From NCBI GenBank assembly GCA_034439735.1, contig JAWXAX010000024.1, forward strand, positions 1-49,910: 49,910 nucleotides of DNA, in the 5' to 3' direction. Below the pieces are notes generated by a model. That model made no database searches. It was not told the DNA's origin and saw nothing but the letters and a program-made list of their open reading frames with translations. Positions 1-49,910 of this stretch are shown in pieces. The translations under genes and the position numbers were made by a program. Position 1 is the first letter of the stretch. Each line of letters opens with the position of its first letter. Source of the stretch: Rhodothermales bacterium. Lineage in GTDB: Bacteria; Bacteroidota; Rhodothermia; Rhodothermales; JAHQVL01.

Positions 1-18
1 AAGTCGCTTCGCTCGTTT

Positions 19-58
19 CCCGCCTTCGCGGGAGCCTGCCCCCGGCTTTGACCGGGGG
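19..58. repeat. Two small GC-rich hairpins of a dispersed CGTCATCC-type repeat
   Basis: Two perfect hairpins lie side by side: CCCGC/GCGGG (19-23, 28-32) and CCCCCGG/CCGGGGG (39-45, 52-58, loop CTTTGA), the latter followed by ATGACG. The inverse form of the second hairpin recurs at about 40173, and a related palindrome lies at 4418. This looks like a REP-like intergenic element. The remaining DNA up to position 152 shows no gene. Confidence 0.5.
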
Positions 59-152
59 ATGACGATGCCCTGGATTGTAGAAATCTCAACAGTTTGTGAG
101 CCCTTAACCTGAAACCACTCACGATAATCCGACAGGATTTACGTGAATGTAC

Positions 153-1238
153 TTAGTTTCCCCCCACCATCACCCGCCGGCCCGTCCGGGCGGACTCCCG
201 CGCGGCGTCTAGGATGCGGGTCACCATCAGGTTGTTTTCGAGCGAGGAGAGGTCGTGCGGCTCCAGCGTTAAGGTCCCCCGGACGACGGCGGCGAGGAGC
301 GACAGCGGGTCGCGCCGCGCCGGCGCCAGCTCGGTCAGGGCCATCTCCTCTGTCGTTTTTCCATCCTTCTGAAGGAGCGCCTGGCCAGCGTGGGGCGTCA
401 GCATCTGGCCCGTCTCGCCGTACACCTCCATGTCCTTCCGGTTCACCGGCAGCGGCCAGTTCCACGACGCCTGGATGACCCCGACGGTGCCGTCGTATTC
501 GACGAGGATGTTGGCCTCGTCGTCGACGCCGGCGTACACCGGGTTGTCGGTCTTAAACTGCTGTAGGGTCGCGAATACCGACTTCGGCGCCTCGCCGTTC
601 ATCAGCCAGGTGAGCAGATTCGCGCCGTAACAACCGAAGTCCGTCAACGCTCCACCGCCGTTCTGGACGGGGTCCACCAGCCAGTCGAGGAACTCGGGAT
701 CGACGCCCATCTCTTGCGGACCGCGGTGGCCGTCGTGGATGACGACCTTGCGGATCCGTCCGATTTCGCCGGCGTCGACCCGTTCCTTGATGGCGTTGTT
801 ACTCCGATACCACGTCGTCTCGTAGTTCACGAGTACCTCGATCCCTCCGGCCGCCGCCGCCCGCGCCATGGCTTCGGCATGCGCCATGTTGACGGCCAGC
901 GGTTTCTCCATCATCACATCGATCCCGTACTTCGCACACAGCTCAACCACGGCGAGGTGGTCGAACGTCGTCGTGAACACGGTCACCGCCTCCGGTTTGG
1001 TATCGACGAGCATCCGCTCCAGGTCCGTGTAGAAGAGGGCCGGGTCGATCGTGTACCGATCGGCGTATTTCCCATGGAGCGACGCATTCGCATCGTAGAC
1101 GCCCACGATGGCGATGTCGTCGCGGGTCCGGAATTCGTTCAAGAACCCGCCCACATGGCCGTGGACGAGCCCGACGATGCCGATACGCAACCGCTCGGCC
1201 GGCATGGCGAGGGCGAGTAGGAGAAGGATGCTGAGCAC
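153..1238 (-). CDS. Gfo/Idh/MocA family oxidoreductase, possibly exported
   Basis: This is a predicted NAD(P)-dependent sugar or inositol dehydrogenase-like protein of 361 aa. The N-terminal Rossmann region reads IGIVGLVHGHVGG (nucleotide-binding turn), and the family EKP motif is present as MMEKPLAVN. A C-terminal GFO/IDH alpha-beta domain follows, with the GGGALTDFGCYGANLLTW segment typical of the family. The chosen start is GTG at 1238, which adds a short hydrophobic leader (LSILLLLALA). An ATG at 1205 immediately before the Rossmann fold would give a cytoplasmic form instead. Exported members are common in Bacteroidota and Planctomycetes. It lies about 200 bp downstream of a TIM-barrel sugar isomerase on the same strand, a frequent pairing. 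Substrate unknown. Confidence 0.85.
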   Translation of the reverse strand: MLSILLLLALAMPAERLRIGIVGLVHGHVGGFLNEFRTRDDIAIVGVYDANASLHGKYADRYTIDPALFYTDLERMLVDTKPEAVTVFTTTFDHLAVVELCAKYGIDVMMEKPLAVNMAHAEAMARAAAAGGIEVLVNYETTWYRSNNAIKERVDAGEIGRIRKVVIHDGHRGPQEMGVDPEFLDWLVDPVQNGGGALTDFGCYGANLLTWLMNGEAPKSVFATLQQFKTDNPVYAGVDDEANILVEYDGTVGVIQASWNWPLPVNRKDMEVYGETGQMLTPHAGQALLQKDGKTTEEMALTELAPARRDPLSLLAAVVRGTLTLEPHDLSSLENNLMVTRILDAARESARTGRRVMVGGN

Positions 1239-1440
1239 AGGGGTTGGATTAGCGATTCGTGATTAGCGATTCGAGAATAGCGATGTATGGGAGGAAGGAC
1301 ATGGGAAATAGGAAATAGGAAGGGGGAAATGGGAATGGGGAAGCGAGGCGCGAATTAATGCACCCCCACCCTTCGACTCCCCCGGCTTCGCCGGTGTCGC
1401 TCAGGGCAGGCACTCCCACACCCCCATACTCCCACCCCTA

Positions 1441-2367
1441 TCACGCCCGCCCGAGCATGCCACGCATGATGTCCAGGTTGGCTTTGAGCGCCTCGAGGGG
1501 TGGGAAGGTCGCCTGTTCGTATTCGATGATGTAGAACTCGGTGCCGGCGACGCCCTGGTACAGCGGGATGATCTGGCTCCAGTCCAGCTCATCGGCGCCG
1601 AGGAACGCGTCCGGGTTGGCTTTCGAGAACGGCTTGACGTGGGTGGTGATCGTGCGGCCGGCGTTGCGCTTCATGAGCTCGATCACATCGACGCCTTCGA
1701 CATGCGAGGCGTTGCCGGTATCCATCTGGAGGATAACGTCGCTGTCCGTGTTGTCGGCGAAGATATTCCAGGCGTATTCGCCCTCGAGCCGGTTAAAAAT
1801 TTCGGCGTGGTTGTGGAAGCCGGTGCGCAGGCCGTGCGGGCGAAGGTTGGCGGCGATGGCGTTGTACCGGTCGCAGGTGCGCAGCAGGGCGTCCTTGCTG
1901 GCGTAGGCATCCTCGTTCATCGAGCGCACGATGAGGTTGCGGTTGCCGAGCGCGAGGTTGAAGTCGACCGTCTTCTGGAGTTCGTCGCCTTCCATGGTTT
2001 CGATGTAGATGTGCGTTCCGCACGCCTGGAGGCCGTTGTCGTCCAGCAGTTTACGCCATTCCTGGGCCGAGAGGCCGTGGTAGTCGGCGAATTCGACGGC
2101 CTCGTATCCCAGGCCGGCGACCGCCGCGATGGTGCCCGGCACGTCCTTGTCCAGCAGTTCGCGGACGCAGTAGAGCTGGGTGCCGATCGGGATCACGCGC
2201 GTTTCGCCGAAGACCTGCCCGGCGGCCGTGACAGCCGGCGTGGCCGGCGGGGTGGCGGTTTCACCCTGGCATCCGGCCAGACCTGGCAGCGAAAACGCGG
2301 CGAGTGTGCCGCCCGTGTACGTAAGAAAACGCCGGCGCGTAAAGGCGTTATTGAACCGTTTATCCAT
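1441..2367 (-). CDS. TAT-exported sugar phosphate isomerase/epimerase-like TIM-barrel lipoprotein
   Basis: 308 aa from ATG 2367. The longer frame upstream lacks family character. The N-terminus has a twin-arginine stretch (TRRRFLTYTGG), a hydrophobic segment and a lipobox-like LAGC, so export through Tat and lipid anchoring are predicted. The remainder is a xylose isomerase-like/AP-endonuclease-2 TIM barrel (PF01261 type). Probable metal ligands are seen in VEFADYHG, GFHNHAEIF, ILQMDTGNASHVEG and HVKPFSK, and the C-terminus reads YIIEYEQA. Members act as isomerases or epimerases of sugars or inositols, but the substrate cannot be told here. It shares its strand with the Gfo/Idh/MocA gene downstream and may function with it. 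Confidence 0.85.
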   Translation of the reverse strand: MDKRFNNAFTRRRFLTYTGGTLAAFSLPGLAGCQGETATPPATPAVTAAGQVFGETRVIPIGTQLYCVRELLDKDVPGTIAAVAGLGYEAVEFADYHGLSAQEWRKLLDDNGLQACGTHIYIETMEGDELQKTVDFNLALGNRNLIVRSMNEDAYASKDALLRTCDRYNAIAANLRPHGLRTGFHNHAEIFNRLEGEYAWNIFADNTDSDVILQMDTGNASHVEGVDVIELMKRNAGRTITTHVKPFSKANPDAFLGADELDWSQIIPLYQGVAGTEFYIIEYEQATFPPLEALKANLDIMRGMLGRA

Positions 2368-2490
2368 GACAAAAGCCTCGTAGGGGATTGGGAGAGAAGG
2401 GGTGGGTGATCGAATATAGCGAAAAGGGAGCGGACTGGCGCAACAGGCCGGCAATCCCAGTGACCGGCGATCCCATTGATACGCATCGTA

Positions 2491-2513
2491 GAGACGCTCC
2501 TATGGAGCGTCTC
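2491..2513. repeat. Perfect GAGACGCTCC palindrome
   Basis: GAGACGCTCC-TAT-GGAGCGTCTC forms a 10-bp perfect stem with a 3-nt loop between thiE and the TIM-barrel gene. A palindrome with the same GAGAC...GTCTC ends but a different centre lies at 46473-46494. No T-run follows, so it is read as a dispersed palindrome rather than a terminator. Confidence 0.5.
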
Positions 2514-2529
2514 CCTTCGATGATGCCGA

Positions 2530-3165
2530 TCAAGCGTGTCCGACAACCGCGTCAATCGCATCCCTGAACCGCCGCGCCGCCTCGGTGGGATCGGCTGCGT
2601 TGGTGACGGCGGTCATCACCGCCACCCCGTGCGCGCCGGCCTGGAGCACCTCCGCCACCCGCTCGACGGTTATGCCGGCGATGGCGATGACGGGGATCGC
2701 TACGTGGGCGCAGACCTCCGCTAGGCCGTCCAGTCCCCGGAGCACGGCGGGGTTGGCCTTCGATCGGGTGGGATACACCGGCCCGAAACCGATGTAGTCC
2801 GCCCCGGCGGCCTCGGCAGCCAGGGCCTGTGCGGTGGTGTTGGCCGTCGCCCCGATCACCGCCCGGTCGCCCAGGATGCGGCGGACGATGGCGACGGGAA
2901 GATCCTCCTGCCCTACATGTACGCCGGCCGCCCCGACGGCCAGGAAAAGCTCGATGTGGTCGTCGATGAGGAGCGAGACGCCGGCTTCGGCGCACACGGC
3001 CGCCGTGCGCTGGGCGCTGTATAACTTGTGGCGGATATTACCCTGCTTTTGCCGGAATTGGATGGTGTCGGCTCCGCCGGCGATCGCGCGTTGCGCCAGC
3101 TCTTCATGCGGGTAACGCTGCTGGAAAAAGTAGTCGGTGAGGACGTGTAATCGGCCAATGCTCAT
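2530..3165 (-). CDS. thiE: Thiamine phosphate synthase
   Basis: ThiE joins HMP-PP and thiazole phosphate to make thiamine phosphate in the cytoplasm. 211 aa, the usual length. The TIM-barrel signatures are all present: TIQFRQK near residue 38, LLIDDHIELFLAVGAAGVHVGQEDLP (HVGQ.DLP is the diphosphate/Mg site), IGATANT, ADYIGFGPVYPTRSK and the phosphate-binding VIAIAGI near the C-terminus. It stands apart from other thiamine genes in this window. I looked upstream (3166-3325) for the CTGAGA core of a TPP riboswitch and did not see one. Confidence 0.93.
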   Translation of the reverse strand: MSIGRLHVLTDYFFQQRYPHEELAQRAIAGGADTIQFRQKQGNIRHKLYSAQRTAAVCAEAGVSLLIDDHIELFLAVGAAGVHVGQEDLPVAIVRRILGDRAVIGATANTTAQALAAEAAGADYIGFGPVYPTRSKANPAVLRGLDGLAEVCAHVAIPVIAIAGITVERVAEVLQAGAHGVAVMTAVTNAADPTEAARRFRDAIDAVVGHA

Positions 3166-3325
3166 GGACGGGTTTTGCTATAATCGGACGCAATCGCCAT
3201 ATTCCCGGAGATGTTCGCTCGGAGCGGGGCAGGGGATCCGGAATGGCCCAGGATACTCGATTCACCGGCAACGCGCAACGAGAACCGGGTAAACAGACTT
3301 TTACCAATCCATCTTCCCATCTTCC

Positions 3326-4399
3326 ATGACTACACGTGCTTCGCGCTCCCGCCGAGAGTTTTTGAAGGCCAGCGGCATGGCCGGCCTCGCCGCCTCTGTT
3401 CTGCCCGTCTCCGCAGACGCCTTCGCCGCGGGCAACGGCTTCACCCCGGCCGCCGGCCCGGTGGTTATCGCCAGCGGGAACGGCATGAACTGCGTCGCCG
3501 AGGCGCTGCGACGGATTGATTCTGGCGCGGATGCGGTCGATGCCATCGTCGCTGGCGTCAACCTGGTCGAGGAGGACCCAAACGATACGTCGGTGGGCTA
3601 CGGGGGGCTGCCGAATGAAGATGGGGTGGTCCAGCTGGACTCCGCCGTGATGCACGGCCCCACGTGCCGCGCCGGCGGCGTCGCGGCGCTCGAAGGGATC
3701 AAGTACCCGTCGAAGGTGGCGCTACAGGTGCTGCGCCGGACAGATCACGTGTTGCTGGTCGGCGAAGGCGCCCAGCGCTTCGCGAAGATGCACGGCTTCC
3801 CCATCGAAAACCTCCTCACCGAGGAAGCGCGGCTCGAATGGGTGAAGTGGAAGGAGTCGCTGTCGACGCAGGACGACTATCTGCCGCCCCACAACCCGGA
3901 AGACAAAGACATCGGGATGCGGTGGGACTCCTTCAAACAGACGTGGGGGACGATCCACTGCTCGGCCATCGACCTCGCCGGCAACCTCAGCAGCGTGACC
4001 ACCACGAGCGGGTTATCTTACAAAATCCCGGGCCGCGTGGGGGATTCGCCGATCATCGGCGCCGGCCTCTACTGCGACAATAGCGTCGGCGCCGCCGGAT
4101 CGACCGGCCGCGGCGAAGCCAACCTCGAAAACCTGGCGAGCTTCCTCATCGTCGAGCGCATGCGCGCCGGCGACAGCCCGCAGGACGCCTGCCTCTACGC
4201 CTGTAAACGCATCGCCGACAACACCCGCCTCGCCCGGCTACACGACGCCAACGGCCGGCCGAACTTCAATGTGAACTTCTACGCGGTCAACAAAGCCGGA
4301 GTATTCGGCGGCGCGGAGATCCACAAAGGCGGCGGGACGATGGCCGTCGCCGACCGCAGTGGGGCGCGGCAGGTTGAGCTCGCGTATTTGTATTCGTGA
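3326..4399 (+). CDS. Exported N(4)-(beta-N-acetylglucosaminyl)-L-asparaginase / isoaspartyl peptidase family (Ntn hydrolase)
   Basis: 357 aa with a TAT leader (SRREFLKASGMAGLAASVLP) ending near residue 30. The mature part is a family-2 asparaginase/glycosylasparaginase, which cleaves itself to expose a catalytic threonine. The nucleophile is most likely T209 in WGTIHCSAID. The hallmark beta-subunit motif KIPGRVGDSPIIGAGLYCDN and the GAAGSTGRGE loop follow. This RVGDSPI.GAG pattern favours glycosylasparaginase (removal of Asn from N-glycan stubs) over plant-type asparaginase. Periplasmic location is inferred from the leader. It is monocistronic and ends at the bidirectional terminator shared with metY. 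Confidence 0.9.
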   Translation: MTTRASRSRREFLKASGMAGLAASVLPVSADAFAAGNGFTPAAGPVVIASGNGMNCVAEALRRIDSGADAVDAIVAGVNLVEEDPNDTSVGYGGLPNEDGVVQLDSAVMHGPTCRAGGVAALEGIKYPSKVALQVLRRTDHVLLVGEGAQRFAKMHGFPIENLLTEEARLEWVKWKESLSTQDDYLPPHNPEDKDIGMRWDSFKQTWGTIHCSAIDLAGNLSSVTTTSGLSYKIPGRVGDSPIIGAGLYCDNSVGAAGSTGRGEANLENLASFLIVERMRAGDSPQDACLYACKRIADNTRLARLHDANGRPNFNVNFYAVNKAGVFGGAEIHKGGGTMAVADRSGARQVELAYLYS

Positions 4400-4417
4400 T
4401 GCTTTAGCCAAAAATAT

Positions 4418-4449
4418 ACGTCATCCTGGGCCCCGACCCAGGATGACGT
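4418..4449. terminator. Bidirectional intrinsic terminator between asparaginase and metY
   Basis: A perfect 13-bp stem (ACGTCATCCTGGG / CCCAGGATGACGT) with a 6-nt loop sits between two convergent genes. A T-rich tract follows (TGTGCTTTTTG), and an A-rich one precedes it (CCAAAAATA), so it could work in both directions. Its CGTCATCC ends match the dispersed repeat seen at 52-64 and 40173. Confidence 0.75.
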
Positions 4450-4487
4450 TGTGCTTTTTGTAGGCTATACGCCAGTGCGAAACGCGT

Positions 4488-7602
<3,115 letters not shown>

Positions 7603-7706
7603 TGGATGTGATATTTCGCTGGAAAGGCGTGGATAATATGACGCGCGCGGCCTTAGGTTCTGCGAACCTGCAACCTTCCAACTTGCCACCCTGCAACCAT
7701 CCCTCC

Positions 7707-9026
7707 ATGCACGAGCAGATCGTTACAGACGCGCGCGCCATCTACCGGGCCGCCGTCCGCGCCGTCCAGGCGGATGCGCTGATGAGCCGGCTCGACTGGC
7801 CGGCGCTCATCGGGCACTCGCCGGAGGCCTATGGCCGTGTCGTGGTCGTCGGCATGGGCAAAGCGGCCATGACAATGGCTGCGGTGACGGAGGCGCAGTT
7901 CGGCGACCGTATCGCGGAAGGGGTGGTGGTGGTGCCCCACGGGTATGCCGATTCGTTGCCCTATCCCTTCCGTCCCCCGCGTCGCATCGAGACACTCGAA
8001 GCCGGCCACCCGGTGCCCGATGAGGCCAGCGTCGATGCCGCACACGCGATCCTCGATCATGCGGAGCGCTGCGGAGAAGGAGACCTACTGCTGGTGCTGA
8101 TCTCGGGTGGGGGCACGGCGCTCACGACGGCCTTCGCGGGTTCGATTTTACCTGAAGAAGGCCGGCTTGCCGTCCGACTGCTGCTGGGAAGCGGGGCGGA
8201 CATCACGGCGATGAACACGGTCCGCAAACATCTCTCGATTCTCGGCGGAGGCCGGCTCGCCCGCGCCGCCGCACCAGCGCACGTCCTGGCCCTGGCGATC
8301 TCCGACGTCCCGGGCGACGACCTCTCGGTCGTTGCGAGCGGGCCGACCGTGCCTGATGCCTCGACCTTCGCCGACGCCATCGCGGTGCTGGAACGAAACG
8401 ATCTGTGGGAACACATCGGTCCCTCGGTCCGCAGCCACCTCGAGCGCGGACTGCGGGGGGAAGAGGCTGAAACCGCCGGTCCGGACGAGCCCGCGTTTGA
8501 ACGAACGCGTACCCATCTGATCGGTCGAAACCAGGATGCGCTGGCCGCCGCCCGGGCTGAGGCCGAGGCGCGGGGGTATAACACGTCCATCGTCGAGGAG
8601 CCGGTGGTGGGCGAAGCGCGCGAAGCCGGCGAACGACTCGTCCGCGATCTCGACCGCCTCGCCGACGAGCGTCCGGCGTGTGTGATCTGGGGAGGGGAGA
8701 CGACGGTGAAGGTCATCGGTCGCGGCCGGGGCGGGCGCAACCAGGAAATGGCGCTCGGGGCCTCGCTGGCGCTGGAAGGACGGAAACAGCCTGCGCTGCT
8801 CCTCTGTGCCGGGACGGATGGGGTGGATGGACCCACCGACGCCGCCGGCGCGTGGGTCACATCCTACACCGCCGAGGCAGCCCGCCATCACCGCATGGAT
8901 CCGGCGGCCTACCTCGATAACAACGACGCCTACTCATTTTTTGAGCGCATGAACGCCCTCATCCAGCCGGGCCCCACCCACACCAACGTGATGGATGTGG
9001 CGATTGCGTTGGTGCCGGCGGAGTAA
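7707..9026 (+). CDS. Glycerate 2-kinase (DUF4147/MOFRL family)
   Basis: 439 aa from ATG 7707 (MHEQIVTDARAIYRAAVRAV). The frame runs further upstream but reads as intergenic filler. The N-terminal glycerate-kinase domain carries VVGMGKAAMTMA, EAGHPVPDEAS, LISGGGTALTT, MNTVRKHLSILGGGRLA, ISDVPGDDLSVVASGPTVPD and RNQDALAAA. The C-terminal MOFRL domain has WGGETTVKV, GRGGRNQEMALGASLALEG and the catalytic-region motif CAGTDGVDGPTDAAGAWV. It phosphorylates D-glycerate at C2 in the serine/glyoxylate routes; older databases call the family hydroxypyruvate reductase. Its stop is 4 bp from the convergent DUF5060 gene. Confidence 0.92.
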   Translation: MHEQIVTDARAIYRAAVRAVQADALMSRLDWPALIGHSPEAYGRVVVVGMGKAAMTMAAVTEAQFGDRIAEGVVVVPHGYADSLPYPFRPPRRIETLEAGHPVPDEASVDAAHAILDHAERCGEGDLLLVLISGGGTALTTAFAGSILPEEGRLAVRLLLGSGADITAMNTVRKHLSILGGGRLARAAAPAHVLALAISDVPGDDLSVVASGPTVPDASTFADAIAVLERNDLWEHIGPSVRSHLERGLRGEEAETAGPDEPAFERTRTHLIGRNQDALAAARAEAEARGYNTSIVEEPVVGEAREAGERLVRDLDRLADERPACVIWGGETTVKVIGRGRGGRNQEMALGASLALEGRKQPALLLCAGTDGVDGPTDAAGAWVTSYTAEAARHHRMDPAAYLDNNDAYSFFERMNALIQPGPTHTNVMDVAIALVPAE

Positions 9027-9030
9027 TTGA

Positions 9031-11745
9031 TTAGCGCACAAGCGTCATGCGCATCGTCTTGCTAAAAGAGCCGGCCTCGATGCGGTACAGGTACACCCCG
9101 CTCGGGAGCGTCGTCGCGTCGAACACGACCTCGTGCGCGCCAGCAGGCTGCGGTCCATCCATCAGGACGGCCACCGAACGGCCCGTCAGGTCAAACACCT
9201 CGAGCCGCACCACACTGGCTTCAGGCAGGGCGTAGCGGATGACCGTAGAGGGGTTAAACGGGTTCGGGTAGTTGGCTTCGAGCGAGAAGGCGTCGGGAAG
9301 CGCCGGCGCGTCACCGCTCGTGATACGCAACGGCGTAAGTTCATCGACCGCGATGGTGGCGTCGAGCACGGGAAGTCCGGGGGCCAGAGCCTCAAACTGG
9401 AGGAAGAGAACCTCGCCGTCGAGCACAGCCGGCAAGCCGGCCGCGGCGATCGTCAGCCGACCGTCCTGATCGTTCTGGACGACATTCCATCCACTGTCCG
9501 TCGCACGTACGCCGGTAAACCGCAGGCTCGATCCGTCATAGTGCATATCGAGCGAGATGGACGCAACAGGCGCTCCGCCCACATCGAGCAGGAGGGGGAT
9601 GGAATACTCGACGCCAGGTCCACGAACCGGCGCTCCGAAGGCGACGGACGCGAGGGCGTTCGAACTACCCGTTTTACCCGCCGCGCAGCCGACTTCAACC
9701 GGGAAGCAGTTTCGCATGCCGGAGACAAACTGAAGGACCAGCGACGCGTCGAACGCCGTGATCTCGCTATTGCCCGATGCATCGGCCAGCGGGAGCGCGG
9801 CCGTCGGAAGCCCTATCAGGCTGATGGCGTGCTGCAAGATCAGGCTGGCGTCCATGGCCGAAATCGTACCGTCCAGCGAGGCATCACCGATGAGGCCGTC
9901 CGGCGGCGGAGCTTCCGTGGATACAAGCGCCACCCAGTCCTTGGTCGTTTCCGACGGCGGCTGACCGATCGACGGGTTGCCCGGGCCGTTCACTGACGTC
10001 ACCGTCCCGTTCTGCAGGGTGCCGCCGGCGCGCGGATTGTACCACTTCACCGTGTACGAGGCCGATGCGCCGGTCAGGGTGAGGTTGGTCGTGCCTCCCG
10101 CCTTCAGATAGACGGCATAGGTCTGGCCGGCCCTGGCGTACACGTACGCATTCGCGTTCGAGGCGAGGCCGTCGTTGGACACCATCTCCGTGTAGGGTAG
10201 GTACGTCTGGAAAAAGGTGAGGGCATGGCGGGTGAAATTCCACACGTTGTCGCGGGTTTTCCAGGTTTCCGCGTTCAGATCGTTGTTGTCGTGTTCGAAG
10301 CCGAAGTACCACTCGACCCCGCCGCCGCCCGCCATGAGATTGCCCCAGAGCACTTCGGCGCGGATGAAATCGTGGTTATTGCCGGCGCCATCCGGCGTCG
10401 CGCCATCCTGCCACGGGCCGGACTCGTCCATCGTGACGTACCATGGCCGGCCGGCGTTCACGGAGTTATTCACCCATTCGAGGGTGACCTCATGGGTATT
10501 CTCCGCTTTGCCGGCTTGTAGCGAGGCGCCGTCCACATTGAGGTCGCCCAGCAGCGGGCCATACACGTCGTCGTATTCGCCGGGGAAGGTGTGGATGACG
10601 ACGGGGTGATCGTAAGGGTCCAGCGCCGCGAAATACGCGGCGAACTCCTTGCGCTGAGCGGTCGTGTTGTCGTTGTTCTCCTCGCCCAGATTCCAGGTGA
10701 CGGCGTGATGGTAGCCGAAGCGGGCGACGAGTTCGCGGAAATAGAGCTTGCGGTGCCGGCCGAGCGCGCCGCCATTGAGCAACAGCTCGTTTTCCGTTTC
10801 CTGGGTCACCACGTGGAGCATGATGCCCTTTTTGTCCATGTGCTGGAAGACAATATCCCACTGGGCGAGTTTCGACACGTCGTACCGGTCGCGTGTGCCG
10901 GGAGCCGTCCATGGCCACACATCGTCGCCATCTCCTTCCACGTTCATCGTGAGGAAATAGACCGAGTTCATCCCCTTGCTCGCGAGGTAGTTCACGGCTC
11001 CGATGAGGCCCTTGCCCTTACCGCTTTTCCAGGTCGGGTCGCCGGTCTGCCAATCAACGATGTGGTCGGTATAGGACTTGATGAAGTTGGTGCCGGCGTT
11101 GTTAAACGTCTGGTCGAAGTCCTCGTAGGCAAGCAGATTTTCCGGGCTGTCGGCGCCGCCCTTGATGAAATATTCGCCGTTATCATATTGCAGGTAACGC
11201 TCTCCCACGAAGCGGAGCTTACCCTTCCCGCGGTGGTCCGCCCCCGTTTTGTCCGTTTCACCTATCGTGAACGACCCAAAGATGTCGTCGTACGCGGCGA
11301 CGGCCGTGCCGGCGGTGGGGGAGGTGTCGATGGCTACATCCGTCCCTGAACGGAAGGCGGTGCGGAAGGTCCAGGTGCCGGTTCTAGGAGGAATGAAATG
11401 GGCGCGCCACTTATTTCCACTCGTCGCGCCAGACTCAGCGGCGTTGCCGTCTGCCGCGAAGTAGCCGGGCACGGTGATGCTGAGTTCGGCCTGAGAGAAA
11501 ACAACCTCGAACCGGTAGTCCATAAACGGGTTGGGCGTGCCACCCTCGGCGGCCGTGGGCCCGTCTAACGTGATGGTGATCGGGTGGTATCGCTTTAATT
11601 CTCCTGTTACCACGGCAGCCATCTGGCCGGCCGTGGTAACCGGCTCCCTTGCATGGGCTGCGTGATTGAAAGAGGGTGGCAGCGCTGCGTAGAAGAGAGC
11701 GAGACCCAGGAAAGCGGCAAAAAAACGCGGTCTATCTATTCTCAT
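9031..11745 (-). CDS. Secreted DUF5060 glycoside-hydrolase-like protein with dockerin-like, cohesin-like and C-terminal sorting modules
   Basis: 904 aa from ATG 11745 with a signal peptide. Order of parts: DUF5060 Ig-like domain (about 45-150); a TIM-barrel of the DUF4038/apiosidase-like type (about 170-520), with likely acid/base Glu in WNLGEENND and a candidate nucleophile in MDESGPW; a C-terminal beta domain (putative collagen-binding type, to about 630); a two-repeat dockerin-like stretch (DASLDGTISAMDASLILQ and DASGNSEITAFDASLVLQ); a cohesin-like domain; and a sorting module with ANYPNPFNPST and LPSGVYLYRIEAG. It probably acts on plant or algal polysaccharide outside the cell. Apiosidase is one candidate activity, not proven. 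Dockerin-like and cohesin-like parts on one chain are noteworthy. Confidence 0.82.
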   Translation of the reverse strand: MRIDRPRFFAAFLGLALFYAALPPSFNHAAHAREPVTTAGQMAAVVTGELKRYHPITITLDGPTAAEGGTPNPFMDYRFEVVFSQAELSITVPGYFAADGNAAESGATSGNKWRAHFIPPRTGTWTFRTAFRSGTDVAIDTSPTAGTAVAAYDDIFGSFTIGETDKTGADHRGKGKLRFVGERYLQYDNGEYFIKGGADSPENLLAYEDFDQTFNNAGTNFIKSYTDHIVDWQTGDPTWKSGKGKGLIGAVNYLASKGMNSVYFLTMNVEGDGDDVWPWTAPGTRDRYDVSKLAQWDIVFQHMDKKGIMLHVVTQETENELLLNGGALGRHRKLYFRELVARFGYHHAVTWNLGEENNDNTTAQRKEFAAYFAALDPYDHPVVIHTFPGEYDDVYGPLLGDLNVDGASLQAGKAENTHEVTLEWVNNSVNAGRPWYVTMDESGPWQDGATPDGAGNNHDFIRAEVLWGNLMAGGGGVEWYFGFEHDNNDLNAETWKTRDNVWNFTRHALTFFQTYLPYTEMVSNDGLASNANAYVYARAGQTYAVYLKAGGTTNLTLTGASASYTVKWYNPRAGGTLQNGTVTSVNGPGNPSIGQPPSETTKDWVALVSTEAPPPDGLIGDASLDGTISAMDASLILQHAISLIGLPTAALPLADASGNSEITAFDASLVLQFVSGMRNCFPVEVGCAAGKTGSSNALASVAFGAPVRGPGVEYSIPLLLDVGGAPVASISLDMHYDGSSLRFTGVRATDSGWNVVQNDQDGRLTIAAAGLPAVLDGEVLFLQFEALAPGLPVLDATIAVDELTPLRITSGDAPALPDAFSLEANYPNPFNPSTVIRYALPEASVVRLEVFDLTGRSVAVLMDGPQPAGAHEVVFDATTLPSGVYLYRIEAGSFSKTMRMTLVR

Positions 11746-11781
11746 GAACAAGATGGGATGTCCTTGGCGTAGGGGGGACAA

Positions 11782-12136
11782 ACACTAGCCGTCATGGCTG
11801 CGTGTCGGAGATCAGAGGCTGGCGTCGAGTGGGCTTATCCAGAACGGCGACCTCACATCCTGGTTCTGGCCTCCAAAGATGAAATCCTTCTCATAACATC
11901 TTCGCAAGTATTGTGCCAGTGCTCCAGCAAGGTGTTAAGAGCGGCCGGAGACGCGCGCAGGCAGGCGCGCGTTGTACAACCTCTGAAGTGAAACGATTAA
12001 TGCCAAACGCCCCGGCACATTGCATTATTGTCGCTTGTTGTAGTACCATATAGGGGCTTAAGACGCAAAATATCAACTACTTAAGTAATGAAATTGTTTC
12101 CCGTCGCCCGCTACCTGTCACCGAAGCCCGATCCAT
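11782..12136. other. 355-bp divergent intergenic region
   Basis: This lies between the divergent DUF5060 gene and the YyaL-like gene. It holds a perfect hairpin ACGCGCGC/GCGCGCGT (11951-11958, 11965-11972) without a T-run and a 10-bp palindrome TACTTAAGTA (12078-12087) about 50 bp before the GTG start at 12137. Promoters for both genes must lie here, but I could not fix their boxes. No small gene is supported. Confidence 0.4.
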
Positions 12137-14218
12137 GTGAACAGTCTCAAAGACGAACAGAGTCCCTATCTCCGTCAGCATAAAGACAACCCGGTCCACT
12201 GGCGCCCGTGGGGGGAGGAGGCGTTCCGGATGGCGGTGGCGATGGACCGGCCGATCTTCCTCTCGATCGGGTATTCCACCTGCCATTGGTGCCACGTGAT
12301 GGGGCATGAGTCGTTCGAGGATGAGGGCGTAGCAGACTTATTAAACGCTGGATTTGTGTCGATAAAGGTCGATCGCGAGGAGCGGCCGGATGTCGATGGC
12401 GTCTACATGGCGCTCTGTCAGCTCCTCACCGGCCGTGGCGGCTGGCCGCTGACGGTGATTATGACGCCGGATAAAAAGCCGTTTTTTGTGGGTACCTACA
12501 TCCCCAAACTCAGTCGATTTGGCCACTCGGGCATGATGGATCTCCTCCCACAGACCACCGAGCTGTGGGCATTTCGTCGCGAGGAGGTGCTTGCGGCGGC
12601 AGAAAACCACCATCTCTTGCTGCGTAAACAGACGCTTCAGGGCGAAGCCGGCGAACCGCTCGCGCTCGACAGCATCGACATCGCCTACGACGAACTCCGC
12701 ATCCGATACGACAACCGCTACGGGGGATTCGGTGGCGCCCCCAAATTTCCCACTCCGCACCGCATCCTGTTCATGCTGCGATTCTGGCAGGCGTCGAAGG
12801 ACCCACTCGCCCTCCAGATGGCCGGCCTGACGCTCATGCGCATGCGCCTCGGCGGGGTGTTCGACCAGGTCGGGCTCGGCTTCCACCGGTATGCCACCGA
12901 CCGTGAATGGAAACTGCCGCATTTTGAGAAAATGCTGTACGATCAGGCGCTGATCGCCCTCGCCTGTACCGAAATGTATCAGGCCGGCCGCGAACGCCGC
13001 TACGCAGCCATCGCCGAGGAGGTCTTGGTGTATGTCCTGCGCGACCTCCTGGCGCCGGAAGGGGCGTTCTTTTCGGCGGAGGACGCGGACAGCGAGGGCG
13101 TCGAGGGCAAATTCTATGTCTGGACCACGCGCGAAGTCCGCGAGGTCCTTGGGGGGACGCTCGCCTCAGCCTTTATCGAAGCGTATGGGCTGGAGGATGA
13201 GGGTAATTTCCTTGATGAGGCGACCCGCGAAAAAACGGGCGAGAATATCCCTCTCCTCCGCCACCGCATCGAGGACATGGCGCTGAATCAGGGCATCTCC
13301 CCGGATGTGTTGGAAGATATGCTGCAAGAGGCGCGCGACCGCCTTTTTGCCCGACGAAGCGAGCGCGTTCGTCCGGGGCTCGACGACAAAATCCTGACCG
13401 ACTGGAACGGGCTGATGATCGTCGCGCTCGCCCGCGCCGGCGCCGCGATGGACGCGCCGGCGTATACCGACGCGGCGCGGCGCGCGGCCGACTTCCTCCT
13501 TGGCGCCCTCCGCCGGCCAGATGGCCGCCTCCTCCACCGCTACCGCGCCGGCCACGCAGGCATCGACGCCAACCTGGACGACTATGCGTTCCTGATCTGG
13601 GGCCTGCTCGAACTCTACGAGGCCTGCTTCGATATCCGGTACCTGGAGGAATCCGTCGCCCTTGCGGATACCATGCTTGCCGACTTCTGGGATGCCGAAC
13701 GTGGAGGCTGTTACTTCACGCCGGCTTTCGGCGAACCGCTGCTCATCCGCCAGAAAGAGGCGATCGATGGCGCCACTCCGTCGGGTAACTCGGTGGCCAT
13801 GCTCGTGCTCTTAAGACTCGCCCGGATGACCGGCCGCACGGACTTCGAGGAGAAGGCGGACGGCATCGCACGGTGGTTCTCGAGGACGGTGTACGCCTCG
13901 CCCTCCAGCTTTACCGCCATGCTGTGCGCGGTCGATTTTGCCATCGGCCCCGCTTTCGAAATCGTCCTCGCCGGCGATCCCGAGGCCGCTGACACCCGCG
14001 CGCTGATCCGCGCCGTCCACGAACGCTACGTCCCCAATAAAGTGGTGCTATTGCGGCCGCCAGGAGAAGCCGGAGAGCGCCTCGCCCGGCTTGCGCCTTT
14101 TACCCGCGCCATGACGGCACCGAATGGCCACGCCGCGGTATACGTGTGCGAACAATTTACCTGCCGCCAACCGGTCACGAGGCCTGAAGACCTGGCGGCT
14201 CTGCTGGGTGAAGTTTAA
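12137..14218 (+). CDS. YyaL/spermatogenesis-associated protein 20-like thioredoxin-domain protein (DUF255)
   Basis: 693 aa. It starts at GTG 12137, because the overlapping ATG two bases earlier is at once followed by a stop in its frame; the protein then begins [24 protein letters not shown], the family's usual opening. A DUF255 thioredoxin-like domain (residues 1-165) has the CxxC pair C49/C52 ([15 protein letters not shown]). A long (alpha/alpha)6 barrel follows, with [75 protein letters not shown] and [16 protein letters not shown]. The family is very conserved, but its biochemical role is unsettled. Likely cytoplasmic. The thiolase gene follows after 83 bp of simple repeat. Confidence 0.93.
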
Positions 14219-14301
14219 GGTTCGAGGTTCAAGGTATAAGGTCCTTGAGTCTCCTCTTCACACCTTGAACATTGAACCCAAAACCTTGAACTCTTTCTTC
14301 C
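14219..14301. repeat. Low-complexity (CCTTGAAC/GTTCAAGG)-type spacer
   Basis: The whole spacer before the thiolase gene is made of variants of GGTTCAAGG / CCTTGAAC (for example GGTTCGAGGTTCAAGG and ACCTTGAACATTGAACCC). Both orientations are present, so it can fold back on itself. Similar filler occurs in other spacers of the window (18183-18235, 39024-39062, 41035-41075). Confidence 0.45.
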
Positions 14302-15492
14302 ATGCGCGACGTATTCATCGCTTCCGCCGTCCGGACGCCCATCGGGCGGTTCGGGGGCACGCTCAAGGATTTCACGGCGGCTGATCTGGGCGCCCATGCG
14401 ATGAAAGCGGCGCTCGCCCGCGCCGGTGTGAACGGGAGCGACCTCGACTTCTACATCATGGGCAACGTCCTCCGCGGAGGACAGGGGCAGCTGATCCCGC
14501 GCCAGGCGGCGTTTAAAGCCGGCATCCCGGACAACGTCGACGGCATGGCCATCGACATGGTTTGTTCCTCGGGCATGATGAGTGTGATGCAGGCCGCCAC
14601 CATGATCCGGGCCGGCGAGGCGGAGGTCGTCCTGGCCGGCGGGATGGAGTCGATGTCGACCACGGGCTTCTACCTCTCCGCCCGCGCCCGCTGGGGCTAT
14701 AAGTTTTTGATGGGTCAGCCTGAGGGGCTGACGGATCTGGTGTTGTACGATGGGTTGACCGACCCGATGTCCGGCGAGGCGATGGGGGACCAGTCCGAGC
14801 GCCTCGCGGCCGAAGAAGGGGTCACGCGGGAGATGGTGGATGAAGTGGCGTTTTTATCCAACCAGCGCGCCGCGGAAGCCACGCAAAAAGGCTATTTTTC
14901 GGCGGAAATCGCCCCGATCGAATACCGCGAGCGTAAGGAGGTGCGGGTGATGGATCGCGACGAGGGGATCCGCCCGGAGACGACGATGGCGTCGCTGGGG
15001 GGGCTAAAGCCGGCGTTCGGAAAGGACGGCGTGCTCACGGCCGGCAACAGCAGCCAGCTCAGCGATGGCGCCGCGGCGCTTGTCCTGGCCGGCGGCGATG
15101 CCGTGAAACGTCTCGGTTTGAAACCCCTCGCGCGGATCGCACGGGGCGCGTGGTCGGCCGGCCCGTCGTGGCGGTTCATCGAAGCCCCTGTCGCGGCGGT
15201 GGAGCGTGTCCAGAAACAGCTCGGCTGGTCGGTCTCGGATATCGATCTCTTCGAGAATAACGAGGCGTTTGCGCTCAGCAGCGTGCTGTTTCGGAAGAAA
15301 CTGGGCGTCCCGTACGAAAAACTGAACGTCCATGGCGGCGGGATCGCGCTGGGCCACCCCATCGGCTGCTCCGGTGCGCGGATCCTGGTGACGCTCCTTC
15401 ACGCACTCGTCCAGCAGAACAAAAAACGCGGCCTGGCTTCGCTCTGTCACGGGACGGGCGGCGGGACGGCCGTGGCGGTCGAGCGCGTGTAA
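14302..15492 (+). CDS. Thiolase family protein (acetyl-CoA acyltransferase)
   Basis: 396 aa, the usual length. It either condenses two acetyl-CoA or cleaves 3-ketoacyl-CoA, in the cytoplasm. Catalytic residues: nucleophile C88 (MVCSSGMMSVMQAA), NEAFA at 320-324, H352 (GGGIALGHPIGCSGAR) and C382 in LCHGTGGG. The last motif differs from the textbook C-x-G-G-G (CHGTGGG here) but keeps the cysteine. It begins RDVFIASAVRTPIGRFGGTLKDF as biosynthetic-type thiolases do. No other beta-oxidation or PHB gene is adjacent, so direction and chain length cannot be assigned. Confidence 0.93.
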   Translation: MRDVFIASAVRTPIGRFGGTLKDFTAADLGAHAMKAALARAGVNGSDLDFYIMGNVLRGGQGQLIPRQAAFKAGIPDNVDGMAIDMVCSSGMMSVMQAATMIRAGEAEVVLAGGMESMSTTGFYLSARARWGYKFLMGQPEGLTDLVLYDGLTDPMSGEAMGDQSERLAAEEGVTREMVDEVAFLSNQRAAEATQKGYFSAEIAPIEYRERKEVRVMDRDEGIRPETTMASLGGLKPAFGKDGVLTAGNSSQLSDGAAALVLAGGDAVKRLGLKPLARIARGAWSAGPSWRFIEAPVAAVERVQKQLGWSVSDIDLFENNEAFALSSVLFRKKLGVPYEKLNVHGGGIALGHPIGCSGARILVTLLHALVQQNKKRGLASLCHGTGGGTAVAVERV

Positions 15493-15567
15493 CGAATGCG
15501 GCATGCTTTTGATGGGGGGTCTCGGGGGGTACGCGTGTAGCTGACCCGAACCAACCTCCCATCTCGC

Positions 15568-17100
15568 ATGACCTTTCTTTCCAAACGGTTGCTCGTTGTC
15601 TCGTTAAACGTTGCTTTTTTTGCTTGCCTGGTGTTGGCAAACCCAGTCCGGGCTCAGTCCAGCACCCTCGCGGCCCGGATCTGCGTCCGCGACGCCGCCG
15701 GCAACGCGGCCCTTTCGGGCGCCACAGTCACTGCTCGGAATGAGACCGCGACCCCCGCTTCTGGCGCGACCGGCGCCGACGGCTGCGTCGCGCTGGACGT
15801 CCCACTGGCCACCAGCACCGCCATCGACGACCCCATTCCGGGCGGCGCCTTTTCGGTCGGTGCGCCGTTCCCGCAGCCCGTGCGCGCAGCCACTACGATT
15901 CCGTTTTTGATTCCGGAGTCGCGATACGTGGCGTTTTCGATCTACGATCTCCTGGGCCGGCGGGTCGGTGCTGAACTCGGCCAGACGCTGTCGCCCGGCG
16001 CGTACGGCGCGCAGGTGGAGATGGGTGGCCTGCGTCCGGGGCTGTATCTCTACCGTATCCTGGCCGGCGACCAGATGTCCGCCGGGCGGCTCGTGAAGCT
16101 GGGAGAGGCGAGAGGCACTGGCGAGGCGACGGCTCGTTTTGAAGCCGGTTCGGTTGATCTGAACGTCCGTTCAGCCTCGGCTTTTGCGGCGGCGACGCTA
16201 CAGATCGAGGTGGAACGCGCCGGCTATCAGCCGCAGTCGCTCGAGCGGCTGGTTGAGGAAGGGGAAGATGTGACGGTGATGCTGGCCAGCGACGCCGGCT
16301 CGACGAACGAGATGATTCCCCTTGATATGATGGGGCCTAACGACACGTATTACGGCCTCAAGGGGGGATTGGTGGATAACGGCGTCCCGACCGTCGAAGC
16401 GGCGAACGACAAGATCATCATCATCGCGATCTCGATGAGCAATGGCTTTCAGGAGTTTTCTCGGTTCACCGAGCTCTATGAAGGCCATCCAGACGTGTCG
16501 GATCAGATCGTGCTCATCAACTGTGCCGTGGGCGGCAGCGCGCTCGAAAGCTGGTTGTCGGAGCAGACGTTGTGGGAGCGCTGTAAGGACGATATCACCC
16601 AGAACTACTCGCTCGACCAGGTAAAAGTGGTCTGGGCCAAGGACGCCAACCAGGACACGGCTGACGGCATCACGCTGCCGGAAGCGAACGCCGATTATTA
16701 CGACCTGATCAATAACATCGGGGCGTTGTCCCAGAAGATCGGGGAGGAGTTTCCATCCGTCCAGGCCATTTTTCATTCGAGCCGGATTTACGGCGGGTAT
16801 GTGGAGGATCGGAAACAGGCGGCGCGGGGCGAGCCGATCTCGTACGAAGGGGGCTTTGCGATCAACGCCGTGATCGAAAAATGGCAGGCCGGCCAGCTAC
16901 CAGGCGCCCCATGGATCGGCTGGGGCCCGTATATCTGGGCGAACGGGACGATGATGGCCAACGCGAGCGGCATCCTCTGGTCCACCGCCGACTACCAGGG
17001 TACCAACGGCGATAACCAGCATCCGTCCGAAGCCGGCGCGAAAAAGGTAGCCGACGCGTTGCACGCCTTTTTTATGCAATTCGATTGGTATCGGCGATAA
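15568..17100 (+). CDS. Secreted SGNH-hydrolase-like protein with internal sorting-type module
   Basis: 510 aa with a signal peptide (to about residue 30, ..LVLANPVRAQ). Part 1 (about 31-90) is a carboxypeptidase-regulatory/Ig-like domain (ARICVRDAAGNAALSGATVTARN). Part 2 (about 91-200) closely resembles a Por-type C-terminal sorting module (FSVGAPFPQPVRAATTIPFLIP, FSIYDLLGRRVG, GLRPGLYLYRILAG) but is internal. Part 3 (about 250-510) looks like an SGNH/GDSL or sialate-esterase-type fold: INCAVGGSALESW supplies a Gly-x-Ser element, and NQHPSEAGAKKVADAL resembles the DxxH block with Asp replaced by Asn-Gln. Substrate unknown. The catalytic set is not fully verified, so a non-enzymatic role is possible. 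Confidence 0.7.
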   Translation: MTFLSKRLLVVSLNVAFFACLVLANPVRAQSSTLAARICVRDAAGNAALSGATVTARNETATPASGATGADGCVALDVPLATSTAIDDPIPGGAFSVGAPFPQPVRAATTIPFLIPESRYVAFSIYDLLGRRVGAELGQTLSPGAYGAQVEMGGLRPGLYLYRILAGDQMSAGRLVKLGEARGTGEATARFEAGSVDLNVRSASAFAAATLQIEVERAGYQPQSLERLVEEGEDVTVMLASDAGSTNEMIPLDMMGPNDTYYGLKGGLVDNGVPTVEAANDKIIIIAISMSNGFQEFSRFTELYEGHPDVSDQIVLINCAVGGSALESWLSEQTLWERCKDDITQNYSLDQVKVVWAKDANQDTADGITLPEANADYYDLINNIGALSQKIGEEFPSVQAIFHSSRIYGGYVEDRKQAARGEPISYEGGFAINAVIEKWQAGQLPGAPWIGWGPYIWANGTMMANASGILWSTADYQGTNGDNQHPSEAGAKKVADALHAFFMQFDWYRR

Positions 17101-17188
17101 TATCGCCCGGAATTGGCGTTATGCTCATTATTTGGCGCCATGCATACGCATACGTAGGCCGGGTTAGGAGCCCTCCCGGGCTCCGTAA

Positions 17189-17300
17189 CCCGGCGCCCAC
17201 ATCCGACCGCCGGCCACCCGGCGCCCACATCCGACCGCCGGCCACCCGGCGCCCACATCCGAACGCCGACCACCCGGCGACCCCATCCGAACGCCGACCA
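17189..17300. repeat. Four tandem copies of a 28-bp unit
   Basis: The unit is CCCGGCGCCCACATCCGA followed by CCGCCGGCCA, beginning at 17189, 17217, 17245 and 17273. Copies 1 and 2 are identical; copies 3 and 4 carry a few substitutions. The length is not a multiple of three and there are no spacers, so it is neither coding nor a CRISPR. A partial CCCGG follows. Confidence 0.85.
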
Positions 17301-17342
17301 CCCGGATTGCGGTGGGAACAGGCGACATTGCGCCAAGGCCAC

Positions 17343-17378
17343 AAAAAAGCCCGGATTCGTGTGAATCCGGGCTTTTTT
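17343..17378. terminator. Strong bidirectional intrinsic terminator
   Basis: A perfect 16-bp inverted repeat, AAAAAAGCCCGGATTC / GAATCCGGGCTTTTTT, with a GTGT loop. The GC stem is flanked by A6 and T6, as expected for a terminator serving both the SGNH-like gene on the plus strand and the fasciclin gene on the minus strand. Confidence 0.9.
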
Positions 17379-17479
17379 GCTCGATGAGTAGGACCCGTGT
17401 TACGGCGTTCTGGGCTGGCGCCCGAACGCCTAACCCGGGCTACGGGGTTTGCTCGGGTGAGGCTTTGCGATACCCTTCA

Positions 17480-17998
17480 TCAATTGCCGGCTGGCGGGAG
17501 CAACACGGCATCGATGATATGGATGACGCCGTTGGAGGCCTCGATGTCCGTCGTCGTTACCTCGGCGTCGTTGATGAACACCGCGCCGTCGACCACGCTG
17601 ATCGCCACCGTGGCGCCGTTGACCGTCGTCGCGGAGGTGAGGGTGACCACCTGGGCGGCCGTCACTTCACCCGACACCACGTGGTAGGTGAGGATGCCGG
17701 CGAGTGTGGCCTGGTTGGCCGGATCGAGCAGGGTGTCCAGCGTGCCGGCGGGGAGGGCGGCGAAGGCAGCTTCCGTCGGAGCAAACACCGTAAACGGACC
17801 GGCGCCCTGGAGGGTCTCGGTCAGGTCGGCGGCTTCGATGGCGGCCACCAGCGTCGTAAAGCCACTTGCCGTGGCGACGCCGACGATGTCCTGGAGTTCT
17901 TCTTCGTCGTCGTTGGAGTCGCAGCCGGCGCCTGTGAAGAGGACGGCGACCATGACGAGGGGCAGGAAGAGACGCTTAAAAGGAAGCGATGTATACAT
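17480..17998 (-). CDS. Fasciclin-domain lipoprotein
   Basis: 172 aa from ATG 17998; the frame runs upstream but the part before this ATG is not gene-like. The lipoprotein signal [26 protein letters not shown] places C26 as the lipidated residue, followed by an acidic linker (DSNDDEEEL). The rest is a single FAS1 domain with the family blocks [40 protein letters not shown] and the C-terminal [16 protein letters not shown]1 lipoproteins act as surface adhesion or matrix proteins; the exact role here is unknown. Confidence 0.92.
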
Positions 17999-18182
17999 GA
18001 TAGTCTGAATGCCATGTGATGGGAAAAACACGGATGCGCCGTCGTCGGACGATTGACCGCTGGCGGCGCATATTGTCCCCCCCATTACACAGCCCCCCGC
18101 TTCAGTACCTATTCGAAATCGAGAACACGCGAAACGTTCACGCAATGACCGTTATGAGTCCGACTCGCCGGGCTACCGCATA

Positions 18183-18235
18183 CCACCGTTAAACGTTCAA
18201 CGCCCAAACGTTCAACGTTTCAACGTTTTTCAAGC
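18183..18235. repeat. AACGTT-rich low-complexity spacer
   Basis: Four AACGTT palindromes occur within about 45 bp upstream of the fasciclin gene, reaching the stop of the DUF4097 gene, with a fifth near 18130. It could be an operator cluster or one of the simple-sequence spacers of this genome. Confidence 0.35.
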
Positions 18236-19240
18236 CGCCACACAGCGGATCGCCCCCGAAGCCACCGAGGCTCTAAGCCAGTTTTTGCCGTCGTTGAGGT
18301 GCCCGTCGATGCGTTCCGCTTCGCGTTCGCCGGCAAAGGAAAAAGCGTCGTCGAAAAACAGCGTACGGCCTTCGAGCAGCACGCGGGCTGCGGCTTTACG
18401 CGCGAGGTGGACGGCCAGTTCACCGCCGCTAACCTCCAGCTGGGTGTCCTCGATTGTGGCAAGGTGGAGGGTACAGGCACAGGCGGTGGAATGGACTTCC
18501 AGGGGCCCTTTGATCCCGCGTACGTCGGCGGAGCCACTATGGAAGATGAGATCGGTGACGCCTTCGAGGTCCGAAAGGGTCGTCTCCGTCCCCGATGCCG
18601 TGATGGCGATCTTGGGCGCCGTGAGTCGGCGTGCCGTGAGCCGGCCCCCGGAGGTGGCGATCGTCAGTTTTGAGCCCTCGAACCCGTCGATGTCGAGCAT
18701 GCTGCCGTAGCCGAAGACCTCCAGTTTTCCCTGGAGCCGGCTGGCCGTGAGCGAACCGCCGGCGACTTGCAGCGCGAGCTGACCTTTCAGGTTGTCCATC
18801 ACAAGATCACATCCCGCCGCCTGGATGTCGATGTTGAAGCTGCGCGGGACCGAGATCTCGAGCCGCATCCGGGCCACCTCGCTGGTATTCCAGCCGAAGA
18901 ACCCATCCTGGTAAATGGACTTCGACTCGACGCGGACGGTCTGCTTGTCTACCGCGCGCACGCGGAGCATCACTTGATCCGCAAAACTCAGCGCCTCATT
19001 TTCGGTGGGGGAGGAGACGAATACATCGATCTGAACGCGATTCGCATCCGACGAAACGAGGTGGATGTCGGCGCCTGGAACGCTGATAAAGAGGCGACCG
19101 GAGGACGCCACATCGAAGACTTTGTGTAAAGCCTGCGACTCGCTCTTCGTAGTGGGTGTGCTTCTCGACATGCCGCAAATTAGGGGCTGGAGAGCACGCC
19201 ATGCAATACGCGCCGGCCCTTGAGGGGCCTCTTTATCCAT
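18230..19240 (-). CDS. DUF4097 family beta-repeat protein
   Basis: 336 aa from ATG 19240, 7 bp after the stop of the upstream DUF4097 gene, which suggests translational linkage. An alternative ATG at 19171 (MSRSTPTTKS) would drop a poorly conserved N-terminal segment. The body is a DUF4097-type right-handed beta repeat (GRLFISVPGADIHLVSSDANRVQIDVFVSS; RMRLEISVPRSFNIDIQAAGCDLVMDNLKGQLALQVAGGSLTASRLQGKLEV). No clear signal peptide or anchor is seen, in contrast to its partner. Proteins of this family often accompany envelope-stress or bactofilin-type genes. Function unknown. Confidence 0.75.
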   Translation of the reverse strand: MDKEAPQGPARIAWRALQPLICGMSRSTPTTKSESQALHKVFDVASSGRLFISVPGADIHLVSSDANRVQIDVFVSSPTENEALSFADQVMLRVRAVDKQTVRVESKSIYQDGFFGWNTSEVARMRLEISVPRSFNIDIQAAGCDLVMDNLKGQLALQVAGGSLTASRLQGKLEVFGYGSMLDIDGFEGSKLTIATSGGRLTARRLTAPKIAITASGTETTLSDLEGVTDLIFHSGSADVRGIKGPLEVHSTACACTLHLATIEDTQLEVSGGELAVHLARKAAARVLLEGRTLFFDDAFSFAGEREAERIDGHLNDGKNWLRASVASGAIRCVAA

Positions 19241-19247
19241 ATTTACG

Positions 19248-20495
19248 TTAATTTTCTCGCAGCACGATTTCCCCGCTCGTCGCGGAGGCCTCAAACCGGC
19301 TGCCGCCGCCGTTCAGGGCTCCGTCCGCTTCGTCTTTTTTGAGGATGCCATCGAAGGAAAAACCGGAGTCGATACGGATTGACTCGCCCCGCAGCAAGAG
19401 GGTGGCGCGGAGGTCGCGAGGCGCGGTAATCGCGATGTCTCCGTCGCTGGTTCTCAGGTTTACGGAGCCTGCCTCGACGAATTCGACCGTAAGATCACCG
19501 CTGGAGGTGCGGGCTTCGATATCCCCATGAACCGCCTGCAAGACGATGCTCCCGTCCGACGTCGTCACTCGGGCCGAGCCAGTGAGGGCTTCGCGCACGA
19601 CGATGTCTCCATCGGAAGTGCGGAGCGAGGCCTCGTCGCCCGAAAGGCGGTCGACCTGGATGTCGCCGTCCGATGTGCTGAGCGTGACTGAACCATCGGC
19701 ATCGGCCAGCACGATATCGCCGTCGGAGGTGCGGATGTTCACTGTAGCGCCCACGGCGCGCTCGATCGCGATGTCGCCGTCGGACGTCACGACGCTGACT
19801 TCAGGGGCATCGAGGGACCGCGCCGCGATGTCGCCGTCGGAGGTGCGGATGGCGACCGACAGGCCTTCCAAAGCGCCGGCGACGATGTCGCCGTCCGAGG
19901 TTGTCAGTTGGATCTCGCCGCGGAGGTCATCGGCGGCAATATCGCCGTCGGAGGTGCGGATGGTGGCCGTCAGGTCAAGCGGGGTGTGTACGATGACCGT
20001 AATCTGCGCGCCGCCGTTGGTGTTCCACCCGCCACGCCACTTGATATTCTCAGCGGTCTTCACGAACACGGTACCGTTTTCCTCGAAGACTTCGAACGCC
20101 TGCGTTTCGAAGTACTTCCGGGCTCGCTCCATGTCGGTGCCTTTCAAATACACCTCCACGTGGATCTCGCCGGTTTCGTTGTTCTTCATCACGACGTCCG
20201 CATCACCTACTGAAACAGAGAGGCCGGCCGGGTCGCCGGCGGGGAATCGCTCATCGATCATCAACTCCTCCTCGCCCGATCCCTCATGCATTACATGGAC
20301 TTTCACGGTTGCGCGCTGCGTGTCGAAGGCGTGGCGCACCGCCACGAGGCGTTCTGCGCCGGCATCGGAAAATTCGCCTCTCACCACATTCACGAGCACC
20401 ATCAGCGCCAGCGCACCGAGAATCGCCAGCATGATACGTTTGTAAGCCGGCATCTGATCGTTTGGAGATTCGTCGGTTCTGGAGTGATCGTTCAT
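19248..20495 (-). CDS. Membrane-anchored DUF4097 protein with TSDGDI repeats
   Basis: 415 aa from ATG 20495 (MNDHSRTDESPNDQMPAYKR); an in-frame ATG at 20549 is possible. One N-terminal membrane segment (IMLAILGALALMVLVNVV) anchors the protein, with the rest predicted outside the membrane. From about residue 190 the motif TSDGDI recurs roughly every 19-20 residues: eight exact copies plus variants TSDGSI, TSSGDL and TSGEI, with alternating hydrophobic residues between. This is the pattern of a regular beta-solenoid of about eleven coils. The Asp ladder could bind metal. It forms a two-gene unit with the next DUF4097 gene and is divergent from alaS. Confidence 0.82.
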   Translation of the reverse strand: MNDHSRTDESPNDQMPAYKRIMLAILGALALMVLVNVVRGEFSDAGAERLVAVRHAFDTQRATVKVHVMHEGSGEEELMIDERFPAGDPAGLSVSVGDADVVMKNNETGEIHVEVYLKGTDMERARKYFETQAFEVFEENGTVFVKTAENIKWRGGWNTNGGAQITVIVHTPLDLTATIRTSDGDIAADDLRGEIQLTTSDGDIVAGALEGLSVAIRTSDGDIAARSLDAPEVSVVTSDGDIAIERAVGATVNIRTSDGDIVLADADGSVTLSTSDGDIQVDRLSGDEASLRTSDGDIVVREALTGSARVTTSDGSIVLQAVHGDIEARTSSGDLTVEFVEAGSVNLRTSDGDIAITAPRDLRATLLLRGESIRIDSGFSFDGILKKDEADGALNGGGSRFEASATSGEIVLREN

Positions 20496-20684
20496 GGCGG
20501 ACGCTCGCGCGGGTTGGTTGGCCTGGGTCTCGTCGATCAAGCCGTTCATGGTAGGCTCGAAACGACACTCAAGGGCCATACGGCAGTGGGCGTTCCGAGG
20601 TTACAACTCCCTGAAACGAAGGGGACCTTCTCCGGCATCCGGCGTTTACGTAGCCGCCATTTTAGCGGCCTGGCCGTAGGCGTT

Positions 20685-20708
20685 GTCAGGTTCTACGTCA
20701 GGTTCTAC
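20685..20708. repeat. Perfect 12-bp tandem duplication upstream of alaS
   Basis: GTCAGGTTCTAC occurs twice head to tail, ending 24 bp before the alaS ATG. It may lie in the leader or promoter. No T-box features or tRNA-like leader were recognised. Confidence 0.5.
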
Positions 20709-20732
20709 CCTCTCAGGATTTCTCCTTCCCGT

Positions 20733-23579
20733 ATGTCGGCCCAGCTCACTTCCGAACAGATCCGCGAAGCGTTTCTAACCTTCTTCGCCCGGCACGGGCA
20801 CACCATCGTCCCGAGTGATTCGATCGTGCCCAAAAACGATGCGACGTTGTTATTCACCAACGCCGGCATGAACCAGTTTAAGGATGTCTTCCTGGGAACG
20901 GGAGACCGACCCTACCGACGTGCCGTGGATACCCAGAAGGTGCTGCGTGTCTCGGGCAAACACAACGATCTCGAAGAAGTGGGGCACGACACGTACCATC
21001 ACACGTTTTTCGAGATGCTGGGTAACTGGAGTTTTGGCGATTACTTCAAGACGGAGGCGGTAGGCTGGGCCTGGCAGCTGTTGGTGAAGGAATGGGGCCT
21101 CGCCCCGGATCGCCTCTATGCCACCGTCCACGGTGGGGACGCCCGGTTGGGCCTGGACCCGGACGAAGAAGCTGCCGAGGTGTGGCGAAAGAAAACAGGC
21201 ATCGATCCGGATCACATCCTCTTCTGCGGGTCCAAAGACAATTTCTGGATGATGGGCGACACGGGCCCTTGTGGACCGTGTTCAGAGATCCACATCGACC
21301 TCCGGTCCGACGAGGAGCGCGCCCTCGTCCCGGGCAAGACGCTCGTCAATTCGGACGATCCGCGGGTGATGGAGATCTGGAATCTCGTGTTCATCCAGTA
21401 CAATGCGCAGTCCGATGGCACGTTACAGCCGCTGCCGGCCAAACACGTCGACACCGGCATGGGCTTCGAACGCGTGGTCGCGGTGCTCCAGGGGAAACAG
21501 AGCACGTACGATACCGACCTGTTCGCGCCGCTGCTGGCCCGCGTCGCCGAGCTGAGTCCGCTCACTGCCATACAGGGGTACGACGTCATCGCCGGCGTGG
21601 ACGACGCCACCCGCGAGCGGTACCGGATCGCGATGCGCGTGATCGTGGACCATATCCGCACCTGCGCCATCGCCGTGGCGGACGGGGTGTCGCCGGGCAA
21701 TGCCGGCCGTGGGTACGTCATCCGCCGTATCCTGCGTCGCGCCGTGCGGTATGGCTACCAGACCCTCGCGCTCCGCGAGCCGTTCCTGTGGCGGCTGGTT
21801 CCGGCGCTTATCCAGAAGATGGGGGCGGCTTTTCCCGAACTGGGCGACCAGCAGGATTACATCGAGCGCGTCATACGCGCCGAGGAGGAGAGTTTCTTGG
21901 AAACCCTGGGCACCGGCATCGCCTTCTTCGACCGGATCATGCCTTATATCAAGGACATCGCGCACGCCGGCTCCGCCGAGGCGTCCACGAGCCGGCTGCT
22001 ATCGGATAACGCCACAATGGACCTGCTCGCCAAGGGTTACGATCGCAACGACCGCGCGGCGATGGTCGCACCGTTTGTCGAGGTCGCCCGGAAAGGCCAG
22101 CTGCCCGGCGAAATCGCCTTCCTGCTCCACGATACGTTCGGATTTCCGATCGACCTCACCGAGTTGATGCTCCGAGAAGAGGGCCTGGGGGTCGATATGC
22201 CGAGGTACCAGGAGTTGATGCAGGTGCAAAAAGACCGTGCGCGGGCCGCCACGACGTTTAAGGTAGATCAGAGCAAGGCCGACGTGTGGCAGGCGGTCGA
22301 AGACGTTACCGAGGAGCGCTTCATCGGCTACGATACCCTCGATGAGCCGGCCGCCCGCGTCGTCGCCTACCGTACGGTGCATGGCGGCGAGGCGGTCCAG
22401 CATCAGATCGTGCTGGACAAGACGCCTTTTTACGCCGAAAGCGGCGGCCAAATTGGCGATACCGGGACGCTGGCGATCGACGGGGTATCGGTCCAAGTGC
22501 TGGATACACAGAAGATGGCCGGCCGGATCGTGCATGTCGTCGACCACGTGCCCGCAAGTTTCGACGGTGTCGTCCGCGCTCGCGTGGACGCGAGCCGGCG
22601 CGAGGAGATCAAGAAGCACCACAGCGCGACCCACGTGCTCCACGCTGCGCTGCGCGAGGAACTCGGCGGCCACGTCGCCCAGAAGGGGTCGCTGGTGGCG
22701 CCCGACCGGCTGCGGTTCGACTTCAGCCACTTCGAGCGGGTGACGCCGGAACAGCTGCGCCGGGTCGAGCAACGGGTCAACGAGATGATCCAGCGTAACA
22801 TCCCCCGCACGGAAGAGCGCCGCGTGCCCGTGAGCGAGGCGATGGCCCGGGGGGCGATGGCGCTTTTTGGGGAGAAATACGGCGATTTTGTGCGCGTAAT
22901 CACCTTTGATCCCGCGTATTCGATAGAGCTTTGCGGCGGGACCCATGTCGACGCCACGGGCGAACTCGGGTATTTCCGGGTGGTGAGCGAGGGATCGGTC
23001 GCCGCCGGCGTGCGGCGCATCGAGGCGGTGGTCGGGAAGGCCGCGCTCGACTACGTGGGTGCCCGCCTGGCGGAGCTTGAGCGGGTGCGCGAGCTCTTCA
23101 AAGTGCCGGGCGAAGGGGTGGATGAAGCCGTTGCGACGCTAATCGCCGACCAGAAGCGGCTGGAAAAAGCGCTCGAAGCCGCGACCCAGCAGCAGCTCGC
23201 CGGTCGGCTCGACGCCTTCATCGGCGCGGCGCGGCAGGTAGGGGCGGCTCGCCTCGTGACGGGTCGGATCGACCCGGTCGACATGGACGCGCTGCGCACC
23301 CTCGGGCAAACCCTGAGGGACCGCCTGGGCGCCGGCAGCGTGGCCGTCCTGGGCGGCGTGGACCCTGCTGGTGACAAAGCGTACCTCGTCGCCACGGTGT
23401 CCGACGATCTCCTGGCGTCCTCGAAAGTGAAGGCGGGCGCGCTGGTCGGCGCGCTCGCCCAGAAGGTGGGCGGCGGGGGCGGCGGGAAGCCGGCGCTGGC
23501 CACGGCTGGCGGGCGGCATCCCGAGAAACTCGACCAGACCCTGCAGGAGGCGGCAGAGGTGCTGGCCGGTATGTTTTGA
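20733..23579 (+). CDS. alaS: Alanine--tRNA ligase
   Basis: Charges tRNA-Ala with alanine and edits mischarged Ser or Gly. 948 aa from ATG 20733 (MSAQLTSEQIREAFLTFFARHGH); the open frame extends far upstream but only as a shadow of the divergent gene. Catalytic domain: PSDSIVPKNDATLLFTNAGMNQFKD, GDTGPCGPCSEIH, EIWNLVFIQYN and DTGMGFERVVAVLQG. Editing domain zinc motifs: HSATH (H630, H634) and CGGTH (C734, H738). A C-Ala domain with GGGGGGKP follows. At 948 residues it is longer than the usual 870-880. Roughly 50 extra residues lie around 406-458, just before GEIAFLLHDTFGFPIDLTE. A tRNA-Ser gene follows 106 bp later. Confidence 0.97.
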   Translation: MSAQLTSEQIREAFLTFFARHGHTIVPSDSIVPKNDATLLFTNAGMNQFKDVFLGTGDRPYRRAVDTQKVLRVSGKHNDLEEVGHDTYHHTFFEMLGNWSFGDYFKTEAVGWAWQLLVKEWGLAPDRLYATVHGGDARLGLDPDEEAAEVWRKKTGIDPDHILFCGSKDNFWMMGDTGPCGPCSEIHIDLRSDEERALVPGKTLVNSDDPRVMEIWNLVFIQYNAQSDGTLQPLPAKHVDTGMGFERVVAVLQGKQSTYDTDLFAPLLARVAELSPLTAIQGYDVIAGVDDATRERYRIAMRVIVDHIRTCAIAVADGVSPGNAGRGYVIRRILRRAVRYGYQTLALREPFLWRLVPALIQKMGAAFPELGDQQDYIERVIRAEEESFLETLGTGIAFFDRIMPYIKDIAHAGSAEASTSRLLSDNATMDLLAKGYDRNDRAAMVAPFVEVARKGQLPGEIAFLLHDTFGFPIDLTELMLREEGLGVDMPRYQELMQVQKDRARAATTFKVDQSKADVWQAVEDVTEERFIGYDTLDEPAARVVAYRTVHGGEAVQHQIVLDKTPFYAESGGQIGDTGTLAIDGVSVQVLDTQKMAGRIVHVVDHVPASFDGVVRARVDASRREEIKKHHSATHVLHAALREELGGHVAQKGSLVAPDRLRFDFSHFERVTPEQLRRVEQRVNEMIQRNIPRTEERRVPVSEAMARGAMALFGEKYGDFVRVITFDPAYSIELCGGTHVDATGELGYFRVVSEGSVAAGVRRIEAVVGKAALDYVGARLAELERVRELFKVPGEGVDEAVATLIADQKRLEKALEAATQQQLAGRLDAFIGAARQVGAARLVTGRIDPVDMDALRTLGQTLRDRLGAGSVAVLGGVDPAGDKAYLVATVSDDLLASSKVKAGALVGALAQKVGGGGGGKPALATAGGRHPEKLDQTLQEAAEVLAGMF

Positions 23580-23685
23580 GTCGGTTGCGCGAGGATTCGG
23601 AAAAGTCGTGAAGCCCCGGGAATGCGTGAAACGTATGCCGGCAGCCGGCGTTTGAGACGCCCTATCCGGTTCAGCCGGGCATCAC

Positions 23686-23772
23686 GGAGGGGTGCCAGAG
23701 CGGTTGAATGGGACGGTCTCGAAAACCGTTGAGCCCGTAAGGGCTCCGAGGGTTCGAATCCCTCCCCCTCCG
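23686..23772 (+). tRNA. tRNA-Ser (anticodon CGA)
   Basis: Type II tRNA. Acceptor GGAGGGG (23686-23692) pairs with CCCCTCC (23765-23771), discriminator G at 23772. The anticodon stem ACGGT/ACCGT encloses loop CTCGAAA, giving anticodon CGA for codon UCG. A long variable arm (GAGCCCGTAAGGGCTC) is typical of serine tRNAs. T arm GAGGG-TTCGAAT-CCCTC. The 3' CCA is not encoded (CCT follows), so it is added enzymatically. Confidence 0.95.
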
Positions 23773-23776
23773 CCTA

Positions 23777-23809
23777 AAGGTCTTTCTCAGCTTGAGGAAG
23801 GCCTTTTTT
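23777..23809 (+). terminator. Intrinsic terminator after tRNA-Ser
   Basis: AAGGTCTTTCTCA / TGAGGAAGGCCTT forms a 13-bp stem (two G-U pairs) with a 3-nt loop, followed by TTTTTTG, directly after the tRNA. Confidence 0.85.
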
Positions 23810-23846
23810 GTTGATGGGCTCTCGGTTTCGGTTGGCTCCTCCCCAT

Positions 23847-23899
23847 CCCGTCATCGCTTCGCGCCGACGGGATTTGCCCCTCCTCGATTCGAGGAGGGG
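23847..23899. repeat. Two hairpins between tRNA-Ser terminator and tandem array
   Basis: CCCGTC/GACGGG (23847-23852, 23866-23871) and a perfect 9-bp stem CCCCTCCTC/GAGGAGGGG (23877-23885, 23891-23899, loop GATTC). These look like REP-type intergenic elements and border the 14-bp tandem array. Confidence 0.5.
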
Positions 23900-23902
23900 C
23901 CT

Positions 23903-24084
23903 GCTCTGCACGTCATCCTTTGCACGTCATGCTCTGCACGTCATGCTATGAACGTCATCGGCTGAACGTCATGCTCTGCACGTCATCCTCTGCACGTCAT
24001 CCTCTGCACGTCATGCTCTGCACGTCATCCTCTGAACGTCATGCTCTGCACGTCATCCTCTGAACGTCATCCTCTGCACGTCAT
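23903..24084. repeat. Thirteen tandem copies of a 14-bp unit
   Basis: The unit is approximately SCTCTGMACGTCAT (S = C/G, M = A/C), thirteen copies exactly 14 bp apart with only 1-3 changes each; ACGTCAT is invariant. The last copy overlaps the nucleoside hydrolase gene: its TCA (24081-24083) is the complement of that gene's TGA stop. No spacers, so not a CRISPR. Array length is expected to vary by slippage. Confidence 0.93.
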
Positions 24085-25124
24085 CGGCTTGCTGCTTCCA
24101 TCGTCTCAAACATGTCCTTGAGGATGAGCGATGAATTGAAGTTCTCCCAGATGGCGATCTGAATTCCAGAGCCGGCACCCTCCACCCAGGCCTCGCCAGT
24201 CAAGCGCGGGGCATCGATCACGACCCGTTCCGCCCAGGTCGGGTTCTTGAGGAGGGACAGCGCGGCCATGTCGTAGAGGGCGCGGTAGTCCTCGCCCATG
24301 TGCTCGAAGAGGCTCACCGCGTAGTCGCCAAACGTGTGGAATTCGCCGCCGTGCCGGCCTGTGATGGGCGAGGCGATGCGTGGTCCCAGGCCTGGCATCC
24401 GTTCCCGCACCTCATCCATGCCCAGTTTCACCGCGCCCGTACCCGAATAATAGCCGAAGCGCACCACGGCCATCTCAAACGGCACCCCCGACAGGATCAC
24501 CGGATTCACCGAGGTGGTATCGTTTTCCAGGTTGTATTCCCCCGGCATCGGCCAGTGCGATCCAAGCCAGAAAACGCGCACCTTCGATGCGATCGATGGG
24601 TCCTTTGCGAGCGCCAGGGCGATGTTCGTGAGTTTGCCGATCGGGGCGAGCACAAGCGGACGCGGGTCGTCGGCGTGCGCCTGCGCGATGATGAAATCGA
24701 CCGCCTCGTGCCCATCGAAATCGGGCGTGGCGAGGGTCGGGGCAATCTCCGTGTAGGATGCAGATGCCCCTTTGTAGAGCGGCACATCGGTGCGCCCCGA
24801 GAGCGCGATGATGCGGGCGGCTTCGTCGTATTGGGACTGGATGTTGCCCCCGCCGGCCGTGCGATTTACCGTAATGCCCTCGAGGTCGAACACCGATGTG
24901 TTGTGGAGGACATACGTGAGCGCGAACTGGTCGTCCAACTCGTTGTTGGCGTCGGAATCGACGAGGAGGCGGATGCGTTCGGGCGCCGCCGGCGGCGCGG
25001 GATCGGGGGCCGGCGTATCGGGGGCGACGCATCCGGAATAAACGAGGACCGAGCACACAGCGAGAATGAGGAAGGGGTGGGATGGGATGCGATGAAGGGG
25101 TGGGACGACGGGCCGGCCTGACAT
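24081..25124 (-). CDS. Nucleoside hydrolase, lipoprotein/exported
   Basis: 347 aa from ATG 25124; an upstream in-frame TTG at 25151 is less likely. An N-terminal hydrophobic leader ends in VLVYSGC (probable lipidation at C32, an imperfect lipobox), then a Pro/Ala linker. The mature domain is of the inosine-uridine nucleoside hydrolase family: the calcium/catalytic Asp cluster appears as LLVDSDANNELDDQFAL, with GGGNIQSQYDEAARI, LVLAPIGKLTNIALAL and a C-terminal DMAA element. It cleaves ribonucleosides to base and ribose, presumably in the periplasm. It is divergent (67 bp) from an RbsB-like binding protein, suggesting that released ribose or the nucleoside is imported next. Confidence 0.88.
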   Translation of the reverse strand: MSGRPVVPPLHRIPSHPFLILAVCSVLVYSGCVAPDTPAPDPAPPAAPERIRLLVDSDANNELDDQFALTYVLHNTSVFDLEGITVNRTAGGGNIQSQYDEAARIIALSGRTDVPLYKGASASYTEIAPTLATPDFDGHEAVDFIIAQAHADDPRPLVLAPIGKLTNIALALAKDPSIASKVRVFWLGSHWPMPGEYNLENDTTSVNPVILSGVPFEMAVVRFGYYSGTGAVKLGMDEVRERMPGLGPRIASPITGRHGGEFHTFGDYAVSLFEHMGEDYRALYDMAALSLLKNPTWAERVVIDAPRLTGEAWVEGAGSGIQIAIWENFNSSLILKDMFETMEAASR

Positions 25125-25191
25125 GTTGGTTCTCTCGCTTATTTTCAGCAACTTCCCCTGTAGATAATTCGGCTGAACCCACTAGTGCAAT

Positions 25192-26151
25192 ATGACCTCA
25201 AGGATTGTTCGTCTTCGAACCGCTCGCTGCATGGCGGCAGTGCTCCTCCTGTCCGCCGGCTGCCAGCAGGCCGATACGCCTGCGACGCCGGAAAAACCGC
25301 GTGTGGCGCTGATCATGAAATCGCTCGCCAACGAGTTTTTTGTGTCCATGGCCGATGGTGCGCGCACCCACCAGGCGGCCCATGCGGATGCCTACGAATT
25401 GATCATCAACGGCATCAAAAACGAAAGCGACTTGAGCCAGCAGGTGGCGATGGTTGAAAACATGGTAGCTATAGGCGTGGACGCGATCGTGATCGCGCCG
25501 GCGGACTCCCGGGCACTGGTGCCCGTTCTCAAGCGGGCCGCCGATGCGGGCATCGTCGTCATCAATATCGACAACCGGCTGGACGAGGCCGTGTTGGCCT
25601 CTTCCGGTGCGTCCATCCCCTTTGTCGGGCCGGATAACCGCAAGGGCGCCGAAAAGGTGGGCACGTACCTGGCGTCTCATCTGCAGGCCGGCGACGAAGT
25701 GGCGATCATCGGGGGGATTCCGACGGCATTTAACGCCCAGCAGCGCGAGCAGGGTTTTCGGGACGCGATGGCGTCCGCCGGTCTCGAGATTGTGAGCGTC
25801 CAGAGCGGCAGTTGGGAGCAGGCGTCGGCTAATACCGTGGCGGCCGCCCTTCTTGGGGAATATCCGAACCTGAAGGCGCTCCTTTGCAGCAACGACAACA
25901 TGGCGCTTGGCGCCGTTGCCGCCGTACAGCAGGCCGGCCTGGCAGAACAGGTGCGTATCGTCGGGTTCGATAACATCGAGGCCGTCAGGCAACTGATAGA
26001 GGAGGGGCGCATGCTGGCGACGGCCGATCAATACGGGACTCGGCTTGCGGTTTTTGGCATCGAAACAGCCCTCCGCCGCCTCCAGGGCGATGTGGTCGAT
26101 GGAGTCCAGGAAACACCCGTCGACCTGATCACGGCCGCGCCCGGTCAGTAA
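25192..26151 (+). CDS. Ribose-type sugar ABC transporter substrate-binding lipoprotein (RbsB-like)
   Basis: 319 aa. Lipoprotein signal with C24 in LLLSAGC. A periplasmic binding protein type 1 (Peripla_BP_4) fold follows: RVALIMKSLANEFFVSMADGARTHQ, VDAIVIAPADSRALVPVLKRA, VINIDNRLD, FVGPDNRKGAEKVGTYLA, LKALLCSNDNMALGAVAA and RIVGFDNIEAVRQLI. The pattern matches RbsB, which binds aldopentoses. It is followed after 32 bp by a matching permease, but no ATPase gene lies in this run; the only sugar ABC ATPase in the window is at 34618. Confidence 0.92.
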   Translation: MTSRIVRLRTARCMAAVLLLSAGCQQADTPATPEKPRVALIMKSLANEFFVSMADGARTHQAAHADAYELIINGIKNESDLSQQVAMVENMVAIGVDAIVIAPADSRALVPVLKRAADAGIVVINIDNRLDEAVLASSGASIPFVGPDNRKGAEKVGTYLASHLQAGDEVAIIGGIPTAFNAQQREQGFRDAMASAGLEIVSVQSGSWEQASANTVAAALLGEYPNLKALLCSNDNMALGAVAAVQQAGLAEQVRIVGFDNIEAVRQLIEEGRMLATADQYGTRLAVFGIETALRRLQGDVVDGVQETPVDLITAAPGQ

Positions 26152-26183
26152 GCGACTCGCATGCGATACCGTCCGCTCCGCCC

Positions 26184-27125
26184 ATGAAAACGGCCAGTTA
26201 TGTCAACCTCATGGGCGTGTTGGTCCTGATCACGGTTGTGTTCGGATGGACGACGGAGCACTTTTTCACTGTGCGGACCTTTCAAACGATCGCCAATCAG
26301 CTCCCGGCCCTGATCGTCGTGGCGGTGGGGATGACCTTTGTGCTGGGGATCGCGGGCATCGATCTATCCGTCGGGTCTGTGCTTGCCCTCGGAAGTAGCG
26401 TGTTGGGTGTGTTGCTGGTGGATGCCGGGGCGCCGCTGTGGGTGGGTATGGCCGCTTCACTCGGGGTGGGTTTGCTGTGTGGATTGGCATCGGGCTACGT
26501 AGCCGTGCGCTGGTCGATTCCGTCGTTTATCGTCACCCTGGGCATGCTAGAGATCGCCCGTGGCGCCGCCTATCTGGTGACGGGATCCCAGACGAAATAC
26601 ATCGGAGCGGCGGTTTCGGGACTGGGCGAGCCGTTGCCGTTTATCGGGCTGAGTGCGGCGTTTCTGGTGGCGCTGCTGGTGGCGGCCGGCGGGCATGTGG
26701 CGCTCACCCGCACCGTGTTCGGGCGGTACGTGCTGGCCGTCGGGGGTAATCTGGAAGCGACCCGGCTGGCCGGCGTGGATATACGAAAAGTGCAGATCGC
26801 CGTCTTTGCGCTCGCCGGTTTGCTCAGCGGGTTGGGCGGGGTGTTTCAGACGGCCTATCTCGGGTCGGCCGATCCCAACGCCGGCACGGGGATGGAGCTG
26901 GCCGCCATCGCCGCCGTCGTGATCGGAGGGACCAGTTTGATGGGCGGGCGCGCATCGGTAATCAACAGTTTCCTGGGCGTGCTCATCATCGCCTTTCTAC
27001 AGAGCGGGCTGGCACAGGTGGGCGCCAGCGACCCGACGAAGCGCGTCGTCACCGGGGCCGTGATCATCGCGGCGGTGCTCGTCGATGTGTTCCGGCAGAA
27101 GCGCAGGGCGGGTCCTTCAGTCTAG
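26184..27125 (+). CDS. Ribose-type ABC transporter permease (RbsC-like)
   Basis: 313 aa with about eight to ten hydrophobic segments. The branched-chain/ribose permease (BPD_transp_2) signatures are LIVVAVGMTFVLGIAGIDLSVGSVLAL, IPSFIVTLGMLEIARGAAYL, GRYVLAVGGNLEATRLAGV, the ATPase-contact region GLLSGLGGVFQTAYLG, and GMELAAIAAVVIGGTSLMGG. It partners the binding protein just upstream. The usual rbsA-type ATPase gene is missing here, so the pair must borrow an ATPase, possibly the one at 34618-36171. Confidence 0.93.
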   Translation: MKTASYVNLMGVLVLITVVFGWTTEHFFTVRTFQTIANQLPALIVVAVGMTFVLGIAGIDLSVGSVLALGSSVLGVLLVDAGAPLWVGMAASLGVGLLCGLASGYVAVRWSIPSFIVTLGMLEIARGAAYLVTGSQTKYIGAAVSGLGEPLPFIGLSAAFLVALLVAAGGHVALTRTVFGRYVLAVGGNLEATRLAGVDIRKVQIAVFALAGLLSGLGGVFQTAYLGSADPNAGTGMELAAIAAVVIGGTSLMGGRASVINSFLGVLIIAFLQSGLAQVGASDPTKRVVTGAVIIAAVLVDVFRQKRRAGPSV

Positions 27126-27223
27126 GATTCCAGCAGTATTTGTTCAAAATGTGGTGAGAAACACGCTGATCTCGAGGGTATACTTTCTGTAGAAGTCCTT
27201 CGGAGCTTATTCCCAGGTGTGTC

Positions 27224-28690
27224 ATGAATCGATCGATCAAAGGAGTAATCGCGCTGCTGATCCTCACATCGTCGCCGGCCGCGCTTTCTATTCAGGCCCA
27301 ACAGCCGGCCCCGCCGAAGCCGCACCGCGTCATCGTATTGACCGACATCGAGGCCGACCCGGACGACAGCCAGTCGCTCATCCGCCTGCTGCTGTACGCC
27401 AATCAGATCAACATCCGGGGGATCGTGGCCACCACCTCCGTGCATCAGCCCGAAAAAGTCGTCCCCGAGACGCTGAATCGGATCATCGATGCATATGGAC
27501 AGGTCCAGCCCAATCTGTTGCTTCATGAAGGTGGATATCCGACGGCTGAAACGCTGCACGCACGAGTGACGGAGGGTCTGCCGGTGTCTGGCATGTTGGG
27601 TGTCGGGGCCGGTAAGGATTCCGAGGGGTCCGAGTGGATCATCCGGGAGTTGGAGCAGGACGATGATCGGCCGCTCTGGATCTCGGTGTGGGGAGGGCCG
27701 AACACGCTGGCCCAGGCGCTCTGGAAGATCCGGGAAACGCGGAATGCGGCGGAAGCCGGCCGGCTCATCCGTAAACTCCGAGTCTACACGATCTCCGATC
27801 AGGACGACTCCGGCCACTGGATGCGCGACACTTTTCCCGAGCTGTTCTTCATCGTCAGCCCGGGCAGTTATGGGAATTCGACGTGGTCGGCCATCACGGG
27901 GCGTGAGCCGGGCGCGAACAACGACGTGGTGAGCAACGAGTGGCTGGCGGAGCACCTCCAGCAGGGGCACGGACCTCTCGGGGCCGAATTCCCGGACGTC
28001 GCGTACGGGCTGGAGGGCGATACGCCGGCCTTTCTTTCGCTCATCCCGAACGGGCTCAACGATCCCGAGCGCCCGAACATAGGGGGATGGGGCGGTCGGT
28101 ACGAGTTGTATCAGCCCGAGCCGCCCGGCGCGCCGGCCAACCCGCGGATGGCTGCGCGGTTCTTTTTTGCTCCTGAAACCCGGCCGATCTGGACGAATGC
28201 CGTCGACACCTTCCGCCCGAGGATTCCCTCGCGCTGGGGACGCGCCATCCGGGCGGATTCGGTGGAATACAGCAACAACAAAGTGTCGCTCTGGCGTTGG
28301 CGCGGGGACTTTCAGCATGACTTTGCCGCGCGGATGGACTGGACGGTAATGGCCTACGAAGACGCCAACCATCCCCCGGTCCCGGCGCTCGGGCATCCGG
28401 ATACCCTCACCGTTCGATCTGGCGAAATCTTTGGCCTGAATGCCGCCGGCACCACCGACCCTGACGGGGATGCATTAAGTTACTGGTGGTTTCAGTACCC
28501 CGAGGCCGGCACGTACCGGGAGGCGATTTCGTTTGCGCCGCTGTCGGAGAACCTGTACTTCGTGCACACCATCCGTGCACCGGAGGTCCAGGAGCCGGAG
28601 ACGGCCCATTTTATCCTGCGCGTGACGGACAAAGGCACGCCGGCGTTGTCGCGGTACAGACGGGTCGTGGTGAACATTGTGCCGAGGTGA
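27224..28690 (+). CDS. Exported DUF1593 nucleoside-hydrolase-like protein
   Basis: 488 aa with a signal peptide (ALLILTSSPAALSIQAQ). The N-terminal DUF1593 domain (about 35-320) is nucleoside-hydrolase-like: RVIVLTDIEADPDDSQSLIRLLLYAN provides the Asp cluster, then GAGKDSEGSEWI, LWISVWGGPNTLAQALW and LRVYTISDQDDSGHWMRD. A C-terminal Ig-like domain (about 390-488; LFGLNAAGTTDPDGDALSYWWFQYPEAG in part) is the usual companion. Members are often annotated as cellulose-binding Sde182-like. The substrate could be a nucleoside or other N- or O-glycoside. It is co-directional with the RbsB/RbsC pair 98 bp upstream, supporting a joint scavenging role. Confidence 0.88.
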   Translation: MNRSIKGVIALLILTSSPAALSIQAQQPAPPKPHRVIVLTDIEADPDDSQSLIRLLLYANQINIRGIVATTSVHQPEKVVPETLNRIIDAYGQVQPNLLLHEGGYPTAETLHARVTEGLPVSGMLGVGAGKDSEGSEWIIRELEQDDDRPLWISVWGGPNTLAQALWKIRETRNAAEAGRLIRKLRVYTISDQDDSGHWMRDTFPELFFIVSPGSYGNSTWSAITGREPGANNDVVSNEWLAEHLQQGHGPLGAEFPDVAYGLEGDTPAFLSLIPNGLNDPERPNIGGWGGRYELYQPEPPGAPANPRMAARFFFAPETRPIWTNAVDTFRPRIPSRWGRAIRADSVEYSNNKVSLWRWRGDFQHDFAARMDWTVMAYEDANHPPVPALGHPDTLTVRSGEIFGLNAAGTTDPDGDALSYWWFQYPEAGTYREAISFAPLSENLYFVHTIRAPEVQEPETAHFILRVTDKGTPALSRYRRVVVNIVPR

Positions 28691-28703
28691 AGGGCCGAGT
28701 ATG

Positions 28704-29570
28704 TCAGGCTCTGGATGTGTGTTGTTTACGGTAGGTTCTAGGGGTGCAGCCGCAGTGTTTTTTAAATGCGGCGTTGAATCGACTGATGGAGTTAAAGCCA
28801 GATTCGTAGGCGATTTCTGTGATTTTTGCCGGCGATGTGGCCAGCATACGCTGGGCGTGGGCGATGCGGTGGTCGGCGAGGTAATCGCTAAGGGTCATCC
28901 CGAACGTCTTGCGAAACAGCGCCGTCGCGTAGTCCGGGTGGAGGTCGACGGCCTCGGCAATTTCGTGGACCTGGATGGCGTGTTTATAGTGGGCGGCGAC
29001 AAAAACCGCCATGCGTTCGACCGTGCTGGAGCGGGAGTCATCAATCGGTTGCAGGCCGGCTTCCTCGTCGCTCAAGGCAGAGGTTAGCGCGAGCCGGCGC
29101 ACGCGGGCCTCCATCTCCAGTAGGACCAAATCCAACCACGGCACGTCTGCGGTGGCGACATCGTCCAGCCAGCGCGCAAACAGCGCCGCGTCGTAGTCGA
29201 TGACCGCGTCCGATCGCTCCTCGATGACCTCTCCCTGGAGGACGCGGTTCACGAAGGCCGCTGGCAGCTTCCACTGGAGAAACCTCGTGAGAGGAATGGT
29301 GGCGACGTAATACGGGGCATCCCCTTCGATCTCCACTATCTGATGCGGCGCCAGCGCCCAGAACAGCGTCAGCCGGCCCGGGCGGATGGCGTATCGCCGG
29401 CCGCGGAGCATATAGGTGACCGATCCACGCTGAAGAAAGTTGAGTTCGATCTCGTTGTGACGATCCGATTTTCGCATCAGGTTTGGCCGCCAGCGTTCGA
29501 CTGTTAGCCCGTACGGCGCCAGCTCCTTGCGCCGCTCGTCGAAGATGCGGTTGATCTCGGATAGTGGCAT
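28704..29570 (-). CDS. AraC family transcriptional regulator
   Basis: 288 aa. The N-terminal cupin-like sugar-sensing half (NEIELNFLQRGSVTYMLRGRRYAIRPGRLTLFWALAPHQIVE in part) resembles MelR/rhamnose-type regulators. The C-terminal half (about 190-285) has two helix-turn-helix motifs: AIQVHEIAEAVDLHPDYATALFRKTFGMTLSDYL and ITEIAYESGFNSISRFNAAFKKHCGCTPRTYRK. It is divergent from the isomerase gene at 29742, with phased direct repeats in between. It is therefore the likely local activator of the isomerase-transketolase-kinase-importer run, responding to the imported sugar. Confidence 0.94.
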   Translation of the reverse strand: MPLSEINRIFDERRKELAPYGLTVERWRPNLMRKSDRHNEIELNFLQRGSVTYMLRGRRYAIRPGRLTLFWALAPHQIVEIEGDAPYYVATIPLTRFLQWKLPAAFVNRVLQGEVIEERSDAVIDYDAALFARWLDDVATADVPWLDLVLLEMEARVRRLALTSALSDEEAGLQPIDDSRSSTVERMAVFVAAHYKHAIQVHEIAEAVDLHPDYATALFRKTFGMTLSDYLADHRIAHAQRMLATSPAKITEIAYESGFNSISRFNAAFKKHCGCTPRTYRKQHTSRA

Positions 29571-29658
29571 GTTTTATTCGAGAAGTGACAGGAATATGTG
29601 CAAATACGATGCTATACTTCGTAACCCATTTAACGTGCCGCCACGAGAGGGGCACGAA

Positions 29659-29703
29659 GTATCATGTCCGTACGGCATGTGTTCGTACAGCATGTGTTCG
29701 TAC
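29659..29703. promoter_or_regulatory. Candidate AraC-regulator operator: 15-bp phased direct repeats
   Basis: GCATGTGTTCGTAC occurs twice (29675-29688 and 29690-29703), and a degenerate third copy ends at 29673. The CGTAC core recurs exactly every 15 bp at 29669, 29684 and 29699. The site lies between the regulator and the isomerase, 38 bp before the isomerase ATG, where an activator would contact RNA polymerase. The binding protein is inferred from position only. Confidence 0.55.
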
Positions 29704-29741
29704 GATAGAGTTCCTGATTTATTCCCTGATCCAACCCGACC

Positions 29742-30722
29742 ATGTCCGCGCATCAGCCTTACACCTTTGGAGCCGGCCTCTGGCTCTTCGGACAGTTCAT
29801 CGACCGCTACGCCACCGACGCGTACGGCCCTCCGGTAAGTATTCTCGAAGCCATCGACCGCGCCGGCCAGGTCGGCGACCTCGTTTCGCTGGATATCAAC
29901 TACCCGTTCGACGGGGGCGTATCTGTATGGGACATCAAAAAAACGCTGGACCGTAACGGATTACGCTGCCACGCGATCACCCCGGCCAGCTATAGCCGCA
30001 CCTACCGAAAGGGCGGGCTGACGAATCCGGACCCGGCGGTGCGCCGGCAGTGTATTGATATGTACACAGCGGCCATCGAGCCGGCGCGGGAGCTGGGGGC
30101 GAAATACGTCAAATTCTGGCCCGGGCAGGACGGGTATGATTACCCGTTCCAGGCCGACTACGCCGACCTCTGGAAGTACTCGGTTGACGCCGTTCGGGAA
30201 GTCGCCGCCTCGGCGCCGGACATGCAATTTGCCATTGAGTGCAAGTTCAAGGAGCCGCGTACCCACATGCTCTTCTGCAATGTCGCGACCACGCTCCTCG
30301 CCATCGAGGACATGGGGGTGGATAATGTGGGCATCGTGATGGATCTCGGGCATTCGTTTTTCGCCCGAGAGACCCCTTCCGAGGCCATCCAATTGGCGCA
30401 CCGGCGCGGCCGGCTCACGAGTGTCGAGGTGAACGACAACTGGCGCGAGTGGGACGACGACATGACCGTCGGCTCCGTCCACCTCATCGAAACGCTCGAG
30501 TTCATGTACACCCTCCGCAAGATCGGCTGGAGCGATGTCATCCTGCTGGACCAGTTCCCGTTTCGCGAGGACCCCGTCCAGGCGGCGAGGGAAAGTATCC
30601 AGACGATTCGCAAGCTGGATGCCCTGGTGGACCGGATCGACGTGCCGGCGCTGCGGAAGGCGCAGGACGCACAGGATGCACTCGCCGCGCAACGCCTGGT
30701 GTTGGATCTTTTTCTGGGGTAA
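29742..30722 (+). CDS. Xylose isomerase-like TIM-barrel sugar isomerase; candidate D-apiose isomerase (ApsI-like)
   Basis: 326 aa, no signal peptide, cytoplasmic. TIM-barrel isomerase fold with FGAGLWLFGQFIDRYATDAYG at the start, LGAKYVKFWPGQDGYDYPF, FAIECKFKEPRTHMLF (Glu and metal site), VGIVMDLGHSFF, SVEVNDNWREWDDDMTVGS and VILLDQFPFREDP. From memory this set of motifs resembles D-apiose isomerase, which turns D-apiose into D-apulose; L-rhamnose-isomerase-like proteins are more distant. It opens a run whose next genes are a split transketolase and an FGGY kinase, the same steps as the D-apiose transketolase pathway. Fold certain, substrate inferred. Confidence 0.85.
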   Translation: MSAHQPYTFGAGLWLFGQFIDRYATDAYGPPVSILEAIDRAGQVGDLVSLDINYPFDGGVSVWDIKKTLDRNGLRCHAITPASYSRTYRKGGLTNPDPAVRRQCIDMYTAAIEPARELGAKYVKFWPGQDGYDYPFQADYADLWKYSVDAVREVAASAPDMQFAIECKFKEPRTHMLFCNVATTLLAIEDMGVDNVGIVMDLGHSFFARETPSEAIQLAHRRGRLTSVEVNDNWREWDDDMTVGSVHLIETLEFMYTLRKIGWSDVILLDQFPFREDPVQAARESIQTIRKLDALVDRIDVPALRKAQDAQDALAAQRLVLDLFLG

Positions 30723-30727
30723 GATCG

Positions 30728-31564
30728 ATGGGCACGACACGCACCGAACGGGTTGAGCGCTTGCGCCGCCGCGCCAACGAGATCCGCCGGCGCGACCTCC
30801 GGATGATCTTCGAGGCCGGCATGGGCCACATCGGCGGCGATTTTTCGGCGACCGACATCCTCACGACGCTGTACTTCGGCATCCTGAACGTGTATCCGGA
30901 CCGGCCGGCGGACCCGCTCCGCGACCGGTTCATCCTCAGCAAAGGGCACTGCGCAGGCGCCTTGTACACGACGCTTGCCTATGCCGGCTTTATCCCCCTG
31001 GATGAACTCGGCACCTTCATGCAGCCCCTCTCGCGCCTGAACGGGCACCCGGACCGCAAGAAAGTGCCCGGCGTCGAGACTAACACGGGGCCGCTCGGCC
31101 ATGGCCTGCCGGTTGGCGTCGGCGCCGCCATCGGGGCGAAGATCGACAGAGCCACCTGGCGGGTGGTTGTGCTCACCGGCGACGGCGAACTCCAGGAAGG
31201 CAGCAACTGGGAGGCCGCCATGACCGCCGGCCACCGCGGCCTCGACAACCTCACCGTCATTGTGGACCGCAACCGGCTCCAGCAGGGCGATTCCACCATC
31301 AACACCGTCGACCTCGACCCGCTTGCCGACAAGTGGCGCGCCTTCGGGTGGGCCGTGACGGAGGTGGATGGGCATGACTATGAGGCCCTGCTCGACGCCT
31401 TCGAGCGGCTGCCGCTGACGGACGGAAAACCGACGTGTATCATCGCCCACACGCACAAAGGAAAGGGCGTATCCTTTATGGAAGACAAAGCCGCCTGGCA
31501 CCACAAGGTGCCATCCCACGAGCAGTTGCGGGCCGCGATGCAAGAGTTGGAGGATGCCGTATGA
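30728..31564 (+). CDS. Transketolase N-terminal subunit; candidate apulose-4-phosphate transketolase subunit A
   Basis: 278 aa from ATG 30728, 5 bp after the isomerase stop. Contains the thiamine-diphosphate half: AGMGHIGGDFSATDIL, RFILSKGHCAGALYTTLA, NTGPLGHGLPVGVGAAIGAK and the ThDP/Mg motif GDGELQEGSNWEAAM...NLTVIVDRN. It contains only the pyrophosphate domain and ends shortly after HHKVPSHEQL. Its stop overlaps the start of the second subunit as ATGA, implying coupled synthesis in a 1:1 ratio. Split transketolases occur in several sugar operons; the position between an isomerase and an FGGY kinase points to the apulose-4-phosphate type. Confidence 0.9.
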   Translation: MGTTRTERVERLRRRANEIRRRDLRMIFEAGMGHIGGDFSATDILTTLYFGILNVYPDRPADPLRDRFILSKGHCAGALYTTLAYAGFIPLDELGTFMQPLSRLNGHPDRKKVPGVETNTGPLGHGLPVGVGAAIGAKIDRATWRVVVLTGDGELQEGSNWEAAMTAGHRGLDNLTVIVDRNRLQQGDSTINTVDLDPLADKWRAFGWAVTEVDGHDYEALLDAFERLPLTDGKPTCIIAHTHKGKGVSFMEDKAAWHHKVPSHEQLRAAMQELEDAV

Positions 31565-32496
31565 GCCACACCCTGTACGATTGCCGCGACGCCTTTTCCG
31601 ACACGTTGGTGGCCCTCGGGGCTTCTGACGAGCGGATCGTCGTGGTGAACAACGACTCGGTCGGTTCCAGCAAAACCGGTGCGTTCCGCGAGCGATTCCC
31701 GGAGCGGCTCATCAACGTGGGTATCGCCGAGCAGAACATGGTGGGCGTGGGCGCCGGCCTCGCCAATGCCGGCAAGATCCCCTTCGTATGTTCGGCGTCG
31801 TGTTTCCTGACAGGGCGCGCGTTGGAGCAAATCAAAGCGGACGTCGCCTATTCGGACGCCAACGTAAAACTCGTGGGCATCAGCAGCGGCATGGCCTATG
31901 GCGCGCTGGGCCCCACCCATCATTCGATCGAAGATTTTGCCTGGACCCGTGCGATCGCCAACCTGACCGTCGTGGCGCCGGCCGATCCGGAAGAAACCTC
32001 TCAGGCCATCCGCATGGCGGCGGCTACACACGGGCCTGTATTCCTGCGGCTCAGCCGGATGGGAGTGCCGGCTATCTACGATACCACCTACAACTTCGCT
32101 TTCGGAAAGGCGAGCCGGCTGCGCGAAGGCGGTGACATCACGCTCATCGCCAACGGGGTGATGGTGACCCGTGCGCTCGAAGCCGCCGACCTGCTCGCTA
32201 TCCGGGGGATCGACGCACGGGTGCTGAACATGGCCACCGTGCGCCCACTCGACCGAGAGGCCGTCATCGCGGCGGCGCGTGAAACCGGGGCCATTGTCAC
32301 CGCCGAGGAGCATACCGTGTATGGCGGACTCGGCAGCGCGGTGGCCGAAGTGGTGGTACAGACAACGCCGGTCCCGATGCGTATCCTGGGCGTGCCGGGC
32401 GTGTTTGCGCCGACCGGCGAGCCCGAGTGGCTGTTGGAGCACTTCGGCCTGACGGCGGAAGGCATCCGGGACGCCGCCCTGCAGCTCAGAGGCTGA
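31561..32496 (+). CDS. Transketolase C-terminal subunit; candidate apulose-4-phosphate transketolase subunit B
   Basis: 311 aa from ATG 31561, overlapping subunit A by 4 bp. Pyrimidine-binding domain with the catalytic glutamate in NVGIAEQNMVGVGAGLANAG; also VNNDSVGSSKTGAF, ALEQIKADVAYSDANVKLVGISSG and GPTHHSIEDFAW. The C-terminal transketolase domain has ITLIANGVMVTRALEAADLL and IVTAEEHTVYGGLGSAVAEV. Together with subunit A it would move a two-carbon unit. In the apulose pathway, apulose-4-phosphate and glyceraldehyde-3-phosphate give xylulose-5-phosphate and dihydroxyacetone phosphate. The kinase gene follows after 6 bp. Confidence 0.9.
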   Translation: MSHTLYDCRDAFSDTLVALGASDERIVVVNNDSVGSSKTGAFRERFPERLINVGIAEQNMVGVGAGLANAGKIPFVCSASCFLTGRALEQIKADVAYSDANVKLVGISSGMAYGALGPTHHSIEDFAWTRAIANLTVVAPADPEETSQAIRMAAATHGPVFLRLSRMGVPAIYDTTYNFAFGKASRLREGGDITLIANGVMVTRALEAADLLAIRGIDARVLNMATVRPLDREAVIAAARETGAIVTAEEHTVYGGLGSAVAEVVVQTTPVPMRILGVPGVFAPTGEPEWLLEHFGLTAEGIRDAALQLRG

Positions 32497-32502
32497 ACGG
32501 TT

Positions 32503-33990
32503 ATGCGTGAGACTCTCCTACTCGCCATCGACCAGGGCACGACCAACACAAAGGCGATGTTGGTGGATGTCCGAGGCCAGATCCGGCACCGCGCGTCGCG
32601 GCCCGTACCCTGCCTCTACCCGCAATCGGGGTGGGTGGAACAGGACGCCATGGTCGTCTGGGAGAGCGTGAAACAGGCCATCGATGCGTGCCTCTCGGAT
32701 GCCGGCGACCCCGTGCCCGTGGGCATCGCCATCTCGAATCAGCGGGAATCCGTGCTGGTGTGGGATCGCACAACGGGGCGGCCGGCCGGCCCGGTTGTGA
32801 TCTGGCAGTGCCGGCGTTCGAGTGCGTTCTGTGATGCGCTGAAGCGACAGGGCAGGGGAGACGAGATTCAGGACCGCACGGGGCTGCCCATCGACCCGTT
32901 GTTTTCGGCGTCCAAGATCCGATGGCTGCTCGATGCCATCCCGGACGGCCAGGCCCGGGCTGAGGCCGGCGACCTGTGCGCGGGTACCATCGACAGCTGG
33001 GTGTTGTGGAATCTGACCGGTGGCGTCCATCGCTGCGACGTCAGCAATGCCTCGCGGACGCAGCTGCTGAATCTGAAAACGGCCGGCTGGGACAACCATC
33101 TCCTCGGCCTCTTCAGCATCCCACGCGTCATACTACCCGAGACCCTGCCTTCGAGCGCCCTGTTCGGGGTGACGACCGCCGTGGGAAGGCTAACGGCGGG
33201 GGTGCCTATCGCCGGTTTGATCGGCGACTCCCACGCCGCTCTGTTCGGGCAATGCGGATTCCAACAGGGGAGCGTCAAAGCCACGTACGGGACGGGCAGC
33301 TCCCTCATGAGCCCGCTGAACGAACTCGCCTTTTCCAGGCACGGCATCGTCACGACGGTGGCCTGGGGATTGCCTTCGGGCGTCCGGTATGCGCTTGAGG
33401 GCAATATTTCGGTCACCGGATCGGCTGTGCAGTGGTACGCCGATCTGCTCGGGTTCGCGGATCCGGTGGAAGCGGCGGCGCTGGCGGATGAGGTGGCGGA
33501 AAGTGAGGGCGTGTACATCGTTCCGGCGTTTGTAGGCCTCGGGGCGCCGCACTGGAACGACCGGGCGCGCGGCCTGGTGACCGGCCTCACCCGCGGCACG
33601 ACGGCCGCCCACCTGGCGCGGGCGGTGGTGGAATCCATCGCGTATCAGATCCGGGATGTGTTTGATGTGATGGCGATCGGAGCCGGCGATCCCATCCTGC
33701 TCGCCGACGGCGGCGCGAGCCGAAACGACGCGCTGATGCAGTTCCAGTCCGACATCCTGGGGTGCCCCGTTCTGCGCAACAACGCCCATGACCTCTCCGC
33801 ACTGGGCGCCGCCTATCTGGCCGGCCTCCACCTCGGCGTCTGGGCGTCGACCGACGAGATCGCGGCGTTGCCCCGGTCGCTGGATCGCTTCGAGCCCCGA
33901 TGGGCCGACTCCCGGCGGGCCGCGGCTTACGACGGATGGCAGGATGCGGTCGCCCGGGCGCTCTACAATCCGAGGGCGTGCCATGGATAA
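32503..33990 (+). CDS. FGGY family carbohydrate kinase; candidate D-apulose kinase (AptK-like)
   Basis: 495 aa. FGGY fold with the N-terminal ATP/phosphate loop LAIDQGTTNTKAMLVD (D10), GWVEQDAMVVWESV, AISNQRESVLVWDRTTGRP, DSWVLWNLTGG, GLIGDSHAALFGQCGF, KATYGTGSSLM and the C-terminal LLADGGASRNDALMQFQSDILGCPV. General features resemble glycerol and xylulose kinases. Between a split transketolase and a sugar importer, the expected product is a ketose 4- or 5-phosphate, with D-apulose as first candidate. The next gene starts 8 bp inside this one, so the run is translationally coupled. Confidence 0.9.
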   Translation: MRETLLLAIDQGTTNTKAMLVDVRGQIRHRASRPVPCLYPQSGWVEQDAMVVWESVKQAIDACLSDAGDPVPVGIAISNQRESVLVWDRTTGRPAGPVVIWQCRRSSAFCDALKRQGRGDEIQDRTGLPIDPLFSASKIRWLLDAIPDGQARAEAGDLCAGTIDSWVLWNLTGGVHRCDVSNASRTQLLNLKTAGWDNHLLGLFSIPRVILPETLPSSALFGVTTAVGRLTAGVPIAGLIGDSHAALFGQCGFQQGSVKATYGTGSSLMSPLNELAFSRHGIVTTVAWGLPSGVRYALEGNISVTGSAVQWYADLLGFADPVEAAALADEVAESEGVYIVPAFVGLGAPHWNDRARGLVTGLTRGTTAAHLARAVVESIAYQIRDVFDVMAIGAGDPILLADGGASRNDALMQFQSDILGCPVLRNNAHDLSALGAAYLAGLHLGVWASTDEIAALPRSLDRFEPRWADSRRAAAYDGWQDAVARALYNPRACHG

Positions 33991-34621
33991 ATCGATCCGC
34001 CGTGTCGGCCTGGCCTCGGCACTCGTTCTCGTGCTGGCGGGATGTGAGATCCGGTCGCTCGATCCCGTGACGGGTCGCGCGATCGTGGGAGATGCCGTCC
34101 AGGCTTTCGACGCGGCGACATTTGTCGAGGAAAACTGGGAGACCCGCATCGTTCAGTTTATCCGCGACGAAGCAGTGGATCTTTCAACCCTGCTGGCGGA
34201 TCTGGCGGAGAACCCCGAGGCCGCGACGGCTTACGGGCATCGGGTGGGGGATGGGCCGCTGCACGTCCGGGTGACGGGAGCGGGGCAAGTTGTCCGGGTC
34301 GATACCACTTCCCGCGCCGGCGTGATAACGGTGGCGCTTTTGGATGGGACCGAGGTGACGCTTCAGATTGGGCCCGTCATCCGGGGCACGGCGCTGCGGG
34401 ATGCGCTGTCGTTTGTATCGTTTGATCAATTCGTCAACCAGCTCGAATTCGCCGGCGTATCAAATGCCATGAATGCTCGGGTGGTGGAATCGGTGCTGGC
34501 CGGGCTGGACCGGGCCGCCCTGCCGGGCGCCGAGGTTCGGTTTGCCGGCGTGGTTGTACTGCGCGATCCAGATGAAATCGCTGTTACTCCCGTTGAACTC
34601 CTGGTCGTGGAGTCGCCATGA
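33983..34621 (+). CDS. DUF2291 family lipoprotein
   Basis: 212 aa from ATG 33983, overlapping the kinase by 8 bp and the ATPase by ATGA. Signal with lipobox LVLAGC (C21). The mature part matches the DUF2291 pattern: DPVTGRAI, a helical stretch, GDGPLHVRVTGAGQVVRVDTTSRAGVITVALL and QIGPVIRGTALRDALSFVSFDQFVNQLEFAGVSNAMN. DUF2291 proteins are repeatedly found inside sugar ABC importer operons but have no assigned role. The location suggests an envelope helper of the importer, for example in substrate delivery or complex assembly. That is inference only. Confidence 0.85.
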   Translation: MDKSIRRVGLASALVLVLAGCEIRSLDPVTGRAIVGDAVQAFDAATFVEENWETRIVQFIRDEAVDLSTLLADLAENPEAATAYGHRVGDGPLHVRVTGAGQVVRVDTTSRAGVITVALLDGTEVTLQIGPVIRGTALRDALSFVSFDQFVNQLEFAGVSNAMNARVVESVLAGLDRAALPGAEVRFAGVVVLRDPDEIAVTPVELLVVESP

Positions 34622-36171
34622 TGGTCGACGCCAGAAATATCATCGAGCAGGCGCCGGCGCTGAAAGCCGAGCAGATCGTCAAACGGTACCCGGGCACCAC
34701 GGCGCTCCAGGGGGTCGATTTTAGCGTCTACGCGGGAAAGGTGAACGTGCTGATCGGCGAGAACGGCGCGGGGAAGTCGACCCTGATGAAGATCCTCGCT
34801 GGCGTGGAGGCGCCGAGTGAAGGCCGGCTCGTGTTGCAAGGTGCACCAGTCGCCTTCAAGAACCCCCGCGACGCTCGGGCGCACGGGATCGGAATCATCT
34901 TTCAGGAATTGACGCTGTTTCCCAACCTCACCGTCAGCGAGAACGTGTGTATCGCGCGGGAGCTGGTGTCCGGGATAGGGACGATCCAGGCCGGCCGACA
35001 GGACGACGTCACCCGGAGCGTGTTGCGGCGGCTGGAGCAGTCCATCGAACCCGATACCCTGGTCGAGGACCTGCGGATCGGGCAGCAGCAACTCGTGGAA
35101 ATCGCCCGGGCCCTGGCCGAGGACGTATCCATCCTCATCATGGACGAGCCGACGTCCGCCCTGAGCGATGCCGAAGCCGCCGTGTTGCTCCGCATCGTCC
35201 GGGAGCTTACGGCCCAGGGGGTCGCCATCGTCTACATCTCTCATAAACTCGATGAGTGTCTGCAGATCGGCGACCACTTCACCGTGCTGAGGGATGGGCG
35301 ATTGATTGCCGAGGCGCCGGCTAAAGAAGTGTCACTGGCGTGGATCGTCGAGCACATGTCTGGCCGCTCGTCGGATACCCTGTTCCGGAGGCGAACGCGG
35401 GCGGCCGGGGAGGTATTGTTGGAAGCACGAGGGATTACACTGCCGCGGGAGCACGGCGACGGCTATCTCGTCGAAGACGTGTCGTTGTCGGTGCGCGCGG
35501 GCGAGATCGTCGGTATATACGGTTTGATGGGAGCCGGCCGGACCGAGCTGCTCGAGTGCCTGTTTGGTATGCAGCATCGCGCGGTCGGGTCGGTCCGGCT
35601 CGGCGGCCAAGAACTGGCATCCAGCCCCATCGAAAAACGCCTCCGCATGGGATTGGCCCTGGTGCCGGAGGACCGTCAGCAGTTGGGGCTGGTGCCGACA
35701 TTTTCCGTGGCGGAAAACATTACACTGGCGCATCTGCGTGCCTTACGTACGGGTCTCGTACTATCGGTTGGACGAGAGCGGGATGAAGTCGACCGGCTCA
35801 TCGCGCAACTGGCCATCAAAGTCGGGGACCCCCGGCAGTCCATTGCCACCCTGAGCGGCGGCAATCAACAGAAGGTCGTCCTCGCCAAATACCTGCTCAC
35901 CCGGCCGAGGGTGCTCATGATGGATGAACCCACGCGTGGGATCGACGTCGGCGCCCGTTCAGAAATTTTTGATCTGATGAACAAGCTCGCCTGCGAGGGA
36001 CTCGGGGTGCTGTTTGTCTCGTCGGAACTGAAGGAAGTCGTGGCCATGGCGGACCGCGCGATCGTGATGACGCGTGGGCGCATCACGGGCGAATTTACCG
36101 GCGACAGCCTGACCGAACAGCACCTGGCCGCTGCGAGTGTGCTTATGCCGACTACACGCATCGAGGTTTGA
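34618..36171 (+). CDS. Sugar ABC transporter ATP-binding protein (RbsA/XylG-like, duplicated ABC)
   Basis: 517 aa with two ABC halves. First half: Walker A GENGAGKST (47-55), signature-like LRIGQQQLVEIARAL, Walker B LIMDEPTSAL and the switch His in VYISHKLDE. Second half: degenerate Walker A GLMGAGRTELL, typical of this family, signature LSGGNQQKV and Walker B LMMDEPTRGIDVG. It energises the permease encoded 1 bp downstream. As the only sugar ABC ATPase in the window, it may also serve the orphan permease at 26184. Its start codon lies within the ATGA stop overlap of the DUF2291 gene. Confidence 0.95.
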   Translation: MMVDARNIIEQAPALKAEQIVKRYPGTTALQGVDFSVYAGKVNVLIGENGAGKSTLMKILAGVEAPSEGRLVLQGAPVAFKNPRDARAHGIGIIFQELTLFPNLTVSENVCIARELVSGIGTIQAGRQDDVTRSVLRRLEQSIEPDTLVEDLRIGQQQLVEIARALAEDVSILIMDEPTSALSDAEAAVLLRIVRELTAQGVAIVYISHKLDECLQIGDHFTVLRDGRLIAEAPAKEVSLAWIVEHMSGRSSDTLFRRRTRAAGEVLLEARGITLPREHGDGYLVEDVSLSVRAGEIVGIYGLMGAGRTELLECLFGMQHRAVGSVRLGGQELASSPIEKRLRMGLALVPEDRQQLGLVPTFSVAENITLAHLRALRTGLVLSVGRERDEVDRLIAQLAIKVGDPRQSIATLSGGNQQKVVLAKYLLTRPRVLMMDEPTRGIDVGARSEIFDLMNKLACEGLGVLFVSSELKEVVAMADRAIVMTRGRITGEFTGDSLTEQHLAAASVLMPTTRIEV

Positions 36172-36172
36172 T

Positions 36173-37225
36173 ATGCCCCACGCCCCATCGATACGACAAC
36201 GGCGGGCCGGCGGCGTCCCATTCCAGTTGGTGCTGCTGCGGCTCCGAGCCTATATCGCACTGATCGTACTGGCCGTCGTCTTTGCCCTGCTGAGTCCGGC
36301 GTTTTTGACAACCGGCAACCTGATCATCCTCACGAAGCAGGTGGCGATCAACGCTATCCTGGGCATCGGGATGACGTTTGTGATTCTGAGCGGGGGGATC
36401 GATCTGTCGATGGGCTCCATCGCCGGCCTGTGCGGGATGGTGGCCGGATGGCTCATCAACGAAGGTCTCATCCTGAAGCTGTTCGGCGTGTCGATCTTTT
36501 TTAACGTGTGGATAGTCTGCCTGCTGACGCTGGGGGTGGGGATGGTGGTCGGCCTCATTAACGGATCGTTAGTCACACGGCTTAGCGTGGCGCCGTTTAT
36601 CGCCACGCTCGGGACGTTGTATGTGGCGCGGGGCGCGGCCCTGCTCCTATCCGACGGGGCGACGTTTGCGAATCTGGTGGGGGTGGAATCGCTCGGCAAC
36701 ACCGGCTTTCCGGTGCTGGGCGCCGGCACGTTTATCGGGCTGCCGTATCCGATCTGGATCATGGTATTGTTTGCCGCCGTGGGGGTGTTTTTCGCGCGGA
36801 AGACTCCATTTGGCCGGCATGTCTACGCGGTGGGCGGTAACGAAAAGGCCGCCGCCCTCTCGGGGGTTCGCGTCGAGCGGGTGAAGCTGGCGACCTATAT
36901 GATTTCCGGGTTGTGCGCGGCGATGGTCGGCCTCATCATTGCCTCCCAACTGGTAGCCGCTCACCCGGCGACGGGCGAGACGTTCGAGCTCAACGCGATT
37001 GCGGTAGTTGTGCTCGGCGGCACGTCGCTGATGGGAGGCCGGGGGACCATCAGCGGAACCCTCATCGGGGCGTTTGTGATCGGCGTGCTAGTGAATGGCA
37101 TGGTGCTGCTGGGAGTGTCCGAGTTCTGGCAGATCGTCATCAAAGGCGCCGTGATCGTGCTCGCCGTGGTAGTCGATCAGCAGCAGCAGCGGATGCAGCA
37201 GCGCCGGGTAGTGCGGGGGCGGTGA
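36173..37225 (+). CDS. Sugar ABC transporter permease (RbsC-like)
   Basis: 350 aa from ATG 36173, one base after the ATPase stop. Eight or more hydrophobic segments. Family blocks: ILGIGMTFVILSGGIDLSMGSIAGL, VAPFIATLGTLYVARGAALLLSDG, FGRHVYAVGGNEKAAALSGVRV, GLCAAMVGLIIASQLVAAHPATGETFELNAIAVVVLGGTSLMGG. It differs in sequence from the permease at 26184, so the two are not a recent duplication. The C-terminal tail is unusually basic and Gln-rich (DQQQQRMQQRRVVRGR). It forms one importer with the ATPase upstream and the binding protein downstream. Confidence 0.94.
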   Translation: MPHAPSIRQRRAGGVPFQLVLLRLRAYIALIVLAVVFALLSPAFLTTGNLIILTKQVAINAILGIGMTFVILSGGIDLSMGSIAGLCGMVAGWLINEGLILKLFGVSIFFNVWIVCLLTLGVGMVVGLINGSLVTRLSVAPFIATLGTLYVARGAALLLSDGATFANLVGVESLGNTGFPVLGAGTFIGLPYPIWIMVLFAAVGVFFARKTPFGRHVYAVGGNEKAAALSGVRVERVKLATYMISGLCAAMVGLIIASQLVAAHPATGETFELNAIAVVVLGGTSLMGGRGTISGTLIGAFVIGVLVNGMVLLGVSEFWQIVIKGAVIVLAVVVDQQQQRMQQRRVVRGR

Positions 37226-37247
37226 AGAAGCTATCTTATTTCGATAA

Positions 37248-38293
<1,046 letters not shown>

Positions 38294-38294
<1 letters not shown>

Positions 38295-38326
38295 ATCGGG
38301 TTGCGGTCTGGCGGCCTGACCCGATT
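38294..38326. terminator. Possible weak terminator between convergent genes
   Basis: AATCGGGT / ACCCGATT (38294-38301, 38319-38326) is a perfect 8-bp stem closing a 17-nt GC-rich loop in the short gap between the binding-protein gene and the cytochrome c gene. There is no strong T-run, so the call is tentative. Confidence 0.35.
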
Positions 38327-38331
38327 CCCCG

Positions 38332-39021
38332 TTAGTTCAACGTCTCCAAATATGCCACGATATTCGCCACATCCGCCTCGGCGAAATTCTCCAGCAGGGC
38401 TTGATGCCGAGCGCGTCCGTCCGTCAGCGCGGTCCGATTCTCCAGATTGAACGACATCGGACCCAGGAAGGCGGCCGGCGCGAGAATTTGTTTGCGCAAC
38501 GCTGCCGCGTCGGACCCGGGGGCCGCGAGAGCTCCGGTATCGCGGTGGCACGACGCACACTGCTGCTCGACGTACGTTTTGCCGGCCGCGGCGTCGCCAA
38601 CGGAGGCCGGACCGGCAGTTAGTGATGTATAACGCACATCGGCCCGTGCGTAGTGGATATACGTGGTGATAGCGCGGATCTCCCGGTCGCTGAGGTCCGA
38701 GAACTGGGGCATCGGCGACGATTTGGGCGTTTGCGGGATACCCACACGCAGGATGGGGCCGATGAGGTTGGCCTCCACATCGGCCCCCACCAGGGCGGAC
38801 GTGCGGAGGTCGGTGGCCTCACCTACGGGTTGCAGGTAGAGGCCGTGGCAATAGGCACAGCCGTAGAGCACATACGTCTCTTTGTTTTGCTGCATCAGCG
38901 GATCGGGGAGGGGGTCGCCGATGTAGGCGTAGTCGTATTCGACGCGGGATTGGGCGGATGCCGGCTCGATGAGCGACAGAACACCGAGCAGTAGGGGGAG
39001 GATAACCAGGGTTCTAAGCAT
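38332..39021 (-). CDS. Periplasmic diheme cytochrome c
   Basis: 229 aa from ATG 39021; the longer frame upstream is spacer. Signal peptide LRTLVILPLLLGVLSLIEPASAQ. Two class I cytochrome c domains: heme 1 at CAYCH (55-59) with candidate axial Met in SSPMPQF (M104), heme 2 at CASCH (155-159) with candidate axial Met in LGPMSFNLENR. The second domain has the regular GKTYVEQQCASCHR opening. It may pass electrons from a periplasmic dehydrogenase. It follows a TAT-exported TIM-barrel gene on the same strand by 43 bp, which might be its partner. Confidence 0.92.
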   Translation of the reverse strand: MLRTLVILPLLLGVLSLIEPASAQSRVEYDYAYIGDPLPDPLMQQNKETYVLYGCAYCHGLYLQPVGEATDLRTSALVGADVEANLIGPILRVGIPQTPKSSPMPQFSDLSDREIRAITTYIHYARADVRYTSLTAGPASVGDAAAGKTYVEQQCASCHRDTGALAAPGSDAAALRKQILAPAAFLGPMSFNLENRTALTDGRARHQALLENFAEADVANIVAYLETLN

Positions 39022-39064
39022 TTCCTTACACCTTAAACCGTATACCTGAAACCGTAAACCACTC

Positions 39065-40015
39065 TCACGCCAGCGCCCGCTTGCAGTAGTCGAACATGCG
39101 CTGGGTCTCGTCGAGGCCGGTGCGCAGCGTGCCGTGTTCAAATTCCAGCATCACCGGGATAGGCCACGCATTATCCCGGATCATCCGGATTAACTCGATG
39201 ATCGGCGCATCGCCCTGGCCGAAGGGGGCGCTGCGGCCCTGGTTTTTCTTGCGGTCGCCCAGGTGGACGTTGCTGATGCGGGCGTGGTGTTTCTCGAGGA
39301 ACGCGAGGCAATCGCCATTGGCGGCCGTGTAGTGGCGCGTGTCGAATGTCGCCATGATGTCCGGAGAATACGAAAACGCCCGGATGAAGCTCTCCTCGTT
39401 GTTAATCGCGTCCGGGTCCGACAGATTGGAGTGGTTGTGGACGGACATGAACAGGTCGTACTTGCTCGGAAACGACGCAAGTCGTTGCGTGGCCTTGAGT
39501 CCCTGCGACCCGATACATCCCCTGGCGCCGAGGATCTTCGCCGCCCGGAACGTTGCGTCGACTTCCTCATCGGTAAAGTCGATAAAGGCATTCTGGTACG
39601 AGACGTCCATGTTCACATAGTAGGTAAAGATCTCCACGCCGGCGGCGTCGAACTCCTTCCGAATCGCCTGATAATACTCGGCCGGCGCGGCCAGGCGCCA
39701 TTCGCGCTGTTTCTGGCGAGCCTCAGCGGGCGTGACGCCGGGCGCCAGGAACCGCGGCTCGCACCAGGTGGCGTGGAGCTCGACCATCCCGAACCCGTTC
39801 TGCACGATCCGCCGGAGCAGTTCGGGCCGGTTCTCGCGGTTCATCAGCAGATCGTGGTAACAGAAGGGCTGGACGCCGAACTGGACGCCGTGGATAAGCG
39901 ACCGGTTCGGTCCGGCCGGCGAGAACCCTCCCGATCCAATTCCGTTCGCCAGACCCGCCAGCGCCGGCACGCCGGCGAGCGCGCGCTTCGTAAATTCTCG
40001 TCGTGTCAGAGCCAT
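39065..40015 (-). CDS. TAT-exported sugar phosphate isomerase/epimerase-like TIM-barrel protein
   Basis: 316 aa from ATG 40015. Twin-arginine leader TRREFTKRALAGVPALAGLANG. Xylose isomerase-like TIM barrel with GVQPFCYHDLLM, GFGMVELHATWCEP, a long helical insert, LFMSVHNHSNLSDPDAINN, IMATFDTRHYTAANGDCLAFLEKHHARISNVHLGDRKKNQG and VMLEFEHGT. It resembles hydroxypyruvate- or inosose-type isomerases, but an exported location argues against phosphorylated substrates. It is the third TIM-barrel isomerase-like gene of the window. Spacing suggests a unit with the cytochrome c gene. Confidence 0.87.
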   Translation of the reverse strand: MALTRREFTKRALAGVPALAGLANGIGSGGFSPAGPNRSLIHGVQFGVQPFCYHDLLMNRENRPELLRRIVQNGFGMVELHATWCEPRFLAPGVTPAEARQKQREWRLAAPAEYYQAIRKEFDAAGVEIFTYYVNMDVSYQNAFIDFTDEEVDATFRAAKILGARGCIGSQGLKATQRLASFPSKYDLFMSVHNHSNLSDPDAINNEESFIRAFSYSPDIMATFDTRHYTAANGDCLAFLEKHHARISNVHLGDRKKNQGRSAPFGQGDAPIIELIRMIRDNAWPIPVMLEFEHGTLRTGLDETQRMFDYCKRALA

Positions 40016-40559
40016 TCGTGTTACCTCTGGATGTCGTGGTCGGCAGGGTAGTGCAGGATTCGAATTCAAGCCGTACGGATAATAAGGCGAACCTACATCC
40101 ATTTCATACCATTCGCCTGCTGGAAGTGTATTTTTGGTGGTATCGGCACACGCTCCACATCAAAGCCCATTGTCATCCCGGCCCCAAAGCCGGGGGCCAG
40201 AGGAATGCGCCATCCGACTGGGCTCCACAATCTGGCTCGTTGTGAACACGGTTACGCAGGGTCTGCCTGTAGCAACGAACGTTCCCTCAACGACACGCCC
40301 CGCTCCTTGGAAACCCCTTCCTCTGGCGCGGAGAAAATTGCCGCCAACGCCTTAAGGGGGCCCCTAAATGGCCGAAACTCCTTTGGCGCGGGACTGTACT
40401 AGCCCAACGTGCGCCGGCCAACCCCACGACCCCCACCCGGCCTCTGCACGTCTGGTACCATCCCCACACAAGCGATCGCTCACACCGTCTTTACCTGGTC
40501 AGGAAAGGCACAAGAGAGGACTGCGTAGTTTGTTTCGTAAGGACCCCCATTCAGGGTAT
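40016..40559. other. 544-bp intergenic region without a supported gene
   Basis: Open frames exist here but show no protein-family pattern, signal or ribosome site. A CCCGGC/GCCGGG hairpin (40177-40182, 40189-40194) within TGTCATCCCGGCC... is an inverted copy of the repeat at 39-64. A GGGGGCCCCT palindrome lies near 40357. Promoters for the flanking divergent genes should be here but are not resolved. Confidence 0.4.
40171..40196. repeat. CGTCATCC-type hairpin repeat
   Basis: GTCATCCCGGCCCCAAAGCCGGGG is the reverse-oriented relative of the element at the left end of the window (CCCCCGGCTTTGACCGGGGGATGAC) and of the metY terminator stem. A dispersed REP-like family is likely. Confidence 0.5.
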
Positions 40560-40934
40560 ATGGAAAGATTGAAGTGCAAGGCCTGTGGTAGTTACAGCAT
40601 GATGCCGATGGAGGTTGCCGTGGACGAGTACAGAGAGTCGGTTCCCGGGGCAGACCAGGAATCCCGATTCTACACCTGTCACGTCTGTGGCGACAACTGG
40701 CTCTCCGTCAAGGAGATCGCCAATGATGGCGTGTGCAAGATTACCTTTGTCCATCAGATGGGTATGGCGCCGGTGCTGAAGCGGGTAGCCCACATGCAAA
40801 ACCATGTGCTGGTTACCGAGACTTCGGTCGGGCTCTGGGAATATTACGTGGACGACTCGGAAATCGAGGAGGCCACGTGGATTGCCAAGCTGACAAGCCG
40901 GCGTAAAGTGCTCAAATCCATCTGCTCCAATTGA
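40560..40934 (+). CDS. Small zinc-ribbon-like protein of unknown function
   Basis: 124 aa from ATG 40560; the frame is open upstream but that part is low in family character. Two Cys pairs, CKACG near residue 6 and CHVCG near residue 37, form a likely zinc ribbon. A hydrophilic C-terminal half follows with WEYYVDDSEIEEATWIAKLTSRRKVLKSICSN. No signal peptide, so cytoplasmic. I do not recognise the family. An AGGG lies only 2 nt before the ATG, so the start is uncertain. Two hairpins that could end transcription follow at once. Confidence 0.65.
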   Translation: MERLKCKACGSYSMMPMEVAVDEYRESVPGADQESRFYTCHVCGDNWLSVKEIANDGVCKITFVHQMGMAPVLKRVAHMQNHVLVTETSVGLWEYYVDDSEIEEATWIAKLTSRRKVLKSICSN

Positions 40935-40943
40935 CCGGCTAAA

Positions 40944-40984
40944 GCGGTTGCGGATTCCATCGTCCGCAACCGCTCGTCGGTTTT
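40944..40984 (+). terminator. Intrinsic terminator after the zinc-ribbon gene
   Basis: A perfect 11-bp stem GCGGTTGCGGA / TCCGCAACCGC with an 8-nt loop, followed by TCGTCGG and TTTT, 10 bp after the stop codon. Confidence 0.7.
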
Positions 40985-40986
40985 GT

Positions 40987-41008
40987 AGGGGCCTCCGGGC
41001 CCCTTTTT
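40987..41008 (+). terminator. Second, GC-rich intrinsic terminator
   Basis: AGGGGCC-TCCG-GGCCCCT forms a 7-bp stem directly followed by TTTT. It stands in tandem with the previous hairpin. Confidence 0.7.
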
Positions 41009-41190
41009 GTTGCCATATGGTTCGCCTATCCTGAGCCCGGAATCCTGAACCCTGAACCCGCAACTCGCAACCGATCCTTCGCAGAATCAACGTGTCAGTC
41101 AATCAGGTCGTGTCCCCACGGCTTATGGGTCGATGCCTCGCGCCGATACCCACGTGAGCACCGTACACATCACCTTCAAGGACGACCACG

Positions 41191-41379
41191 ATGGATAAAC
41201 AGGATCGGGATCTGGAGTCGAATGCGCTGCCTCCTTCGAGCCCGTATCTAAGGCGCGTGATCGCGGATTTTTATCGCGACACCCTCGACGGCTACATGGA
41301 GGCCGGCTATCCCTTCGGCAACACCGTCGACGCCATGCTCATCTGGTTCGAGTTCGGGCTGAAATCCACAAGTAATTGA
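41191..41379 (+). CDS. 62-residue protein of unknown function
   Basis: 62 aa with a good ribosome site (AAGGA, 8 nt before ATG 41191). Sequence features are an acidic, flexible start, then SPYLRRVIADFYRDTLDGYMEAGYPFGNTVDAMLIWFEFG, which looks like two amphipathic helices. No signal peptide or membrane helix. It begins 182 bp after the tandem terminators, so it has its own promoter, and it ends 10 bp from the convergent exonuclease-family gene. Family unknown; its well-formed start and compositional bias make it a likely real gene. Confidence 0.6.
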   Translation: MDKQDRDLESNALPPSSPYLRRVIADFYRDTLDGYMEAGYPFGNTVDAMLIWFEFGLKSTSN

Positions 41380-41389
41380 GGGCAATAGG

Positions 41390-42595
41390 TTACGGCAGAT
41401 ACACCAGCCGGCGCGCCTCCCCGTTGCGCCCCCGGATCAGGTAGATCCCGGAGGGGAGTCCGGCCGGAGCAAAGCTGAATACGTGCCGGCCCGCCGGCAG
41501 CGTCGCGTCGGCAATGACGGCGACTTCGCGGCCGAGCACGTCGTACACGGCAAGCCGCACCGGGCCGGCGACGGACAGGGTGACGGCGATGGATGTCGTG
41601 GCCGAGAAGGGATTCGGGTACGGCGCGTCCAGCGATGCGGTTAGCGCCCGGCCGGCGTGCTCCACGGCCGTGGCCGAGGGGGGCACCAGGCGCGTGGCCA
41701 CGGGGAGATGGTCGGAGGTCGTGTTCTCGTAGAGGATGAACACGGAAGGGAGTTCCGTCACCACCTGTGTCGCCCCGTCCGTGGTCCAGCCAAAGAGTTC
41801 GTCGGTGACGATAAGGTGATCGATCATCGAACCCGTCGCGGTGCAGTTGGCGTTGTCGCAGAACGAGCCCCCGCCGGCCAACTCGATAGGCCGCGATACC
41901 ACCCGGTAGTCGGCCGTGTTTTCGACGAAGTTGGTATACGGCGAGGCCCGGCCGGCCGTGATCGAACCATCCATCTCATCGTTGAAGTCCCCGAGGATCA
42001 CCACGGGCTTCGACGCCAGGCTCGTAAAGTCGATATGGTTCTTGAGTCGACGCGCCGCCTCGACGCGCCGTTCGTAGCTGTCGACATCGGAAAACGCCTT
42101 CATGTGGACGACGATGAAGGTCACGACGACGGTGGTGTCCGGCAGGAGGACGTCCGCTTCGAGCTGGAGGGGAGGGCGGCTGGCGAAGGGCGTCTCGAAG
42201 TCCTCCAGGATATGCCGCACCGAGCGGAGGCGGATCACGCGGGTGTCGTAGATAAACCCGATGCGCTGGGAGACCGAGTTGGTGGCGAGCCGGCCATCGA
42301 AGTTCGGCCCCAGGGCGGAGACCAGGGCCGCGAAGTCGTCCGGGTCTGCGATCTCCTGGACGCCCCAGAGGTCGATCCCCAGGCCGGCGATGACGGCGCG
42401 CACGTTCTCAAGCTGTGTAGCATTGTTAGATGGGCCGTTATTGGAATCGCCAAACCACTCTATATTCCAGGTAGCCACATCCAGGGCGCCGGGGGAGCCG
42501 AGGAGGGGGATGCCCTGGGCGCGGGTGAGCCCCGCCGGCGCGAATACGAGGACCAGCCACAGAGCGTGAAAGCGGGGGAGCCCGGAGCGCGTCAT
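41390..42595 (-). CDS. Secreted endonuclease/exonuclease/phosphatase family protein with C-terminal sorting module
   Basis: 401 aa with a signal peptide (ALWLVLVFAPAGLTRAQ). The DNase I-like metal-dependent domain (about 35-310) shows LDVATWNIEWFG, GVQEIADPDDF, VVHMKAFSD, VVILGDFNDEMDG and TTSDHLPVATR, so all four catalytic blocks are intact. Activity could be extracellular nuclease or phosphodiesterase. A Por-type module closes the protein: SLDAPYPNPFSATTSIAVTL, YDVLGREV, LPSGIYLIRGRNG. The start ATG overlaps the stop codon of the remnant gene upstream as ATGA, so it was originally coupled to that gene. Confidence 0.9.
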   Translation of the reverse strand: MTRSGLPRFHALWLVLVFAPAGLTRAQGIPLLGSPGALDVATWNIEWFGDSNNGPSNNATQLENVRAVIAGLGIDLWGVQEIADPDDFAALVSALGPNFDGRLATNSVSQRIGFIYDTRVIRLRSVRHILEDFETPFASRPPLQLEADVLLPDTTVVVTFIVVHMKAFSDVDSYERRVEAARRLKNHIDFTSLASKPVVILGDFNDEMDGSITAGRASPYTNFVENTADYRVVSRPIELAGGGSFCDNANCTATGSMIDHLIVTDELFGWTTDGATQVVTELPSVFILYENTTSDHLPVATRLVPPSATAVEHAGRALTASLDAPYPNPFSATTSIAVTLSVAGPVRLAVYDVLGREVAVIADATLPAGRHVFSFAPAGLPSGIYLIRGRNGEARRLVYLP

Positions 42596-42934
42596 TCGAA
42601 GTCCGTGTTGAGTTTAAAGCGCGAGATCCGGTTGTTGCCCGTGTCGGCGACGTACACGACGCGGTCGAAGTACGCGACGCCGTTCGGATTGCGGAACTGG
42701 AGGGCGCCGATCCAGTTGCCGTTGGAGGTCCGCCCGTCCGTTCGAAGACGCGTCTGGAAATCAGCTACCGCTTGGTCGTATTCCGTTATTGTACTGCCCG
42801 ATGAACCCGGCATTGGTAACCGTGAGCCCCATGTTGCCCACATCCACCACAACGTCCTCGTACGCCGCGCCTTGCCCGAAAACCGGAATGACGAGGACGA
42901 GACATACGACGCCGGCGACAGCCAGAAAGCGCAT
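42592..42934 (-). pseudogene. Remnant of an exported NHL-repeat protein
   Basis: ATG 42934 opens a clear signal peptide (MRFLAVAGVVCLVLVIPVFGQ) followed by DVVVDVGNMGLTVTNAGFIGQYNN, then a stop after 57 codons at about 42761. In another frame, overlapping from about 42790, the sequence continues with ITEYDQAVADFQTRL and one NHL-type repeat (ALQFRNPNGVAYFDRVVYVADTGNNRISRFKL), ending at 42592. The 343-bp span is one base over a multiple of three. An internal deletion and frame change in a once much longer gene explains both halves. The end overlaps the nuclease-family start by ATGA. Confidence 0.7.
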
Positions 42935-43138
42935 GGTGGGGGACGATCGATGTTTCGGAGGAAAGGCGCGTCGACGCGCGCACAAAAAGGGTAAAATGGT
43001 CGGCCACAATATAGAATGCAGGTAGTCAGAATGCCCGGGTAAATAATTGTTACCAGGAACCATCGTTGTAACCAGACGTGCCCACCACATCCCTGCCCCG
43101 GCGGTTTATCGCGGCCTCATCGCCACCCCACGTCGTCT

Positions 43139-43915
43139 ATGCCCATCGACACCGCGCGTCCTCGCTACGTCCTTCGCTTCCTGTGGATGATGGCCCTTTT
43201 CGGCCCCGCGGCTTGCTCGACGCCGCCGGACACAACCACTGAATCCGGCGCTGAATCCCCCACCGAACAGGCCGTTTATGTAACCGGCCCCCCCGCATTG
43301 CCGGAAGGAAGCGGCAAACTGTACCTGGGCCGCGAGATCGCTCAGATGGGGGATACGCCGGATGTCACGGAGTGGCTCGAGCGACCCGGGCGCGAAGCCG
43401 AGGAGTTTCCCTCCCGCCTCATCCAGGCCCTTGAACTGGCGCCGACGGATGTCGTGGCCGATATCGGCGCCGGCACGGGGTATTTCACCTTTCGGATGGC
43501 CCGCCTCGTCACCGAGGGCAAGGTGTTCGCGGTGGATATCCAGCCGGCCATGCTCGAACATATCCGCAACCGGATGGCCGAAGAAGGGGTGGTCAACATC
43601 GAAACGGTGCCCGGTTCGTTCACCAGCCCCAACCTTCCACCCGCCAGCGTGGACCTCGCGCTGGTCGTCGTCTCCTACCACGAGTTCTCCCACCCCCGCG
43701 AAATGATGCAGAGCATCGTCCGTAGCCTCAAAGTCGGCGGCCGCTTTGTGCTTGTCGAATACCGCGGCGAAGACGCCACCGTGCCCGTTAGCGCCGTCCG
43801 ACGCATGACCGAGGCCCAGGCCGTCAAGGAGATGCGCGCCGTCGGCCTCCGCTGGCGTGAAACCAAAAATATCCTCCCCCAACAACATTTTATGGTGTTC
43901 GAAAAGCCGGATTGA
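43139..43915 (+). CDS. Class I SAM-dependent methyltransferase with lipoprotein signal
   Basis: 258 aa. The N-terminus reads as a lipoprotein leader (VLRFLWMMALFGPAAC, C26) and a Thr/Glu/Pro linker. The remainder is a complete class I methyltransferase: SAM loop VADIGAGTGYFTF, acidic end of strand two in VFAVDIQ, ALVVVSYHEFSHPREMMQSIVRSLKVGGRFVLVEYRGED. SAM is cytoplasmic, so an exported enzyme is puzzling. The leader may instead be an uncleaved inner-membrane anchor, or the true start may lie further in. Closest in look to UbiE/arsenite-type methyltransferases; substrate unknown. Confidence 0.85.
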   Translation: MPIDTARPRYVLRFLWMMALFGPAACSTPPDTTTESGAESPTEQAVYVTGPPALPEGSGKLYLGREIAQMGDTPDVTEWLERPGREAEEFPSRLIQALELAPTDVVADIGAGTGYFTFRMARLVTEGKVFAVDIQPAMLEHIRNRMAEEGVVNIETVPGSFTSPNLPPASVDLALVVVSYHEFSHPREMMQSIVRSLKVGGRFVLVEYRGEDATVPVSAVRRMTEAQAVKEMRAVGLRWRETKNILPQQHFMVFEKPD

Positions 43916-44191
43916 TTCACCCCAACCCGGTAAACGCGCCCGAGATTTTAAAACGATAGGAACATGTTTCAATACTCGCTGTAAATTCACACGGTCCGGC
44001 AAAGCGGCACATCACATCGACCTTTCAGCTCGATCGCCTCGAAGGACCGTAAATCGCTATTTTTCTGACCATCAGTATCGACTTGTAACGCTTCTGGAAG
44101 CTTCGGGAAAAGGGTTGTTTGGGATTTTTCTGTGAACGTATATTTCGACCCCTTAGTGATTCCTCGGCCAGGAAGCGTTGCACCCAGGATT

Positions 44192-44689
44192 ATGAAAAAT
44201 CTAATTCCCGATGCGCCTGTCGCATCCGTAGAGGGCCGGCTGTGTTCCTTCCTTACCGATTTCCACAATACGGCGCCGAATGACCCCTCTTCCCAATCGG
44301 GTTCGCTTCAACGGCCCTCCTTGCTCATCGTCGAAGCGAATGAGGAAGCATCCGAGTTGCTGGAACTGTTTCTGTCACCCTGGTACGACCTGACGGTTGT
44401 CCACCGGCACGACTTCGTCGCCCGTTACGCCCGGGAACGGGCTTACCAGCTCGTGTTCATGGGCATCGATGAAGGAGAAGAACAGCCGGCGCTTGATGCG
44501 CTCGTCCAGCTCCGAATGGTCCGCGTAGACCGTCCCCCGGTGGTCGCCTCCGTGGGATACATCGATGCGGAAGTGGAGCGCTGCCTATCCCGGGCCGGCT
44601 TCGATGGCTTCATCAAACGCACCTTCACCGTGCGGAGCCTCTGCTCGATGCTGGAACGCGTACTCCTTCGAGAATCGGCTTTCGCCTGA
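44192..44689 (+). CDS. Receiver-like domain protein lacking the phospho-acceptor
   Basis: 165 aa from ATG 44192, with AGGA 4 nt before it; a GTG at 44132 is an alternative. About 45 N-terminal residues precede a CheY-like fold: LLIVEANEEASELLELFL, YQLVFMGIDEGEEQ, PPVVASVGYID and AGFDGFIKRTFTVRSLCSML. The usual acidic pair after strand 1 is EA instead of DD, the phospho-Asp position after strand 3 is Gly (FMGID), and the K-P pair near the end is replaced by R-T. The protein should therefore not be switched by phosphorylation. Role unknown. It stops 16 bp from the convergent glpD. Confidence 0.7.
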   Translation: MKNLIPDAPVASVEGRLCSFLTDFHNTAPNDPSSQSGSLQRPSLLIVEANEEASELLELFLSPWYDLTVVHRHDFVARYARERAYQLVFMGIDEGEEQPALDALVQLRMVRVDRPPVVASVGYIDAEVERCLSRAGFDGFIKRTFTVRSLCSMLERVLLRESAFA

Positions 44690-44705
44690 GGATTATCCGC
44701 CGGTA

Positions 44706-46274
44706 TCACAGGGTGGGAGGAAGAAGATATCCTTCGGCAAGCGCTCGATACGCGCGGACCTGCTCGGCTGCCCAGGCCGGGTCCCGTCCCAGTGCCTCGG
44801 CCAGCAACAGGGCCGCCTCCGGCGCCGCCTCGATGCTAGCGCGGGCGTCTAACAACAGGGCCCGGGTCCGTCGCGAAAGCACATCTTCCACCGTCCGCGC
44901 CATCTCATGGCGCGCCGCCCAGATCACTTCGCCCTTGAAATAGGGGAGGCGAGGGTGCAGCTTTTCGCCCCAGCCGGCTCGCTCGCGGCAGGTCGACCGC
45001 ACAGACGGCGCATCCGCTCCGTACGGCGCCAGCGCACCGAACTGTTCAGCATACTCGTGCCATCCGTGTAACCGCAGCGAACGCGTCTCGGAAGGCCGGT
45101 CCTCGAGGCCGGCGACAACGGCGGCGTGATCTACGGTGTCCTCGGCCATCTTCCGGTAGGTCGTCCATTTACCGCCGGTGATCGTCACGAGGCCGCTCCG
45201 GGAGATCTGCAGGGTGTGGTCGCGGGAGATCTCGGAAGTGACGTCGGCCTCGGTGGAACGAACGAGCGGGCGCAGGCCAGCAAAACAGCTCAATACGTCC
45301 GACGCCTCGGCGTCCTTTGTCAGGTACCGCTGCGCGTGTTCGAGCAGAAACGCCAGCTCGTGCTCCAGCGGACGCGGCTCGAGGGTCGCCTGATCGACAG
45401 GTGTATCGGTCGTGCCGATCACCGTGCGCTCGTACCAGGGAATGGCGAACAACACGCGGCCGTCGTCCGTGTGCGGCACCATGATGGCGCTGTCGCCCGG
45501 CAGAAAGGAGCGGTCCAACACGATATGAATTCCCTGGCTGGGCTGGATGAGCGGGGGCAGCGCCGCGTCGTCCATGTGGCGGAGTGCATCGCTGAAGACG
45601 CCCGTCGCGTTGATCACGGCGCGGGCCAGGATCTCACGTTCGACGCCGGACTCGAGATCGCGCACGCGGATGCCCCGTACCTGGTCGTGCTGGCGCACCA
45701 ATCCCGTCACCTGGACATAATTGACCACCGCCGCCCCGAGGTTGATGGCCGTCTGCGCCATGTTGATCGCCAGCCGGGCGTCGTCGAACTGTCCATCGTA
45801 ATAGACCGTGCCCCCCCGAAGCCCGGCCGGCTCGATGGTCGGGATCCGTTCGATCGTTTCTTCGCGCGATAGGTGCCTGGACGGACCAAAGCCCTCCTTC
45901 CCGGCCAGCATGTCGTAGATCTTCAGGCCGATCCCGTAAAACGGGCCTTCCCACCAATCGTAATTCGGGACCACAAACGGGAGATTGTGCACCAGATGCG
46001 GGGCGTTTCGCAGCAGCCGGCCCCGCTCGCGCAGCGCCTCCACCACCAGCGAAACGTTGCCCTGCTGCAGATACCGGACGCCGCCGTGCACCAGCTTCGT
46101 GCTCCGGCTAGAAGTCCCCCGGGCGAAATCCGACTGCTCCACGAGCAACACCGCGTAGCCCCTTGCCGCGGCTTCGATGGCGGTCCCGAGCCCCGTTGCT
46201 CCACCGCCTACGATGATCAGGTCCCACGCTTCAGAGGCATCCTCAAGTCGGCTGATCTGGTCACTACGGTTCAT
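44706..46274 (-). CDS. glpD: Aerobic glycerol-3-phosphate dehydrogenase
   Basis: 522 aa. FAD-dependent, membrane-associated oxidation of glycerol-3-phosphate to DHAP with electrons to quinone. FAD-binding start WDLIIVGGGATGLGTAIEAAARGYAVLLVEQSDFARGTSSRSTKLVHGGVRYL; then HLVHNLPFVVPNY, GTVYYDGQFDDARLAINMAQTA, ARAVINATGVFSDAL, IPWYERTVIGTTDTPVD, FAGLRPLVRS and ITGGKWTTYRKMAEDTVD. The C-terminal GlpD domain has EVIWAARHEMARTVEDVLSRRTRALLLD. Stand-alone gene; no glpK or glpF nearby. Its product, DHAP, is also an expected end product of the proposed apulose route. Confidence 0.96.
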   Translation of the reverse strand: MNRSDQISRLEDASEAWDLIIVGGGATGLGTAIEAAARGYAVLLVEQSDFARGTSSRSTKLVHGGVRYLQQGNVSLVVEALRERGRLLRNAPHLVHNLPFVVPNYDWWEGPFYGIGLKIYDMLAGKEGFGPSRHLSREETIERIPTIEPAGLRGGTVYYDGQFDDARLAINMAQTAINLGAAVVNYVQVTGLVRQHDQVRGIRVRDLESGVEREILARAVINATGVFSDALRHMDDAALPPLIQPSQGIHIVLDRSFLPGDSAIMVPHTDDGRVLFAIPWYERTVIGTTDTPVDQATLEPRPLEHELAFLLEHAQRYLTKDAEASDVLSCFAGLRPLVRSTEADVTSEISRDHTLQISRSGLVTITGGKWTTYRKMAEDTVDHAAVVAGLEDRPSETRSLRLHGWHEYAEQFGALAPYGADAPSVRSTCRERAGWGEKLHPRLPYFKGEVIWAARHEMARTVEDVLSRRTRALLLDARASIEAAPEAALLLAEALGRDPAWAAEQVRAYRALAEGYLLPPTL

Positions 46275-46472
46275 GGCGTGGCGCGGTTTGGGTCAAAAGC
46301 ACCGGATTATACGGTCGGGAAGGCTCGAAAACCAGGGAATACGCACGGACGAATTGCCAGCGAATGGCCGTTATTTAACAACCTTTACATTTTCCCACCC
46401 TACTTTTGATCGGTTTACCCCTTTTTTAACGGATGTTGCGCGTGGCTTGTAGGGATGCACGATGTGTCTTGG

Positions 46473-46494
46473 GAGACACGATGTATCGTGTCTC
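46473..46494. repeat. GAGACACGAT palindrome upstream of the DUF5916 gene
   Basis: GAGACACGAT-GT-ATCGTGTCTC, a 10-bp perfect inverted repeat, with a diverged extra copy (GATGTGTCTTGGGAGACAC) just before. It shares the GAGAC...GTCTC frame with the palindrome at 2491. Confidence 0.5.
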
Positions 46495-46563
46495 TACGGA
46501 TGGTGTTTCTGCCGGGCTTCGATCATCCATGTGTAACGTCACTTTTTGATCTGGAAAATACCT

Positions 46564-48849
46564 GTGGCTACCGTCGGTCGTATCGTTCTATCGCTGGTGC
46601 TGGGCGCCGGCGTCTTCGCTTCTCCCATCCTGGCTCAACCCAGTGCACCCGAACGCTCGAACGGAGGTCTTGCAGCCCCTGTGGCGCAGGCCGTGCGTAT
46701 CGAACAGGCGCCGACGCTGGACGGCAACGTGCTCGGCGATCCCGCCTGGGCGACGATCCCGGAAATCGAAGGTTTCTGGCAGACGACGCCGGACGAAGGC
46801 AACCCCGCGACCGAGCGCACGACCGTCAAGGTGGCGTACGACGATCGGTTCTTCTACCTCAGCGTGGTGTGTTATCATCAGGATGCCGGCCAGATCATCG
46901 TCTCCGATGCGCGGCGTGACGGGGATCTGCAGGGTATAGATAGTTTTCAGTTCGTGCTGGATACCTATATGGATACCCAGAACGGATTCGTCTTTGGCAC
47001 CAGCCCGGCCGGCATCGAATACGACGCGCAGATCGCCAACGAGGGCGGCGGGCAATTCGGGTTTGCCGGCCAGCAATCGGGTTCGATGGGCGGCCTCAAC
47101 GTCAACTGGGACGGCTCGTGGGAGGTCCGCTCGGAAACCGGAGAGTATGGGTGGAGCGCCGAGTTCGCCATCCCGTTCCGCACCCTGCGTTTCCCCAAAA
47201 AGACGACGCAATCCTGGGGGATCAACTTCCAGCGAACCATCCGCCACAATAACGAAATCGCCTACTGGGCGCCGCTTCCGCGGCAGTATAACCTCTACCG
47301 CGTCTCACGCGCCGGCACGCTCGAAGGCCTTGAAGTACCCAACCCGCGCAACCTGAAGATCATGCCCTACGTGCTCGGTCAGACGCGCGTGGACCGGATT
47401 GGCGATGCCGGCGGGGAGACGGGCGATTTCGGAGTGGACGCCAAATACAGCATCACCCCGAGTGTCGCACTCGACCTGACCTACAACACGGACTTCGCGC
47501 AGGTGGAGGTCGACGAACAGCAGATCAACCTCGATCGGTTTTCGCTCTTCTTCCCGGAGAAGCGACCGTTCTTCCTTGAAAATGCTGGCCTGTTCTCGAT
47601 TAACGCGGACGGCACGGCGCAAACCGGCAGCGACGTCGAGCTCTTTTTCTCCCGTCGCATCGGCATCGGAGCGAGCGGCGAAACGGTGCCGATCATCGGC
47701 GGCGCGCGCGTGTCGGGGAGTGTCGGCCGAACGAGCGTGGGCTTCCTGAACATGCAGACCGAATCGCTGGACGGCGTGACGGAGTCGAATAACTTCGGCG
47801 TGGCGCGTATCGAGCAAAAGATGCAGCGCCGCAGCGGCATTGGGGCGATGATCGTGAATCGCGAAGGGCGGACCGGCCTCGTATCGGGGATCGATAATCC
47901 CTACAACCGGCTCATCGCCATCGACGGAAAGATGGGGATTGGAGATTACGCCGACCTTACGGCTTATGTGGCGCGCTCCTTTTCGCCGCACCTGGACGGC
48001 TCGCAGCACGCGTTCGACATCTCGGCGCAGCGAAATGTGGAGGCTGTGTTGCTGTCGGCCCAGTACAGCGAAGTATCCGACACCTTCAACCCGGAAGTTG
48101 GGTTTCTGGCGCGGCAGAGCTACCGTAAGATCAACACGCTTGTCTTCACCCGTTTCCGGCCGTCCGACTTCATCGGCATGCTCGAGATCCGCCCCCATGT
48201 GGCCTACCGCGCCTTCTGGGGGTACACGGATGGGTTCTTCGAGACCGGCTTTACCCACATCGACGCGCACTGGGTATGGCGAAGCGGCATCGAATTCCAC
48301 TCGGGCATGAACATCCGTACAGAGGGCGTGAGGAGGGACTTTGAACTTGGCGGCGTCAACGTACCCGGGGATAGCTACACCTGGGCCGAAACCCAGTTGG
48401 TGTTCATGACGAATCGGAGCAAGAAGGTGAGCGTTGAAGAGCGTCTGTTCGCCGGCGGCTTCTTCGGTGGCGATCGCATTTCGACGACGACGACGCTTCG
48501 TGTTCGAGGCGGCGACCGGTTTACGTCGGAGTTTTCCCTGCAGCGCAACGACGTCAGCCTGCCGGCAGGCGACTTCACGAGCAATCTGCTCCGCACACGG
48601 CTCAGCTACTCGTTTACGCCGCGCATCTTCCTCCAGAACCTCATCCAGTACAACGACCAGTCGGAAGTGTGGTCAATGAACATCCGCTTCGGCTGGCTCC
48701 AATCCTCCAACACGGGCCTCTTCCTCGTGTATAACCAGGCGAGCGGGTTGGACTTTACGAGCGACGACTTTCTCCTTTACGCGCCCGGGGATTTGTTGAA
48801 CCGGAGCCTCACGCTGAAATACACGTACCTGTTCGACGTTTTTAAGTAA
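46564..48849 (+). CDS. DUF5916 family protein with CBM9-like N-terminal domain (outer-membrane type)
   Basis: 761 aa if it starts at GTG 46564, which gives a clean signal peptide (VGRIVLSLVLGAGVFASPILAQ); a TTG at 46546 is possible. The N-terminal CBM9-like domain (about 45-230) begins IEQAPTLDGNVLGDPAWATIPEIEGFWQTTPDEG and has YGWSAEFAIPFRTLRF. The C-terminal DUF5916 region (about 240-761) shows TYNTDFAQVEVDEQQINLDRFSLFFPEKRPFFLEN and long alternating amphipathic strands ending KYTYLFDVFK, consistent with an outer-membrane beta-barrel. Such proteins may bind or pass carbohydrates, but none has a settled function. Monocistronic. Confidence 0.88.
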   Translation: MATVGRIVLSLVLGAGVFASPILAQPSAPERSNGGLAAPVAQAVRIEQAPTLDGNVLGDPAWATIPEIEGFWQTTPDEGNPATERTTVKVAYDDRFFYLSVVCYHQDAGQIIVSDARRDGDLQGIDSFQFVLDTYMDTQNGFVFGTSPAGIEYDAQIANEGGGQFGFAGQQSGSMGGLNVNWDGSWEVRSETGEYGWSAEFAIPFRTLRFPKKTTQSWGINFQRTIRHNNEIAYWAPLPRQYNLYRVSRAGTLEGLEVPNPRNLKIMPYVLGQTRVDRIGDAGGETGDFGVDAKYSITPSVALDLTYNTDFAQVEVDEQQINLDRFSLFFPEKRPFFLENAGLFSINADGTAQTGSDVELFFSRRIGIGASGETVPIIGGARVSGSVGRTSVGFLNMQTESLDGVTESNNFGVARIEQKMQRRSGIGAMIVNREGRTGLVSGIDNPYNRLIAIDGKMGIGDYADLTAYVARSFSPHLDGSQHAFDISAQRNVEAVLLSAQYSEVSDTFNPEVGFLARQSYRKINTLVFTRFRPSDFIGMLEIRPHVAYRAFWGYTDGFFETGFTHIDAHWVWRSGIEFHSGMNIRTEGVRRDFELGGVNVPGDSYTWAETQLVFMTNRSKKVSVEERLFAGGFFGGDRISTTTTLRVRGGDRFTSEFSLQRNDVSLPAGDFTSNLLRTRLSYSFTPRIFLQNLIQYNDQSEVWSMNIRFGWLQSSNTGLFLVYNQASGLDFTSDDFLLYAPGDLLNRSLTLKYTYLFDVFK

Positions 48850-48992
48850 ACGGGCGAGCACAATGTGCTGATGGACCCGGGAGGGCACGCCGGCATAGCC
48901 CCCCACTTTTTTCGATCCAACCGTGACGGGTTCGAGGAGGGGAATTCGCATCTAGAGGCATACCAGGTTTGCACCATCAAACCCCTGCCCCC

Positions 48993-49382
48993 ATGATCGA
49001 TACCGCTTATACCCTGACCTCGTTTCCCTCGGCGTCCTCCACGCTGCCGGCACAGATCCGCTTCAGAAGCCGTACGTCGTCGCCACGTGCGCCGTATACG
49101 CCGGCGGCGCCTCCCATGCTTACCCGGGTGCCGGCCCGCTTGTCTGCCCTGGAGCCGGCCGTTTATCCAGCCCAATCCGATGCGCCCCAGCCGGTCGCTT
49201 CGCGCGGACGAACAAGTTATTTTATCGCTGGCATGGCGCTCCTGTTTGTCCTGATCCAGGCCGCCGCCTGGCTCCCGCTCGAAGGGATCGACCTTCTCTT
49301 CGTCCGGATCGTCCTCTTCGCCGGCGCCGGGATCTGCTTCCTTGCTTCGGGTGACGACGCGGTGAGCGCGCCTTATTCGTAA
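48993..49382 (+). CDS. Small membrane protein, unknown function
   Basis: 129 aa from ATG 48993. The first 75 residues are rich in Ser/Pro/Ala/Arg and look disordered. They are followed by two membrane segments, SYFIAGMALLFVLIQAAAWLPL and LLFVRIVLFAGAGICFLASG, separated by EGID. No family recognised. It is co-directional with, and 66 bp before, the NqrM-like gene. Confidence 0.6.
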   Translation: MIDTAYTLTSFPSASSTLPAQIRFRSRTSSPRAPYTPAAPPMLTRVPARLSALEPAVYPAQSDAPQPVASRGRTSYFIAGMALLFVLIQAAAWLPLEGIDLLFVRIVLFAGAGICFLASGDDAVSAPYS

Positions 49383-49448
49383 CGCCTCGCGGCCGAAACT
49401 TTACGAACGGTGGGTCTTACCAATACCTCACCAGAACCAACCGATCGT

Positions 49449-49646
49449 ATGGAAACCATTATCGCCGCCGTTGTTGTCGTGGGTCTTGCGTTCGCCATGA
49501 TCGCTACCCGTATCCTCCTGGTGAAAGATGGCGAATTCAAAGGCACGTGCAGCAGCAACAACCCCTACTTGAAGAACCAGTTGGGCGAGTGCACGGTGTG
49601 CGGCAAGAAGGTAGACGAGCCGTGTAAGCTCGAGACCACGAACTGA
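49449..49646 (+). CDS. NqrM-like small membrane protein with cysteine cluster
   Basis: 65 aa from ATG 49449. One N-terminal membrane helix (IIAAVVVVGLAFAMIATRILL), then KDGEFKGTCSSNNPYLKNQLGECTVCGKKVDEPCK with four cysteines (C, CxxC, C). This layout of a short helix, G-T-C and a CxxC...PC cluster resembles NqrM, the maturation factor of the Na+-translocating NADH:quinone reductase thought to deliver iron to NqrD/E. The gene next door is apbE, the flavin transferase that flavinates NqrB and NqrC, which supports the assignment. In Bacteroidota such proteins are often labelled membrane or secreted protein. Confidence 0.6.
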   Translation: METIIAAVVVVGLAFAMIATRILLVKDGEFKGTCSSNNPYLKNQLGECTVCGKKVDEPCKLETTN

Positions 49647-49659
49647 ACGTCAGGCTACG

Positions 49660-49910
49660 TCACATCCCTGATCCTACCGCGCCGGGTAGGTCAACCAGCC
49701 GGCCTTCGAAACCCGGTGTCATGGTTTCGATATAGGTACTATCTGGACCGGCGGTTACAAAAAACCCTTCCAGCTCGGGGCGTTCGCCCAGAAATTCCAG
49801 CGCGCTTTCGGCGCCCATCACCATCGCGGCCGTGGCATAGGCATCCGCCGTCATGCAGTCGGCGGCCAGTATGGACACGCTCAGCAGGCTGTTCCGCGCG
49901 GGGTACCCCG
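49660..49910 (-). CDS. apbE: FAD:protein FMN transferase, C-terminal part (cut by window edge)
   Basis: Only the last 83 codons are in the window; the frame is open through 49910. GYPARNSLLSVSILAADCMTADAYATAAMVMGAESALEFL matches the C-terminal block of ApbE, including the Asp and Thr/Ala residues that hold Mg2+ and FAD. It ends shortly after with LPGAVGSGM. ApbE moves FMN from FAD to threonines of Nqr or Rnf subunits outside the inner membrane. It converges with the NqrM-like gene, 13 bp between their stops. Confidence 0.88.
   Translation of the reverse strand, partial: GYPARNSLLSVSILAADCMTADAYATAAMVMGAESALEFLGERPELEGFFVTAGPDSTYIETMTPGFEGRLVDLPGAVGSGM

Follow-up and report, generated by a model that had tools for sequence, protein, structure and literature searches.

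Comparison of a 49,910-base stretch of DNA (the window, which is the whole of contig C24 of the source genome) with related genomes indicated that a scar of 343 bases, at 42592-42934 on the minus strand, is what a large deletion left of a seven-gene cell-surface/secretion operon; we give this reading a probability of roughly 0.83. Two deletions would have been involved, one of ~0.8 kb within the first gene (g1) and one of ~10 kb that starts in g1 and runs to the end of the sixth gene (g6). They would have left three remnants immediately ahead of an intact seventh gene (g7), which encodes an EEP-family protein: the start region of g1, 28-30 codons of its interior and ~38 codons of g6. No complete protein could be made from any of g1 to g6, and expression of the EEP gene would now proceed through a short leader that follows the upstream region of the former operon.

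The EEP protein was matched in 58 of the 114 genomes of the order, the source genome included, and the genes of G030, a genome of the same family, served as the reference for the loci of all 57 other EEP-bearing genomes. The gene order was g1, g2, g3, g4, g5, g6, g7 (EEP), as follows.

g1: secreted protein, ~730 aa, first gene.
g2: ~730 aa, with a T9SS tail.
g3: ~550 aa.
g4: TonB-dependent receptor, ~975 aa, with CarboxypepD_reg and Plug.
g5: PorV/PorQ-family protein, ~340 aa, with a PorV_fam match.
g6: NHL protein, ~430 aa (389-435 aa at full length in 37 relatives).
g7: protein of the EEP family (nuclease/phosphatase) that ends in a T9SS tail; in the window it has 401 aa and lies at 41390..42595, minus strand (PF03372, TIGR04183).

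Genes g1 to g6 were all found in order upstream of the EEP gene in 22 of the 57 relatives, g1 being truncated at the edge of the compared sequence in three of these. The first-pass annotation had proposed a search of related genomes for an intact NHL gene ahead of the nuclease-family gene, and such a gene was found in 43 of the 57, where g6 ended directly before EEP. The other 14 were G082, with g6 ending 2.7 kb before EEP, ten genomes with no g6 in at least 3 kb upstream, and three in which a contig end lay within 330 bases of EEP. On contig C414 of G082 a gene resembling phosphoenolpyruvate carboxylase (identified by eye in translation) was observed between g6 and EEP. A second end of g6, frame-broken, stood immediately ahead of EEP there, as though an insertion had been accompanied by a partial duplication. 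At G057:C92 2344-4535 the g1 ortholog appeared as two overlapping matches with an internal TAG, which may represent a broken copy or a sequencing error.

Gene sets that combine a TonB-dependent receptor, a PorV/PorQ-family protein and T9SS-tailed proteins occur in the Bacteroidota/Rhodothermota. The intact operon resembles these outer-membrane gene sets in all three components, the T9SS tails being those of g2 and g7; it differs from them in that its receptor is not a standard SusC (67.7 bits versus a SusC/RagA cut-off of 368). A literature search found no paper that joined Rhodothermus, TonB-dependent and PorV.

The scar and its neighbour were resolved into the following features.

42797..42934, minus strand: scrap 1, the g1 start codon, a signal-peptide-like segment and the first ~46 codons (g1 profile).
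42780..42797, minus strand: junction A (approximate), an internal g1 deletion of ~0.8 kb with the frame changed (ends of two g1 profile matches, translation).
42706..42795, minus strand: scrap 2, g1 interior, profile positions ~331-362, TEYDQAVADFQTRLRTDGRTSNGNWIG (g1 profile).
42700..42712, minus strand: junction B (approximate), a deletion of ~10 kb from the g1 interior to the g6 end, in frame (overlapping g1 and g6 profile matches, G030 gene coordinates).
42592..42711, minus strand: scrap 3, the final ~38 codons of g6 (NHL protein) and the stop codon (g6 profile, PF01436).
43139..43915, plus strand: divergent methyltransferase gene (PF13649, 1.3e-17).

The profiles were built from near-full orthologs (at least 85% coverage; 19 for g1 and 37 for g6, from the 57 loci). 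Scrap 1, in the first frame, matched positions 9-58 of the g1 profile with an E-value of 2.5e-13 (search space of 5 fragments) and was 48% identical to g1 of G030; against the g6 profile it gave an E-value of only 0.29. Scrap 2, in the second frame, matched the g1 profile at 9.7e-9 (search space of 5 fragments) and resembled the RLRTDGQ..GNWIG of intact relatives. Scrap 3 matched the last 39 positions of the g6 profile at 2.4e-22 (search space of 5 fragments) and was 77% identical to g6 of G030. The pieces of the scar are more than chance resemblances, since profiles of the relatives match three separate pieces. As judged by these matches, the 343 bases are three colinear scraps of the first and sixth genes of the operon, on the same strand and in the ancestral order. 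In several relatives, for example G030, G019, G034, G020, G026 and G080, the methyltransferase gene flanks the operon on its left, in synteny and divergent from g1, and it has been kept in the window.

At the level of letters and frames, the earlier description of the scar was accurate: the signal-peptide-like start, the frame change, the single NHL repeat and the ATGA overlap with the EEP gene were all present. An ATG at 42934 on the minus strand starts the first frame, MRFLAVAGVVCLVLVIPVFGQ..., which is signal-peptide-like by eye and which on translation reaches a TGA at 42761-42763, 166 bases ahead of the EEP start. The frame changes near 42780-42797. In the second frame, one NHL repeat scores higher than the Pfam cut-off (PF01436, 29.9 bits versus 20); this frame ends in a TGA at 42592-42594, which overlaps the EEP ATG (42593-42595) as ATGA at 42592-42595. 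The earliest start codon in the list of open reading frames for this NHL frame (42592-42852) was a TTG at 42852. No promoter or terminator was found in a scan of 42590-43140; the scan relied on the sigma-70 consensus, a poor guide to promoters of the Bacteroidota type.

In total, two deletions account for about 11 kb of missing sequence, their sizes being taken from G030, in which the corresponding interval spans ~11.4 kb; the breakpoints were bounded by protein profiles rather than by parental DNA, and their positions are thus approximate. The remainder of g1, the whole of g2 to g5 and ~90% of g6 were lost at junction B. The scar shares with bacterial deletions formed between short direct repeats the loss of internal sequence and the fusion of the ends, and it differs from those known scars in having two deletions side by side. 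Across 38 aa, the mean identity of the g6 scrap to 38 others was 0.78, inside the span of intact copies (0.74-0.85), and its differences fell mostly at third codon positions. It is without visible decay; therefore the loss was recent on that scale, or the scar is an artefact. We infer a fairly recent deletion in a living genome in which the EEP gene would still be expressed.

An artefact of this type would arise if the ends of the operon had been mis-joined during assembly and the ~11-kb middle left out of the bin. The source genome (5.13 Mb, 98.1% complete) is a draft assembly of 304 contigs and the sole genome of its genus, with no close relative for comparison, and a similar join was observed in another genome, G039, less than 200 bases from a contig end. 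Mis-joining nevertheless appears distinctly unlikely: the two junctions lie ~80 bases apart and are colinear and on the same strand, the contig runs for ~7 kb past the scar on one side and for more than 40 kb on the other, and five of the missing genes are absent from the assembly. When g6 was sought in the assembly, the scrap was the sole match, and a search for g1 returned the scrap and C-terminal paralogs at 25-41% identity only. No ortholog of g5 or g4 was found there (best matches 33% and 29% identical, respectively), and no g2 body was seen among the matches listed, which contained the sorting tail only. Relocation of the operon was considered as well and was unsupported, since orthologs of the five genes sought (g1, g2, g4, g5 and g6) were absent elsewhere in the assembly; a stray copy beyond the assembly is possible, because completeness is 98.1%. 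On contigs C166, C204, C242 and C18, paralogous sets were observed in which receptor, g1-like and PorV-like genes lie close together, and these sets may make loss of the operon tolerable.

The same operon was truly deleted in a genome assembled into two contigs, which also counts against mis-assembly. Seven genomes of a distant genus (g24) were compared, in five of which (G035, G037, G038, G040 and G041) g1, g6 and EEP were all present. In G036 (2 contigs, 99% complete) there was no EEP at an E-value of 1e-30 and no g6 at 1e-5, and only paralogs of g1 were detected. The G036 flanks, 95-98% identical to G037 beside the site, were joined where G037 has bases 357,485-370,127, a clean excision of ~12.6 kb that extends from just before g1 to the last EEP codons. 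Within G036:C1 350001-370000 the junction was located near 366073, with a few unmatched bases. In G039 (G039:C100 1-4169) the g1 N-terminus, to residue 69, was joined in frame to g5 at residue ~115. That junction, around base 185-199, lies at a ~14-bp direct repeat, as in direct-repeat deletion scars, and the repeat is present at both sites in the intact G037. Orthologs of g2 and g4 were not seen elsewhere in the G039 genome (92% complete). G039 is the weaker evidence, because its junction lies so near a contig end and because of this completeness.

In the window, the EEP gene looks intact. The protein matched PF03372 (6.4e-12, 46.1 bits, cut-off 24.5) and carried a type A sorting domain at its C-terminus (TIGR04183, 30.4 bits versus a cut-off of 23); its score against Pfam PF18962, 23.4, was below the cut-off of 27. 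In an alignment with 56 of the 57 relatives, 35 of 36 near-invariant columns agreed. Residues N44, E81, H164, D203, N205, D295 and H296 were retained; the N, QE, H, GDFND and SDH motifs are those that we take to be the EEP active-site residues. A search by sequence for relatives with solved structures returned none at an E-value of 0.01. Given this conservation, the gene probably still yields a functional secreted enzyme.

The overlap of the g6 stop with the EEP start had been read in the first-pass annotation as a sign that the two proteins once worked together, for which the relatives offered weak support. The spacing from the g6 stop to possible EEP starts was measured in 32 of the 57 loci, the other 25 giving no value because a motif was not found, the flank was short or g6 was missing. 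A possible EEP ATG lay in an ATGA overlap in eight of the 32 and a GTG in a GTGA overlap in two more, with starts at other distances in the remainder. A conserved coupling of g6 to EEP was thus unsupported, the ATGA overlap not being kept across relatives. Elsewhere the EEP gene was located shortly ahead of g1, at the opposite end of the operon (G045 and G046), on a separate contig from g6 (G031) or ~0.8 Mb away from it (G047), arrangements which argue that EEP belongs with the operon at large and not with the NHL protein alone. By gene position, EEP travels with the whole operon in most relatives and not with g6 in particular.

Termination-reinitiation at ATGA overlaps is a known form of translational coupling (PMC6728339, PMC10666635). 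As far as those accounts describe such systems, the window is like them in the overlap of the g6 stop with the EEP start and unlike them in that the overlap is not conserved and the upstream frame has no gene start of its own. The retention of the g1 start and of the ATGA overlap, with a g6 scrap that is not visibly degraded, could suggest that selection maintains the scar, whether for a short secreted peptide that it encodes or for its role as a translated leader feeding ribosomes into the EEP gene. We regard selection of this type as very improbable, since the first frame stops well before EEP, the earliest start listed for the NHL frame is its TTG, a short gene of such a kind was present in no relative examined, and a recent origin accounts equally well for the missing decay.

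That a frame change or a sequencing error has disrupted a single NHL gene which is still coupled to EEP, as had been proposed from the repeat, the frame change and the overlap, has next to no chance of being correct, because the N-terminal part of the scar matches g1 and not g6 and because about 390 of ~430 g6 residues are missing, only the last ~38-43 being left where a complete g6-type protein has ~390-435 aa. The proposal that a broken NHL gene lies ahead of the nuclease-family gene held up, that gene being intact in relatives; the assignment of the N-terminal fragment to the same gene did not. Nor is the presence of one NHL repeat in itself a sign of decay, as the intact, 431-aa g6 of G030 also has one Pfam NHL match only. 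An error at about 42760-42790 would not explain a loss of ~11 kb, and frame repair at junction A would not restore an NHL gene, because the two frames hold scraps of two genes.

Under the deletion reading, the operon appears, from comparison of these genomes, to have been lost three times and in different ways, in the window, in G039 and in G036, with EEP kept in two of the three. Three genomes with three different breakpoints suggest that the operon is dispensable at times. It is conceivable, though doubtful, that repeated, independent deletions of the operon in the Rhodothermales reflect an occasional cost of carrying it, for instance if phage or bacteriocins enter the cell by way of it; no paper joining a TonB-dependent receptor, phage resistance and a large deletion in Bacteroidota-type bacteria was found in the literature. 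These results correct the annotation of a region that would otherwise pass for the pseudogene of a single NHL protein. The deletion scar itself is ordinary but informative, the recurrent loss of the operon being its one interesting aspect. The scar draws attention to an uncharacterised surface/secretion operon of seven genes that is conserved in the Rhodothermales, and the apparent recurrent loss of this operon makes its conditional value testable.
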